Positions 1-64,000 of a stretch of DNA of 64,000 bases are shown here, piece after piece. Source of the DNA: Cladophialophora immunda (Eukaryota; Ascomycota; Eurotiomycetes; Chaetothyriales; Herpotrichiellaceae); the NCBI RefSeq assembly GCF_000835495.1, contig NW_015622546.1, forward strand, positions 250,883 to 314,882, read 5' to 3'. The translations under genes were made by a program, and so were the position numbers. The notes below the pieces were generated by a model that saw nothing but the letters and a program-made list of their open reading frames with translations, was not told where the DNA came from and ran no database searches. Each line of letters starts with the position of its first letter. Position 1 is the stretch's first letter.

Positions 1-774
1 CAAACTTCACCCTTTTATCTCTCTTCTCCTGGAATCCCCAATCCTCAAGAGCAGACACCGGCTTCACTAGTCCAATACCTTCTCTTGTGTTTTCCCGAAA
101 GGTTATGCGGCTTGAGACTATACCACCAGCAACTTTTACAAACTCCTGGGTCAGCTCAGCTTCCCAATTACGTGGTGAACGACAATCAACTCTTCCGCCT
201 ATTGCGACGAAAGTATTCAGCCGAGCGGAGCAACAGTGTCTCGCGATTCTGGCCAAAGACAGTAATTCGAGTATCGCTGGCTCATTTTCTTGTGGACTCA
301 TCGGACCTGGTCGACCTTCGACACTATGCATGCCTCGGGGCGGCTGCCTATTGTAAATGCATTCCGCCGGCCCATGATAACTCATATCACTGCACTCCGC
401 GGCCTTCACCGTATACTCCTCCCATTGGTACAAACTACCTGACACACCTCTTCCAGCACCCGGAATGCATCAAGAGCGGCAATACCCGCATACTCAACCA
501 GATTCCTAAACGGCTCGGCCAATGTATCGCCACCTCTGGGGCCGAGGCGATCGAGGGCTGGGGGATAGAGTTCGAAGAAGGTTGGGACCGTGGCCGGCTC
601 GGGAACGCGGCGTTTCTCGTCGTCGTGGCTGGAACTCTACTGTTTGCAGTGCTATGGGCCGTCCTGAAGCGAGATATACAAAGTGCGTTTACGGTCTCGG
701 CGTATTTCGTCTCGATAGTGGCGATGGTGGGCGCATACATGGCTTCCACGGAGCCAAGGTTCGTTCACAAATGA
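1..774 (+). CDS. Membrane protein, 3' part (hypothetical)
   Basis: The reading frame is open from base 1, so the gene enters from the left and no start codon is visible. About 257 residues are seen. The C-terminal half has a conserved-looking segment (PPIGTNYLTHLFQHPE, then GWGIEFEEGWD) that I associate with uncharacterised fungal membrane proteins. It is followed by two hydrophobic stretches (NAAFLVVVAGTLLFAVLWAVL and the FTVSAYFVSIVAMVGAYMA region) that look like transmembrane helices, and a short tail. No enzyme motif was recognised and the function is unknown. Confidence 0.6.
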   Translation, partial: QTSPFYLSSPGIPNPQEQTPASLVQYLLLCFPERLCGLRLYHQQLLQTPGSAQLPNYVVNDNQLFRLLRRKYSAERSNSVSRFWPKTVIRVSLAHFLVDSSDLVDLRHYACLGAAAYCKCIPPAHDNSYHCTPRPSPYTPPIGTNYLTHLFQHPECIKSGNTRILNQIPKRLGQCIATSGAEAIEGWGIEFEEGWDRGRLGNAAFLVVVAGTLLFAVLWAVLKRDIQSAFTVSAYFVSIVAMVGAYMASTEPRFVHK

Positions 775-1088
775 CACAAACACGGTAGATGACAGCCACG
801 AACGATATAATTGACAGCGTGGCGCCCTCCAAGTGTGTCACCACCTACATCTAAGAGTTGTAGCATCAAGAGTCTACGCCTTGTATCATGGTATTCGGTA
901 TAATGTTCCTGCCCTGCCAATGTTTCCCCTTGCCCTGACACAACGACGCCAACGCCCAACAACCGTCTAATGCTCAAAGGATGATCTAGCCAGTCTTGAT
1001 TCCTCATAGAGTGATCTCCAAGCAAACGTTGTTTTTCTTGTTTCTGAGTCTCGTGTTTATCCACAACAGCAGCCTCTTCGTCCTATGT
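775..1088. other. Intergenic, convergent 3' ends
   Basis: This stretch lies between two convergent gene ends. It has only short overlapping ORFs with no recognisable product. Confidence 0.5.
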
Positions 1089-2596
1089 TTATTCTTGAAA
1101 GCTGTTGAGCGCGATGTTGGACGAATTCTTCGACGAGTCTCCTACTCGGCTGTACTGTCGGCGGTGGCGGAAGGCCATGAACTCGAGACCGAGGGCCAGC
1201 ACGGCCGAGACGATGCCGACGGCGATAGCAATGCCGGTGTCGTCGCTGAGCAAGGCACCCCTAGGTCAGACTGTGCGTTAGCGGCCATGGTTGCGTGTCA
1301 GCCGTGAGCTCCGTGTTTACTTACAGGATGGCATTGACCATGCCCGCGTAGATGAGAACGCGGCCAAGCCAGATGTGGAAATGCGAGGGGACCGTGCGGC
1401 GGCCGACCTTCTTGTAGTTGAGGTGGTGGATATAGCCCATGACGACCTGGAAGGAGAGGACGGCGACGACGCAAATCCCCAGGATCTGATGGGTCTCGTC
1501 AAACGCCGAGTATTCGACCCCGGTGATGCTCAGGGCGATCGCTACCGCCAGGCCAAGGTATGCCCCGACCGTCGCGAAGAGTTGGAGCATCCAGTGCACC
1601 TTGAAAGCGATCGACCATCGCCACCGCAGCCCGAGGACGCCCACGGGGAACACAATGACGAATGCAACGCCCAGGAGGATTGCGTGTGCGTAGACGAGGC
1701 CGTGGTAGTAGTCGGGCTGACCTTCTGCCGAGACACTGGACGTGCCTGATATGCTTGGGACGGTGGCGACTGCGTTCTGTGTCGCGGTCATGTCGACAAA
1801 GAAAACGCCTGCGGACGAGGGTCAGCAATACATCCCCACCGGTCGCGCTACGAGTGTGGTTAGACCGACCATAATGTGAATGTTGGTCGATTTCTGCATC
1901 GATGGAGTTCGACTGGACTTGCTCATTCGGCCCAACCGCCCATATCCATGATTGCTTCGTTCTTGTCACATCGACTTTGTTGAACTTGTGGCTTGAGCTC
2001 TGGTACCACTGTATAGTTGCTGTCATCTTTCCGTTCTCGACCTCGGAGTTGAGCACGGTTGCATTGACACCAGACACGGGCTCCGGCGTGTCGTGGCCAC
2101 TGTTGAATGAGGATCAGTTCAGGGACTAGCGACAGCCCATCTATGTGGGATGTGGTATCTGGTACGGACCTCGAGGTTCTCACGCTAAGCGTGACGCCTG
2201 TACATGCTTGTCAGCGGCTGCCAGGGTTGGAGTACGCATATAAATAGAGACGGAAGTACTCACCATTGCCTTGGCCAGAAGGATATATAATGAACATGAG
2301 GGAGTCGTGCATCCGGTCGCCGGTGCCTACTGCGGCCCAGCCGTAGGACGTGGGCGCCGAGATCTGCATGTTGAACTCCTCGGCGGCGGCGTTGCCATTA
2401 TTGCCGGTAGAAGATATGGCAAACCCAAAGTTCTCTGATTTCTCGTAGAATTGTGCCTGTTTGGCGAAAGAATAGGCCGCGAATGCTAAAGTGGTTCTCG
2501 GTCAGCTCGTTGAGGGTGGAAAAAGTATTGGTATATTTTGAGCCACTCACACGACAGGAGTCCAGAATATGCAACAAGTCTCGTGAGCATCTTCAT
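1089..2596 (-). CDS. DOMON and cytochrome b561 domain membrane protein
   Basis: Predicted transmembrane electron-transfer protein that would pass electrons across a membrane to an outside acceptor. I read five exons on the minus strand. The first, from 2596, codes a signal peptide (MKMLTRLVAYSGLLS). Exons at about 2480–2260 and 2204–1870 code a DOMON (CDH-cytochrome-like) domain (SAPTSYGWAAVGTGDRM, then GHDTPEPVSGVNATVLNSEV). The next exon (about 1820–1320) codes a b561 core with paired histidines (YYHGLVYAHAILL, KVHWMLQ, DETHQILG, PSHFHIWLGR). A last exon adds a helix and the tail SFQE before a TAA at 1089. The donor after HSHYG reads GTCGGT, slightly weak. The domain order matches the fungal iron-reductase-domain family. 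A TATAAG lies about 115 bp upstream of the start. Confidence 0.85.
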
Positions 2597-3670
2597 GTTG
2601 GTGACCAGGAAAAACCCGTTAATTGTTGAACACCCGAACAACGCTCTCTGCAATTGAGGGTTCTATATGGGAAAGGGAATCCCAAGCTGCATGTTGACGG
2701 CGGCAAGGAGCTTATAAGTACCACATTGCCGTGGCGATCGAAGCCCCTGCCGAGCAAAGCTTGCGTGTGCTGTTCTTGTCCTTGCAGGCATCTGCATTGA
2801 GGCTGAGCGCGCGAGCGCGTTGGCTCGCTGATATCATACGACCCAAGGTCGTTGTTCTCCACTCGTTGGCCAATGAAAGCGTGTGTATTTGTCAGAGCTG
2901 AAGGCCATCGGCACAGCTGAGAATTCTGGACAAAGGGGATATTTTTGTGCCGAGAAGGACGAGATATCAGATTAGATATTGAGCTGAGGATGGTTGTTGG
3001 AAATGCTGCGTGATGCCAAGTATGGCAGGCGTTCCAGGTGCCAAGATGCTTCCCCAAGTAACTTTTCAAGCTTGTCGGACGCTAGCCTTTTCAGGCAGCC
3101 GTATGCTTGGCTTCAAAAGATGAGTAAAAAACTGCTCGGAGCTCATGTGCGACTCACCCCAGCCGTGCCGTTTTTATAACCACTCACCCCTCCCTCTCCC
3201 TCTTCCCACGCACCCCGCACACCTCCACACTCACCCTTCATCCTGACCCAGCTCCACCGCATGTAGCGCCAACCAGGACCTAAAGTTTGCGGCGCGGCGC
3301 CCGTTCCCTCTTTGACGCCTTTTTCAACTTGCGACCACTTTCCTGGATCTCAGCTTAGGCCGGCCTGGCCTGTTGGGAACACTGTAAACAACTGTGTAGT
3401 GAGAATGGCATCCATTTTTCCGTAACAACGATCGAGGATTGAAATTGCCGGAGCAGATGTCATGTGTATTATAGAGCCACATGATTCAATTCTCACCATA
3501 TTTCTGTGTATTCATGCGCGAGGAATAACGGTTCCAACCATGTCATACACAAATTATATGACCCTGGAAGCCGGGCCTATATTAAGGCCTAACCTAATGT
3601 AATGATGTAGGCGGACATGAAGGCTTCTAGCCATAATGTTCTAGGTGATATTTGCACGGTTTCCTCCTTG
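2597..3670. other. Intergenic, no gene recognised
   Basis: It holds the upstream region of the DOMON–b561 gene and the downstream region of the gasdermin-like gene. ORFs of up to 158 codons occur but lack any recognisable domain. Pyrimidine-rich sequence lies around 3181–3240. Confidence 0.5.
2711..2716 (-). promoter_or_regulatory. Possible TATA box of the DOMON–b561 gene
   Basis: TATAAG on the minus strand, about 115 bp upstream of the ATG at 2596. Position and sequence fit a TATA element. There is no experimental support. Confidence 0.35.
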
Positions 3671-4510
3671 TCATTTCTTTGATGGTAGATAAATGCACAA
3701 CTCGTCCTCCCCTATCTCCACACTTTCGTACTCGACCTCTTCCTCCAAGTCCTCGTCGATTTCGTCTTTCGTCGCTTCGACAAGGACCAATGGCTCCTCC
3801 CTTTTGTCTCCGGCACCGGTCAGGAACGCGCTCTTATGGCTAAATAGCTCTGTCTCTACCCCTGCCCTTCGAGTTCGAATAACATTGAGCCGATACGCGA
3901 ACACAATCCCCGGTGCCGTGTCGTACGAGTCGGTAACCTTCTTCTGGCCGTCGTGCTTCACTTCTCCCCCAATCTCAATGGGCACAGTCGCTGTGGGCGG
4001 CCCGGACCCCTCGGCTGTCACTGTAAAATTGGAGGAATTTCCCTTCGCTACCGTAAATGATGACGTGGCTATGCGCAGTCCCGAGACTATGTAGACGGCG
4101 CGCTTGCCAAACATGCCGGAGTCGATTTGGGCGCGCACGGCTGGCAGATTGGCAATTGCGGTCACCGTCTCTGGCATCAGCGGATCGGAGAAAGACTGAA
4201 TTTCATGATCTGTTTCACTGTAGTCGATGCTATTACTCTTCCCGATGTCAGCGCTGGCTGATGCAGAGGCGGTTCCTTCGAACTTGAACCACAGGCTCTG
4301 GCTAGTGGACCGCGATTCTGAGCGGCTGTGGATGTGATTTGGTTCGACGATAGTCTTGGTGGTTGGCAGCTTGATATCGCTTGCCGTGCCGGAGCCTACA
4401 GCCGCGAGGACAGTGGTCGGCTTGAACCAGTGTGGAATTACCATGCCTAGACGGAGCGGCCCATCAGTGGTGAAGGTGAAATCCGGCGGGAGAAACCACG
4501 TTCCAGGCAT
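3671..4510 (-). CDS. Gasdermin-like pore-forming cell-death protein (HET-Q1/RCD-1 type)
   Basis: Predicted executor of regulated cell death: fungal gasdermins sit inactive in the cytosol until a protease removes a short C-terminal tail, then insert in the plasma membrane. The single exon gives 279 residues, close to the length I recall for Podospora HET-Q1. The N-terminus (WFLPPDF, then DGPLRLGMVIPH) fits my memory of the family start. Residues about 60–210 are beta-rich and serine/alanine-rich (SLWFKFEGTASASASADIG), with helical segments, as in gasdermin pore domains. After about residue 215 comes a short linker (ELFSHKSAFLTGAGDKREEP) and a strongly acidic tail (250–270). That layout suits a removable inhibitory tail. 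There is no signal peptide. The neighbouring upstream gene is a subtilisin-type protease on the same strand, the usual partner. No Pfam search was run; the assignment rests on resemblance plus context. Confidence 0.72.
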   Translation of the reverse strand: MPGTWFLPPDFTFTTDGPLRLGMVIPHWFKPTTVLAAVGSGTASDIKLPTTKTIVEPNHIHSRSESRSTSQSLWFKFEGTASASASADIGKSNSIDYSETDHEIQSFSDPLMPETVTAIANLPAVRAQIDSGMFGKRAVYIVSGLRIATSSFTVAKGNSSNFTVTAEGSGPPTATVPIEIGGEVKHDGQKKVTDSYDTAPGIVFAYRLNVIRTRRAGVETELFSHKSAFLTGAGDKREEPLVLVEATKDEIDEDLEEEVEYESVEIGEDELCIYLPSKK

Positions 4511-4965
4511 CGCGGGCTCGTGTCGTTGCTAAGGGTCTGAACTGGATATTCCACGGGTTGGTTTTGAAGCATCAAAAGAGACAAGCTGAACTCTTGTTGC
4601 ACGCCAAGCCATCTCGCATGAACCACCAGGTGACTTTTTGAAACTGTAATCCTTTGAGGGCTTTGGGCGGCCGAGGGCATCAATGGCCGCTGCGTATGAA
4701 TATCTTGTGGTGATATAGTTTTGCCTCGCGTTTAGCGACCCTGTTTTCCAACGTGTCTAGCCTTCAAATGGTGCTCAGATGGAGATTTCTGTTTCTTAGA
4801 CGGCGTGCCGCCGGGTTGCCATTGCTCATCTCCCATCTAAAGTGGCGAAGACATGTTTGGTTTCTGTCGTGTCCCGAACTTCAAGGGCTTGGTGCAACAA
4901 TTCCCGGTAATAACATGTAATTCTTATTCATGAAACCAGCAGCTTGCTACGCTAGCATACGTGGA
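4511..4965. other. Spacer between protease and gasdermin-like genes
   Basis: A 455-bp spacer that should hold the 3' end of the protease transcript and the promoter of the gasdermin-like gene. No other gene is visible. Confidence 0.5.
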
Positions 4966-7900
4966 CTATTCCTCGTTATTCATTTCTTCAACCACCCGGC
5001 AAACGGAAACAAAAACTTGCAAATCTTTCTCTTTCTCTCCCCAATACCATATGGGGTTGATAAATTGCTCTCGATAGCCAGTATTTAGCGACATGGCATG
5101 CAGCATCCGCTCCATCCCTCTCTTCGTGTAAAGCTTAGCGCACTCCTCTTCAGATCCCTTGAGTTTGAGCAGAGACGGCAGTGCTGCGATGTACGAGAGG
5201 GTCATGGCGACAATCCCAGCCGCAATCGCGGTAGCAATCGACGTTCCTGCGCCGAGATCCACTTTGGGGAAATGATCTTGGATTTCTTTGGTGATGGACG
5301 GCGGGATGTTTGTGCCGTAAGTGCCAAGTTTCATAGGCCCTTTTCCAGGATGGGTAGGATTTGACCGTAAGAAAACTCCTTCCGAATCGGCGGCATGGAT
5401 GGGTATGACGTCTTTGTGACTGGCTGGGAAATCTTTCCTTCTATCCCACGAGTTCCCAGCGCTTGCGAGAAACAATACGGAACCATTACGATCCTTTCTG
5501 ACTTTTTCGATGGCATCTGAAATGACCGTATGTGTCCTCCCGGGCTTATCAGGGAACCCAAAGGACATGGAAATGACATCAACTTTCCATTCAGGGTCTA
5601 ATCCCGCGTGCTCGATTGCCTGGCCCGTGGTCAGCACGTTGTCAAGGAACAGCTGCGTAGCGCATACCTGGGCAATATTCTCCTCGTTGTTCTCCAAGTC
5701 ATCAGTATTCTCTGCCACACGAATCAAGTAGATGTCGACTATTGGCGCAACATGCATGAGCAGTCGTGCCATGAATGTGCCGTGGCCAAACGTATCAATT
5801 TCTCTCTTTGATCCTGCAGCGGCGAAGTCCTTCCAGCGCTTAAGCCTGTTTGACCTTTGGGAATTTTGAAAGAAAGGCAGATCTGCCTTGCATCCGGTAT
5901 CCAGGATCGCAACTCGAACGGGGTTTTCGATCTTCGCCAGTCGTCGACAGCGCGTTATGTGCCTCGCTATAACCTGGAGATCCTGAAGGAACCCCTCTGT
6001 ACTGCTTGAATGGCCAGAGTGGAACGCAGGGTGTGTGCTAGTTTCCCTCCAGAAGCATTGGAGCTCCTCATTGTCCGCCAACATCGATTTGCGGCGTATT
6101 TTCTTCCGTATTGGGACCAATGGCATTTCTTCCGTGTCCTCGAATCCTACCGTAGCTAACCAAAACAAGGGGCGGACAACCTTTCGGTACAGAGCATCTC
6201 TCCTTTCTGACAGCGGCGAATCCTTGGCGTCTTCATTGTCATCACCCGAATGGCTTCGGTGTCGGGATTTTCGGCGTTCTGCAGTCTCTTTGAAGCTGGC
6301 AGAGTCCAAACAGCTCTCAACGGCTTCTATAAAGTAGTCCTTCCACCGAAAGCCATCCCACCTCGCATCCTTCAATTCCTTCACCTTCATCTTGGCTTTG
6401 ACATGGGCCGTGTTTGTATGTGCGAGAAGGCTGAGTTTTGGGTCGTGTTCCAGTCCCAGTGCCTGACCAAGGCCGATTTCCAGAAGAACAATACCCAAGT
6501 AGAGTATTCGTGGATACCGATGAGTGTACTGATCCTTGTCGTAAAACTCTGCTGGCGATTCCTTGTACCGGGACCCGAAAGGGAACGAAATGAAGGCTCT
6601 CAGGGGGATTTTTTCTGACGGTGAGAATTTCCCATCGAGAGGGATGAAAAAGATGTCTTCACTTGTCCATCTAGCGTTCATTAGTTCCGAATTATAAAAC
6701 CGCCAGAAGGCTCGAGCTATGACATAAGACAACTTGATCTTGTGCTCGACCGTAAATTCGGTCAGGTTGAACAATTCCGAAAGTGGGACGCCACAACCTG
6801 ATATAATATGCTGAAGCTGCCCGGGTTCTCGCCGTTCGTAAAGATGGCAGTCTTCATCCAGATCTGATATGTTCAGCCAGTACTTTGTACGCAACAAACG
6901 AAAGAGAATATTCAGCATTTAGAGTTTGCCTCCATGCACTAGGAATCCCACCCCTTGTATTTACTGCATGAGAAAGGTGCATCTCTTGATGCTTTCTCAA
7001 TTTGGCGAAAAATCACAAAAGTGGTAATTCTGTCCAAAGAATTGGATCGTTTTCTCCTCTCCCGTATAGCTTCTAGCCCTAGAAGGGAAAAAAAAGGGGG
7101 GGGGGGGGGTTGGTGAACAGGTTGCTGTTACTGTTTCTGGAACCCGTGGCTATCTTTCCCGGAATCTGAGAGATACCGCCCCAAGGAATTCTCCAGGTGG
7201 ATCATGAGACAACGATATTCGAATGGGAAAGATTCAAGCTCGAGAGGAGCGTCTCCAGCGCCACCAAAATCCAGGAATAATGAGGTTTCAGCTTACCCAG
7301 ATAAATTTTCGCATAGTTTGGATTTTCGAGATGCTTGCACATTTCACCATACTCCATCAAGGATGACTCAGAAGGATCAGAGTCGACTCTGTTGTCCTGC
7401 TGGAACTTCTGCGTGGCTTTTGGTTCGAGATCTTTTCTGCATCTTATTAGCTGATTTTGACTACCTAAGCCCTAGCAGGGTTTCTCAGGGAAGAAACATG
7501 TCTGTCACACTCAAGGGAAAGATGGGTCTCTGGTCGTCAGGGACTTTTAACACCTGGAGAAACGACAACACGTTTACTTTTCCCCATGCACTGCGTATGC
7601 TCAGGTGAGAGAATCACGTCTCCCGACGACTGGGAGGGGCTTTCGAAGATAAGCAATAACTTACATTGGAACGCTGATGGCGACTTCCTGCCAGTAAGTC
7701 ATCTTCGAAGTTGCGATTATTATGTTGAAAAGGGCCAGTTGGTTTTTGGAGCGAAATCCAGAGTTGAGGCAGAGCCTGGTGAGGTGCCAATCATTTTCCG
7801 TTGAACCCTCGAGCACCGGCATCACATGATATTCTTGCACACAAGATGCATGGCTCTTGACTCCATTGAGGAGCAGCTTGTGAACTCCATCGGGATACAG

Positions 7901-8471
7901 ATCCCTCGCAAGAGGCCTTAGGTGTGAGTAAGCGTCGAAATCAGCAGTAGTACCCTGCAGTTCCCGTGCATTCTTCGTGAGTCTGTCGGAAAGCTCGATA
8001 AAACGTGATAGGAAAGGCTCGATGGTACCGGGTCGTTCTTTGCAAAACTTGGTAATTGATTGCCGCACTCGATCTTTCGAATCTTCGACTTTAAACAGTT
8101 GAACGAGAACATCGCGCAGCTCCTGGGGGCTCTTCTTCAAATAGAGGCGTCCCCTCGGAGCTGAAAGCGTTTGCCACTAATTTTTTCATGACTTTACTTC
8201 GCTGGTCCAACGCTCGGGTCCGTGACTGAATTACCTTGCAGATTTCTAATAGATCATGCAGCGCCCGCAGAGAAAGATTTTGAGTGTCCGGCGGAAGTTG
8301 ATAGAGACCCTGAGTCGACAAATGTGGTGCGATGTAGAAAAGTCGAGAGGCAATGTTGGCCGCTAAAGCGCTCTTGTTCGCGACGGCGATGGGAAAGAGA
8401 ACATTGGATGCCTCCAGAGCCACTGAGGCCAGGAGTTCCGAGGCGAAAACGCGGTTTTTCGAATGCTCCAT
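4966..8471 (-). CDS. DUF7580–subtilisin (S8) protease, probable gasdermin activator (HET-Q2-like)
   Basis: Predicted intracellular serine protease. The simplest ORF (6918–4966, 650 aa) is N-terminally truncated. In-phase splicing joins 8471–8235, 8122–7665, 7436–7297 and 6863–4966 into 910 aa. The new N-terminal half has the layout of the fungal DUF7580 family: helices, a DPDGVHKLLL–CVQEYH segment, WQEVAISV, GEMCKHLE, then DLDEDCHLYERREPG, ending in YPRILYLGIVLLEIGLGQ. The C-terminal half is an S8 domain. In the 650-residue numbering its triad is Asp340 (VAILDTG), His379 (FGHGT) and Ser560 (GAGTSIA), with oxyanion Asn489 (SAGNS). There is no signal peptide or propeptide, so it should act in the cytosol. 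It lies just upstream of the gasdermin-like gene on the same strand. Weak points are a long third intron (433 bp) with a second possible acceptor at 7080 and the uncertain first exon. The S8 call is firm; the full gene model is moderate. Confidence 0.75.
7088..7109. repeat. A8–G14 homopolymer tract inside a predicted intron
   Basis: Eight A followed by fourteen G on the plus strand. In the sense of the protease gene this is a C14–T8 pyrimidine tract followed by CCCTTCTAG, which resembles a strong 3' splice site. It lies in the predicted third intron, and its length may vary or be a sequencing artefact. Confidence 0.8.
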
Positions 8472-8740
8472 GATGACATGAGGGAGGAACCGCCTGGTGC
8501 TGCGGGAGCACAGATAGCGTCATCAGCAATGAAGATGACTTCGAGATGAGGCCGACAGAGCGAGCTCTTGGTGATAGGGTGAAAGGGCGACAGGGCAGGT
8601 TGAAGAAGGACTCAGCTTCAGCCCAGCACGTGGCCCCGCTTCGGGCCTGGAAATCGCCGGGAAACCTTCTGTATTCGGCTCTCGACAATATCCCAACGAC
8701 GTCTGATGCCGCCAACATCTACAGGGCGAGGTCAGCAAGA
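8472..8740. promoter_or_regulatory. Shared divergent promoter, protease / C2H2–TPR gene
   Basis: About 270 bp separates the predicted starts of two divergently transcribed genes, so their promoters must overlap. No clear TATA box was seen. The plus-strand frame stays open here from 8546, so the C2H2–TPR start could lie upstream of 8741. Confidence 0.45.
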
Positions 8741-11659
8741 ATGGCTTCCGCCTTGGATCTCACTTCAGAAGGATCTCCGACTGGCGCGGTGGTGAGGTCA
8801 TGCTTCGAGGAGTTCAAACAATGCATCCAACAGCTGGAGGGCAAAGACAAGATCCATGTCCAGACCAGATTTGCTGATCTGCGGCTCTGGGCTGACAGCG
8901 TTGGGGCTACCGCGCAAGCGAAGGCTTCTCTGGATTGGAGATTCCAGCACCGACCCAATGACCTTTATTTCATCCGGGGACATCTTTCAATGCTGGAAGG
9001 CTTTCTGAAGGAATGCTTTGCCGCGGCAAACGACAAATCTGATATCTGCGATATAATTGCCAATATCGACTCGACTGTGGACAGCCTGGCCTTCATAGGA
9101 GTTCAGATTCGGCGAAGTGGCCGCAAATCTCGACTTCGAAGAGCGGATGATTCCTTTGATCAGAATCGGGACGAGTATCGCAAGCTCAGAGCGCATCTCG
9201 CCTGCATCGTCGCGTCGAAGCCAACCAAGGAGGGCAGACCGAAAGACGAAGGGAAAGAGATCCACAGTATTGACTACTTTGCCAATCTGAAACTCCCACA
9301 AATCCAGGAACGCCTCGTCGAGGCCAACCTAAGACGGCGACATAGGTTCATAGAAGCCCAGAGACATTCTCACGGGCTGAAGGATCCTTCCACGAAGCCT
9401 TCTCATACCATATCCCAACAACAGTTTATCGCCATGGCAGCAATCCACACAAATCAGGAAGTTAGCCCGATGCAGGGCAAGAGGGAAGCTACTACAATGC
9501 GACAGAAACAAGCACATCCGACTGGTCCGAGGACAGACGTTCCCACGATGCCCGCGACATCGGCTTCAGGCATAGATTCGACATGGGGAGGACTTCGGAA
9601 TAAACGTCAGCCCGGATCAACAGTCACTCGAATCACGGCCATTACGGCTGCTGCAAGATATCCCAGGGCGCAAACTTTATCGAATCCGGACCAGCAGTTG
9701 GTCAAATGCCCCTGTTGCTGTCAAGCCATCCCGGCCACTGAACTGGAAGACAGTCAATGGAGGTAAGAGTTTCTTCCACCGTTGGATCAGGATGCTAATG
9801 AAATCAGAAAACATGTGGCGAACGATCTATGCCCGTACACCTGCGTCCTCGAGGACTGTCCAACGCCGTACAATCTCTTTGTAACGCAGAAGGAATGGAA
9901 CGACCATGTCATGAACGACCATCCCCCTCAATGGCAATGCCCTTGCTGCGAAGGCGACCCTCCTATGTTCAAGTCGCTCTCTAGCATCATAAGTCATATG
10001 GTGTCCAAACACCCGAATGTTAATTCTAACAATCTTGAGGACTTGTTATCAAGTTCAGAAATCAGTGTGATGGGAATTACAAAATGCCCCTTATGTGATT
10101 CTGAGGGGCCTCAGGACTCGCCAGATCTCGTCGAACATGTTCTGCATCATGTACATGAGTTTTCTCTCCGTTCCCTTCCTTGGCCCATGGATCCAACTAT
10201 CAGCCTAGAGAAACCCGTTGGGATATTCGATATGAGTCATGCAGAGAAAATCATCAGAGATGATACAGGCAATGAACATATTTTCCACATTGCTGAATGG
10301 GCTGAAACTGTGGTTCCAATCTTCGACCTGAGCCGCGGGGTCAAAATCTTCAATGATCCTGAAGGCAACGAGCTCGATATGGACATTGCTGGGTGGCCCG
10401 AAAACACTACACTGGAGGGCGAACTATCGTTGCAACTCTGCGATATCGACCAGAATCCACCAAAGACCAGCGAAGAAGAGTCGACGCTAGACACCCCTTC
10501 CAACAAGGATTATTTCTCTCAAAATGAGTATTTCGCGGATGAATCTAGCGATGGCCGGTTTCCTTCTCAAACCTCTCGCTCGTCCCAGCAGACGCAAATT
10601 ATTGACTTCTTCGGTGAAAGCTTCCTTGAAGATCAATATGCGGATGACTCTTCCGAACAAGACCGCGACGTCAATGAAGCCTCTAGACCTCAGCATATGA
10701 CGATTCGGTATAAGAGGACGAGTGAGATCAAGGATCTTCAAGACGACATTAAATTGGCGAGACGGAAAGTCGAGTCGATACCGGAAGACCACCCTAATTG
10801 GGCCGGATGGTTAAACACTCTCGGGATTCGACTCAGCGATAGATATTCAAGAACGGGATCATTGGCAGACCTCGAAGAAGCCATTCAAATTATGAAGACA
10901 GCAGTCAAAGCGACACCAGCAGACCACGCAGACAAGGCGGAACGGTTGAATAACCTCGGAATCCAATTCGGCAAGAGATATACCAAAACTGGAGAGATGG
11001 CAGACCTCGAATACGCCATTCAAATCATGCAAAATGCCGTCGAAATGACACCAGCAGACCACTCAAATAGAGCAGCCGTTTTGAGCAACCTAGGGAATTC
11101 CTTCCGTCATATGTTCGAGTTGACTAGGGGTCTCAACGACATAAACGAAGCCATCGGTTTCGGCGAGGAAGCTATAGCTGTTACTCCTCACGACCATCCA
11201 GACAGGGCAGCTATTTTGAGTCACCTGGCAAATTCCCTCTGTCACAAGTTCAAGCGGACTAGTGATCTCCAGGACCTAAACGAAGCTATTAGTATAGGAA
11301 AGGAAGCTGTGGCTGCTACTCCTCACGACCATCCGGACGGAGCGGCTATTTTGACTAACCTAAGCAATTCTTTCTACCATAAGTTCGAGTGGACTCATGA
11401 TCTCCAGGCCCTAATCGACGCCATCAGTATAGCAAAGCAAGCTGTATTTGCTACTCCGAACGACCATCCAGACAGGGCAGCTATTTTGAGTCACCTGGCA
11501 AATTCCCTCTATCACAAGTTCAAGCAGACTAGTGATCTCCAGGACCTAAACGAAGCTATTAGTATAGGAAAGGAAGCTGTGGCTGCTACTCCTCACGACC
11601 ATCCGGATAGAGAGGCCATTTTAAGTATGCTTGAATTTGCAAAATCCGGGTATGATTAA
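8741..11659 (+). CDS. C2H2 zinc-finger protein with TPR-type repeats
   Basis: Probable signalling or sensor protein; exact role unknown. Two exons (8741–9762 and 9808–11659) are joined by a 45-bp intron with branch-like GCTAATG. The junction restores the family motif SQWRKHVANDLCPYTC. The N-terminal third is helical (SCFEEFKQCIQQLEGK, then QTRFADLRLWADSVGA). The middle carries C2H2 fingers (CPYTCVLEDCPTPY…H, CPCCEG…H, CPLCDS…H) ending in HEFSLRSLPWP. The C-terminus has six 45-residue repeats (type DHPDRAAILSHLANSLYHKF) plus a truncated seventh. Such repeats often precede a CHAT protease domain in fungal immune receptors, but none follows here: the protein stops 20 residues into the seventh unit. 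ATG 8741 was chosen because MASALDLTSEGSPTGAVV looks like the family start; 8546 is an alternative. Confidence 0.75.
11202..11608 (+). repeat. Nearly identical TPR-coding DNA units
   Basis: The roughly 137-base block at 11202–11338 recurs at 11472–11608 with only a few differences, an offset of 270 bp or exactly two 45-codon units. Units 4 and 6 of the protein therefore differ at only about two residues (C/Y and R/Q), while unit 5 between them is clearly different. This points to a recent duplication or gene conversion of repeat units. Confidence 0.85.
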
Positions 11660-12628
11660 TGGTACAACTACAACCTGTCCTTTCAAGCATTGACGACAGG
11701 TTATTCTTACATGCGTCTATGAGTAATTTAGGGTTAAGAGTTGTGAGAATACCAATATCGGAGCGTGTGCCGGAACGAGGGGCAAGGTGTTCGGTCTGAC
11801 ACGGATGGCATCTGAAGGCTATGCGAAGGAGGGTTGCGGGTCAACGTCAGTGGTCCCGGCTACACTGAAACGCGCGCAGCAATGACATCGCCGCTCCTGC
11901 TGCTGTCCATGAAATAGCGAACGACAAATGCTGTACCGATGCTACGGATGGGAAGACATGAGAAGCCGGCCGATGGCGTTGTTTGGCTGTATGACCGCTG
12001 TGTGCCACCCGACCGACCTCGATGGCGGACGTATCGAAGTCTCGTGGTGCCACGTTTGGAAAGGCTGGGACTTGCGGAAGCCTGCAAATGCCGAATTCCG
12101 TTATGTCCAGCTAAGCCCTAGATTCCGCTTTTCGAAAAGATCTGAAGAGAGCGAACGGGCTGATCGGCGCCTGCTCTGGTGCTATACGGATTACTGCGAA
12201 TTCCGAATGGCGTTGAAAATGAGCGTCGTGGGTCGATCTGCGAGCATTGAGCTCAAACATTGTGCTGAGCATTTTATGATCTTTCACGACCTCAAGCAAA
12301 GCCCGGTTCTCTCTCCGTTGTACAAATGTGTGAAAACCGAACAAAATTGTCTCCTAGTAGGGTCAAGATCGAAGGCGGAAGTAAAGGTCCTTGTGCAACC
12401 TACAAGCGAACGAATGTGAAGACGTAGAGAAAAGAAAGGAAGAAGCGGCGGCGCACACGACTCGTACCAAGACGACACATGTGACCATGTTGGCGCACCA
12501 GCTAATCAAATCACGGGACGCATCACGTGAGCCGAATGGTCCTTTTTCAGCAAGCCAGAGGCACCCGGGGGTTTTCCTCGTCCTTCTCGTTCCAACCCTC
12601 TCATGTTGCCTCGTTTGGATCAGGAAAT
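11660..12628. other. Intergenic, no gene recognised
   Basis: ORFs of up to 163 codons (for example at 11928–12419) overlap on both strands and show no recognisable motif. The stretch should contain the 3' end of the TPR gene and the promoter of the next gene. Confidence 0.45.
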
Positions 12629-14182
12629 ATGGACTCTGTGGACAACAACTTGATTCTCAGTCTTGCAGCTCGTCTCCGGCACCGGGTGGAAGAGGTCGAG
12701 CGGGCCTACATCTCTGCGGCGCGAAATATTCGCACCGTCTTGCGGCGACAGAGTATCAACACTAGCCATCCTACGCCAGATCGCCCAGTATGCAAGTTCG
12801 TCGGCGAAGAACAACTCTTCAAATGCCTAGGCATATTTTCAGTAGCGGACGCTCTTTTCACCTTGGCCCGAATATACGATGAAGCTCACGTGGCCCTGTG
12901 CAAAGCGATCGCCGCGGCACGAAGAGGCAGAATTCACAATGAAGGCTTTAGGCGCGACCCATACATCGATCTCCGAGTACTAACAGATCAACTCCATGAA
13001 GCCGACAAGGCTGTTGAAGGCCAAATCGTACTGCACACATCCCTTGGCAATGATTCCCGACTTACTGCTACATTTCAGCCTCTCGAGCCCATGTCTTTTG
13101 ACAACCTTCAGAGGCTATCATCACTCGCTGATTTATTACCAGGAGAGACAACTTTCAGTTTGAACTATGCCGGAATCGGAAGTGGAGGAGGATCTGATAT
13201 CATTAGCGCTAGCCTGTTAGGCCACCTGTTGCGAACATTCTCCAAGACGATGAGCCTCCTGATCTCTACACGCCCTTTGGCAATAGGTTCGCGGGACGAA
13301 AAGAGCTCTAAGCTTATGATTAAACGTGAAGTATATAACCATGGAGGGCATGCTACAACATACGGGAGACCCGTTCCAGGAACCTTTCGAATCACGGAAT
13401 ATACTTCGGCAGAAGGCTGCAACCTCGAAACCATTCCACTCCCCTACTATGCTCAGATATTCATGGTACTCGACCAAGACAGGTCCAGGTTGGAGATTCC
13501 TGATGACGACAAGGCGGATCTAACGGATCAATTCTACGCCGTGCTCAATCAATCGATGGACCCCATCAACACGGTTCTTATCGTCGACACAGGTGGAGGC
13601 GTATTTGGTGCCGCGACAAATGGTGGTGGAACAACACCACGTCAAGGTTTTCGGGTTCAGAAAGCCATAAGTCCATTGTCTCCCGAATATAATCTCGTCA
13701 CTGCTGTGATGGCCCCAGGACTCGATGCTCCACATGACGCTCCAGAGACGGCTCTCAAAGCTGGCGGCGTCGTCTATAGGCCGACGGGAGATGAGAAAAG
13801 GATGCTTCTCGATGTCTTGGCCAACAGGTATAAGATGGACGGCTCGGACCCAAGCAGGATTAGCAAGGCTATGTTAGCGTTACGGGCGCGACTACGCGGA
13901 GTTGTTGGCTGGACCTCGTTGGATCTTCCGGCCGCCATTGTTGATACGTGGGACAATCCTTGGAGTAGCTTTGTCTACATTCGAGAGTGTTTAAGCGATA
14001 TCATCTTTATGCCAACGACAAAATTGCTGCCTCTCATTGAGCCATTAGATGGAGAAGGAACCAACTTGTCGCCTGTCGTTGAACCATTGGAGGGGAAAAA
14101 GTATAGCAGTATGGTCTGGAGAAGACAGCCAAGAGGGTTCCTGGATCTGTGGATTGCTATTGAAAGCAAGGGAATAAGCTAG
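12629..14182 (+). CDS. Hypothetical protein, no family recognised
   Basis: A long single open frame with no recognised domain. From ATG 12629 (MDSVDNNLILSLAARLRHRV) it gives 517 residues; ATG 12536 would add 31 low-confidence residues. The first 130 residues look helical. A central stretch carries glycine-rich turns (GIGSGGGSDIISASLLG) and NTVLIVDTGGGVFGAATNGG. No signal peptide or convincing membrane helix is seen. It sits next to the gasdermin/protease/TPR group and could belong to the same accessory island, but that is only proximity. Frame length and codon use support a real gene. Confidence 0.55.
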   Translation: MDSVDNNLILSLAARLRHRVEEVERAYISAARNIRTVLRRQSINTSHPTPDRPVCKFVGEEQLFKCLGIFSVADALFTLARIYDEAHVALCKAIAAARRGRIHNEGFRRDPYIDLRVLTDQLHEADKAVEGQIVLHTSLGNDSRLTATFQPLEPMSFDNLQRLSSLADLLPGETTFSLNYAGIGSGGGSDIISASLLGHLLRTFSKTMSLLISTRPLAIGSRDEKSSKLMIKREVYNHGGHATTYGRPVPGTFRITEYTSAEGCNLETIPLPYYAQIFMVLDQDRSRLEIPDDDKADLTDQFYAVLNQSMDPINTVLIVDTGGGVFGAATNGGGTTPRQGFRVQKAISPLSPEYNLVTAVMAPGLDAPHDAPETALKAGGVVYRPTGDEKRMLLDVLANRYKMDGSDPSRISKAMLALRARLRGVVGWTSLDLPAAIVDTWDNPWSSFVYIRECLSDIIFMPTTKLLPLIEPLDGEGTNLSPVVEPLEGKKYSSMVWRRQPRGFLDLWIAIESKGIS

Positions 14183-14858
14183 AGGGCAGAAAGAAGGATA
14201 TTCACTGTCGAAGAAAGTATCGTACACATGGGAGCGCCATCCAGACGAGGCTGCGTGTTGGCTTATTCAGAAGGGTAACTGCGGCGACTGAGTCACAGGT
14301 GATCGCTCACGCCGCTCGGGCGAGCCGGGGCTAAGTATAGGGCGGCATCACCCTACGCCGGAAACAGGGTGAGGCGCCAGCAGTTTTTACTCGTCTTGGC
14401 GATTGGCTAAGGGATTTTCAGGGTTATTCAGCCTCGTTCCCCCGCAATGTACGGAGTCCGAAGGCACGCACCAACACCTTCGGGCTCCTGGACGGACAGT
14501 CACAAGGATGGGTGAGTCTTGAAGTCGCCTTTGTCACGTGTCCGTGCTCTAGAGTGTTCCCTGCGGACGTTCATGCTCAGGTACGGACCCGACACCCTGG
14601 ACAAAATATGGTGAATTAAGGCGCCGCGATTTATGCTCCCAAGCCGAGCCGGTTCCGATTACGCCTGTTCCCTCCGGTTCGCCCACGTGCCCATAACCCT
14701 CCGGTTCAGGGACCAAGAGAACGCGGAGAGTGACACTGGGGAGGCCATAGGATGGAGTACATATACAGCTACCTTGATGCCTTGTCAATTCATATGTATC
14801 GATTAACCAGCTGTCTCTAAAGTTCTAGCAGCTACGACCACACCAGACCGACGGCAAT
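14183..14858. other. Intergenic with hydrolase promoter
   Basis: It holds the promoter of the alpha/beta hydrolase, including three CCGGTTC motifs (listed separately) and a TATA-like ACATATACA around 14759, about 100 bp before the ATG. Nothing else was recognised. Confidence 0.5.
14649..14712 (+). promoter_or_regulatory. Triple CCGGTTC motif cluster, hydrolase promoter
   Basis: CCGGTTC occurs at 14649, 14674 and 14701, all on the plus strand, spaced 25 and 27 bp and 150–210 bp upstream of the hydrolase ATG. The third copy lies in CTCCGGTTCAGGGA, a 14-base string repeated exactly at 21980–21993 near the regulator and glucosidase genes. CGG-containing sites are typical of Zn(II)2Cys6 regulators, one of which is encoded at 19237–21643. 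Confidence 0.5.
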
Positions 14859-16144
14859 ATGAGCAAAGTCGAAGTCCAAAACATCGAGGACATCAACAAT
14901 GCCTTCAAGGCCGCCGTCCAGGGTGTTATCGACTTCAACAACTCTTTTGATTGGCCTACGGCCCATACATTTGTCTACAGGGAGATAGATGGTGTTAAGA
15001 TCGAAGCAGAGGTTTGGGTGCGCGAGACGCTTCCGAACGGGGACTCACAGAATCTACCAGCCAAGCGACCTATCTTTCTCTACATTCATGGGGGCGGGTG
15101 GATGGCAGGTGTTCGCACCGACTTTCCGAAGCCGATCCTGCATGAATTCCTGTCAAGGGGCTTCGTCTTTGTCTCGATCGACTACCGTCTGATTCCCGAG
15201 GTCGATTTTATCACCGGCCAATTGGACGATATATGTTTCGTTGAAGGCTGGCTTCGCGAGAACCTCCAATCATCTTTGACAGATCGAGGAGTGCATGTCG
15301 TTGTCGACAGCGATGCGATTGTTGTGGCGGGCGGTTCTGCCGGTTCTCACCTGGCGTCTTTGACGGTAGGCTCCCCTACAACGGCCTCCCAAGGTCAGAC
15401 AAGGCAACCAGGAAGACTGACAACTTAAAATCAGCCTAAACTATGGAAGAAGAAGCCGCGAGCTCTGCTGCTCATGGCTGGACCAACCAACCTCTTCGAC
15501 TGCCGCAGAATTGGTCGACCGATGGGAGGAGGCAAGCTCAATGAAATCGTCGCGCAGTGTCCCATGGACCCGTCACCAGAATTTATCAAATCGGCCATGT
15601 TTGACAAGCCCCAGACCAACACCAAGCCAACACTCAGCATCGAGGCTTTCCTGGCGCCCCGTGCTATGCTGGGTGTCTCCATCTTCTTGAACGAAGTCAT
15701 ACCCGACTTCCTCGTCCTCGGGTTTGTGGATGGAAAGTTGCCCAAGAAAGGCAGTGCCCCGGAAGACAAAGTCAAATTCCTCAGTAGGTTGACCCAGAGA
15801 CCAAAAAAAAAAACATCCCGCTCTCTTCCCCTCTTTTCTGTATCAAGCGACCCTCGACCCGCTGACTAGATGATTCAGGTGCATTCTTCGGCGACCTCAG
15901 CGACTGGCCACCAACGTTTCAAATGGTTGGCGACAGTGATGAAGCTTTCGAGGCCTCGCAGTTGACGCAGTTCCAAGACAAATTGAAGCAGCACAATATC
16001 CCCGCTGGTATGCTCGTGGTGCCGGAACAGTCCCACGCTTTTGAGAACATGTCCAAGATCGGCGACCAGTTGCACTTGAGATACATTCAGCCGGCGTGTG
16101 AGTTTGTGGCGCGTTACGCGACGGAAGACAGCAAACAAAAGTGA
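14859..16144 (+). CDS. Alpha/beta hydrolase (esterase/lipase-like)
   Basis: Predicted cytosolic carboxylic-ester hydrolase of the HSL-like alpha/beta hydrolase-3 type. Three exons (14859–15365, 15435–15783, 15879–16144) give 373 residues. The oxyanion-hole motif is YIHGGGW. The nucleophile elbow reads GGSAGS, where most relatives have GDSAGG. The acid residue lies in VGDSDEAFE and the histidine in EQSHAFE, in the expected order. No signal peptide is present. It is the first gene of the group sharing CCGGTTC promoter motifs with an MFS permease, a Zn(II)2Cys6 regulator and a GH3 glucosidase, which suggests a role in breaking down an imported ester or conjugate. The substrate is not known. Confidence 0.85.
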
Positions 16145-16802
16145 AAAGGGCCAAACGTCCCATAGGTTAGCTGGTGGCACCTTTACAACCCGATTGAGTG
16201 TCGCAAATCAAGCAGAGACACCTGGCAGAACAATGAAACACCACTCTCAGAATCGCAATTCCATTGACTGAGAGTAGAGCCGCGCCTTCCCACTTCCTAT
16301 TCCTAATAGAGCTGCAAAGGATGTGCGTGTGTGTCAGGATGATATTAACATTGTCAGCATGACTCTCCTGGCAACACCATTCCCAAGAGGTTGTAGTCTC
16401 CAAATTAAGCCACAACTGCAGTAAGATACCTTGGACTTCTGTAACTGGCATCTAGATTGATTTATAGTGCTGGTGACACTGCCACGGCACGAGTGAGCCT
16501 TATTGGGTGCAAAACGCCTCATCGAATTCATTTGCTTATACCACTATATCCCTGCACGCGGGATGTTGACGATCTCGATCGTGAACAAATATGTATTGAC
16601 AGATATTTACTTCGGTCCTTCTGTTACCGCTGTTTTTCTTCCTCTTCAAATTCCCCCTTGGGCTGTAGACCACCCAAGTATAGAAACCTGTCGTCACACC
16701 AGCTTCACATCGAAGTTTTCACACGCAGTCATGCCTTATACTCACTATTTCTTTCAATTCCCTTTCAATTCCGATCTGCGAGCCTCAAGCGGAGGGGAGA
16801 AT
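16145..16802. other. Intergenic, convergent 3' ends
   Basis: It lies between the convergent ends of the hydrolase and the MFS permease. Only overlapping short ORFs are visible, and no CCGGTTC motif was seen. Confidence 0.5.
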
Positions 16803-18851
16803 TTAGCAAGCATAACGGAAATAAGGGTTTTCATGGTCGGTAAGGTCAAGGAATGCGGCCTGTTCCCTGGTGATTGTTGATTGCAGAGCCTCCGCGGCGC
16901 CGGGCGCCTCCTGTGCGAGATCGCGACGACGGTTAAATCGCTTGTAGTACAAACTGCGCAGAGTATTCTCAGTCAGTCGGGTCTGGGGGTGGTCCACACA
17001 GTCGTCATCAAGTAAACTTACAGAAGTGCTACCAGCGAGATCTCTCCTGCGACCATTGTTACCATGAGGATGATCATTCCCGTAGGGTAGCCTTCACTGG
17101 CTTCGCTGCCCTTGAAGGCAAAAGGGCCGGAGATCCCAGCCACGCAGGAGATCATGAAAATCATGGCTTGTGCGGTCGTCTTCTTGGTGTAGCCGGCAAC
17201 GTTGGACGCCAGAAGGCCGAGTGTCTGGATCAGAGAGCCGTAGAAGAAGACAGTCTGTCAACATTAGTATAGTCGGAGGCCGGGGGTGAAGTTCAGACGC
17301 AAGAGGCGCATACAAGATAGAGAGAAGCCAGGAGACCCCATTTGTTATCCCTGGGCAGCTTCCAGAGGAGAGAATAGGCAATAATCGTGGGTATTGTAAA
17401 AGCCATGGCGATTATAATGCGTGACTTTTTGAACATGTTCGCGAGGAACCTGATAGACGGCACAAATTGCGAGTCAGCGACATCCCTTGAACTCCTGTAC
17501 AATACTGAGTTGCAGGTGTAGACTTACCCAGAGATTGGCATCAAGATGATGACAATACCAGAGCATGGCATGTATAGTTGCACTGTTTTAAAGTTGGAAA
17601 AGCCAAAGCCGCTGAGTACGATGGCCCCGAAACTGGTACGAGTCAGCATGGTAGTGAAAGGACAAAGGCAATGGCTGACCTTCCAAGCGCTGCCGTGGCG
17701 AAAGCAAAGGCAAAGCTCGTCACGCACAGGAGCCAGAGCTGTGGATCGACAAGGGCTTCCCGAACCTGACCGGGTTTGAATTTTCGGGTGTGAATTCCAG
17801 TCTGATTCTTTTGAAGCCGCCTCACGGCAATATTACGCTCCCGTTCGGTTAGGAAGTGAGCCGTCATCGGAGAGTCTGGGAAGTAAATGCCAAAGAAGAT
17901 GGAGTAGGCGACGGTCATAGAACCCAGCAGCAAATACATCCATTTCCACGGGCTCTTCTCGAATTCTCCCTTGATAGAAGCCGCACCGTAATCCAAAGCT
18001 TGGCCGACAATCGCTCCAATGGAGGCACCACACATCCAGAGTGCAATGCGAAGAGGCTGCTCTTCGGTTGTCCACCTGTCGGTAGTCATTCAGCGCACGT
18101 AAACCAAGGGTATGAAGCACGACTCACCACATTGAGCTCAAGAGGACGCATACCGAAATATTAATCCCTTGGAAACCGTAGAAGAATCTGATCATTGTTA
18201 ACGGCGCGAGCCGAGATGAAGATCGCGGCTTACTTTAGAACCATGGTGCCCGCAAAGTTGCTCAGGGTGAGGAAAAGAAGTGCAAGAGATCCAGTGTACA
18301 GGACGATGGCTGTCAGGACCTTTCCAATCGGGAGTCTCTGAGCAAGCAAGAGAAGAGGATATTGTGCCTGCGATACGGGCAGTTAGTCTACAACCATCAT
18401 TGGAGGACTCGACTTGGACGATGAAATACTTACAATGAGATTTCCGAACGTCCCTATCGAGTTTGTCCAGGAGTATTTGGTCAAATCCATGGTCAATGGA
18501 TTGAGGCTGGTGATGGTGTAGAGTTTCAAATCTTGGATCAGACCGAATATTGCAGCAACTCCATAGGTTCCACTGTCACAAGAAGTCAGGATATTGGCAA
18601 TCAACAACTATAGGTTCAGTTAGTCATTGGTCGTGCGGGAACAGAGAGCAACAATGCCTGACCATTACGATGATGCGGAAGTCGATTTTCCGGAGGATTC
18701 TTTTCTCTTCTTCTTCTGTCCATTCAATGGCACTATGCTGTTCGACGAAGCGATGGGCATCGTCGACCTGCTTGTTGAATTTGATCGGCTCTTGCGTTTC
18801 TTCGTCATGTTCGACGACAGATGCAGCTATCTTGTCTGCCGAGTTGACCAT
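16803..18851 (-). CDS. MFS permease, allantoate permease (Dal5/anion:cation symporter) family
   Basis: Predicted plasma-membrane importer of a small organic anion. About eight exons are read on the minus strand. Exon 1 (18851–18663) codes a hydrophilic N-terminus ending EEEEKRILRKIDFRII, the usual Dal5-family entry to helix 1. Later exons give YGVAAIFGLIQDL, YSWTNSIGTFGNLIAQYP, LLAQRLPIGKVLTA, EQPLRIALWMCGASIGAIVG, MTAHFLTERERNIAVRRL, and SNVAGYTKKTTAQAMIFM in the C-terminal half. The tail DLTDHENPYFRYAC before the TAA is typical. The donor after RIIVM is GTCAGG. Its promoter holds GAACCGG like its neighbours, so it is probably co-regulated with them. The substrate cannot be read from sequence. 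Confidence 0.88.
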
Positions 18852-19088
18852 TGTGAAAATATCTGGTCGATTCGAGTAGTGTTTGATTGTCGACGTTCGG
18901 GAAATCTATTGCCTTGAGGATGGCAGTAAGGCAGGAAGTAGGGTTCTTTCTGATAGAGCCACAATCTCCCTGCTGACAGGGTCCCTGGGGTGATAGATAT
19001 TCCCCACGGGGTAGCATAGAGATTTGAAAAGGATGAATCAGACTGCTTCCCATAACTAATGTCGCGTGAGACAGCCCTGTGGGTGGAA

Positions 19089-19110
19089 AGCCGGATCCGG
19101 TCCTTGAACC
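19089..19110. promoter_or_regulatory. CCGG-rich motif in the MFS promoter
   Basis: About 240–260 bp upstream of the permease start lie the palindrome CCGGATCCGG (19089–19098) and GAACCGG (19104–19110), the reverse complement of the CCGGTTC motif. The rest of the 18852–19236 spacer shows no gene. Confidence 0.45.
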
Positions 19111-19236
19111 GGTCCTTCCTAAGCAGGCGAGATACATAGAGCGGAATTTAGAGTGGAGGTGGCGTTCAAATCATGTATTTCCGGTTTGAGATGATACCTG
19201 CCACCGGGCGAACCCTGTGATCATTATCAGACCAGT

Positions 19237-21643
19237 CTATGGAACATTCCAATCTGTTGTGTCGTTGAGGAATTCGGTCAACCAGGCTGTCGGGTCCCAA
19301 TGAGATGGATCGTTCAGGAAACTGTCCGGGGCCAGACTTTCCTCGGATCGAGTAACGTGGATAACCGGCACGGGATCTGCATCCTGCAGCTGCGGACCGG
19401 AGTTCAAGTCGGCCTCGTGATGACTATCCTGCACGTTTTCACCTTGAGATTCTCTGCGTTCAAGTTGACGTATTTGCGACACACGCCGTCTGAGAGAGCG
19501 CGCAAGCTGGGCCGTGCAGTGACTGGGGCTGAATGCCAGATCTGCCATCAGGTCGGCCAGTGCCTCAACTCGATCCATGGCATCTTTCAGTTCAGCATAT
19601 ACGGGTTTGACGTGTTGGTGCACTTGTACAACAAACAAGGCCACGAACGCGATCATGACAAAACCAAAATCACTCATGTACCTCAACGCGTCCTTGCTGA
19701 CAGGTGAAAGATGCAATGTCCAATCTATGATTTCAAGAGCATACTGCACGCACTGCTTGACAGATTCTCTTTCGCTGCCGCTAAGGTTTCCGGTTGATCC
19801 TTGGATAAATCGAAGGGTGTAGCTGATGATGCAGAATCTCGCATATCGAAAGTGAAAATCAAGACCGAGTCCGAAACCTCCTGCAGAAAAAGTCAGAGCA
19901 GAAGACAGATGAATATGGCAAATCAATGCATCAAACCTCGGGCTATGAATGCGTTCCATTTATTACACCAGGCTTGAATCTCCATTTCTGCAACTTCCAA
20001 TGCGGCCGAGGGAGAGCAGTCCAGGCTTTCGAGGCTTTCGGGAACACACCACCATTCACTTAGGCGGCAGTCTAGGAGGCTCGCCTTTCTCGATCGATTA
20101 GAGTTCTGGGCGTTTTGTGTGACTGGGCTCTTCCTCTTACCTTCTCCCACAGTAAACATAATTCGACCTCCCCAAGGATCCTGGAAGTCTGAGCAGACTT
20201 GTCGATTCCAGCCAAGAGGCTTGTGGCGATACGAATGGAAGCGTCACCTCGGATGCTTGGAGGGCTGCTGTTCAGAATTGCAGTGCTTTGCGTCTTTTCA
20301 GTGAGTGAACTCGCCGTGTAGGGATTTGGATACTTACTGGTGGGCCATTGTGTATAGCCAGAGCCAATAGGTGTACTTTTTATACTCTATCGTCATATTG
20401 ATGTCTTTTCTACCAGATACCAAGTCGGCCTTCACGCCCTCCACGGATCGGTGAATGCCGATGTTGATTGCATGTCCCTCAAGCAGTGCCTTGAGCACTG
20501 AGGTTGGAATGGGGTGACGGGTGCCGGTACCCGCTGGCGAGGGTCGCGCATACGCATAGAGTATCAGCAAAGCACGAAAGTCTTGAAGATCCTCAGCTGA
20601 AGTGCCGATGGGGTTGGTGCACTTCTCGAGTACGAAGTCCGAAACCAGTCCCCGGAGCGCATTTGCCGTAGAGATGCCACCAGCAAGGAAAAACGAGGTC
20701 ACATAACAAATGCAGTAGGCTAAATTCGGGTGCTGGTCGAGCAAAGACTCTGCGTCGAAGTCTTCCTTGCAGAGGACCGGAATGAAGTGCAAAAGTCTTT
20801 CACGAAATCTGAGCATGTTAAGATGTCAATACGAAAGCAACAACGCGCTATCACACATACATGTAAATGAATTGCTTGATATCAGTCCTGGACAAGGGCA
20901 GGTGTGCCTTCATTTCTGATCGGGCATTAACTCTTAGATTCAACTCGGTAAGATCACTGTCAAGGCCTGGAGTCCGAGCCATGGCTTGATTTATTCGGTT
21001 GCGGTGATCATAGGTGTCACTATTCCCCACCACTGCTGAGACAGGCGACGTTGAATAGATGGATGGCAGTTCGCCTGCGTCAGACATAATTCGCTCTTCA
21101 TGTAAAAGAGTATCATGACCGCAATCTGTACTCAATTGACTATCATCCGCTGCGAGAGTAAAGTTGAGGTTGGAAGAGAAGTTTGTGCCCGGATTGAAAG
21201 TGCTAAAATTGTCTGCGGTGGCTGCAGTGGCTTGATGAGCGTAGGCTCCATTGTGATCGTGAAGTCGAGGAGAGGACAGGAGCCGATCTCGACGGTGAGC
21301 AGCAGTGCTTGTTGTCTTCGCCTGGTCATCTTGACGGAATTCACAAACTTGTCCGAGCCTTTCGCAGCGGCGGCACGTCGAGCCATCGGCAGACATAACA
21401 CATCGCATCTAAGCAGCGTTAGCCGAGCAGCTCTTGCTGTATGCAATAGTTTAGGAGATCGTGGCTGACCTTAAGACGCCGACACTTCCTGCATGCCTGA
21501 GCGGCTCTTCCTGGCTTCGCGTACCGCAGATGGGGTGTTTCTGGATGATCGCTCGGTGTTGCGACGTAGGGCGAGCCTTTGTGCCTGCGTTGACTAGGAC
21601 TTTCGACGCGGCCATTTCCAGTGTGCTGAGACATGAATGCCAT
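19237..21643 (-). CDS. Zn(II)2Cys6 transcription factor
   Basis: Predicted DNA-binding regulator. Exon 1 (21643–21470) and exon 2 (21408–20861) together encode the binuclear cluster. Its cysteine spacing is C-x2-C-x6-C-x8-C-x2-C-x6-C, starting ACRKCRRLK and ending CERLGQVCEF, with an intron inside the cluster. Exon 3 (20808–20338) codes a helical middle domain (FRERLLHFIPVLCKEDF…). Two further exons lead to the last (about 19900–19237) with a hydrophobic helix (FGFVMIAFVALFVVQV) and an acidic C-terminus ending WLTEFLNDTTDWNVP. ATG 21634 is an alternative start. Its own promoter carries CCGGTTC repeats, so autoregulation and control of the adjacent hydrolase, permease and glucosidase are plausible inferences. 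Confidence 0.88.
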
Positions 21644-21945
21644 TGTTGCAATGGATTGATCCCACAGCAGCGGCCGCAGAAGTTGACCGTCTCCTGGCAC
21701 AGGACAAGGAGAACGAAACATTCAGATCTCAGGGCGACGCGCATCCAGCGGATCGATGCAGCTGACCCCGCACCATGATGAATCCCCCAGAAATGACCCT
21801 AACCTGCGCTCTCGAATTCTAGAACCTCGGCATCAATTGTCAATGTGCTTTCGTGCGTAACTGAAGATCGATGAGGCGCGGTTGTCGTGGAGGAGCATCG
21901 AGAATGGGCGAGTCGAATTGTCGAAACTGATTCGAAGCACGTAGA

Positions 21946-21993
21946 CCGGTTGGGTGAACCGGTTCCGGTCCGGCTCCGGCTCCGGTTCAGGGA
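21946..21993. promoter_or_regulatory. CCGG-repeat cluster between regulator and glucosidase genes
   Basis: In the 728-bp divergent region (21644–22371) lies a dense run: CCGGTT at 21946, the perfect palindrome GAACCGGTTC at 21956–21965, two CCGGCTCCGG-like steps and CCGGTTC at 21982. The end, CTCCGGTTCAGGGA, is identical to 14699–14712. It is about 300 bp from the regulator start and 380 bp from the glucosidase start. It is probably a multi-site operator. Nothing else was recognised in the region. Confidence 0.55.
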
Positions 21994-22371
21994 TTGCTCT
22001 CACCCAGAGTTCCCTCTGAGACAACCCCCTTGCTGCGCCTCGCTCGTCCACAATACTGCGCTCGTGCGTACCCGTACACCTTCTCCCGCCTCTAGTTTCA
22101 TGAAAGATGCACTAATATCTTGCCGTTTAGGATCTGCACAAAATCGAGACCTTCGATGCACCTGCCCTCGGTCGCAGGGGCGAAGGAGAGGCCGTCGATG
22201 AACCGGCATACAGTCTCAGACACGGTCCCGAGCGACCCACGACTGTCCGAACACGCCTAACAAAACAGCCCTTTCCCGCCATGACCTTAAAAGCAAAGTT
22301 ACCTCGCTGAAGGTATCTGACGGGCAAGAGCAGTTGGTGTTATAACTAATCAGACTTGGTCGCTTGTCAAC

Positions 22372-25300
22372 ATGGGTGACGCTGGCCAACGGTTGGAATC
22401 GATTCTCCAGCATTTGACTCTCCCTGAGACGATCTCACTACTCTCTGGGAAAGATGCGTACGAATACCACCCATCCGAACACAGCCACACTCTGGAGACT
22501 GACATATTACAGGTGGCATACAGCTTCTATCCCTCATCGAGGCATTCCATCCATCCGGGTGAGTATTGCCGCTTAGATCGATAATCAAGCTCTCTTTACT
22601 GAGGGCGGGTATCATTGAACAGCTTTCAGATGGTCCGAGCGGAGTACGAGGGTAAGGAGTAACACATGATGCCACATTGTCAGTGTGAGCATCTTCTAAC
22701 TCTCGTGCAGGCGCCGCACCTTCCAAGCTACATCGACAACATGTTTTCCCTGTCCAATTGCACTGGCTGCAACATGGGACGTCAACTTAGTAAAGGAGAT
22801 TGGGACCCAGATGGCAGGGCAAGCGAAAGCACAAGGGGTCCAGTAGGGGACTAAATCAATGCTGACCGCACGTTTCTTGACTGACATTGTTCCGCAGCGG
22901 GATCCTGACTCCCACAATCAACATTCAACGATCTCCGCTTGGAGGGAGAAACTTCGAGTGCTTCTCTGAGGACCCAGTGCTCAGTGGCTCCCTGGCCTCC
23001 AGCCTTGTCAGCAGCATTCAACATGAAGGGATTGCAACAACAGTGAAACACTTCGTGTGCAATGATCAAGAGACCCATCGCACCAAAATCGATGTTATCG
23101 TTGAGGAAAGGTCAGCATGCATTGCCTATCGGGTGTCTGTATTCATTCCCCACCCTGACTTCCTACAGAGCTTTAAGAGAGATCTATCTGAAGCCCTTCC
23201 AGATAGTAGTCAGGAACGCCCAGCCTTGGGCCATCATGGCGTCATATAACCGCGTTAATGGTCTCCATGTCAGCGAAAATCCTCTTCTCCTTGATCAGGT
23301 TCTCAGAAAAGAATGGGGCTGGGATGGAGCTATCATGTATGTCCAACTTGATGGTGCCTTCCCTCTCCGATGATTGCGGCTAACATTGTAGATCTGATTG
23401 GTTCGCAACCTATTCGACCAGCGAGGCTCTAAAGGCCGGTCTTGACCTTGAAATGCCTGGTAAGACGGAATGGCGTGGCAAGCTTGTCATGAGATCGCTG
23501 CATGCTGGCAAAATCGAAGCTCCGGTCCTTCAAGAAAGAGCACGAAATGTCCTCAATCTCGTCGACAAAACCCGTGCCTCAGGTGTCCCCGAGGACGCCG
23601 AAGAGCGGGAGAATAACACTCCTGAAGTGAAAGAAGCGAACCGAAAAGCTGCGACGGAATCTGTCGTTCTGTTGAAGAACTCAGCCCAAATCCTCCCCAT
23701 CAAGACGCCAGGTCGTGTGGCGATAATCGGACCCAATGCTACTGAAGATCTGTTCTGTGGAGGCGGAAGCTCAATTGTATTCCCTTACTACTATGTCTCT
23801 GCATATGATGGCATCAAACAGGCTCTAGCAGAGTATAGTCCGTCCAGTGAGCTTGCCTTTGCTCAGGGTTGCTACAAGCACACCCTGCTTCCGCTTTTGT
23901 GCACCGAGTCTGCTTCTGGACAGCAGGGCCTGGATCTGGAGTTCTTCGATCGAGACTTCACCCAAGTACCAGATGCTCAGAAAGTGGCAGAAACCCATTC
24001 ACTCACCTGGAGGCTTGTGTTTCTCGACAGTCTGCCAAAGGAAGCTCTTCCGAACGTATATGGTCGCCTGAGAGCAACGTACACGGCACCAGGCGATGGC
24101 GATTTCGAGTTTGGCATTGTCACAACGGGCAAAGCAAAGCTCTACATTGACGGGGTACTTCTTGTGGACAATTGGACTAAACAGGAAAGCGGGACTTTTT
24201 TGTTTGGTAGGTGAACATTTGACTGGTCCAACATCTTGTCTAACAACCCCAGGACTTGGAACCAAAGAAGTTCGCGGCACCATGAAGATGACAGCAGGCC
24301 GCCAGTACGAGATCGTCACCGAGTACTCTAACATCAGCAGCCTCCCCAACAGAACCGGCACCAGTCTAGGTGGCGGCATCTTGCGAGTCGGCGTGTGTCG
24401 GGTTGTTAGCCCTGAGGCCCTTCTCAACGACGCCCTTGAAGCCGCGGCCTTAGCTGATACGGTGATTTGTTGCGTTGGAACAGATCAGGAACATGAAAGT
24501 GAAGGCTGGGATCGAAAGGACATGAAGTAAGAAGAGATGCGTTGCCCATATGAAGCTCGCCGCTGACCCATCTCAGACTACCTGGCACACAAGATCAGCT
24601 CGTCGAAGCGGTGTTGAAGGTGAACCCCCGGACCATAATTGTGAACATCTCTGGCAGTCCAGTCGAAATGCCCTGGATTGATGAAGCTTCCACGGTCGTT
24701 CAAGGATGGTTTATGGGTAGTGAACTAGGCAACGCCTTGGCAGATGTTCTCTTTGGCAGAGTCTCTCCCAGTGGCAAGCTTCCTGTCACTTTCCCTCGTC
24801 GATTGGAGCAAAACCCAGCGTAAGTTTCAACCCCCGCGACCTTATCTAGCAGACCATGCTTACTGAATTGGAATAGATATGGTAACTTCCCGGGAGAAAA
24901 TGGTCGGGTGAGGTATGCTGAAGGCATATTGGTTGGGTACAGGCACTACTCAACACGACATGTCCCCTCTCTGTTCCCGTTTGGCCACGGTCTGTCATTC
25001 ACGGAATTCCAGTACAGCGAACTTTCCTTGGAGGGTGATAACATGCTGCATCCTGAGGGAGTCGTGTCGGTGTCGCTCATGCTCAAGAACACTGGAAGCT
25101 TTGCCGGCCATGAGACGGTGCAGCTCTATGTGTCCGCCCTTAACAGTTCTGTGTTTCGGCCGCTCCTGGAGCTGCAGGGCTTTCAGAAAATTCGGGACGT
25201 GCAGCCGGGAGAAAGCCGTGAGGTGACATTTAAGATCGACAAGTACGCGGTGTCATGTTATGACGAGAGCCAGCACAAATGGATGGCAGAAGCTGGGAAA

Positions 25301-25390
25301 TACCGCGTGTCTGTGGGGGCTTCTGTGGAGGACTTGAGGCTCGCCACTTTCATCCAGGTGCCTGCCACCTTCCACTGGTCAGGAGTATAG
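22372..25390 (+). CDS. GH3 beta-glucosidase with PA14 domain
   Basis: Retaining beta-glucosidase of family 3, probably cytosolic because no signal peptide is present (start MGDAGQRLESILQHLTL). Ten exons, all in phase, give 839 residues: 22372–22457, 22513–22558, 22623–22651, 22711–22842, 22898–23110, 23169–23336, 23392–24206, 24253–24526, 24577–24819 and 24877–25390. Family landmarks appear in order: SDGPSGVRG, FPCPIALAATWD, PTINIQRSPLGGR, VKHFVCNDQE, the nucleophile Asp in ISDWFATYSTSEA, SVVLLKNSAQILPI, a PA14 insert (GRLRATYTAPGDGDFEFG), FPFGHGLSFTEF and a C-terminal Fn3-like domain. The gene looks intact despite the very short second and third exons. It shares CCGG promoter motifs with the divergent regulator. 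It would cleave glucosides once inside the cell. Confidence 0.93.
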
Positions 25391-26036
25391 TGGTAGTTTC
25401 TCGATAATTGAAGGACATGAGGAAGCATATCTGAGGTCTGGTGTTGGCGAATGAGGAGCTGTTCGTCGGTGTTCGGCAGATGTGGAAGGTGCCATGGACT
25501 CGCGCATGCAGTTGCCGTTTCGCAGTAGGCTTGGCATAGCTTGGCAAGGGAGCTTATCGACGCTTGTCGCTTCGTCCCTTTGGGGAAATCTCCCTGCCAT
25601 TGTCATGTCACTGCTCACACTCCATTGGTCTTCATACGCCTGGTCACTACGCTTCAATGTCCACGTGCGCTGCATTCTGCCTCTGGGCTCTTCATCTCGT
25701 CTCAATGGATGCTGCTAGCTAACTTGCTTCTGCCAGAACGCGCGGCGTTGTCCCATTGTTGCGCTTTGGCCAGTCGATTTGGGACAACTTCAACTTCCAT
25801 CCTACTCCAAGTCCCATGTACCATTGCATTTCTTTCCTCTTTTCGTCAATATGGGAGACACGTGTGAGAGTTCTGCATCTTGGTTTGCTCCTAGAGCCTT
25901 GGAGCGTGCTTTGAAACTACGCTTGTCGCCCAGTCAGGCAGAACATAAAGCATGGAATGTGCCCCCCAGAAGTAAATAGCATGCGATTCTTTCCTCTTTC
26001 CAGTGCCTTTCCCTGTGCTCATATTCACCAATCAGA
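25391..26036. other. Intergenic, no gene recognised
   Basis: This is the 3' flank of the glucosidase and the promoter of the phosphatase. No CCGGTTC motif was found, so the phosphatase is probably outside the preceding regulon. Confidence 0.5.
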
Positions 26037-27354
26037 ATGCTCTCGAAGCACTTCCTGCCGGTCATCGCGGTGGCGCAGCTTTGCCATGTTGTAGCCGGGA
26101 AGGGAAAATCATTGGTAGCACCCGCCGGCGCTGAAGTTCTTACTGTTGCTGTTATTGGCGACTATGGGTGGACTGGTTGGGTGCCGAGTCCAGATCACTT
26201 TTGTCTCGAAGTGTTGCCTCTCTTGCAAAGTGCAAATATCACCGTCCCCAATGAGGTGATCAATGACTGCGATCCGGGCGACAAGTCATATATCACCAAT
26301 GCCACAGCCTTGCAGCTCGATACCTCGGCATATGTAGGCCAAGTGTGTGCGGTCAAGAACTGCAGTGCATTCATCTCAGTCGGCGACAACTTCTACGACA
26401 GTGGCGTCGACTTTTCCACTGCTGGCATTCTTCGCTTTCAGGCTGCCTGGGTCGACATGTACAGCCAGGGCGTCTTCGACCAAAAGCCGTGGTATCAATG
26501 CTTGGGCAACCACGATATTGTGCCAGGACAGCCTGGAGTTGACTTCCAAACTAAGGTTGCGCCTTTATACGACGACCGATGGTACTTTGGTACCGAAGGT
26601 CTGCCTTACTACACGTATGACCTGATTGGCGCTGACTGGTCTGCTACATTCGTTGTCGTCGACTCAGACTGTTTTCTGTCCAGTTACCAGAAGAACACAT
26701 CAGTGTACCGCAACCCTTACACTACTGGGTGCCACAAAACTACTCAAGTCCAGGTTGACTTTCTCAGTACCTCGTTCTCTCAGTCCAACGCCACTTGGAA
26801 ATTCCTTCAGCTACATCACCCGTATGCCTCTGCCGCAACCAACGAAACCGACTTGGCTCCCCTGATTGAGGTTGTCATGAAACACAACGGTATTGTGCTC
26901 AATGGTCACGATCATTGCTTGGGCCACTTCTACCTCAATGACACCAACTTCGTTCTATCTGGTGCCGCAGGATACCCGCAAGCAGGTGACTGCAACAACG
27001 GCACAGCACCAGGACCCTATGCTTTATATCTTGCAGCGAACAACTTAACAGGTACGTCCATCCACTCTCCGTCGCCTTGCTCTCTCGAGCCGTCCTTCCC
27101 TTCCCACGACCCCGCCCACAGAAAGTCTATGTAAAGAATCCGCAAGGAACTATTTCATGAAATCGATTGAACATTGTGCTAAGATGGGGCTTTATCTAGC
27201 TGCCAATGGCTTCGTCACTCTCGATATATCTAGCAGCTACGTGGGCGTTGAATACTACGCGCGTGATATGGCATTCGAGAATGGCGATCTATATCCAGTT
27301 AATTGCGATCTCAGTCCTAGCTATTCGTTCAATATCACCCAAAAGGCAACCTAA
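26037..27354 (+). CDS. Secreted purple acid phosphatase-like metallophosphatase
   Basis: Predicted secreted binuclear-metal phosphatase of the tartrate-resistant acid phosphatase type. Two exons (26037–27051, 27200–27354) give 389 residues. A signal peptide (MLSKHFLPVIAVAQLCHVVAG) starts the protein. Metal-ligand motifs appear in order: VIGDYGWTG, SVGDNFYDSG, LGNHDIV, LQLHHPYAS and NGHDHCLGH. Many NxT/S sites suggest glycosylation. The C-terminal exon (ANGFVTLDISSSYVGVEYYARD) completes the fold. Length and motif order match the family well. It would release phosphate from external organic phosphates. Confidence 0.92.
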
Positions 27355-28221
27355 GACGACGCATGCTCGATGCCAATACGTAGCGAAGGAGCGGGATAGA
27401 GACCATCTAGTCCATGAGAACCGACAGTAGATGACTAGATAGCATATTAGACCCCACTAGGACCCCTGCTTTAGAGTATATGCTTTGTTGTATGGGCCAA
27501 CGACTCCACGCAAAATGAAAACAAACAACGAAGACGCAACGCGACATTGGAGGACATAGTAGGAGAACCAGAGTCGACCGGGACATGTTGATCCTGTGCC
27601 AGAGCCTATTTATGGCGATGCTCGCACCCGAGGCACCGTGCCAGTCCGTGGGGTTTAACCACGTCGTCGGCCTCGCGGAAAGTTAATCTGCTTCCAGTGA
27701 TGGAATCACGGATTACGTTATTGTGAACTATCGCCTCTGCTGTTGCAAATCTTGACACTGTCTATAACCCGCAGTATTGCAGCCAAGAAATGGTGAACGT
27801 TGTGTTTCTTCCGGTCGCCTGACGACGGCCTCCTATTTTTAGATCGGGTGGTCGCATCTAGTTCCTCTTCCATTCTGCGACAAGGCCAATTTCCCCCTCC
27901 TGGGTGTCCCCGGACGGGAGAACTCACACGTCCAAACCCCAGGTTTACAGCAGGGGTCGGGGTCGGGCTGGGAAGTCGAGCTGGCTAACAGAATGCATTG
28001 CAATGTTCTACATGATGTGCTGCCACTGTATGTGACATATGGTACCACATCCACAATCAACACTGCCTCCCAAGTCTCGAACTCGTCACCCCAGCTCTGT
28101 TCAAACAAGATAATAAATGCCCTATCAGGAGAATCGATTATAAATCAGCCAGAGAGCCGCATCCTCAAACCATCCCCAGCAGTGTCCCTGCAGCCCAGTG
28201 TCCCTTCGCTGAACGAGCCGT
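27355..28221. other. Intergenic, convergent 3' ends
   Basis: This lies between the convergent phosphatase and NTF2-like genes. There are only short ORFs without motifs. Confidence 0.5.
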
Positions 28222-28882
28222 TCATGGGTTGACGCCCGCGATCGGGCCGCTGAAGCCCGAGACGTTGAAGCCAAGGTCGACGTAGTAGAAGACGCTGAAC
28301 TCGACGTTGACGTGCTCGATGAGGCCCTTGTCGTTGATGTCGAAAATGTTCATGCCCTGCACGGCCTGAGGGGGCTGAGGGGCATTGAAGTTGCCCGGGT
28401 TGGCGAACTTCCAGTACCAGAGGATCTGGCTGCAGTTGAAAGGGACGACCTGGAGATCGGTGATTCCAGTGATGGCCGGCTGGCTCAGGACCACGCTGAT
28501 GTATTCCTCCTTGGTCGGGAAGGTGAGGTCACCGGGCTAATTGCGTCTTCGAGTCAGTCTCTGGCAATCCACCGTATCTAGAAGGAAAAACGCTCCCTAC
28601 CTTGAGGCCGAGGAACCCGTTGATCGAGTCAGACTGCTCGGTGAAGTCGGACGCGAGGATCTTCTGAGCTGTCGCGTTGGCTTGCGCGACTTGGCTCGGG
28701 TCGGCGTGCGCCAGGAAGAAGGCGTAGTCGTGCACGATCTGTGTCGCCTGGTCTTGGGTGACGCACTTCCCGTTGCTGCCCCCGTTTCCGCCATTTCCAT
28801 AGCCGCCAGACCAGTCTGAGGAGGGTGCAGCCGCGGCGGCGCAGGCAAAGGCGAGGGAGGAGACAATGCTGAGGGTCTTCAT
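28222..28882 (-). CDS. Secreted NTF2-like domain protein
   Basis: Small secreted protein of 198 residues from two exons (28882–28601, 28536–28222) with a 64-bp intron. The signal peptide MKTLSIVSSLAFACAAAAA is followed by a Gly/Asn-rich linker. The mature domain starts at about CVTQDQATQIVHDYAFFLAH. It continues through LASDFTEQSDSINGFLGLK and ends with a beta-sheet region (SQILWYWKF, EHVNVEFSVFYYVDLGFNVSG), the pattern of the fungal secreted NTF2-like family. Members are common in fungal secretomes, and no activity is established to my knowledge. A TATA box lies about 155 bp upstream. Confidence 0.85.
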
Positions 28883-30945
28883 GATGGCGGTATTGGCGGA
28901 GCGATCTGAGCCGAATAGAAGCTGAGAAAAGTAACGAACGACGAAATGAAATTATAGACCGAAATGTAAACGAACGAAGTGGTTGTGGTTGACGACTGGT
29001 TGGCACTGAGGACGGAGAGCTGGTACCAGTAGCCTTTATATATGTCGCTCTGGATGTTCCATCATGGTCGTTATTGGCAGGCCAACAAGGGATGGAAGGA
29101 TCCAAGATCCTCTGATTATTGATGATGTCGTCCCTGAGTGCTTGACCGGCACCACGGTAGACAGCCGGTGAGAAGACTGCAGCATGTAAAATTGCACGTT
29201 CCTTTGACCTCATGTTGTGCTTCGAACTCTGAAGCTGCAGTTCCCGTAATTCTATGGTACGTTTCCACCTCCCCTCGATGTCATTGGTGTCCGGTCAGCG
29301 CTACCGCAGCCTTGTGTTAATTATGGGATTTTCTTGAGAGGGACCGTTTCCGCGGTATTTCCCCGAGTTTTCATGACACAAGAGTGAGGAGGGTGTGGAG
29401 CAGGATCGGCATCCCCCTGTGTCCCTGTCAGAAGTATCTCGATTTCTCCTGGCTGAGTTGAGTTGAGAGCTGGTGGCCCAGGAGGGGTTTCCACTGCTGT
29501 GCCCACGGTGCAACACATAGTCGCACAAATCCAAGCACGAAGACATTGGAGCAGCAGGATCGAGTCTGTGGGATCGGGTCAGTAAGCCTGTACTCAATGC
29601 AGTAGAATCTGTCCTGCAAAGGCATATACTTTGGCCAGATCACCGTGGTAGCCCACCTTATTCCCTCTCAGCCATGGATGACCGTGTTTCCGATTCCTTG
29701 TCTGGAGTAAATTTGATCGGCCCTGTAGGCGCCTAAAACCACTTCTTCAAGTTGATTGGTGTCTTTATTTTGGAAACCTGGATGTCTTTTGGGGTGACGA
29801 TGTCATGGGGTATGGCTGTATACCTTGGGGCTTGTACTATAATTCCGAGCCATAGCCTCTGGGTAGTCTTCTGTAAGTTGACTGCCGAGTTTCGTTTTCA
29901 ATGGACACACTCTGCGCACCCACGCACCTCAGGCACGACTCCTTCTGATTGGATTAGTGAGCTGGCCGGCTCGGCAGACTATCCAGGATGCTCACCATTC
30001 CCGATAGGATCCATCCCGCTTACGAACAATCAAATGGTGCTCCACTAGGACCTTGATGCGCTCCCGAGACCTGAAATCAACCAATTAAGGGAGTGGCTTT
30101 TTTGGGATTTGAATACGAATACTCCGAACACGACGGCCATGCCAACACCTTGGTTCTGGCACAGTGGACATGCGCTAGGGGAAATCGAAGTGCTGGTTGG
30201 GCGGGAATAGACCTGTGCGAAGGACATCGACGCGCAATTCTCCAGGTTCAAGGGTCGAGTTTCCTGATCCGCGACGCTTGCCGAGCTTTTTGAAGAAACC
30301 GCAAAGGGAGGGTAGAGGAGATCGAGCATGGGGAATGCACGGAGCAATTTGCGGCAAGACCATCAGATACCAGAACAGCTCCCCGTTTCGATGTCGAACC
30401 ACGCAAGTCCGTATGCGAGTAGGGAGCAAGGAGGACGTGCTCGGTGATGTGGCGGACCAGGCGAATTCGATACTCCTTCCCGGAACTATCAGCCTTCTCC
30501 CGAAGCAGGGGAGCGAGCCACTCTCCTGATTCTGACAAGTACCAAATAGATATTCCTTCATACTCGTAGGTCAATGGGCCCTCATTCAAAACGAGTATTC
30601 TACTTACTGTCAGAAACAATGATGCCTACCCTTTGTCTTCACTATTAGTTGTGTTTGGACTTAGTAGCCGTTTTCTCGTAGTTGAGCACCCTTCACCTAC
30701 AATGACCGTCGAATCCATTCGATATTGGATTTTACCTTTGATCTTCTACTACAGTTGGAAGAGCTATAGTAGGGCGGCATTGAAATATGTCCTAAAACGA
30801 ACCGAGACGCAGGCTGTTTTAACGCTGCTTGGCACGAACCTCCCTGCCTCCGCACCAGAAAATTTCCCCACATCATGCGTCGAACGGCTGGATGCATGCC
30901 GCTTGACACTTTTGGTTATATAGGTTTCTTGTCCATCTCGAGACC
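28883..30945. other. Two-kilobase gene-poor stretch
   Basis: Overlapping ORFs of 60–130 codons occur on both strands, densest at 30045–30620. None shows a domain, signal peptide or convincing splice structure. The stretch holds the promoters of the NTF2-like and NCL1 genes. Confidence 0.45.
29035..29042 (-). promoter_or_regulatory. Possible TATA box of the NTF2-like gene
   Basis: TATATAAA on the minus strand, about 155 bp upstream of ATG 28882. This is a good consensus match. Confidence 0.45.
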
Positions 30946-33756
30946 ATGGGCAAGCGAGGCGGCAAGAAGGTAAGCTCTTTCTCTCGTCACACGGCTCGAG
31001 GCGTATTAACCTCTCATATAGGGTGGCCGCGGCCGCGGTGGTGGTGGTGGGGGTGGAGGACCACGGCCTCGACCCGACAATCGCGGCAGCAAGCAGGACA
31101 TTAGTCGATACAACGACAAATTTGAGCACTACTACAACCAGCTCGGTATAGTCTCAGACGAGGAGAGAGATGATTTCTGGAAAGCCATGCGAAGGGATCT
31201 GCCCAACAGCTTCAGGTTTACCGGATCTAGAGCGTACGTCCTCTTCTTTGTGCAATTTGTCGACCCATACTCTCTGCCTACACAGGTACTGACTTAGACT
31301 GCAGACATGCCTTGGCAGTCCAACAGCGACTGCGGGACTACTACATCCCCGAGATCACCTCAATCACCTACGAAGGTCAATATGTCGACGCTCCCCGTCC
31401 CGTGGAATGGTACCCCGACCAGTTGGCCTGGTTCATGACTACTCCGAAGAATGTTATTCGTCGGTTCAAACCATTTGCCTCGTTTCAACGATTCCTTGTG
31501 GCAGAGGCTGATGTGGGAAATATCACACGGCAAGAGGTGGTCAGCATGATACCGCCATTGGTCATGGACCTCAAACCAGGCATGACGGTGTTGGACCTAT
31601 GCGCTGCGCCAGGCAGCAAATCCGGGCAGCTCATCGAGATGATCCATGCTGGGGAGGAGGAAAGATGTCGACAGGTAGCTGCGAATATTGCCAATGGTCT
31701 CGACAGACCAGAGGGCGCAGATTATCAGGATGATGGCCGCGCGACTGGGCTACTGGTTGCTAATGACGTCGACTACAGAAGAGCTCACATGTTGGTCCAT
31801 CAGATGAAAAGACTAAGCTCACCCAACATTATCGTCACGAATCACGATGCGACCATCTTCCCGTCCATCAAGATTTCCTCACTGCCAACACCCGAAGGGA
31901 AGCCTGTACACAATCGTTATCTCAAGTTCGACCGGATTCTGGCGGACGTTCCCTGCTCTGGGGACGGCACAGTGAGGAAGAACATGGAGATATGGAAGAA
32001 CTGGACACCAAGCAACGGCCTGGGTCTCCATGCCACGCAAGTGCGAATTCTGATCCGAGCCCTGCAGATGCTCAAGGTTGGAGGTCGGGTTGTTTACTCG
32101 ACATGCAGCATGAACCCGATCGAAGATGAAGCCGTCCTCGCAGAAGCAATTAATCGATGCGGGGGCCCGCAGCTTGTGCAAATCCTCGAAACAAAGGATC
32201 TGCTTCCTGGGCTCAAACGCTCGCCCGGGCTCAAGCGATGGAACGTCATGGACAAGTCTGGTCGGATCTGGCAGGACTACGAATCCGTCCTCAATCATCG
32301 AGCAGAGTCTGGCACTGAGGGACTAGAAAGATTATGCGAGAGCATGTTTCCTCCCAAAGAAGATCTATCTCTTGACCGAGCCATGCGTGTGTACCCCCAT
32401 TTGCAAGACACCGGGGGATTTTTTATTGCGATCCTGGAGAAGAAGTCGGAGATTAAGGCCAAACCGGAGGAGAAACCTGCCAGCACCGTACAATCGCTCT
32501 CAAAGGTGGAAGCTGCCGGTTCCCCAGGGACAATTGCTAAATCCGAGCCATCAACAAATGGGGCAGTGGAGGAAGTCCACGCCATGGCCAATGGCGACTC
32601 CGGATCCCTGACGAAACGAAAACGCGAGGACAGTGAAGACGAGGACTCTACGCCAATCAAGCGGGTTAAAAGCCAAGAGAAACTCGACGATACCGCCACT
32701 ACTTCGACTATTCAACAAGGTCAGCCACCAGCAAACCATGCACCGCAGCCACAACCTCATCGCCATCAACCGCAACAACACCAACAACAACCCCCGAAAA
32801 AGAAAAATCGGGATCAACCTTTCGAAGAACCATTTAAATATCTTTCTCCGTCCCTCCCCGAACTCAAACAAATCCGCAGCTTCTACAACCTCTCCTCCCA
32901 ATTCCCCGATGACCGGTACATGGTCCGAAACCCAGATGGCACTCCGACGAAAAACATCTACTACACCAACGAACTCGCCAAGGAAATTCTCCAAGAAAAT
33001 GAAGGGAAGGGGATCAAATTCGTACACGCCGGTGTCAAGATGTTTGTGAAGCAGGACGCGCCCAGTCCGGAAGTGTGTCCATGGAGGATCCAAACGGACG
33101 GGCTGAGGATGCTGGAAACGTGGGTCGGGCCCGAGAGGAAAGTCAAGTTGAGAAAGAAAGAGACGCTGCGGCGGCTGTTGATTGAGATGTTCCCTAGGTT
33201 CCATGGCGAGGACGGGGCCAAGTTGGGTGAGGTGGGAGCACAAGTGAGAGAGATGGGGATGGGATGCTGTGTGCTTATTGTGGAGCCGAGCGAGACCAAC
33301 GCCGACCGCGCGACCGGTCCGAATGGCGGCGGGGAGGAAGGCGAAGGGTTGGAGGAGAGGATGGTGTTCCCCCTGTGGAAATCGATCCACTCGCTCAACC
33401 TGATGTTGCCCAAGGAGGAGAGAAAGGCGATGCTGCTGCGGCTGTTCAACGACGACTCGCCGCTGGTGAATCGGAGCAAAGGCTGGACGGAGGCGCAGAA
33501 GCAGGAGCAGGCCAATGGGTCTGGCGACAAGGATGGCGAGCAAAAGGACCAAGGCCGAGGCGGAGAGGGGGAAAGAATGGACTTGGTCGACAAGGAGTTC
33601 AGGAGGAACAGCTCTTCTCCGGAACTCGAGCCCGTGCCGACCGAGCGTGTCGGTGAGGGTGAAGCTGCGCCTGAGCTGGAAATGCAGGACGGGGCTCACG
33701 ATGGCGACGACGATGAGGAAGACGGCGGAGTGGCCATCTCCTCGAATGAAGCGTGA
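30946..33756 (+). CDS. NCL1: tRNA (cytosine-5)-methyltransferase, NSUN2/Trm4 type
   Basis: Nuclear enzyme that methylates cytosine-5 in tRNAs using SAM. Three exons (30946–30969, 31022–31233, 31305–33756) give about 895 residues. The start is basic and Gly-rich (MGKRGGKKGGRGRGGG). The tRNA-binding part reads HYYNQLGIVSDEERDDFW, PNSFRFTGSRAHALAV, and EWYPDQLAWFMTTPKNVIRR. The SAM motif is DLCAAPGSKSGQL. The two RNA m5C methyltransferase cysteines are in DVPCSGDGTVRKNMEIWKNW and VVYSTCSMNPIEDEAVL. A long low-complexity insert (around residues 480–620, Q/H/P-rich) precedes the conserved C-terminal module. The acidic tail is rich in E and D. Domain order is diagnostic. Confidence 0.95.
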
Positions 33757-34621
33757 GTGGAACCAAAGTCAAGGCTTTATACAAGGGAGTGGGCTATCTG
33801 GCTCCACGGGGATATATAGAAGCCAAATCACACGTACAGATTCTCCAGCGCTGAATTCGTTCCAGGCAAAATCCGCACCACCATCTGTCCACATGTATAT
33901 GTATATTTTCAATATCCAGCGTTGGACGAAGGGGTTATCGAAGACTTCTTTTCGCCTCGCTACCTCGCTGCACCGCGTCGGAGCTAATGCAATGGAATCC
34001 CCTGCGCACACCTGCACGAGCCTCGTAGCAGTTCGTGGCATGGCACCACGGCTGCACAATGCCGGGCGCGACGAGCCAGGACGAGTCAACAGACAACAGG
34101 GGATATACACTCTCTGCTCCTCCCCAGCAGAAAATCCACTTGCCCGACCAACCCCCCGGGGTATGCACCTCGCTCGCCCGGACGAGATGCTGCGAAACCG
34201 CAAGGTAGGAGTGGGGAGGTTGGTTGAGGCTATATAAGGCTGGTACCCTAATGGAGCCTCAAAGCCGCAGCACAGCCAGAAGACCTTCGCTCGCCGTGTT
34301 TCTCCTATTCACCAACAAGGCATGTCAGAGACGGACGGGGGTGCAGTCTTCTGCCACATCGCATGTTGGATTTGCTTCAGACATCCTCGCTCGCGGGAAG
34401 TATAGCTGGCAAAGGAACGAGCAGTCATGATCCTTCATGATCGGTGACTCGCCTTCTTTGCCGCATAAGGCTGCACATGGCGAGATGTTTCAGCGTCTTT
34501 GCCTTGCTTGGTCTTTGTGACGGAACCATTTCACGGCGCAGTGTTGTTCAAGCGCAAAAGGGGCCCGGGGCCAACCTGACACACCCGAACAAGGCCAGCT
34601 CGTTCTCCTTGTACGAACCAC
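33757..34621. other. Intergenic, convergent 3' ends
   Basis: No gene was recognised between the convergent NCL1 and NLR ends. A TATATAAGG at about 34231 on the plus strand resembles a TATA box, but no supported gene follows it. Confidence 0.45.
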
Positions 34622-37244
34622 TCAAACGCCTCCGTCGGAGAGCTGTACGGTGCCTATGGGGACGGAGGGCAAAGAAAGTTCCGTCAGGTCATGGTTGACC
34701 GGCCGTTTCTCATCCAACGGCTCCGGGGGCGCGTCGCGGGTCTCGTTGACCACTCGGAGGGATAGTCTGGGTGGTTTTGGGTCGTCCTTCTCCCGGTCAA
34801 GCTCAGACTCCCGGGCCGTCGACATGGCGAGCTCCTTTTCTCGCAATCGGATGACGCTCTCGACCAAGGGCGCCAGGCCTCCCTTGCCGCGCTTCTCGTT
34901 GTAAATGCGGTTGTAGAACTTGGTGCCGCTGAAAAGAGAGAGCTCCGCCGCAGTGGCTCCGTTGTAGTCCCTCACGGTCGGGTCGGCGCCGGCGTCTAGG
35001 AGGATGTCGACGATTTCCGGCCGCTTGCGCCACACGGCAGCATGCAGCGCTGTGCCGCCATACCTGCCGGCACGTTCATCAAGGTCGGCCCCCGCATCGG
35101 CCAGGCTCCTCACGGTCTCCGTCAGGCCGTACGACGCCGCGTAGTAGAGTGGCCGAGCGTTCTCCAGGTCTGTGTCGGGGTGGACGTAGCCATGCCACGA
35201 GTCAAAGAGGACAACCTGGAGCCAGAACAGGAACTTGGGGTTCGAGCGCGGGGTCATGAGCCTTCGAATGAGAGGAACTAGCTCGGTCTCCGCGCCCGAC
35301 ATCTGGACATGGAACGGCCAGTTTTGCGCCGCATATCGGAGAAGAGGGAACTCGGAGAGCGTCCACATGAAATCTGTCTTGAAGAGCGGACCAGCCGAAA
35401 AGTCCTCAAGGAGCATGTAACGGATACAGGCCTCGGCCATGATACGGTGCGATGCCCGTGTGGGAATGAAGAACTGGGAAGAAGGGTCGAGTCGTCCGGT
35501 GAGGAACTCTCGAACCGAATGATGGGCCAGGCGAGCGGTTTGTGAAACCGGATTGAAGGTGATTAAGCTGCGGCAGATCTCGAGGACGTCACTGGGATCA
35601 TTGAGCTTCGAGTCAGGGTCTAGTTCGTCAAAGTCCGGCTCAAGGACCACGGCCTCAGCAAGTTCGGGCAGGGTCAGTGGAGTAGAAGCATGAGCAAGCC
35701 ACAGCAGTGCCCGTGTAGCAAAGGGGATATCTTCCCGAGCGATGCTGTCGATGATGCGCAAATACGAAGCCTCAATGCTCAGAGGGAGCTGATTGAGCGC
35801 CCGTTTCAGAGCAGCATCGGTCCTCAACCTAGACATTTCGTCCAGTTGGCATTGTACCCAGCGAAACCTTTCAAAAAAGTTAGCAATGTAGGTGTTGGCT
35901 AAGTTAAGCTGTAGTTCACATCAATGACTTACATCCCGTTCGAGTCTGTTCGCAGTGTCATTTCCACGAAAGCCTTCATATTCTCGCTCATCCGCCGAAG
36001 TCGTGGGTCACTGCTGATCCTCATCTTAATGTACACGCTGATATCCTGTTCACTCGCTTGTTCTGGAACAGGAATGTCTGGGAATCCGAGGAGATATCGA
36101 CGCAAATCCACTTGCAGTCGACTGCTGATAAAAACGCGCAGCGGGAATTTCCCAGATCGCACAATCGAGGTCAGAAAGTCACCTACTACGGAGTAATCGG
36201 GAGACTCATCCAGACCGTCAATGACAACTGTTGCCGAATCGGTGCTTTCCAGCAGCTGTTGCAAGAAGGACTTCAACTCGCCCAGACTTGGCTGGCTGGG
36301 GCTGCCGAGACGCCTCGAAGCTCGCCTGTAGGCGTCAACGATATCGGTGGGTAGTCGTGGGAGTTCTGAACAGAATTGCTTGACAATGGCGCCAAAGAAG
36401 GTCTGCGGTGTCAGGCTTTCCATTGTGCTGGCATCATAGTAGAAATAGGCCAACAAAGAGTTGGCTGGTTTTGTCTCCAAGAGATGATGGATGAGGTAGG
36501 ATGTGGCTATGGTCTTCCCTGAGCCCGCGTGGCCATGCATCCAGAGCAGAGAAGATCTGGCTTTAGACCAGTCGAGGAATGTAGGGTCGTCGAGGAGCCA
36601 GTTGCATGTACCGTTACAATAAAGTTGATATGCTCGCTGGAACTGGGCCTCATAATGATGCTCGCACAGCCAGTGCAAGATTTCCCTTCGTTCCTGCTCT
36701 GCATTGTTGTACGTGATCTCGGTCAAGGTATCTGAGACGGTTTCCAGTGTGGCACTTTGGCTCATCAGTGCCTCCCTGTGCTTGCCTTTGAGTAACGTTT
36801 CCTGTGCGGTGAGTATACTTGAACTTACACTGAAAGGGAATTCAACGACAAGGACAGCGAGTTTTTGTGCCTCTCAACGGCTGTGATGAGTTCGTCGGTC
36901 TCGTTCTTGCGGAGTGGCCATAGAAGGCGATTGATTGCGCGTTTACCGGGAGATTTGCTCAAACCAGGGGAGAATTTACGCAACTTCGTGGACACACTTT
37001 CCAGCACAAGTTTGCAGTTCTTCAACGGCGACTCCAGCTGGTACCCGGGCAAGTTCATCTGCGCTGCCAGGCCTTGGACACCCAGTAAGATGCCGTTCAG
37101 GCTGGTGACTTCAGACACGAGTCGCCGTGCTTCGTCCGGGGCCTCAGCCACCGCACAACCATAGCAGTAGCATTGGCTGATGACGGCACCGGTCAGGGAA
37201 AGAAGACCAGCAACCCCGGTGACGATGGAAAACGGGTCAGTCAT
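34622..37244 (-). CDS. NLR-type receptor: Fungal_N/Helo-like, NACHT, ankyrin
   Basis: Predicted STAND-type intracellular receptor linked to non-self recognition or cell death. Three exons (37244–36829, 36775–35933, 35867–34622) give 834 residues. The N-terminal domain (MTDPFSIVTGVAGLLSLTGA…, APDEARRLVSEVTSLNGIL) matches the fungal N-terminal signalling domain related to Helo-like pore-formers. The NACHT NTPase has Walker A LWMHGHAGSGKT and Walker B ATVVIDGLDE. A winged-helix-like segment follows (RWVQCQLDEMSRLRTDAALKR…). The C-terminus has about two or three ankyrin units (LYYAASYGLTETVRSLADAG, ALHAAVWRKRPEIVDILLDAG), few for this class. It ends in a charged tail. All junctions are in phase. 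Confidence 0.9.
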
Positions 37245-37681
37245 TGTGTTGAAGATGATACAATCCAGATGATGGATACGATGACTCGGGGATCATAGGA
37301 TTATGAATGCCCTGTTTCACAGAGGCTCTTCATATTGGCTCTGGGGGTACGCCTGACAACAGCAAAGACTTTGATGGACATATGAACGCCTACAGAGTCT
37401 CTCAGAGAGAATGGATCGGGATTTAGGATGTTTTGACATGGAAATTCGGGTTACAAGATACAGTAGGAGGAATGGGGGAGGGAGGATTGAGAACGAGTTG
37501 GACTCAGCCTCACTAACTAAGCTAGGGAGGCCAAGAGAGGCTGAGGGGCGCCACCTGCACAGCCACCTTTTTGGGGGAATAGATGAGATATAACAATAAT
37601 ATAGATACACAGTGACACAACCTCATGAGCTGGTTCACAGCCTTGTCTGTCTGCAGTATTGTTGAACTGCAGGCCGTTCCG
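37245..37681. other. Intergenic between BCS1 and NLR genes
   Basis: It holds the promoter of the NLR and the 3' flank of the BCS1 gene. No other gene was seen. Confidence 0.5.
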
Positions 37682-39266
37682 TCAAGACGCCGCTACATGC
37701 GCCTGACTGTCCTTGTTCAAAGCGCTGGGTAATTCGCCCGGCGCCAACTGCCATGCCATATCAATGGCTCCACGAGGATTTCCCTTGTTGTACAGAAACA
37801 GTCCTTGTAGGGCCGCCATGCTCGTCCGACTGCTTCTTGCAGGCCCAGGAGGCAAGACTCCAATTTCGCAGAGTTTCTCAAAGAACTCCTGTCTAAACTT
37901 TCCCTCTGGATCGGCATCGCTGTAGAAGCGCGCCCAGAGTTGTTCGATCTGGTAGGCTGTGGCTTCACCAAGTCGCACTGTCATATCAACTCGTCCAGGC
38001 CGTACGAGCGCTTCGTCCAGGCGATCGACGTGGTTAGTTGTCAAGAAAATAATGCGCTCTTCGGCGCTACCCACGCCATCCAAGGCGTTCAATAGGCCCG
38101 AGAATGTTACATTGGCCCCTTGATATCCATCGGCTTCGATTTGACGGCGGTTGGCAAATGCCGCGTCCACATCCTCCAAAAGGACCAGTGTGCGTTGGGG
38201 AATAACCGTCAAGAGGTGATTAAGTCGGTCATCTGTCAGACCACGCTCGCTGAGATTGAGCATTGCGATATCATAATTTAAGTGACCCGCAAGGGCTTGA
38301 ATAAACGAGGATTTGCCCGTTCCAGGTGGACCATAGAGAAGATAGCCTCTCCGGTAAGGGATTCCGCGTTCGTAGTACCATTTGGCCGAAGAGAGGAAGT
38401 CTTGGACATCTGCAACGATGCGTTCTTTGACACCCTTGTCGAGAATAACGGACTCGAGAGGCCGCTTGCTGCGAGGGTGGCCGAACTTATCCCACTTTGT
38501 GCCCCATGCGGTGTATATGACAGTTTTGCCTTCGACCGATTGAGTGGCGATATCGTGAGCCTCTTTGAACAGCGACTCAAACACATGCCGCTGCGAATAG
38601 AGCGTGGTCAGGGTGACTGTTTCCCACGGCTTTCCATCCATGGAGAACTGCTTTGACTCTCTTTGGCGGTTGACCATTATCCACGCATTCCTGTAGCGAA
38701 TTATATGCCTACCCGGACCCGGGATCAAGACAAAATTTGTGTGAATGGCCCCATTAGGCAGTTCTCTTTTCTCCGTCTCGATGGCCAGATGGCGCATGCC
38801 TGGTGTGAGTCGTTGAAGCAGGGTCTCCAAGGGCCCTGCCTTTGCCTGCGACAATGCCCTGTTCGCCAATCGACCTCGCTCATGTAGCGTCATCCAGTAG
38901 AGAAACCAAGGGTAGGAGTCGTCCCGGACACTGATCTCGACATCGACGAGAAGACGGCGTCGCATGAGAGCAGCTCCATGTCGAAGACCTCTTCGACCGA
39001 AGGCGAAGATTGTACCGAGACCAGCAAGACCGAAGCCCTGCGGATTGTTAGACACGTCCTTGATGAGGGCATGAATCACTCCTTACCGCCGTGAAGAAGG
39101 GGTTGTTGATCAATTGCGCGATCAGCCCGCCATCTGTAGAATTGCTTGCAGTTGCGAATTGACGCACGAGATCGGCTTTCTGGGAGGCCGCATCGGTCAA
39201 GGCCGGAGGTGTGGGAGACGTATTTGTGTTTGAAGCGACCTTGACCAGTCCATTGTCGCTCTGCAT
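37682..39266 (-). CDS. BCS1-type AAA ATPase
   Basis: Predicted AAA ATPase of the mitochondrial BCS1 type, whose founder inserts the Rieske protein into respiratory complex III. Two exons (39266–39087, 39037–37682) give 511 residues. A hydrophobic segment around residue 60 (GFGLAGLGTIFAFG) is the expected single membrane anchor. Then comes a BCS1_N domain (RRRLLVDVEISVRDDSYPWFLYWM, then YTAWGTKWDKFGHPRSKRPL). The AAA module has Walker A YGPPGTGKSSFI, Walker B LVLLEDVDAAF, and arginine finger RPGRVDM. Fungi carry several BCS1 paralogues, so I cannot say this is the housekeeping BCS1. It lies on the same strand as the upstream NLR gene, 437 bp apart. Confidence 0.9.
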
Positions 39267-39553
39267 TCCCTCCTCTTCAACACAAGCAGTGAGGACACAC
39301 AGGATCTAAGGTTCGCGAGGAAGAAATGGATGCGTTCATTGCTTGCGGCACAATAATTGATCGGAATGAGATTTTGGCCGGTTCCGACACGCAGCTGCGG
39401 ACAATTCGGACTTAAGCCAATGATTTGTTGCCTCCCTGCATTGATGATCCATTAGACTCCAACCACCAATATACAAGAAGACGAGCTGCTACCTCCAGGC
39501 AGCAAGAAGCCATGCTTAGGTGGCCTCGCTTGATATAATCCCCCCCTCGCTCC

Positions 39554-40873
39554 ATGCGCACCTTCTTCCGGCTGTTTTTCAGCAAGCGCACACCCTTCAA
39601 AGCCCATACTGCTACACATCCACCTCCCTGGCGCACCATGACGTCCTCCTCCACTGCCGCCCTGCTGTACGCTGCTACTATTGCCATTCCCTCGACCGCA
39701 TCCCCCAAACCTGAAGACGAGATTACAAAGACCAAAGCATGGCACGTCAAGAGCGGCGGCTTTGAAAACCCTTGGCCGTCATGGCAGATGCACTCTCTAC
39801 CAACCTTGCTCTGGGGTCTTATTCATAGGCGATTGACTGGCAAGGCGAACAAACCCAACACGACCCCTCCTACCGTCCCCGTTCACCCCCCGACCTTCCT
39901 TCCTTCGCGCACGGCAAACGTCCCAGGCTCTCTTAGAGCAACATGGCTCGGGCATGCCTGCTTCTATGTCGAATTCCCCTCCGGCCTGCGCGTCTTATTT
40001 GACCCGGTCTTTACAGATCGTTGTTCGCCCTTTTCCTGGCTCGGCCCTAAGAGGTACACGGAGATGCCTTGCCAAATAAAAGATATCCCCATCATTGACG
40101 CTGTGGTAATCTCCCACAACCACTACGATCATCTGTCGCATCCTACAATTCTGGAGATTGCGAAACACAACCCAGAATGCCATTTCTTTGTGCCTCTAGG
40201 CAACAAGAAATGGTTCTCGGCAAGCGGGATCGAGAAGTGTACTGAATTGGACTGGTGGGACGAAGTGGATTTCACATTGACATCCTCATCCTCAACTTCT
40301 ACAGAGACGAAGCGCGCAAGCGTATCTTCCACCGACGAACCCAACCCACCTGCCTCCTCAGACACAATAACAGCTCGCATCTCCTGCCTCCCATGCCAAC
40401 ACATTTCCTCACGCTCCATTCACGACCGCGCTGCCACTCTGTGGGCTTCGTGGTCAGTCTCGTCAGGCTCTAAATCGGTATATTTCGGTGGTGATACCGG
40501 CTATCGCACGGTGCCCAAGTCCTCCGAAGGGAAAGACGACTGGTCAGAAGAATATTCAAAACTACCTCATTGCCCGGCGTTCGCAGACATAGGTCGGTTA
40601 CGAGGACCGTTTGACCTGGGATTAATTCCCATTGGGGCTTATATGCCGCGGTGGATCATGAGTCCCATGCACGCAAATCCCCGTGATGCGGTGGAAATAT
40701 TTCGAGATGTAAAGTGCAAGAAGGCGCTGGGTATACACTGGGGCACATGGGTCCTGACCGAGGAGGATGTCCTGGAGCCACCTAGGCTGTTGAAGGAAGC
40801 ATTGAAACACCATAAAATGGAAGAGACGGGATTGTTTGATGTATGCGACATTGGTGAGAGCAGGGAATTTTGA
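39554..40873 (+). CDS. NAPE-PLD-like metallo-hydrolase (FMP30 type)
   Basis: Predicted zinc phosphodiesterase that releases N-acylethanolamines from N-acyl-phosphatidylethanolamine, in or near mitochondria. One exon gives 439 residues. The first 50 residues are basic and Ser/Ala-rich, possibly a targeting sequence. Family landmarks are PWPSWQM, ATWLGHACFYVEF, LFDPVFTDRCSP, the metal motif SHNHYDHLS, GGDTGYR, GAYMPRWIMSPMHANPRDAV and ALGIHWGTW. A low-complexity Ser/Thr insert at about residues 243–275 may be species specific. Length and motif order agree with fungal homologues. Confidence 0.92.
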   Translation: MRTFFRLFFSKRTPFKAHTATHPPPWRTMTSSSTAALLYAATIAIPSTASPKPEDEITKTKAWHVKSGGFENPWPSWQMHSLPTLLWGLIHRRLTGKANKPNTTPPTVPVHPPTFLPSRTANVPGSLRATWLGHACFYVEFPSGLRVLFDPVFTDRCSPFSWLGPKRYTEMPCQIKDIPIIDAVVISHNHYDHLSHPTILEIAKHNPECHFFVPLGNKKWFSASGIEKCTELDWWDEVDFTLTSSSSTSTETKRASVSSTDEPNPPASSDTITARISCLPCQHISSRSIHDRAATLWASWSVSSGSKSVYFGGDTGYRTVPKSSEGKDDWSEEYSKLPHCPAFADIGRLRGPFDLGLIPIGAYMPRWIMSPMHANPRDAVEIFRDVKCKKALGIHWGTWVLTEEDVLEPPRLLKEALKHHKMEETGLFDVCDIGESREF

Positions 40874-41537
40874 AAATTTTAGTTGGGAGATGCGTGGCTG
40901 CTGGGTATGGAAGATTTCCAAGTCAAATATAGTGGCATAGTATTTATTGGTATTTCCCGCGATGCCTCGATGGTCTGTACTGGGATTGGGATGGCTGGCG
41001 AGGACAATATGGCCGCTACGGAGGACATTGTACAAATACACGGGTTCTGTTGGGTTGTTTCAGCAACGAAAGGAACTTCACCTCTCCACGTGGCATCTCT
41101 CACGCTTAGATCTATACCTATTCTTTTTCTGTTACTAAGCTAGACATCACCGCACCGACTAATGGTACAGGATACCGTTTTCTGCTGACTCTCCCGGAAA
41201 ACCTCGAAGGATCGGACGGACAAAGTAAAGCTCAACACCAGCCTGCGCCACAGCAATCCCAGCAGTATCTTGTGTAGCTGGTACATAAGAAATTCTTCCC
41301 GATAACCTTGATGATACAGTGTCGTCGGGCTGGTAATAGTGACAGTCCCATTTCTGTTTCCTCTTCTTTCCTCTGCAAATTTCTCGCTTCGTCCATCCAT
41401 GGTTCTGTGCAAACAGAAGCACATTCCTCCGTTCGATTTCCTCAATAGTAGGTTTTGGCCAGCAGACTCGTGCCGTCGAACCGCGGGGTCAGAGCGAGGA
41501 CACCTTGACAGGGCACTCCTGATTCGAGAAGCTTTGT
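40874..41537. other. Intergenic, convergent 3' ends
   Basis: No gene was recognised. Short overlapping ORFs only. Confidence 0.5.
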
Positions 41538-43037
41538 TCACTTCCCCCGCCCCTTGGTACTCTTCTTTGCTCTTGCGCCCTTCCCCTTGCCTTTCGCCGC
41601 CTTTGACTTCTTTTCTTCTGCGTAATCTTCGGCTTCAGCTTCAGCTTCATCGATGTAGTCTTCATCCATGTCGGCACTTGCAGTCGCTGTGGTGGTTTGA
41701 GCAGCATTCAAATCATCTTGGCGGAGAGCCCCTATGTATCCTTCTGGGACCGCTCCAGAAGAGTTCCCTGCATGGGGCTCATTTTCCGTTTCGTCAGCTG
41801 CCTCGGGTCCAGCATGGGCATTGATTGGAGCATTGTCTGCATCTTCATCTATGACCTGAGGCTCTTCCTGCTTGGCAGATTTTGCTCTGCGACCAGTTTT
41901 GGTACGTTCACGATTGGCGGCGACTTGGCGATTTGGGGCGGCAGGCTCGACATCTTCCTCGTCTTCATGATCGTTCCGAGAGGCTCCCTTCTTCTTTCGG
42001 CGTCTATCTTGCTTGACCGGCTCCACGGGTTCTTCTTCTGCTAGTTCGGTTGTGACCTTCCTGGCGGGGCGTGATCTCTTCTTGGGTTTCTCAGGGACTT
42101 CTTCTTCACTATCTTCCTCTCTCACGACTTTGCGTTTTCTCCCTCCAGCCTTCTTTGGTGGAGCGGACTCGCCAGACTGGGCATCTTCGTCCTCGTCTTT
42201 GACCTTGCGGCGCGAGGCTTTCTTTTTGGCTGCCGGCGGTGCCGGCATATCTTCGTCCTCGGACTCCACCTTGGCTTTCTTACCTCTCTTCGCTTTGGGT
42301 TTGGACGGGGTCTGCTCGTTCTCTGCAATAGCGTCCGCGTCTTCTTCAGCTTCCTTCTTTTTGGGGGTGCGTCTGTTGATGCCCTTCATCCCTGGACGGT
42401 TGAATTCGGGTTCCTAGGTCAATCTGTCAGTCCAAGCCCTACGCACATCTATCAAATACGGGAGCTTACACCCTTCCAGTCCTCATCGGCAACATGGCCG
42501 TGAGCCAGCGCATATTTGATCTTTTCACGCGATTCGTCATTGATCTCGTCATAGCCATCAATGATACGATCCAAGTCGGCATCGAGATCATCCAGGTCCT
42601 CAAGCGGGCCTATCTGGTCTTGGAGCTTTCCGATTTGAGCAGGCGTGACACATCCCCTGGGGTTAGGCACTCAGTTACAGCCGACTGTGGTCTTCGCAGA
42701 AAGAGCTTACCAATGCTTCCACATCCACGATGTGTGTTCATGGATTGTCACGAGCGTCCCCATCCTGAATTCGCCCTTTTCAATTTTGATTCCCGCTTTC
42801 TTGCATGCTGAGTTCTGACAACCTGCTCGGCCCGTTTTTGCTAGTTCTGCATTGACGACATTAGCCTGGAGACGCGAGTTTTCGGGAAGCTGAGGAAGAG
42901 CGGAAAGTTGCGTGAGGCGGTGACTCCCAAACGAAAGGGCAGCTTTGACAACACAACTCCATGCTAGTTCGATATTCCCTAAAGCTGTAAGGACGCATTT
43001 AAGACTAACCGAAGCGATACGTTGGCTCTGATGCCAT
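41538..43037 (-). CDS. zf-PARP domain nuclear protein
   Basis: Predicted nuclear protein that binds DNA breaks through a PARP/DNA ligase III-type zinc finger. Four in-phase exons (43037–43010, 42846–42711, 42656–42470, 42413–41538) give 408 residues. The finger is contained in AKTGRAGCQNSACKKAGIKI…KGEFRMGTLV…HTSWMWKHWGCVTP, with CxxC, His and Cys ligands in the usual spacing, and leads into GPLEDLDDLDADLDRIIDGY. The rest is a long low-complexity tail of alternating acidic and basic blocks (KPKAKRGKKAKVESEDED…) ending KGKGKGARAKKSTKGRGK, likely nuclear signals. No catalytic PARP or ligase domain is present, as in other fungal stand-alone zf-PARP proteins. Confidence 0.92.
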
Positions 43038-43774
43038 GTTGAAATTGGGGGATTGACGAGACTGTGGAACGAAGGTAGCCTAAGAAGGGAGAGGTAGTGT
43101 AGATGAAGTGGGAAAAGAAGCTGTTCAAGCTGCGAAGCTGGAGATCACGCAGCTAGTCAGAGAGCTAGCAGGGACAAGATGGATAGATAAACGAAGTTGA
43201 TTCCATCTGACGATGATAGAAGTTGTCCAAGTGGCAAGCAGAAGGCAATGGCACAAACAGCGAACTTCTTGCCTGGCAACTGAGAAACCACAAACAGAAA
43301 TGACACGCTGTCTGACAGATGCCATGGCGTTAGAAGACCACCACCTTCCTACTGGCGCGGTGTGCCTCGCTTGTGTCAGACGAGCGGTATTGCACAACAA
43401 GAGCGCGACGCGTAAAATGCCTTGCCATTTCACTGCGGCCTCACTTCTCTCGCTTCCCTTTGATATTACCCTCTTGTCAAGTCAACTCGAGTCACTTCAA
43501 TCCAAAGACAGGCCAAGCAACCGCCATATCTTAGAAACAGTAACGGATTGATACGTGAGGAGATCCCAAACAGTCTTCGTGTCTTTTGCGTTATAATTCT
43601 GCTAATGCTCTGTGAATCTTGCCAACTTATTTGAAACTGCCCGCTCATGTTCAGAAGAAGATGACGATGAGAAATGACTAGTTGTCCCTGAGGCGGCACC
43701 TCACACCAAGTCCCCCCTGCTTATTATGCCGATAATGCTGTCTAGCAAGGAAAGGAGAGTTCGAGATTGTCCAA
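43038..43774. other. Intergenic between ammonium permease and zf-PARP genes
   Basis: This is the promoter region of the zf-PARP gene and 3' flank of the ammonium permease. No further gene was recognised. Confidence 0.5.
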
Positions 43775-45348
43775 CTATGCCTGCTTGGTGGCTTTGCTCG
43801 TCCCATTACCACTGGCGCTGCCACTGCCGCTTGCCGCTTCCGCCTCCGAGCTGTCAATATGTCCTGCGGCGTCCACGCCCTGCAATACACCCGCACGCTT
43901 CTCCACGTCTTCATTGGGTTTGCCATAATGGACGTCGTATTCCTGTTGCAGAGATTAGCAGATGCGTAACAGTGGATCAGAAAAGGAGGTCTTACATGTC
44001 GTCCATCGTGGAAGAAGGCGTACGGGAGTTCGCCGTGGACTTCACCATCACCAATGAGCAGTTGGTCCTCGTTGTATCTCAGGGGAATTCTCATGACGTA
44101 TTTGATGAATAGGCAGATGGCGCTGGTCCAGAACAGGTTCCACCCAATGATGAAGAGGAAGCCGACAATCTGGACCCATACTTGTCGTCCGTTTCCATCG
44201 ATTGCACCACCAGACGGAGCAAGGGCAAAGGCTGCAGTGCCCTCGCTCGTAGCGAAGAGTCCGGTCAAGAAGCCCCCAACAATACCACCAACCAAATGCG
44301 TATGGAAATCTCCCACCACGTCGTCGGAGAATTCGAGGAACCACCTTTGCTTGCCCAGGATGTTCATTGATATCCACGGGATCACACCAGAGAAAAAGCC
44401 AATGATAATCGCACCCCATCCTGCAACAAACCCGGCGGCAGGCGTGATTGCGACAAGGCCCGTGATGATGCCTTGAATGGCTCCAATGACGGCTGGTTTC
44501 TTGAAAAAAATGAGGTCCATAATGGTCCAGGTCAACATGCTCATTGCCGTGCACACATTGGTATTGAGCACGGCGGCACCAGCATCGGGCGAAGCGGTAT
44601 ACGGATCACCACCGTTGAAGCCGTTCCAGCCGAGCCAGAGGAGCCCGACGCCCACAAGTGCCAGCAGAACGTTGTTCGGGTGAAATTCGGTGCGATCGCG
44701 AGGATGTCGAGGGCCGACCCAGTATGCCAGAACCCATCCCGCTGTGCCGGACGAGACGTGGATGACATACCCTCCCGAGTAATCCAAGACACCCATGTCG
44801 AACAAGAAGCCACCTCCCCAGATGCTGAACGCACCCACAGTGTAGCTCAGAGTCAACCAAAGTGGCACAAAAACCATCCAGGCCAGGAAGTTCATTCTTG
44901 CCAGGGCTGCGCCTGCGATAAGAACCACTGTGATGGCCGCGAAGACGAACTGGAAATAAACCATGGTGCTCATAGGATATGCTGCCGAGAGGCCAGCCTC
45001 TGGCAAGAACGCCTGCTTCAATTCGTAGTTCATCTCGACAGCAGGGCCGGGGACACCGACGAATGGCAACATCTGCTTGCCAAAAGCGGCCCGGTACGCG
45101 TAAACCACCCAACAAATGAGGACGGCGGCAAAGGCGTAAAGGACCATGAATGCCGAGTTGATGGCCCACTTCTTTTTCACCAATCCAGCATACATGACCA
45201 TCAGGCCCGGGACAGATTGGAGTCCGACGAGTGTGGCAGCCGTCAGCTGCCAAGCATTGTCGCCATTGTTGAGCCAGTCGGGCGCAACGAGGGTGTCGGC
45301 GTCCCAGCGGCGCTGGGCACGATAGCTGGCTGCGTGACTGGGCGACAT
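43775..45348 (-). CDS. Ammonium transporter, MEP/Amt family
   Basis: Plasma-membrane ammonium permease. Two exons (45348–43996, 43942–43775) give 506 residues. The first ATG in frame is 45348 (MSPSHAASYRAQRRW); the frame is open a little upstream. The Amt signature DYSGGYVIHVSSGTAG is clear. The twin histidines of the pore lie in VIHVSSG and DFHTHLVGG. Other landmarks are QSVPGLMVMYAGLVKKKWAIN and WLGWNGFNGGDPYTASPDAG, giving about 11 membrane helices. The cytosolic C-terminus begins RIPLRYNEDQLLIGDGEVHG, the conserved regulatory tail, and ends in a Ser/Gly-rich stretch. Such genes are usually under nitrogen repression; I did not map GATA sites. Confidence 0.95.
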
Positions 45349-47429
45349 CGAGGTCAACAGATTCGGGGCGACGTTGGCGGGGGTTCAGCGGTGGTAGGGT
45401 CGCGTCCAGCAGCCGCGTTCTTGCACGTCGGCCCTGTCAAGTTGGGAGGAGGAGAAAAAAGCACGGGAAACGCGTGGAGCAGTCGAGGAGGAGCAGGAGT
45501 GAAGATTTAAGAAGACTGCCAGCGACGCACGCGACGAAAAAGAAAAGGCGAGCTCTCCAGCTCTCGAACCACCCATGCGACATACATGGTCTCCTAGAGA
45601 AGACCTAGGCCGGGATTCAAGCGATATCTGTCCCAGCAACACGTCATGATTCGCCAGAGGGTGCCATTATTGCCTTTGGTGCACACCCAGCTCGAATTAG
45701 CAAAGGGATGTCGCCGTGGTAGCGACCGATGCAGGCACAACGTGGCGTAGACAGTCATGTTCTAGCCCGACTGATAGGTCACAGGCATTCGCCTGCTTAT
45801 CATCCATGATCCCCAGCAAAGCGATACGCGATTGGGTTTGCAAGCAATTGCACAGATGAAAAGGGAACGTCGGGCCAAAGCAGGAGGCAGTTGAAGGCTG
45901 GGGTAATGCGGCCAATGATGGGGAAGATGCTTATCAGTTCTTGGCTTCGAGACGGAGCATTCGGGAAATGGGGCTGGCGAAGCTAAGCTGCCTTAAGCAT
46001 TTCGAAGCATTGCGGCATCTCCACAAGGTCAGATCATTGACAGCTGCAAATTGCTGGCTTATCTGCGAGATCAAGGACGAAGCGCTGGCAACTCCACGTG
46101 GGGCACCAGAGGCAAAAGCAAGCTAGACGGGATCAATGGGTTGGGGAGTTGGTGGTGGGTGGTCTGATGCCGTGAGCAAGCCCTGGGGCTATCAGGTCTG
46201 GAGCATTCACCGATGGTGTCTATTCACGTCAAAGAGCAAGCTACCGGGCTGTGCGAGGCGTTGTGGTGCTGCTCATGTGCTGGCAAGACGATGACCGACC
46301 TCTTGCGCAGGTTTGATGGCAAGAACCTGTCCATTACTGACCTCTCTCGCAGAACCCCTTTACGCTGCAACGACAGTCCCTGTGTTCCTCCTGACACCAG
46401 CTAAGGATGCTGAGTTGAAGTTGGCACCTTTTGCAATCGCTCCCTGCACTCCAGACAGCCGTAAATTCTTTGAAGTGGAAGCAGCCTCTCCAAAAATCTG
46501 GGGATGTTAGGATACCTGCCTTCACACGATGCCGAACCCCTTACCTTCGATAATCTACTCGAATCTCCTCGACGGCGTGGAAGACTACCAACAGATATGC
46601 GATAGCCCTCCAAATGGCGTCCGTTCACAAGAATGAAGGCGGGCCCCGAGGACCAGCACCAGACAAAGAGTGTCGTTAGGCATGGAGAGTCACAAATCTG
46701 CGCCAAACGCCCGGCTTAAAAACTGGACCAGATTTTTTCAGCCTTGCCGATAGTGTCCCCGAAGACCCCTGTCGGCAGAGGTCGAGGATCTGATGCAGCA
46801 TCTTATACCGATCTTACGATATGTAAGCAGGCCTCCGAGGGCCCCGGTGGAGACATCTCGCGGGCAAGGCTCCCTGGTGCATTCAGCATACAACCACTTC
46901 TGCACTCAGGATACATGGAGCGGATTGATATTTCCCCACCCTTCGTCCAAAAGCAGCAGGGTGGTCAGGAAAATAGGCCGCGTCACTTATGATGGGGGGC
47001 ATCAACCAAATGGGCCGATGTCCAGAACACATGATGCACATATGACAGTCACCGTGGCCCGGCTTAAGCAGGTCAATGATACTGGCCTCAGAATCAACAT
47101 GCTCCCCATTGGCTTCAAGGATAGTCCTGGCTCCAGACCTGCTCTACACTCACCTCAGACCATGCTGGAAGTTTCCAATGATGGTATCCTCCGGGCGCAG
47201 CGCGAGCAATCAATCAAAATTGGCGGCGTACAGTAAGTTTTCAAGGTAAGGAAAGCAATCACCTGTGCCCTTCTGTTTCCTTTGCTTTGATCAACTCGTC
47301 AGGTCGCTATAGCTTGCGCCCTCTTTATGCGAGGTTCAACGCGTCTACACCAGCAGAAGAACAGGACACTCTTCCATCATCGATTGCTTCTACGTATTCC
47401 TTTCATTGCATCTATCGCAGAGATCACTG
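45349..47429. other. Two-kilobase gene-poor stretch
   Basis: This holds the promoter of the ammonium permease and the 3' flank of the dienelactone hydrolase. ORFs such as 46793–47236 have no recognised motif or good start context. Confidence 0.45.
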
Positions 47430-48383
47430 TCAGGACAAATACTTATTGAACCAGTCAATCCCCTGCTGCGCCGCATCATCCATTGCCTTCTTGTCCTCAT
47501 CACTGCTCCAGTCGCTTCTCAAGGCAAATCCATGCACTTGGTTCTTATAGACCTTCACTTCTGTGGGAACACCGGTCTTTTCAAGCGCTTCTCTGAGCTG
47601 ATCTACGGATTTTATATCCAGCAAGCTATCCTTTTCACCAACGGCAACACTAGTAGGTTTTGAGACGGGGACGATGTCCGCAGGGATGGAAAGGAGGGAT
47701 GGGTGGCAGGCGTATGCGGCATCGACACCGCCAATCTGGCCTTCTTTGCGACCATGGGCTTGGAGGATGGAGTAGCGGCCGCCCCAGCAGAAACCGATCT
47801 GTTCCCGTCAGTCTCGCATCGTCAGGATGGAAGCCCACATCATCTGGACAAGGCCGATTCGCCCCGTCCACTTCGACATGGATGCAGAGGATACTATTTT
47901 GGGAAAGGGAAGTGATCTTACCGTCCCGATCTTATTCGTCCCCGGTATTGTTCTAACATGGTTGATAAACCCACTGATGATGGGCTCCGCAACGGCTTCC
48001 CGATGTTTGGCCAACCACGGCCCAAGTGTGGCCATCACGTCTACCGTCTCCTTCGCTTTGGCGAGCAGCCCTTCCTGCTCTTTCTGCTTCAAAGGTGGCT
48101 CGATGCTTTGGAGAAATTCGATGTCTAGGGAATCTCCTTCCAACACATCAGGGACATAGGTATAGAATCCGGCTTTGGCATATTGGTCTGCGAGGAGTCG
48201 GACATTCTTGAATTTCCAGCCAAAGATGTCGGTGAGGAAGACCACGGTTTTGGAGGTGGACTTGTCGCTGGGCTCCGCGATGTAGGTGGGCAGGCCGCCG
48301 ATGGTGTCTTCACGGCCTTTGGGGGTACCTTCGTGCACAACCCCAGAGAGGCAGCACGCACCCATTCCCGTGTGAGTGGACAT
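47430..48383 (-). CDS. Dienelactone hydrolase family protein
   Basis: Alpha/beta hydrolase of the dienelactone hydrolase family, classically acting in aromatic-compound breakdown. Two exons (48383–47922, 47798–47430) give 276 residues. The start is MSTHTGMGACCLSGVVHEGTP, typical of fungal members. The nucleophile is the Cys in IGFCWGGRYS, the acid lies in VGEKDSLLD and the histidine in NQVHGFALRSDW. The intron donor and acceptor are canonical and in phase 0. The neighbour on the same strand is a PrpF-type isomerase, which may act on a related dicarboxylate. No signal peptide; cytosolic. Confidence 0.92.
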
Positions 48384-48805
48384 GGCTGCAGTCTTTGTAG
48401 TCCTGTGGAAGTATAGATCTGGCGGAACGAGGCTGTGTTCACGAAGTGATGGCGATCTATGGCATCAGATGAAACAACTTATTGAGCAGCTATGTTGTCC
48501 CGGGGTCAAGGATATGTCAACACCTTCGACATTATTTCAGTACCTAGGTTGGTTCTCTCGAGCTCCCCGCGGCTTGCTCCTTCTGGTAGAAGCCATGATC
48601 TCATTGTTCCGTGGCATGGAGCTCGGCTCTCGACAACGATTCGTGCAGAGAAACTTCCCGATCTTGACAGAGGGGCTTTCTGAGCTTAGCGCGCGGGGTA
48701 TCAACACGAGAGAAGCCGTGACTTGAAAACGGATGGAGGGACAATGTGCACCCTCCTCTGGTCCTCGTACCATCTTTGGTTATGGAACCCATCCGAGTCC
48801 GCGCT
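48384..48805. other. Spacer between PrpF-like and DLH genes
   Basis: A 422-bp spacer that should hold the DLH promoter. Nothing else was recognised. Confidence 0.5.
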
Positions 48806-50068
48806 TCAGCGATCACGACTGTCATAGCCGGATCGCAGAGTATTGACATAGCCCTCCATATGGCATCGTGCGGTCCGGATCAGTTTCGCACCAGTAATTT
48901 CGCCATTCTCAATGGCTGCACCAACCTCCAGAGTGCCCGACGGATGGCCAATGACGGTGTTCGAGGGATGAAGGTGCTTTGAAAGCGCATGCGGAAGTGT
49001 GCCTTCCATCTTGCATGCGACTCCGAGGTTGAGGGCCAGTGTAACGGGGACTGCTTTATGTGCCTGTTCCATCGAAAGTGCCTGGCATGAAATATCCAAG
49101 CCTTCGCTCTTAGCGGGGAACAACAAAACGATCTTAGGTATGCTGCTGATGTTGGGGTCTAAACCCATCATTTCCGTGCCTCGTTTCCGGATGGCTTCTA
49201 GCTTTTCAAGGAGCGCTTGATTAGCATTCAGTTTGTCTGGTGTCGCATCGATTTTCCATCCAATGCCTCTGCCATCGACGAACACTCCTGGATTGCTGAC
49301 ATCGATCAGCGATGCTCGAACTATCTGGTCTCCGACTTCGATATTGTCAATTGGGTTGCCCGTGGGTAAAGCCTTGCCGGTCTTTGCGCCTCCTGGGTGA
49401 AGAAAGGAGAGGGTGATGGTGGAACCTGTTCCAGGAACCCCGTCGATGCTGCACGTCCCAAGCTCTTGATACTCCCATTTACCGTCGAAGCCGGTAGCTT
49501 GAAACGTAGACTCGATGATTTTTGCTGTATTCGTGTTTCTCATCCGCAAGGTCACAGTCTCGTTTCCCCCGTCTGGAACCCGTTGCCCATCTTTTGCAGG
49601 TTCCTGGTGGTAGAGATCACAGGTTAATGCGAAGGGACCAACCACCGAGGTCAGATTGCCGCAGTTCCCAGCCATGTCCAACTTGCCGTCCTTGACACCA
49701 ATCTGAAAGAAGGTGTAGTCAACATTGGCATCTGATTGCGACGATGGTCCAACGACCATGGCCTTGCTCAGTGAGGAAATGCCACCGCCCATCCCATTGA
49801 GCTGCCTGCCATATGGGTCGGGAGACCCTAGGACTGCTGCAAAAAATTGCTCCATGTTCTTCAAAGTTGCCGCCTCAGGTGGTTTTCCTGTTGACAGAGC
49901 CGACTGAAACCACTTCGGCAAATCAGAAATGTTGAAAAAGACGCCCTTGGAAGTGCCACCGCGCCAGAATGAGGCCTTGACAGCCCTCGGGAACGGTGCT
50001 GTCGTCATGGTTCTCTTCAGGATGTTGGTGCAAACCGGGACCGAGAATGCAGAGTGGCCAAGGAGCAT
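48806..50068 (-). CDS. PrpF-type isomerase (methylaconitate/methylitaconate isomerase family)
   Basis: Predicted isomerase of the diaminopimelate-epimerase fold that moves a double bond in unsaturated tricarboxylates. One exon gives 420 residues. ATG 50008 (MTTAPFPRAVKASFWRGGTSKG) is the better match to bacterial PrpF starts. The 20 extra residues from 50068 could be a mitochondrial signal. Family motifs are FWRGGTSKGVFF, GSPDPYGRQLNGMGGGISSLSK, DMAGNCGNLTSVVGPFA and NPGVFVDGRGIGW. The Cys of AGNCGN is the expected active-site residue. It is divergent from a Gfo/Idh/MocA oxidoreductase and in line with a dienelactone hydrolase. Confidence 0.9.
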   Translation of the reverse strand: MLLGHSAFSVPVCTNILKRTMTTAPFPRAVKASFWRGGTSKGVFFNISDLPKWFQSALSTGKPPEAATLKNMEQFFAAVLGSPDPYGRQLNGMGGGISSLSKAMVVGPSSQSDANVDYTFFQIGVKDGKLDMAGNCGNLTSVVGPFALTCDLYHQEPAKDGQRVPDGGNETVTLRMRNTNTAKIIESTFQATGFDGKWEYQELGTCSIDGVPGTGSTITLSFLHPGGAKTGKALPTGNPIDNIEVGDQIVRASLIDVSNPGVFVDGRGIGWKIDATPDKLNANQALLEKLEAIRKRGTEMMGLDPNISSIPKIVLLFPAKSEGLDISCQALSMEQAHKAVPVTLALNLGVACKMEGTLPHALSKHLHPSNTVIGHPSGTLEVGAAIENGEITGAKLIRTARCHMEGYVNTLRSGYDSRDR

Positions 50069-50449
50069 ATTGAGGGCGAATCAGGTTGCCACGTTCTTCA
50101 GGGCCCAGACGGGCATCTCGCAGGCGGATTGATGTTATTGCCTGGGACGCCAATGTCAGTATGACCTGAACCTGGCGAAGAGGCGGCCAGCAAGCAACGA
50201 ACGGTCGACTGACTTGACGGAGAACAGCCGAGCAGCCTTGTGAACGGCGAGGCTGGCCAATCACAGCCAGGTCAATTGGAGTGACGCCTGTGCTATCTTT
50301 CCCCCCGCAATCAACGTTACACGCTGCGACGCTCTGTGCGACGCCCTCTAGGCGCCCGCCGGGCATATATATCTGGGTCGACCTTCACTCTTCTGAGCTC
50401 CAGTGCTCAGATAAAGGCTATCGCACTATCGTACACCCATTTGGCCACA
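50069..50449. promoter_or_regulatory. Divergent promoter, PrpF-like / Gfo-Idh-MocA genes
   Basis: A 381-bp region between divergent starts. TATATAT at 50366–50372 on the plus strand lies about 80 bp upstream of the oxidoreductase ATG and may be its TATA box. The shared region suggests joint regulation. Confidence 0.45.
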
Positions 50450-52012
50450 ATGGGCTCCATCGAACCACCCCCTCAACCGCCACAATTCCTCGTCATTGGA
50501 GCTGGATCTCGGGGTCATGCATATGCCCGTGCTGTAGAAGCTTCGACGTCAGGCACGATTGCGGCTGTGGCAGAGATTGATCCGTTCAAGCGTCAAGAGT
50601 TTGGGAGACGTTACATATGGGGAAGAGATGGACAGCCTAAGGAATACCAGTCTTTTGGCCCGTGGGAAGAATGGGTTACATGGGAGAAGAGACGCAGAGA
50701 GGACGCAGACAAGGCTGGAGGATCCGAGCCGGGTTATATCCCTATCACTGGAGTCTTCATATGCACCATGGATGAGACACATGCCTCTATAATCCGTGCC
50801 ATTGCACCCCTCAACCTCCACATTCTGTGCGAGAAACCTTTGGCTTTATCACTATCCGACTGTCTCTCTATCTCTTCAGCGTTATCGAAATACCCTCCAA
50901 AAGTGGTCTCCATCGGACATGTGCTACATTACTCGCCTCACAACATCCTTCTGCGCAAGCTGTTGACTGCGGACCAGGTCATTGGCGAGATTGTCTCGAT
51001 TGAACACACTGAGCCAGTCGGATGGTGGCATTTCTCTCACTCTTACGTCCGCGGAAACTGGCGCCGCTCTACTCCAGAAGGCGTTGGTTCTCTACTCACA
51101 AAATCCGGCCACGATATTGACTTCATTCTGTGGCTGCTCTGCTCACCCAGTGCTCTGACTGGATCAAAACCCCATCTTCCTTCTTCAATCTCCAGCAATG
51201 GAGCCATGACGCATTTCCGCCCAGCAAGAAAGCCGAAGGCTGCAGGCACGGCGACGAATTGCCTCTCCTGCCCCGCTGAGGCGGGCTGCATCTACTCAGC
51301 CAAGAAAATCTACCGCGACCGATGGCTTCGGCATGAGAAAGATACCGGCTGGCCGCTCAAGATTGTCGTACCCGAGATTGAAGAAATTGTATCGACCAAA
51401 GGCTGGGATGCGGCGGAGGAGCAACTAATGAAAAGGCTTGGTGAGGACTACGATAAAGCCACCACGCCTGACAATATCATTGCAAGTCGTAGCTGGTATG
51501 GTCGCTGTGTTTACGAATCAGATAACGACGTGGTGGATGACCAGGTCGTGACAATGGACTGGGAGGAAGATCCTCTGCACGGCCAGGACCTCGGTCGGGG
51601 ACTCAAAAGGGCGCTCTTTCATATGACTTATCCGACCCAAGCACAATGCGAGCGACGAGGGTGGATATATGGTACGCTGGGCGAAATCCACTACGACTCG
51701 CACAAGATCACTGTGCATACGTTTGCCGATGGGAAAACCATCGTGCACGATATTCCGAAACAGGCACCTGAGGTGGAGAAGAGCCACGGAGGCGGCGACT
51801 GGGGCCTGGCTGGTGCCTTTGTGCAAGCTGTTCAGAACGTCGACGCTCGAACAATGGATGTGGCTCAGGCACAAAGAGAACTGGTGGGATGCGATCTGGA
51901 GGAGATCATATTGAGCCACGCGGTGGTATTTGCAGCAGAAGAGGCAAGGAGGGAAAGAAAGGTCATCAAATGGGGCGAGTGGTGGGCCAAGAATGGTTCG
52001 CTCGCCCAGTGA
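50450..52012 (+). CDS. Gfo/Idh/MocA family oxidoreductase
   Basis: NAD(P)-dependent dehydrogenase that typically acts on sugars or related polyols. ATG 50450 (MGSIEPPPQPPQFLVIGAGS) is chosen because the Rossmann motif GAGSRG follows directly; a longer frame from 50336 lacks homologous-looking residues. The protein has 520 residues. The motif CEKPLALSL is the conserved EKP lysine site, and SGHDIDFILWLL provides the usual aspartate/histidine pair. A cysteine-rich insert (TNCLSCPAEAGCIYSAKKIY) is typical of a fungal subgroup. There is no signal peptide. Substrate unknown. Confidence 0.9.
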   Translation: MGSIEPPPQPPQFLVIGAGSRGHAYARAVEASTSGTIAAVAEIDPFKRQEFGRRYIWGRDGQPKEYQSFGPWEEWVTWEKRRREDADKAGGSEPGYIPITGVFICTMDETHASIIRAIAPLNLHILCEKPLALSLSDCLSISSALSKYPPKVVSIGHVLHYSPHNILLRKLLTADQVIGEIVSIEHTEPVGWWHFSHSYVRGNWRRSTPEGVGSLLTKSGHDIDFILWLLCSPSALTGSKPHLPSSISSNGAMTHFRPARKPKAAGTATNCLSCPAEAGCIYSAKKIYRDRWLRHEKDTGWPLKIVVPEIEEIVSTKGWDAAEEQLMKRLGEDYDKATTPDNIIASRSWYGRCVYESDNDVVDDQVVTMDWEEDPLHGQDLGRGLKRALFHMTYPTQAQCERRGWIYGTLGEIHYDSHKITVHTFADGKTIVHDIPKQAPEVEKSHGGGDWGLAGAFVQAVQNVDARTMDVAQAQRELVGCDLEEIILSHAVVFAAEEARRERKVIKWGEWWAKNGSLAQ

Positions 52013-52393
52013 CCCCAGCGGTAATGAGCTGCGAAATGCGTCGGCGGAGTTTTTCAAAGTATAGCGATGGTGTCTGTGAAAGGAAAGCGATTTCTGGGTC
52101 TCAGAGCTCGAAATAGAACCAGGGTTAACAATGCAATCTCATCGGTCCAGAACGAAGGGAGAAATGCCCGGACCTCCTGTTGCCCAGGTCCACGTCTTAC
52201 ATTCCAGCCCAGGTCCTGCAACTCCTTTCCGGGACATGTCCACAATGAGACTCTGCAAACGTCAAAGGTTCTTTGTGAGAGGTCACCGCAGCCTTGAAAT
52301 TATGCCCTTCCCAATATCTGGCTATCGTCTTCCTCCATCAACCAGGTTGGTGGAACGCAGAATTTTGGGTATACCTACCTGGCTTGAAACACC
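52013..52393. other. Intergenic
   Basis: It is the promoter region of the b561 gene. Only short ORFs were seen. Confidence 0.5.
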
Positions 52394-53470
52394 ATGGCCC
52401 TGAACCAATGGACGAGCACCTTCTTGCTCCTCGTCAGCCTCTCAGGTACGTCTGCCCGCAGGCTCTTCACAGCAAGGCCTCTGAATGGCATGTTTGTGAG
52501 ATGGAAAGCCGATCGGAGCAGCATACTGACATCAAATGGATAGCAACCCTGACCCTAGCACAACTCGTTCCAGCATCTCCGCCAACAGCCACGGTGCCCA
52601 TCGTTTCGGCCTCATCTCCATGGCTGACAACTGCGACCCCGACGTCTAATCCCGCCTACCACCCGGCCTCTCTCGCTTGGTCAACGGGGGCAAGCAAGTT
52701 TCCGTCGTATTTCGGAGAAGCAAAGATCGCCCATGCAGCTTTGGGGGCTGCGGCGTTTCTTTTATGCTTTCCCCTCGGCGGCATCATTGTCAAGGTCTGG
52801 CCGCATCGTCACATCGTCTGGATTCATGCGGCCATCCAAGCTGTTGGGTTGGCCATATTTGTGGCCTCCACGGGCTTAGGGATATGGATGGGCTTGAAAA
52901 TTGACGCTGTGAGTATAACATACCTGTTGCTTCTCCCATTCACACGGCCATTTCGCTAATCGGACGGCCTCCCATTGCCAGCTCGATCACTACCACTGCG
53001 TCATCGGTCTCGTCATCCTAGGCCTCCTCCTTCTCCAGCCCCTGATGAAGTTGCACTGGTTCCACGAAAAGATCCCCAAGGTCGTACACTTTGTGCACAT
53101 CCATCTCTGGCTGGGCCGTGCATTGATCCTCCTCGGGATTGTCGATGGCGGCCTGGGTTTCCAATTCGCCGCCACCTTCAAGGGCCCCAAGTGGGCGAGC
53201 GGATGGAAAATTGCATATGGCGTGTGTGGCGCGCTCGTTTGGATCATCTATGTGAGCGTCGTGATTGTGTGGGTGGAGCTGAAGAAGCCTGACGCGAGCG
53301 CGGTGGCGATCGATGGGAGTGAGGAGATGGCGGCTTTGAATCAAGCCAGAGGACGAACGGAGGAGCGACCAAAGACGGCGGACACTGTAACGAGTACAGT
53401 GCATGACGTCGAGATTGGCGAGTTTGTGCAGGTTGAGCCGATGAGACCTGCTCGGCCTAGGGCGTTGTGA
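52394..53470 (+). CDS. Cytochrome b561 domain protein without DOMON
   Basis: Predicted transmembrane electron-transfer protein. Three in-phase exons (52394–52445, 52544–52908, 52982–53470) give about 301 residues. A signal peptide (MALNQWTSTFLLLVSLS) is followed by a Ser/Thr/Pro-rich linker. The b561 core has the four expected histidine-containing segments: KIAHAALGAAAFLL, HIVWIHAAIQAVGL, LDHYHCVIGLVI, and FVHIHLWLGRALILLG. The C-terminal tail is hydrophilic. Unlike the protein at 1089–2596, it has no DOMON domain, so any redox partner would be separate. Confidence 0.88.
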
Positions 53471-54336
53471 TGTGGGAGTTCTTCGTCAAATGTGACTGGC
53501 GCTAATCCGAGGCACCGTCAGAGGAGGGGGATGTAATGATCACCGAAGAACCTTAGATATGATACCTGCCATTTCGAATGGAACTCGCATTCCCCATATG
53601 CCAACATTGGGCAACAGTTGGGCTAGTTGATACTGATCTGTGAGATGCAGGATGGAGAGAGCTCAGCCTCGTGTGGAGCATAGCAGGGGTATTGCTTTCC
53701 GAACAGGAAGGATCACGGTTAACTCCATGCTGTCTCGTACCTCCTCGTACCCACCGCGCACTCGGCCTCGCCTGTCTTTTGGTTGAACTTACCACACACA
53801 CCTAGGCTCACTTTACAAGGCTTTGACTTGAATAGAACGGCAACAGTCAAAAACTCATCGTGCCAGAGCAGAACTCCGCATCAAGTTGGACTATCCCTTG
53901 CGAGTCTACAGCATTCACCATCATCACCAAATTCCCAAAACAGTAATATCGAAGTCGTCCAATAAGCAATCGTGATACTGCTGAACCGAGCGACGCCTCA
54001 CTAGCCTCACCCTCGCGTATTGGCGGTGTCTCCAGGCGGGGTCGACCGTCGCTCAGGATAGTTACAACCGCTGCCTGAAGTAGCAGGTATCGCCCCGATA
54101 CTCCAAAGACCACAACATTTTAAGCAAAGGCTCTCGTTAAAGGTTGGGCCAACCCCGCAGTCTTACATCAGTACGCTCTACCGAATACGGGCCAGGGCTA
54201 GGCGTGCTACTTCTGGCTCATCGGAGACTCGCCTGAGGTCGGCCATGAATTCATTTATTCCGAAACACATCTACCTGCTCCGCTCTACCGTCCCACGGTC
54301 AATCACCATCTTGTCCTCAAGCAACCAGTATGAAGC
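53471..54336. other. Intergenic, no gene recognised
   Basis: This holds the promoter of the transcription-factor-like gene. No motif or gene stands out. Confidence 0.45.
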
Positions 54337-55986
54337 ATGGGACCCCAGCTTTATTTTCTCTCTGTGAACCACAGCTTGCGCAAAAGCTCCGACCGAAAGA
54401 CGTGGGAGCTTGAAAGATCTAGAGCTTTGAGCCATGCCGCGAAAAAGGCCAATCGAGAGAGGAAATCGAAGGAGGAAGAGCAAAAGGAGCCAGAGGGCCC
54501 AGCAGTACCCGTGCCATACGAGGAGGTCCAGTGTTTCAACAAGGGCCTCACCTCAAGCCTGCTGGATCCGTTCGTCACGTTGTCCATGGATCTTACCGTA
54601 GAGGATCGTGACCTCCTGCACGGCTGTAAGTCACTTCATCCTTCAAGAGTCTCCCGCTCTAGCTAATAGATGCGCTTCCTCCAAGATCTGGTCTCGGTGC
54701 CTCACGATTTCTATGGCACGAGTGCCGTCTCGCCACTTTGTCCGGTCCGGGATGTCACGCTGGGTGTGTTGTCCACAAATCAGATCCTCCTCAGCTGGGC
54801 GGTCCTGTACATGCGACATCGTCACGCGGTGCTGCAAAATCTCGATCTCGATCATGACACATTACTGCTCCGCCGGCGGCAGCAGACATACAACATCATG
54901 AGCTCCAAGATCGACGACCAACAGTCTGCCATCTCCGAGGATGCAATGTACGGGCTCGCATTCTCTGCGCTGCTCGAAAATCGCATCGGCGACCGCGAAA
55001 CGGCGCAGAAGCATCTCCAGGCCTGTCTGATTGTCCGGCAATTGCGCATTCAGAAGGGTCTGACCGTAACGTCTTACCCGATGGGCACGCTATGTATACC
55101 TGTGTGCGTTCAGGTCGGCGCGCCACAGTACTTTAGGACCGTTGGAGAAATAACGAGAGCTGGTCTCACCTTACAGTCATTTTTTCGGTCTCTTCAAGAA
55201 TGGAAGCACATCTGCAGAGGTATATTCACTCCTTGTTCTGAAACCAAGTCGACTCTACGCCAGCATCTGAACAGAAGTATTTGCGAAAATACCACGACGG
55301 GGAACAGGCTATGTTTGGGCCTTCTTTTCACTCTGACCCTGGCGTCGTGGACATTCCATCAGTTTGATGACAGTTCGGCCGAATTCCTGCAGCTCATCGC
55401 GCATTGCTTCGATAAGAACTCCTGCGATGGAAAACAGATAACGTCGCTAGGAATGGTCTACACCACGTATATGTGCATCGATCGGATGCAATCCACGCCA
55501 GGTCGACGACTGTGCACCATGGATCTGTGGCAAACTGTGGAATTGGTGGAGCTTCTGATGTTCGCTTCACCAGACGCCTTCGCAACAGTCAAGCGCCAAC
55601 TGATGTCTTGGTTAATTGATGACGCTGGTGGACCTTATGATGACATCTTTGATGAGGGCATTTTAGAAGAGATTGAGGATACGTGGCTTTCGACACGGCA
55701 ACCACAGCACGGACTTCACAGCTTGCAGGACACCTCTTCCACGAACAATCGATATCTCCCGCTGCCCACAAATCCCGCTCAAGCTTACTTGACACCCTCC
55801 ACCTCCGCAGCCGCGTCACCGAACGCCATGCCTTCCGACCAAGATGCTGCAAGCACGGTGCTCAGTTTCCCGACCCCCGAAAGCAGCCTCGATTGGGCCA
55901 CCTCGTCGGAAGCATCGGACGCAGATGAGAAACTCAAACGCTGGCAGGCTGCTGTCCTCCGATCGACTGCCTCAAGGCTGTTGTGA
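54337..55986 (+). CDS. Fungal-specific transcription-factor-like protein
   Basis: Resembles fungal proteins with a C-terminal transcription-factor domain but no zinc cluster. Two exons (54337–54625, 54686–55986) give about 529 residues. An in-frame TGA at 54331 precedes the start. The N-terminus has a basic stretch (RSRALSHAAKKANRERKSKEEE) often found in this family, followed by DRDLLHGYLVSVPHDFYG across the intron. The middle reads AMYGLAFSALLENRIGDRETAQKHL, a common family segment. The tail is Ser/Thr-rich. The acceptor (TTCCTCCAAG) was chosen because it keeps the phase; a nearer AG would shift frame. Confidence 0.78.
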
Positions 55987-56917
55987 GCTGGCCCGTCACG
56001 AAACGCGCTGAAGATCTCGGCTGAGAGTCGATGGGGTTGGCCTTCTGCCGATTGTCGCATCTGCCAGCATCAGGAAGTAGCACCGTTCGTCCCAGGAGGC
56101 CTGCAAGGTGCCGGAAATCCTTCAAGGGGCTCATTTTGCCGGGACATAATGAGGGCGTTGAAATGCTCGAGCCATTGACCGAAGCAATCTCCGCGAGTCG
56201 GAGGACATTTCACAAGGACCGAACGCATTGGGAAAGGGGAGACCATGGCAGCTTAAGTCAATACTGCCGGCGTTACTGGCGCCGCGGAGCAAGAGGAAAC
56301 ATTCTCACGAATTTGATACCCAGCATCATCTAAGATGGCGATAGGACATGAAACAGAGTATTAGTGGTAGTCGTAAATCGTAATAACCACTGTACTGCGT
56401 CGAGCTCAGCCGAGCCGCTGGAAAATGTTTGTTTGTAGCCTGGTCACCCACCAGTACCAAATACTAGGTACCAGTCAAAGACCAGGTCCTTCTAAAGCTT
56501 CGAAACGTCAGAATCTGAGAACCTGAAGCGGCCAAGTTGTGGTCCCTGTTCAGCCTCAGGGGTAGAAGGAACGATGTCAAGACACAACCGCGGCCGAGTC
56601 TTGGAGCGACGACGACACATCCCCATGGTGACCTCAGCCACTAGAGTGACGGGCAAAGACACGCTCCAGGGGCTAGAAAAGATCCTCACCCCTAAAACTA
56701 CAAGAGACGTTCAAAAAGAGTGAGTCAGCCCTGCCACCTTGGCTACCAAGTTCCTGCAGCAAAGTCTATCGCGTATGGACTTCGTTGGGTCTCATATCAA
56801 GCGCATCGTATTGAGCTACAAAACCGGCATCAATCTGCGTCATGCCTGAATGCCCCTTACATAAGTGCACAATGAATGGCACGGACACCTTATTTTTTTT
56901 TCTTTCTTTTCCACCCT
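55987..56917. other. Intergenic, convergent 3' ends
   Basis: Nothing recognised. Confidence 0.45.
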
Positions 56918-58372
56918 CTACAGACGTGCAGGAATGAGAGAGAAGTCTTTGAGCTGCGCGTGCATCTGGGCCGCATCCCTCTCAGGCAGGCCGTCGAGCA
57001 GCTGTTGAATTTTCCTGCTCGCAGCCTCCAGAACCATGATCGTTTGCTGGGTATGGGCGAGTCCCTGCTCGGGGTCCTCCGCACCAGCGACCCGGAAGAT
57101 GTCCAGGCGACAGTCTCGCAGCCAGGCCGCCGTCTGCGGCTGCTTGAGCCAGGCCAGCGTGTTCAGGTTGGTCTGGAGCATGACGAGCGCGAGGTCGGCG
57201 GGCTCGTTGGGCATGGGTACCGGGCGGCACAGCTCGTTCTTGAGCCGGGCGTCGTCGCGGTAGGTGGCCTCGACGTGAGCGATCAGGGCCGCGCTGAACG
57301 TCTGCTGGCAGTACCGCACGGGCTGGAGCGTGATGCTGCCCCGGCGGAAAATCGTGACGGGGGCCACTTTGGGGATCGACCCGGCCGAGCAGTCGACGTA
57401 CAGCGTGTCGGGGACGGGCGTGTAGCTCCCGTGCTCCAGCGCCACTCTGTCCCGCGTGACGCCGGTGACGCGCCCCTTCCGGACGACCGATTTGATCTCC
57501 TTGAGTGCGTCAAACTCGAGAGGGGACACCGTGGCGCAATGGAACATGGTCGGCGTGACGGTTTCGTCCAGCTGGAGCAGGAGCTGTTTGGCCGCCTGGC
57601 GTTTCAGGAGATCCGCCACCGACGAGGCCGCCATGACCGACGCGATCATCTCCTGGGAAGACGCTTTGGCGCGGGCGGCGAGCGACGGTACGGGTTGGAA
57701 TGTCGAGCGGTCGAAGAGATATGAGTCCCGGGGTCGAATCCACGTTATCTGCGAGGCGGCGATGCCGTTCTCCAGGAGCCACAGGCACGCGTCCATGCTG
57801 GTCTTTCCGCCGCCAACAACAGTGTAGCCCTCGTATCCACGGGAGACCCCGGCGAGACCATTGGGCGTGACGATGTCCACATCGCCGGCGACGTCATAGG
57901 GAGGCGGCCGCATCGACGGGACCACCGTCTGGCTATACGTCGCGTTCACGATGCACGTCTCCCGGGGGACACGGTACGTTTTCCCCGTCAGGATGGCGCG
58001 GAATCGGCCCTCCTGGATGTATTCGCACTTGGGGAAGTATCGGACACGCCCGGACGCCAAGAACGTCGTCTTCATGACCCTCTCGAAGTAAGCACACACG
58101 TCGTCGCGGGACGAGCAGTCGGCGAGACCTTTATTCCAGCCGAATTCCTCGATACCGTCGCGCTCGAGGCGCGTCGAGTTCACGCCGTACGCCGCAGCGG
58201 GCTGGTGCAGGCGGACAAAGGGGTAGGCCGTCGTCCAGTGGCCGCCGGGGCGGTCGTAGCGGTCGACCATCACGATGGTTTTCCCGCTCTCACTGAGGAG
58301 GGTGTCGACGAAAGCCATCCCCATGGCCCCGGCGCCAACGACAAGGTAATCGGCCGGCGTAACCTCCTCCAT
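56918..58372 (-). CDS. FAD/NAD(P)-dependent oxidoreductase
   Basis: Predicted flavoprotein, intronless, 484 residues. The FAD-binding motif VVGAGAMGMAFVD lies near residue 12 and is followed by VMVDRYDRPGGHWTTAYPFVRLHQPA, as in flavin-containing monooxygenase-like oxidoreductases. A second dinucleotide motif (YTVVGGGKTSMDACLWLLE) suggests NAD(P)H binding. The gene is visibly more GC-rich than its neighbours, which also creates long antisense ORFs. Substrate unknown. No signal peptide. It may have been acquired from bacteria. Confidence 0.85.
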   Translation of the reverse strand: MEEVTPADYLVVGAGAMGMAFVDTLLSESGKTIVMVDRYDRPGGHWTTAYPFVRLHQPAAAYGVNSTRLERDGIEEFGWNKGLADCSSRDDVCAYFERVMKTTFLASGRVRYFPKCEYIQEGRFRAILTGKTYRVPRETCIVNATYSQTVVPSMRPPPYDVAGDVDIVTPNGLAGVSRGYEGYTVVGGGKTSMDACLWLLENGIAASQITWIRPRDSYLFDRSTFQPVPSLAARAKASSQEMIASVMAASSVADLLKRQAAKQLLLQLDETVTPTMFHCATVSPLEFDALKEIKSVVRKGRVTGVTRDRVALEHGSYTPVPDTLYVDCSAGSIPKVAPVTIFRRGSITLQPVRYCQQTFSAALIAHVEATYRDDARLKNELCRPVPMPNEPADLALVMLQTNLNTLAWLKQPQTAAWLRDCRLDIFRVAGAEDPEQGLAHTQQTIMVLEAASRKIQQLLDGLPERDAAQMHAQLKDFSLIPARL

Positions 58373-58948
58373 CTCTTATAACATAGAAATGCCCGTTATA
58401 AAAAATGGCGATAACACAATCATTCAAGAGGACAGAAGATGGATATATATTCCAAGTTACAGCGAAGAGGCCGACCTCGTAATCGGATCAGCTCGGTGGC
58501 CTAATTAAGGCGCGCAGGGCCTAAAAATATCGACGCTGTACGAGTACGCCCAGAAGCTGAGAAGGGGCGCTAATAACCCTGGCGAGATCGATCATTTTCT
58601 CTCTCTCTTCTCTCAGTTTACGCATAATCAAGTATAACTTGGATGGTTGCTGTCTATGGCCTGAGGTGGTGTAAGAAGAGATGGCGGGGACGAATCTGCG
58701 AGTGGCGAGCGGAGGCGTATTCGGTACCTGGATGTGGAGGTTCATGGTTCCAAATTCTTCACGGCGGAAACGGGATTGTTACATCTAACGGTCAAGGTGA
58801 CCATCGGGCCATCCAAGCCAAGTAAGCCGCCATCAAGCTGACATCTTGACCAAGCTTAGCTGCCATTGATCGTGGAAAACGTGGAGGACGATTGCTGGTA
58901 TCGTCAGATTGGCAGAGGAACTATCTGCAGCTTTCTAGTCTAGCATCC
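58373..58948. other. Intergenic
   Basis: It holds the promoter of the FAD oxidoreductase. No other gene was recognised. Confidence 0.5.
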
Positions 58949-60293
58949 TCACGAGAGGTCGGCGCAGGTTATTGGCTTCTGGTAAATGCTCTTCAACGTG
59001 TTCTTGAATCTGGTCTCATTGATCTGCAACACGTAAGTGATGTTGCGAAGATTCGGAGGCGCGAGCGCCTTTTGGTACGCGTGGACATTCCCGTAGTTGG
59101 GACTTGCGTATGCTACATCGACGTCGATGAAGACTGTCCCAGCCGTTAGACGAGCTGAAGGCCACTTAGAGCGGAGGATATCATAAAGACTTACAAGTAG
59201 TCGAGTTGAGCACAATTGAAGGATCCACCATGCTCACGGCAGCAGTGCCGTCCTAAAAGGGGCTTTTCTGATAGAACCACTCTTTGGTCCACCGTGTGTA
59301 ATAGGTGTCGACTGCCGCGACCTCGTCGATCCATTCGTCGGTGGCAAAGACTGAGTTGGCCACGTTGCCCGAGACGAGGATCCGCGGGAAGTTTGCATTC
59401 AACACGATCTTGGCCGCTTCAGGGTCGAAGAGCAAATTGAACTACGAGTGTATTGTCAGCAACAGAGTCACCGCTGTCTTGAGAAAAAGGTGGGGAAGGG
59501 CTCATGTCCGAATTGATGTCAGCCTGGTTCAAGTCGCCGGTTACTTGGAACAGATTCACGTCGATTTTGCCGCCCTCAATGACCAGTTCCTTGGCCAGTG
59601 AAGCGAACTCGGGGTCGGTGCGAATCGCCAGCGCGACGTTGGTCATGGGCCCCGCGGCAAAGATCGAAACCTGTCCCGGATACTTGTGCACCTGATCGAT
59701 CATGAACTGCACGGCGCCTGGCGACGACTGCGCGGCCGCGGTGGGAAACCCCTCGGTGAAGGCGGCTTGGACGATGCGATACGGGTCGGATCCCCCCGAC
59801 GGATCCCACCCCTCCGCCTCGAGGGTCGCGTTGTAGGGTGCGAACGCTCCTTGCCAGGGAAGGTCACCGTGAACTGCCTCCCAGGAGTGGAACCGCTCAT
59901 ACGTGCTGACCAGCGGGTACAGCGCCCCGGTGTATACCGGAATGCAGCTGAGATTTCCGTACTCGAGCATCGCCAGCGCATGCTTGGCTTGTTGCGGCAT
60001 CCAGGTATTTCCCGTGCCTGTGATGACAGATTGAGTCCAGATTCTAATGGAGGGGGTGATTCCAATGAGTGGTCTCGGTGTGGCTACATACATGTCGTCA
60101 GTCCCAGCACTTCCCACCCAGCATTCAATGCGAGCAAATATGGATCCCACTGGCCGGCAAGATAGTCATTGTCGATAATGACTTTGTTCCTCGGGGCCTT
60201 GTCTGTCGAGTTTCGCCGTTCTAACTGCATCGGCGAACCGATGACCGGCGTGACAACAAGGGGCAAAAGGCCAAGTTTCCTGAAGGAGACCAT
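58949..60293 (-). pseudogene. Nucleoside hydrolase (inosine-uridine preferring family), probably inactivated
   Basis: A secreted nucleoside hydrolase gene that looks recently broken. The signal peptide MVSFRKLGLLPLVVTPVIGS and the metal motif VIIDNDYLAGQWD start it. GNTWMPQQAKHALAML and FAAGPMTNVALAIRTDPEF continue the fold. Four exons are inferred: 60293–60092, 60017–59506, 59441–59195 and 59133–58949. Two lesions are seen. The donor of intron 2 reads ATGAGC where GTGAGC is expected (base 59505), and an in-frame TAG at 59255–59253 follows KSPF, where relatives usually have tryptophan. The flanking frame is otherwise intact, including ASPNYGNVHAY and the last exon. An annotation error or assembly error is possible. 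Confidence 0.75.
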
Positions 60294-63200
60294 CTTCCTG
60301 AGACTTCGCGCTGAGGACGTTTTATGGTGTGTGCTCTTACGTAGGAGTGGCTTTTGCACAGTGCGAGACTTATACTAGGACATTTGACCCAAGAAATGTG
60401 AGAACAACCAGATTATATACTCAATGTCGGAAGCCTGCTTATTAAACCCGTGCAGTCCATGTTTGGTGTCTTGAAGTTGAATGAAGAGTTGATAAGCTCC
60501 CATACAACTTACTAGTCTTGTGTACGGGAAGCGTTATCTAACAACCTAAATAGGATTCCGAAAACGGGGAAAAGATACGTCGCAAGGCTTCGGCCAAAGT
60601 GTAGTTGTCGGAACTCTCCTACGCGGTAAACCGATTCACAGACGATGGAATACTGGTGAGACACCCATCGACATCTCTTTGGCATCACCGCGATAATTCG
60701 GATACTGATCAAACTGTTTATAGTGAAAGGCCTCAACGACCTTATCGTTGACTGGAACTGTTTGCACTCCGCTGTTGTTTGGCGGGCTTATCATGGTGAT
60801 CTTTGAGCTCTCGAGAAAGGCATTCGAGAAAACATCTGCACAATATGGATGGCGCACGGTGAGCTCTTTCCAGAGTAGCTCCGTACTCAACAAGTGTTCA
60901 TGAAGGTGAGAATTCGAATTCCGCTGTTGGCGAGATAAGAAAGGCTGCAAAAACCTTGCCAGAGCAGATCAACACTACCGCGCCAAACTAGACCAATAAT
61001 GTATTTGCACTAGGCGAAATCATGCCGACTGATGCTGCAGATTGGCGGGCAAAATTTCTGACAGCGCCATCGCGGAACAGATTTGCAACAAGATTCCCCC
61101 TGCATGTCAAAGCTGCAAAAATATGGGTGTCATATGGCGTCGAGTGGCACCTTGCGGGAGCCTTGCAGGAACACCAAATTCCAGTGACAGGATATCTCTA
61201 CCCCACTTCCACTATAGCCGCCTCTATAGGTACCGTACGGAGCGAAAATTTAAAGAATTGGTAATTCCGCCGAGGACGCATCCGCGCAATATAGCCTTCG
61301 ACCATCGTATCTGGAAAGTCAGTGGTGATCTGATATTTTCTTTCGGAACACACTTGGGTGTCAGAAAGAGTAAATGCCTTTCAATATATGTATGAAATGA
61401 TAGAAGGGGCGCAAGAGGAAGAGGTCTACACTGTCTTGTCATGTCAGAGTACGTTGGGGGGAGTCGCTAAAGGCTGTAGTACTGCTAAAACTAGTACTTC
61501 GACACGATAGATGGCAGCTATGTCCGCTCAAGACAACACCGATTACTCGTGTTGTCAAGGGAGGGGGTATCAAAGTGGACCGAACCTCCAGAAACAAGAA
61601 GGTGCGCAGACGGTGAGAAGGCTGAGGAGGCTGAGTAGCGATTGACGCGGAGGCTGAGCCCAAGTTGTCCCAAGATGGTACCAGGGCCAAGCACCTCGTC
61701 GCCTCTGAATTCAATTCATCAAGTACCTTGTTCCAGTAACTAGCATTGAGAGCATGTTCAACCCCTGACTTCTGTTTTCAACTGTCTACGATTCTCCAAG
61801 CGCCTGGGCGACGGCGAGGGCTCTTTACATAACCATCTCGAGTGGGGAGTGTATCGACAGAAGAAATGGTAGGAGGTTTACAGTCAACTTCCAAGTAGGT
61901 GCTCGTACAGCATCAGCAAAGTCTACGAGTTGACCGTTTTACAGCAAGACCCTCTGATCAGTTGCATCTTGTTCCTTCTCCGTTTCTGAAAGGGGCCTTC
62001 CTCCTTGGTCGCATATGCGGAGACCAATTCGGACGGAGTGTTCCTAGTGTCCTTTATGGAACGACCACACCACCTCGAAGAATAGTACGACCCAAGGAGG
62101 TCACAACACGCGGTGTTGGAGCTCACTCTGATCAGGCATGGAGGAGTCTAACGACTCGAAGAGAGTGGTCAGATTTCCACAGATTCTTCGCGACCTTGAA
62201 GAGGTAACGAGGTTTGGCCGACGAAGGGGCCCGCTGGAGCTCAACATGTCCCTGTCCAAGCATAGCTCAAGAGATGTCCTTTCGTCCGAACACCTCCATG
62301 GGTTTGGAGAGTCATTAGTGGGTTTTGATCTGGAGAGGCGTCTGGCGGGCGAATCTGCTTCGACGGAGTGCCAGGCTTTTCTACTGCTCTGATACACATG
62401 GTACTACACTGAGGCGACCAAGGCATCGGGCAAAAGGGATCTATCGCTGGAAATACCTTTGGCAGAGCCCGGTCCAGACCTTCCAACACGCTCAAAGTCA
62501 CTCCAGCGTGGCAATCACCACCGCCACCTCCAAAATCAGGCCATGATGGAGAACAGGGGCAAGTGCTTCCGCCGTCTCTGTCCCGCCCACGATGTGCTTG
62601 GGGTTCTCCGAGGCCGTGTCCCCATCCTTCTCGCCCTGGCGCCTTCTCCGGTGGACAAGGTAACTGCCTTGCCTTCCCCAAGAGCCCCGGTGGTACGTGT
62701 CCCCATGGGGTGGCAATGGACATTGGTGCCGCTAGGGCATGCTGCAGGTAGGTTTAACATGGTTCGATCACGACCCGGTGTGGCGGGTCGGAGATCTCAC
62801 TCACTGTTGTGAGCAAGGGGTCGTTGGTCTCGACCCTAGGAGATCGCTGATCTAGTTGGTGGCAGTGGCGAGCATCGCGAGTCTGGACCGCGGCGCCAGG
62901 ATGAGGTGCTGGGATAGACAAGAGGAGGGTCGAGGTAGCTGCCCCAACTCTATGTCGGTTCTGTGACAAGATTGACTTCTGTCCAGCCTGTTATGCCGCC
63001 AGGATTGTACGATTACACACTTCCTTGGTGTAATGAGAGCCTCGTAGCAGTCATCCCAGTGGCCAGGACTGTAGTTTTGGGATCTATTCGCCATTGTGGT
63101 CATTGTGGCTAGAATTCCTTCCCAGTTTACTAACAGCCTCGGAGGAATTGCTGCAGAAAATCAATGGTGCTATCAATCGGAACTATCGTGGATATCTCTG

Positions 63201-63394
63201 CTAGAAGACGAGAGCGAGATATACACGGCAGAAGGTGATGGGGATCAGAAGCAGGTATTATTATTACTATCGCAGTTCATCACTTTGATTATTTCTGACC
63301 TGTTGTCACTTGCTCAGGGACTGTTTCCGTGCCAATTTGTCCTCTTCACTCTCTCTGTATCCATTTAGGTTGCCAAACGTGTCACCGCCGTCGC
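60294..63394. other. Three-kilobase gene-poor stretch
   Basis: No supportable gene in 3.1 kb. Overlapping ORFs of 60–160 codons occur, densest at 61.9–62.8 kb, where a GC-rich block keeps several frames open. None gives a recognisable motif. It may contain decayed sequence. Confidence 0.45.
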
Positions 63395-64000
63395 CTACTG
63401 TTTCTGGTCGGTGGTTTCGATGTGCAGTTCGGTGACCCCCTTTTCACCCATGGCCGTAGCTGTGCTCGCGTCGACATGTGCAACTTCGTCACCGAAGATT
63501 TCTCCGATCTCCTCCAAGCTCAATTTTTTGGTCTAAGGCGAATGATCAGCCCATTCTGTCGCAGTTTCTGGGAGAGGGAAAATGAGAAAGGTTCAGAGCT
63601 TACCTCCGGGAAGTAGAAGTACATGAACACAACCATGACCGAAGTGACGGAGATGAAGACCAGGTAGTATCGCCATCCAATGTTGGCGAAGCCGGCTGGG
63701 GCACTGGTGACGCAAATGTAGTTAGCACGTGTTGATACGAGAGTGGATGAGATGTGTAGAGAGACAGGAGTAATAGATACTCACCCTTGAAGAATAGCCA
63801 GCGATGAGAGAAACAGCCCGGAGATGGACAGTGCCAGGCCTTTCGCTCTGACTGGAGTCGGCCAGATTTCAGAAGCGTAGATGTAGGTGGTCGCATCGCT
63901 GTTTCATTATTAGCATTGAAACCATGCATTGGGAAAGGAGCTTCGTCGGCTCCTGTGACACTGGTAGAAGTTGGGAGTGGCTTCTTACATGAAGCTTGCA
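63395..64000 (-). CDS. MFS sugar transporter, C-terminal part
   Basis: The 3' end of a major facilitator gene whose 5' part lies beyond the window. Reading leftwards, exons give YIYASEIWPTPVRAKGLALS, GWRYYLVFISVTSVMVVFMY, then YFPETKKLSLEEIGEIFGD and the end ELHIETTDQKQ. The motif E-x-WPTPVRAKG before the last helices and PETK(K/G)xxLEE after helix 12 are hallmarks of the fungal sugar-porter family. Introns include 63533–63603. Substrate unknown. Confidence 0.88.

What the first reader, a model, noticed from the sequence alone, without database searches (positions are those of the whole stretch)
3671..8471. Gasdermin + subtilisin protease pair: a likely cell-death / allorecognition module
Seen: a 279-residue protein that I read as a fungal gasdermin, and just upstream, same strand, a protein with a complete S8 triad. 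Known: in Podospora, HET-Q1 (gasdermin) is cut near its C-terminus by HET-Q2, a subtilisin-like protease, giving cell death; fungal gasdermin genes are often next to protease genes. Inference: this pair is a homologous but unstudied locus, with the DUF7580 part as the possible sensing half.
Basis: partly seen in the sequence, partly recalled or inferred. Interest (0 to 1): 0.9.

Follow-up and report, generated by a model that had tools for sequence, protein, structure and literature searches.

The report
Fungal gasdermin and its protease trigger
A mould genome carries a pore-forming self-killing protein beside the protease that probably switches it on, a type of pair already known in fungi, here with an extra zinc-finger neighbour gene that recurs beside related genes.

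The parts
3671..4510 (-). gasdermin gene, 279 aa, single exon
3815..3850 (-). candidate cleavage segment, residues 221-232 (ELFSHKSAFLTG); F223 at 3842-3844, F229 at 3824-3826
   Evidence: F223 and F229 each kept in 90 of 91 aligned sequences, itself included (Y in the other), although residues 219-237 have pLDDT under 50; cleavage itself is inferred
3674..3823 (-). C-terminal acidic tail, residues 230-279, 5.67 kDa, pI 4.05; proposed inhibitory peptide
   Evidence: inhibition inferred by analogy to HET-Q1
4966..8471 (-). Q2L-type protease gene, 912 aa, exons 8471-8235, 8176-7665, 7436-7297, 6863-5668, 5619-4966
   Evidence: the 7665/7436/7297/6863 boundaries are refined by eye for split codons
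7799..8471 (-). N-terminal helical region, about residues 1-205, including intron 1
   Evidence: AlphaFold secondary structure
6166..6819 (-). DUF7580 region (residues 312-529), candidate pseudokinase-like input domain
   Evidence: Pfam; kinase likeness weak
5185..5919 (-). S8 protease domain (residues 612-840), including the 48-nt intron 5667-5620
5899..5901 (-). catalytic Asp618
5782..5784 (-). catalytic His657
5452..5454 (-). Asn751, oxyanion-hole position (role recalled)
5239..5241 (-). catalytic Ser822
8741..11659 (+). divergent zinc-finger gene (exons about 8741-9762 and 9808-11659), C-terminal TPRs
   Evidence: start codon and intron read by eye
11069..11626 (+). TPR-coding tandem array, period 135 bp, 4.1 copies, 77% match
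   Evidence: Pfam TPR_10 E 7.4e-19

Best explanation
A regulated cell-death module of the fungal gasdermin/Q2L type. The 912-aa protease is kept inactive by its N-terminal helical and DUF7580 parts. When these sense a trigger, or are relieved by a partner (possibly the divergently encoded zinc-finger/TPR protein), the S8 domain cuts the neighbouring gasdermin in the loop around F229. That removes a ~5.7-kDa acidic tail, and the N-terminal part oligomerises into membrane pores that kill the cell. Shown here: gene structures, gasdermin fold (predicted model), intact protease residues, repeated pairing, conserved loop motif, zinc-finger/DUF7580 linkage in this genome. Inferred: autoinhibition, cleavage, its site, pore formation, the roles of DUF7580 and of the zinc-finger gene.
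Against: No experiment. The gasdermin model is moderate (pLDDT 70.7) and no Pfam family matches it above cut-off. 91 of 120 gasdermin rows show no shared contig length with the listed S8 rows; lists were cut at 120 and many contigs are short, but at least six named fungi (Phaeosphaeriaceae PMI808, Ustulina deusta, Xylaria curta, Neoarthrinium moseri, Fusarium lateritium, Magnaporthiopsis poae) list a gasdermin and an S8 relative with different longest contigs, which may mean other assemblies, paralogues or no linkage. The Mantel correlation is partly expected from shared species history. The whole low-confidence loop 219-237 is only slightly better conserved (0.66) than the protein (0.64); other blocks (1-10, 131-140, 201-210) are more conserved than the motif. 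Kinase likeness of DUF7580 is weak (hhalign probability 8.8%). Zinc-finger linkage was tested in one genome, with exceptions at C3:3.63, C1:5.15 and C4:4.21 Mb. One DUF7580-S8 gene (C8:715-717 kb) has no gasdermin detected within the fetched 9.5 kb.
Confidence: 0.8

Rival explanations
1. A true allorecognition (heterokaryon incompatibility) locus like het-Q, with incompatible alleles segregating in the species.
For: Same two protein families as HET-Q1/HET-Q2; fungal gasdermins have been recruited for incompatibility in at least two ascomycetes (PMC12881547, section 20).
Against: HET-Q1 and HET-Q2 are idiomorphs; here both are present together in one genome. HET-Q2 is 388 aa, this protease 912 aa. 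No population data were available either way.
Confidence: 0.12
2. The protease and gasdermin are independent neighbours, the S8 gene being an ordinary housekeeping or secreted subtilisin.
For: The genome has about 15 distinct S8 loci (17 matches merged by hand), and 11 of them have no detected intact gasdermin beside them.
Against: All four gasdermin loci found lie next to an S8 gene with a DUF7580-like region; pairing recurs in other fungi; a DUF7580 fusion is not the layout of an ordinary subtilisin (recalled).
Confidence: 0.03
3. The 279-aa protein is another beta-rich pore former (MACPF/CDC-like), not a gasdermin.
For: CDC toxins and MACPF proteins also appear in the structural lists at lower scores.
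Confidence: 0.02

Closest known systems
Q2L-fGSDM two-gene clusters (Clave et al. 2022, not held, known here only through reviews PMC12881547, PMC10197012, PMC10989679)
   Same: Gasdermin gene adjacent to a multidomain S8 protease; the reviews give about 80% or more of fungal gasdermins clustered with a protease, about 60% with S8; 'other predicted kinase-like domains' are mentioned among the fusions.
   Different: This one has a helical N-terminus plus DUF7580 and a divergent zinc-finger/TPR gene. 'DUF7580' occurs in 0 papers of the library. 'Zinc' and 'C2H2' do not occur in PMC12881547 or PMC10989679, and in PMC10197012 'zinc' occurs only in a reference title.
HET-Q1/HET-Q2 of Podospora anserina
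   Same: Gasdermin of 278 aa versus 279; subtilisin-like protease; a cut at a Phe that removes ~5 kDa from the C-terminus fits the motif here.
   Different: Idiomorphs; HET-Q2 is 388 aa, this protease 912; HET-Q1 is cut at F238 leaving 40 residues, here the predicted F229 leaves 50.
RCD-1 of Neurospora crassa
   Same: Closest solved fold and only PDB sequence-profile match.
   Different: RCD-1 is not controlled by cleavage but by the meeting of two allelic variants (PMC12881547, figure legend).

Membership tests
Fungal gasdermin (fGSDM) | Gasdermin pore-forming fold | tested here: met
   AlphaFold model plus Foldseek/VIA: gasdermins occupy the top ranks
Fungal gasdermin (fGSDM) | Sequence homology to a characterised fungal gasdermin | tested here: inconclusive
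   Profile of 91 sequences matches only RCD-1 chains in the PDB, best E 0.016; no Pfam match above cut-off
Fungal gasdermin (fGSDM) | Short C-terminal tail in place of a large metazoan-type repressor domain | tested here: met
   about 50 acidic residues after the conserved loop; that it inhibits is inferred
Fungal gasdermin (fGSDM) | Pore formation and cell killing | not testable with these tools
   needs expression
Q2L protease | Protease domain with catalytic residues | tested here: met
   S8, D618/H657/S822
Q2L protease | Gene clustered with a gasdermin gene | tested here: met
   455 bp between the coding regions here; also at three other loci of the genome and in other species
Q2L protease | Extra domain that could sense a trigger | tested here: met
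   DUF7580 plus helical N-terminus; sensing itself untested
Q2L protease | Cleaves the neighbouring gasdermin | not testable with these tools
   needs biochemistry
HET-Q allorecognition system | Gasdermin and protease are idiomorphs | tested here: not met
   both on one contig of one assembly; definition from PMC12881547
HET-Q allorecognition system | Incompatibility between strains | not testable with these tools
   no strain data
Protein kinase fold (DUF7580) | Profile match to kinases | tested here: inconclusive
   hhalign E 0.0038 for one comparison, probability 8.8%, collinear; reverse direction E 0.0074; five control comparisons E 0.019-0.57; 22 of 30 kinase loci used, the 8 with stops dropped
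C2H2 zinc-finger proteins | Conserved Cys/His positions | tested here: met
   ten Cys/His columns (five Cys, five His) invariant in six loci
C2H2 zinc-finger proteins | Match above a Pfam C2H2 cut-off | tested here: not met
   best zf-C2H2_2 E 0.023, below cut-off

The most novel reading that the evidence does not exclude
DUF7580 genes of this fungus belong to an old divergent gene pair with a zinc-finger partner, and the gasdermin loci are the version of that pair in which DUF7580 is fused to a protease that fires a gasdermin. In other versions DUF7580 follows different N-termini, some resembling membrane-targeting helices by eye. If so, one input system (zinc finger plus DUF7580) would drive exchangeable killing outputs, pyroptosis-like and perhaps necroptosis-like, and the zinc-finger/TPR protein would be the missing sensor or control partner of many fungal gasdermin clusters.
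Probability: 0.4. Interest if true: 0.75.

Novelty: new variant of a known kind. Interest (0 to 1): 0.5.

Why it matters
What activates the sensors of fungal gasdermin pathways is called a major open question in the 2025 review PMC12881547 (section 20). A third gene that sits beside all four gasdermin loci found in this genome, and beside 16 of 25 DUF7580-type loci, is a concrete candidate for that missing control part and can be tested by deletion in a laboratory ascomycete.

Tried and rejected
Pfam for the gasdermin: nothing above cut-off. A wider profile search (A3) was meant to reach named HET-Q1/RCD-1; the 120 listed of 145 hits bore no such name. HELL/HeLo nature of other DUF7580 N-termini: seen by eye, no Pfam support in the ten ORFs scanned; the N-terminal profile of the protease found no clear relative among 21 ORFs (best E 0.034). 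Recent segmental duplication as cause of the zinc-finger linkage: rejected, blastn at E 1e-3 finds no DNA similarity among five loci; old duplication of the pair is likely, so the binomial figure (1.5e-42) treats copies as independent and should be read as retained linkage. Counts behind that linkage: the 18 include the window's own gene; without the DUF-like region near C6:2034300 that I added by hand it is 15 of 18; one of the 16 partners (C4:649802) scores below Pfam's cut-off; a further zinc-finger gene at C4:4.21 Mb (N-terminal query E 1.1e-7; core E 0.045) has no DUF7580 hit near, so counting it gives 16 of 19. Horizontal transfer was considered: in both trees Cladophialophora falls in an unresolved 22-row clade with Xylogone, Phialocephala, Clarireedia and Xylaria relatives, but also with Endocarpon and Bipolaris, and apart from Talaromyces/Penicillium; old paralogy with loss is not excluded and no housekeeping control was run (class names of these fungi are recalled). 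The g and g2 profiles contain paralogues, so only the A1 scores count for the paralogues.

Rows dropped: alignment A1 holds 91 of the 120 listed gasdermin rows (29 left out by eye, mostly odd lengths, fragments and near copies); A2 holds 51 of the 120 listed S8 rows, chosen as long rows with both domains, so 'DUF7580 in 51 of 51' is partly by choice; one S8 row without a contig length was left out; one pair (P0241/P0209) was added and one of two S8 rows on the Xylogone contig was chosen.
Full report
What is there. The window lies in contig C6 (positions 250883-314882) of a 42.2-Mb genome. The protease matches PV07_09762 of Cladophialophora immunda, whose longest contig has the same 4,175,021 bases as C6, so I take the genome to be that species, a chaetothyrialean ascomycete. 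The region 3671-8471 holds exactly two minus-strand genes 455 bp apart: a single-exon 279-aa gene and, upstream of it, a five-exon 912-aa gene.

The likely switch. Residues 219-237 are modelled with pLDDT under 50, yet within them residues 221-232 are better conserved (mean column identity 0.76) than the protein as a whole (0.64), and F223 and F229 are each kept in 90 of 91 sequences, with Y in the other. The full loop averages 0.66, and other parts of the protein are more conserved than the motif, so this is suggestive and no more. A conserved motif in a loop that is not well structured is what a protease site would look like. The tail after F229 is 50 residues, 5.67 kDa, pI 4.05. HET-Q1 (278 aa) loses about 5 kDa after F238 (PMC10989679, passages seen; PMC12881547, section 20 read). 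The exact bond here is a prediction.

Pair conservation. In this genome, searches started from each of the four gasdermins return the same four places, and all four lie 1.1-1.7 kb from an S8 hit (15 distinct S8 loci in 42 Mb; chance about 0.0018 per locus). A profile built without the paralogues scores them at E 4.1e-19, 1.2e-17 and 2.6e-17. All four neighbouring S8 genes are preceded by a DUF7580-like region (window, C1 and C4 by Pfam; the C6:2.03-Mb one only by a profile at E 3.8e-6). A fifth place, C1:2.66 Mb, is a 164-aa frame with, by eye, only gasdermin-like ends (A1 profile E 0.0037), beside an S8 fragment. In databases, 29 of 120 listed gasdermin rows, the window's own included, share a longest-contig length with one of 119 S8 rows, eight on contigs under 30 kb; twelve shifted controls gave 0 or 1. 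Eight pairs have consecutive gene numbers, for example PAC_11569/PAC_11568 and GJ744_002993/GJ744_002992 (read). The other 91 rows showed no such sharing, and at least six named fungi list both proteins with different longest contigs (see evidence against). Over 30 linked pairs the two distance matrices correlate at r 0.93 (0 of 2000 permutations reach it), which shared species history partly explains.

A third gene. Starting at 8741 on the plus strand, divergent from the protease, is a zinc-finger gene ending in TPRs (TPR_10 E 7.4e-19; 135-bp tandem array). Its zinc-finger core has 18 genome hits at E<=0.001, its own included (21 listed). Of these 18, 16 lie divergently 2.2-3.7 kb from a DUF7580-type gene, including all four gasdermin loci (15 of 18 without one DUF-like region that I added by hand). 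Exceptions: C3:3.63 Mb (no DUF7580 near), C1:5.15 Mb (same strand, 5.1 kb), and a gene at C4:4.21 Mb that is clear only by its N-terminal part (E 1.1e-7) and has no DUF7580 near; with it the count is 16 of 19. From the other side, 16 of 25 DUF7580-type loci have such a divergent partner and two more have a hit within 6 kb in another arrangement. Ten Cys/His columns are invariant in six loci, while the DNA shows no similarity among five loci at E 1e-3, so the linkage is old. It could be tested only in this genome. I found no report of it: 'fungal gasdermin' with 'zinc finger' gave two papers, whose passages concern metacaspases and a reference title; 'DUF7580' gave none; and a term search of the main text of three reviews found no zinc-finger partner. 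Clave et al. 2022 itself was not held, so it may be described there or in its supplements.

Interpretation. The pair is a gasdermin with its Q2L-type S8 activator, a kind said to cover most fungal gasdermins (over 80% clustered with a protease, PMC12881547 section 21; ~80%, ~63% with S8, PMC10197012 section 15). It is not a het-Q-like idiomorph pair, because both genes coexist in one genome; a constitutively active protease would be lethal, so the N-terminal half presumably restrains it (inference). The third gene is the novel part and my best candidate for sensor or control partner.

Scores. The pair alone would merit about 0.3; the zinc-finger/DUF7580 linkage raises it to 0.5.

Noticed in passing
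window 34625-36873 (-): Neighbouring frames with NPHP3_N/NACHT (E 6.1e-37) and ankyrin repeats: an NLR-like gene in the same window.
   Followed up: no
L029 4729-5220 (-), G000 C1:2.66 Mb: 164-aa frame with, by eye, only gasdermin-like N- and C-terminal ends (A1 profile E 0.0037) beside an S8 fragment: probable relic of a fifth pair.
   Followed up: partly
L024, G000 C8:712000-721500: DUF7580-S8 gene with a divergent zinc-finger partner but no gasdermin detected in 9.5 kb: a module with another substrate, or a gasdermin too diverged to see.
   Followed up: partly
L017, L020, L022, L023: DUF7580 genes without S8 whose N-termini look like hydrophobic membrane-targeting helices by eye; no Pfam support.
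   Followed up: partly
L016 3243-3716 (+): Alpha/beta-hydrolase-like frame downstream of a DUF7580 gene (E 0.00099, below cut-off).
   Followed up: no
window 3671-8471 and relatives: In both gene trees the Cladophialophora pair falls in an unresolved 22-row clade with leotiomycete and sordariomycete fungi (classes recalled), apart from Talaromyces/Penicillium; Endocarpon and Pseudocyphellaria share one 4-row clade in both: possible cassette transfer, not tested further.
   Followed up: partly
window 1321-1821 (-): Cytochrome b561-type membrane protein frame near the gasdermin.
   Followed up: no
G000 C5:2470405-2472726 and C7:3309057-3311237: DUF7580 and protein-kinase Pfam hits lie in one open frame of 1027 and 1026 aa: a kinase next to a DUF7580 in one protein.
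   Followed up: no
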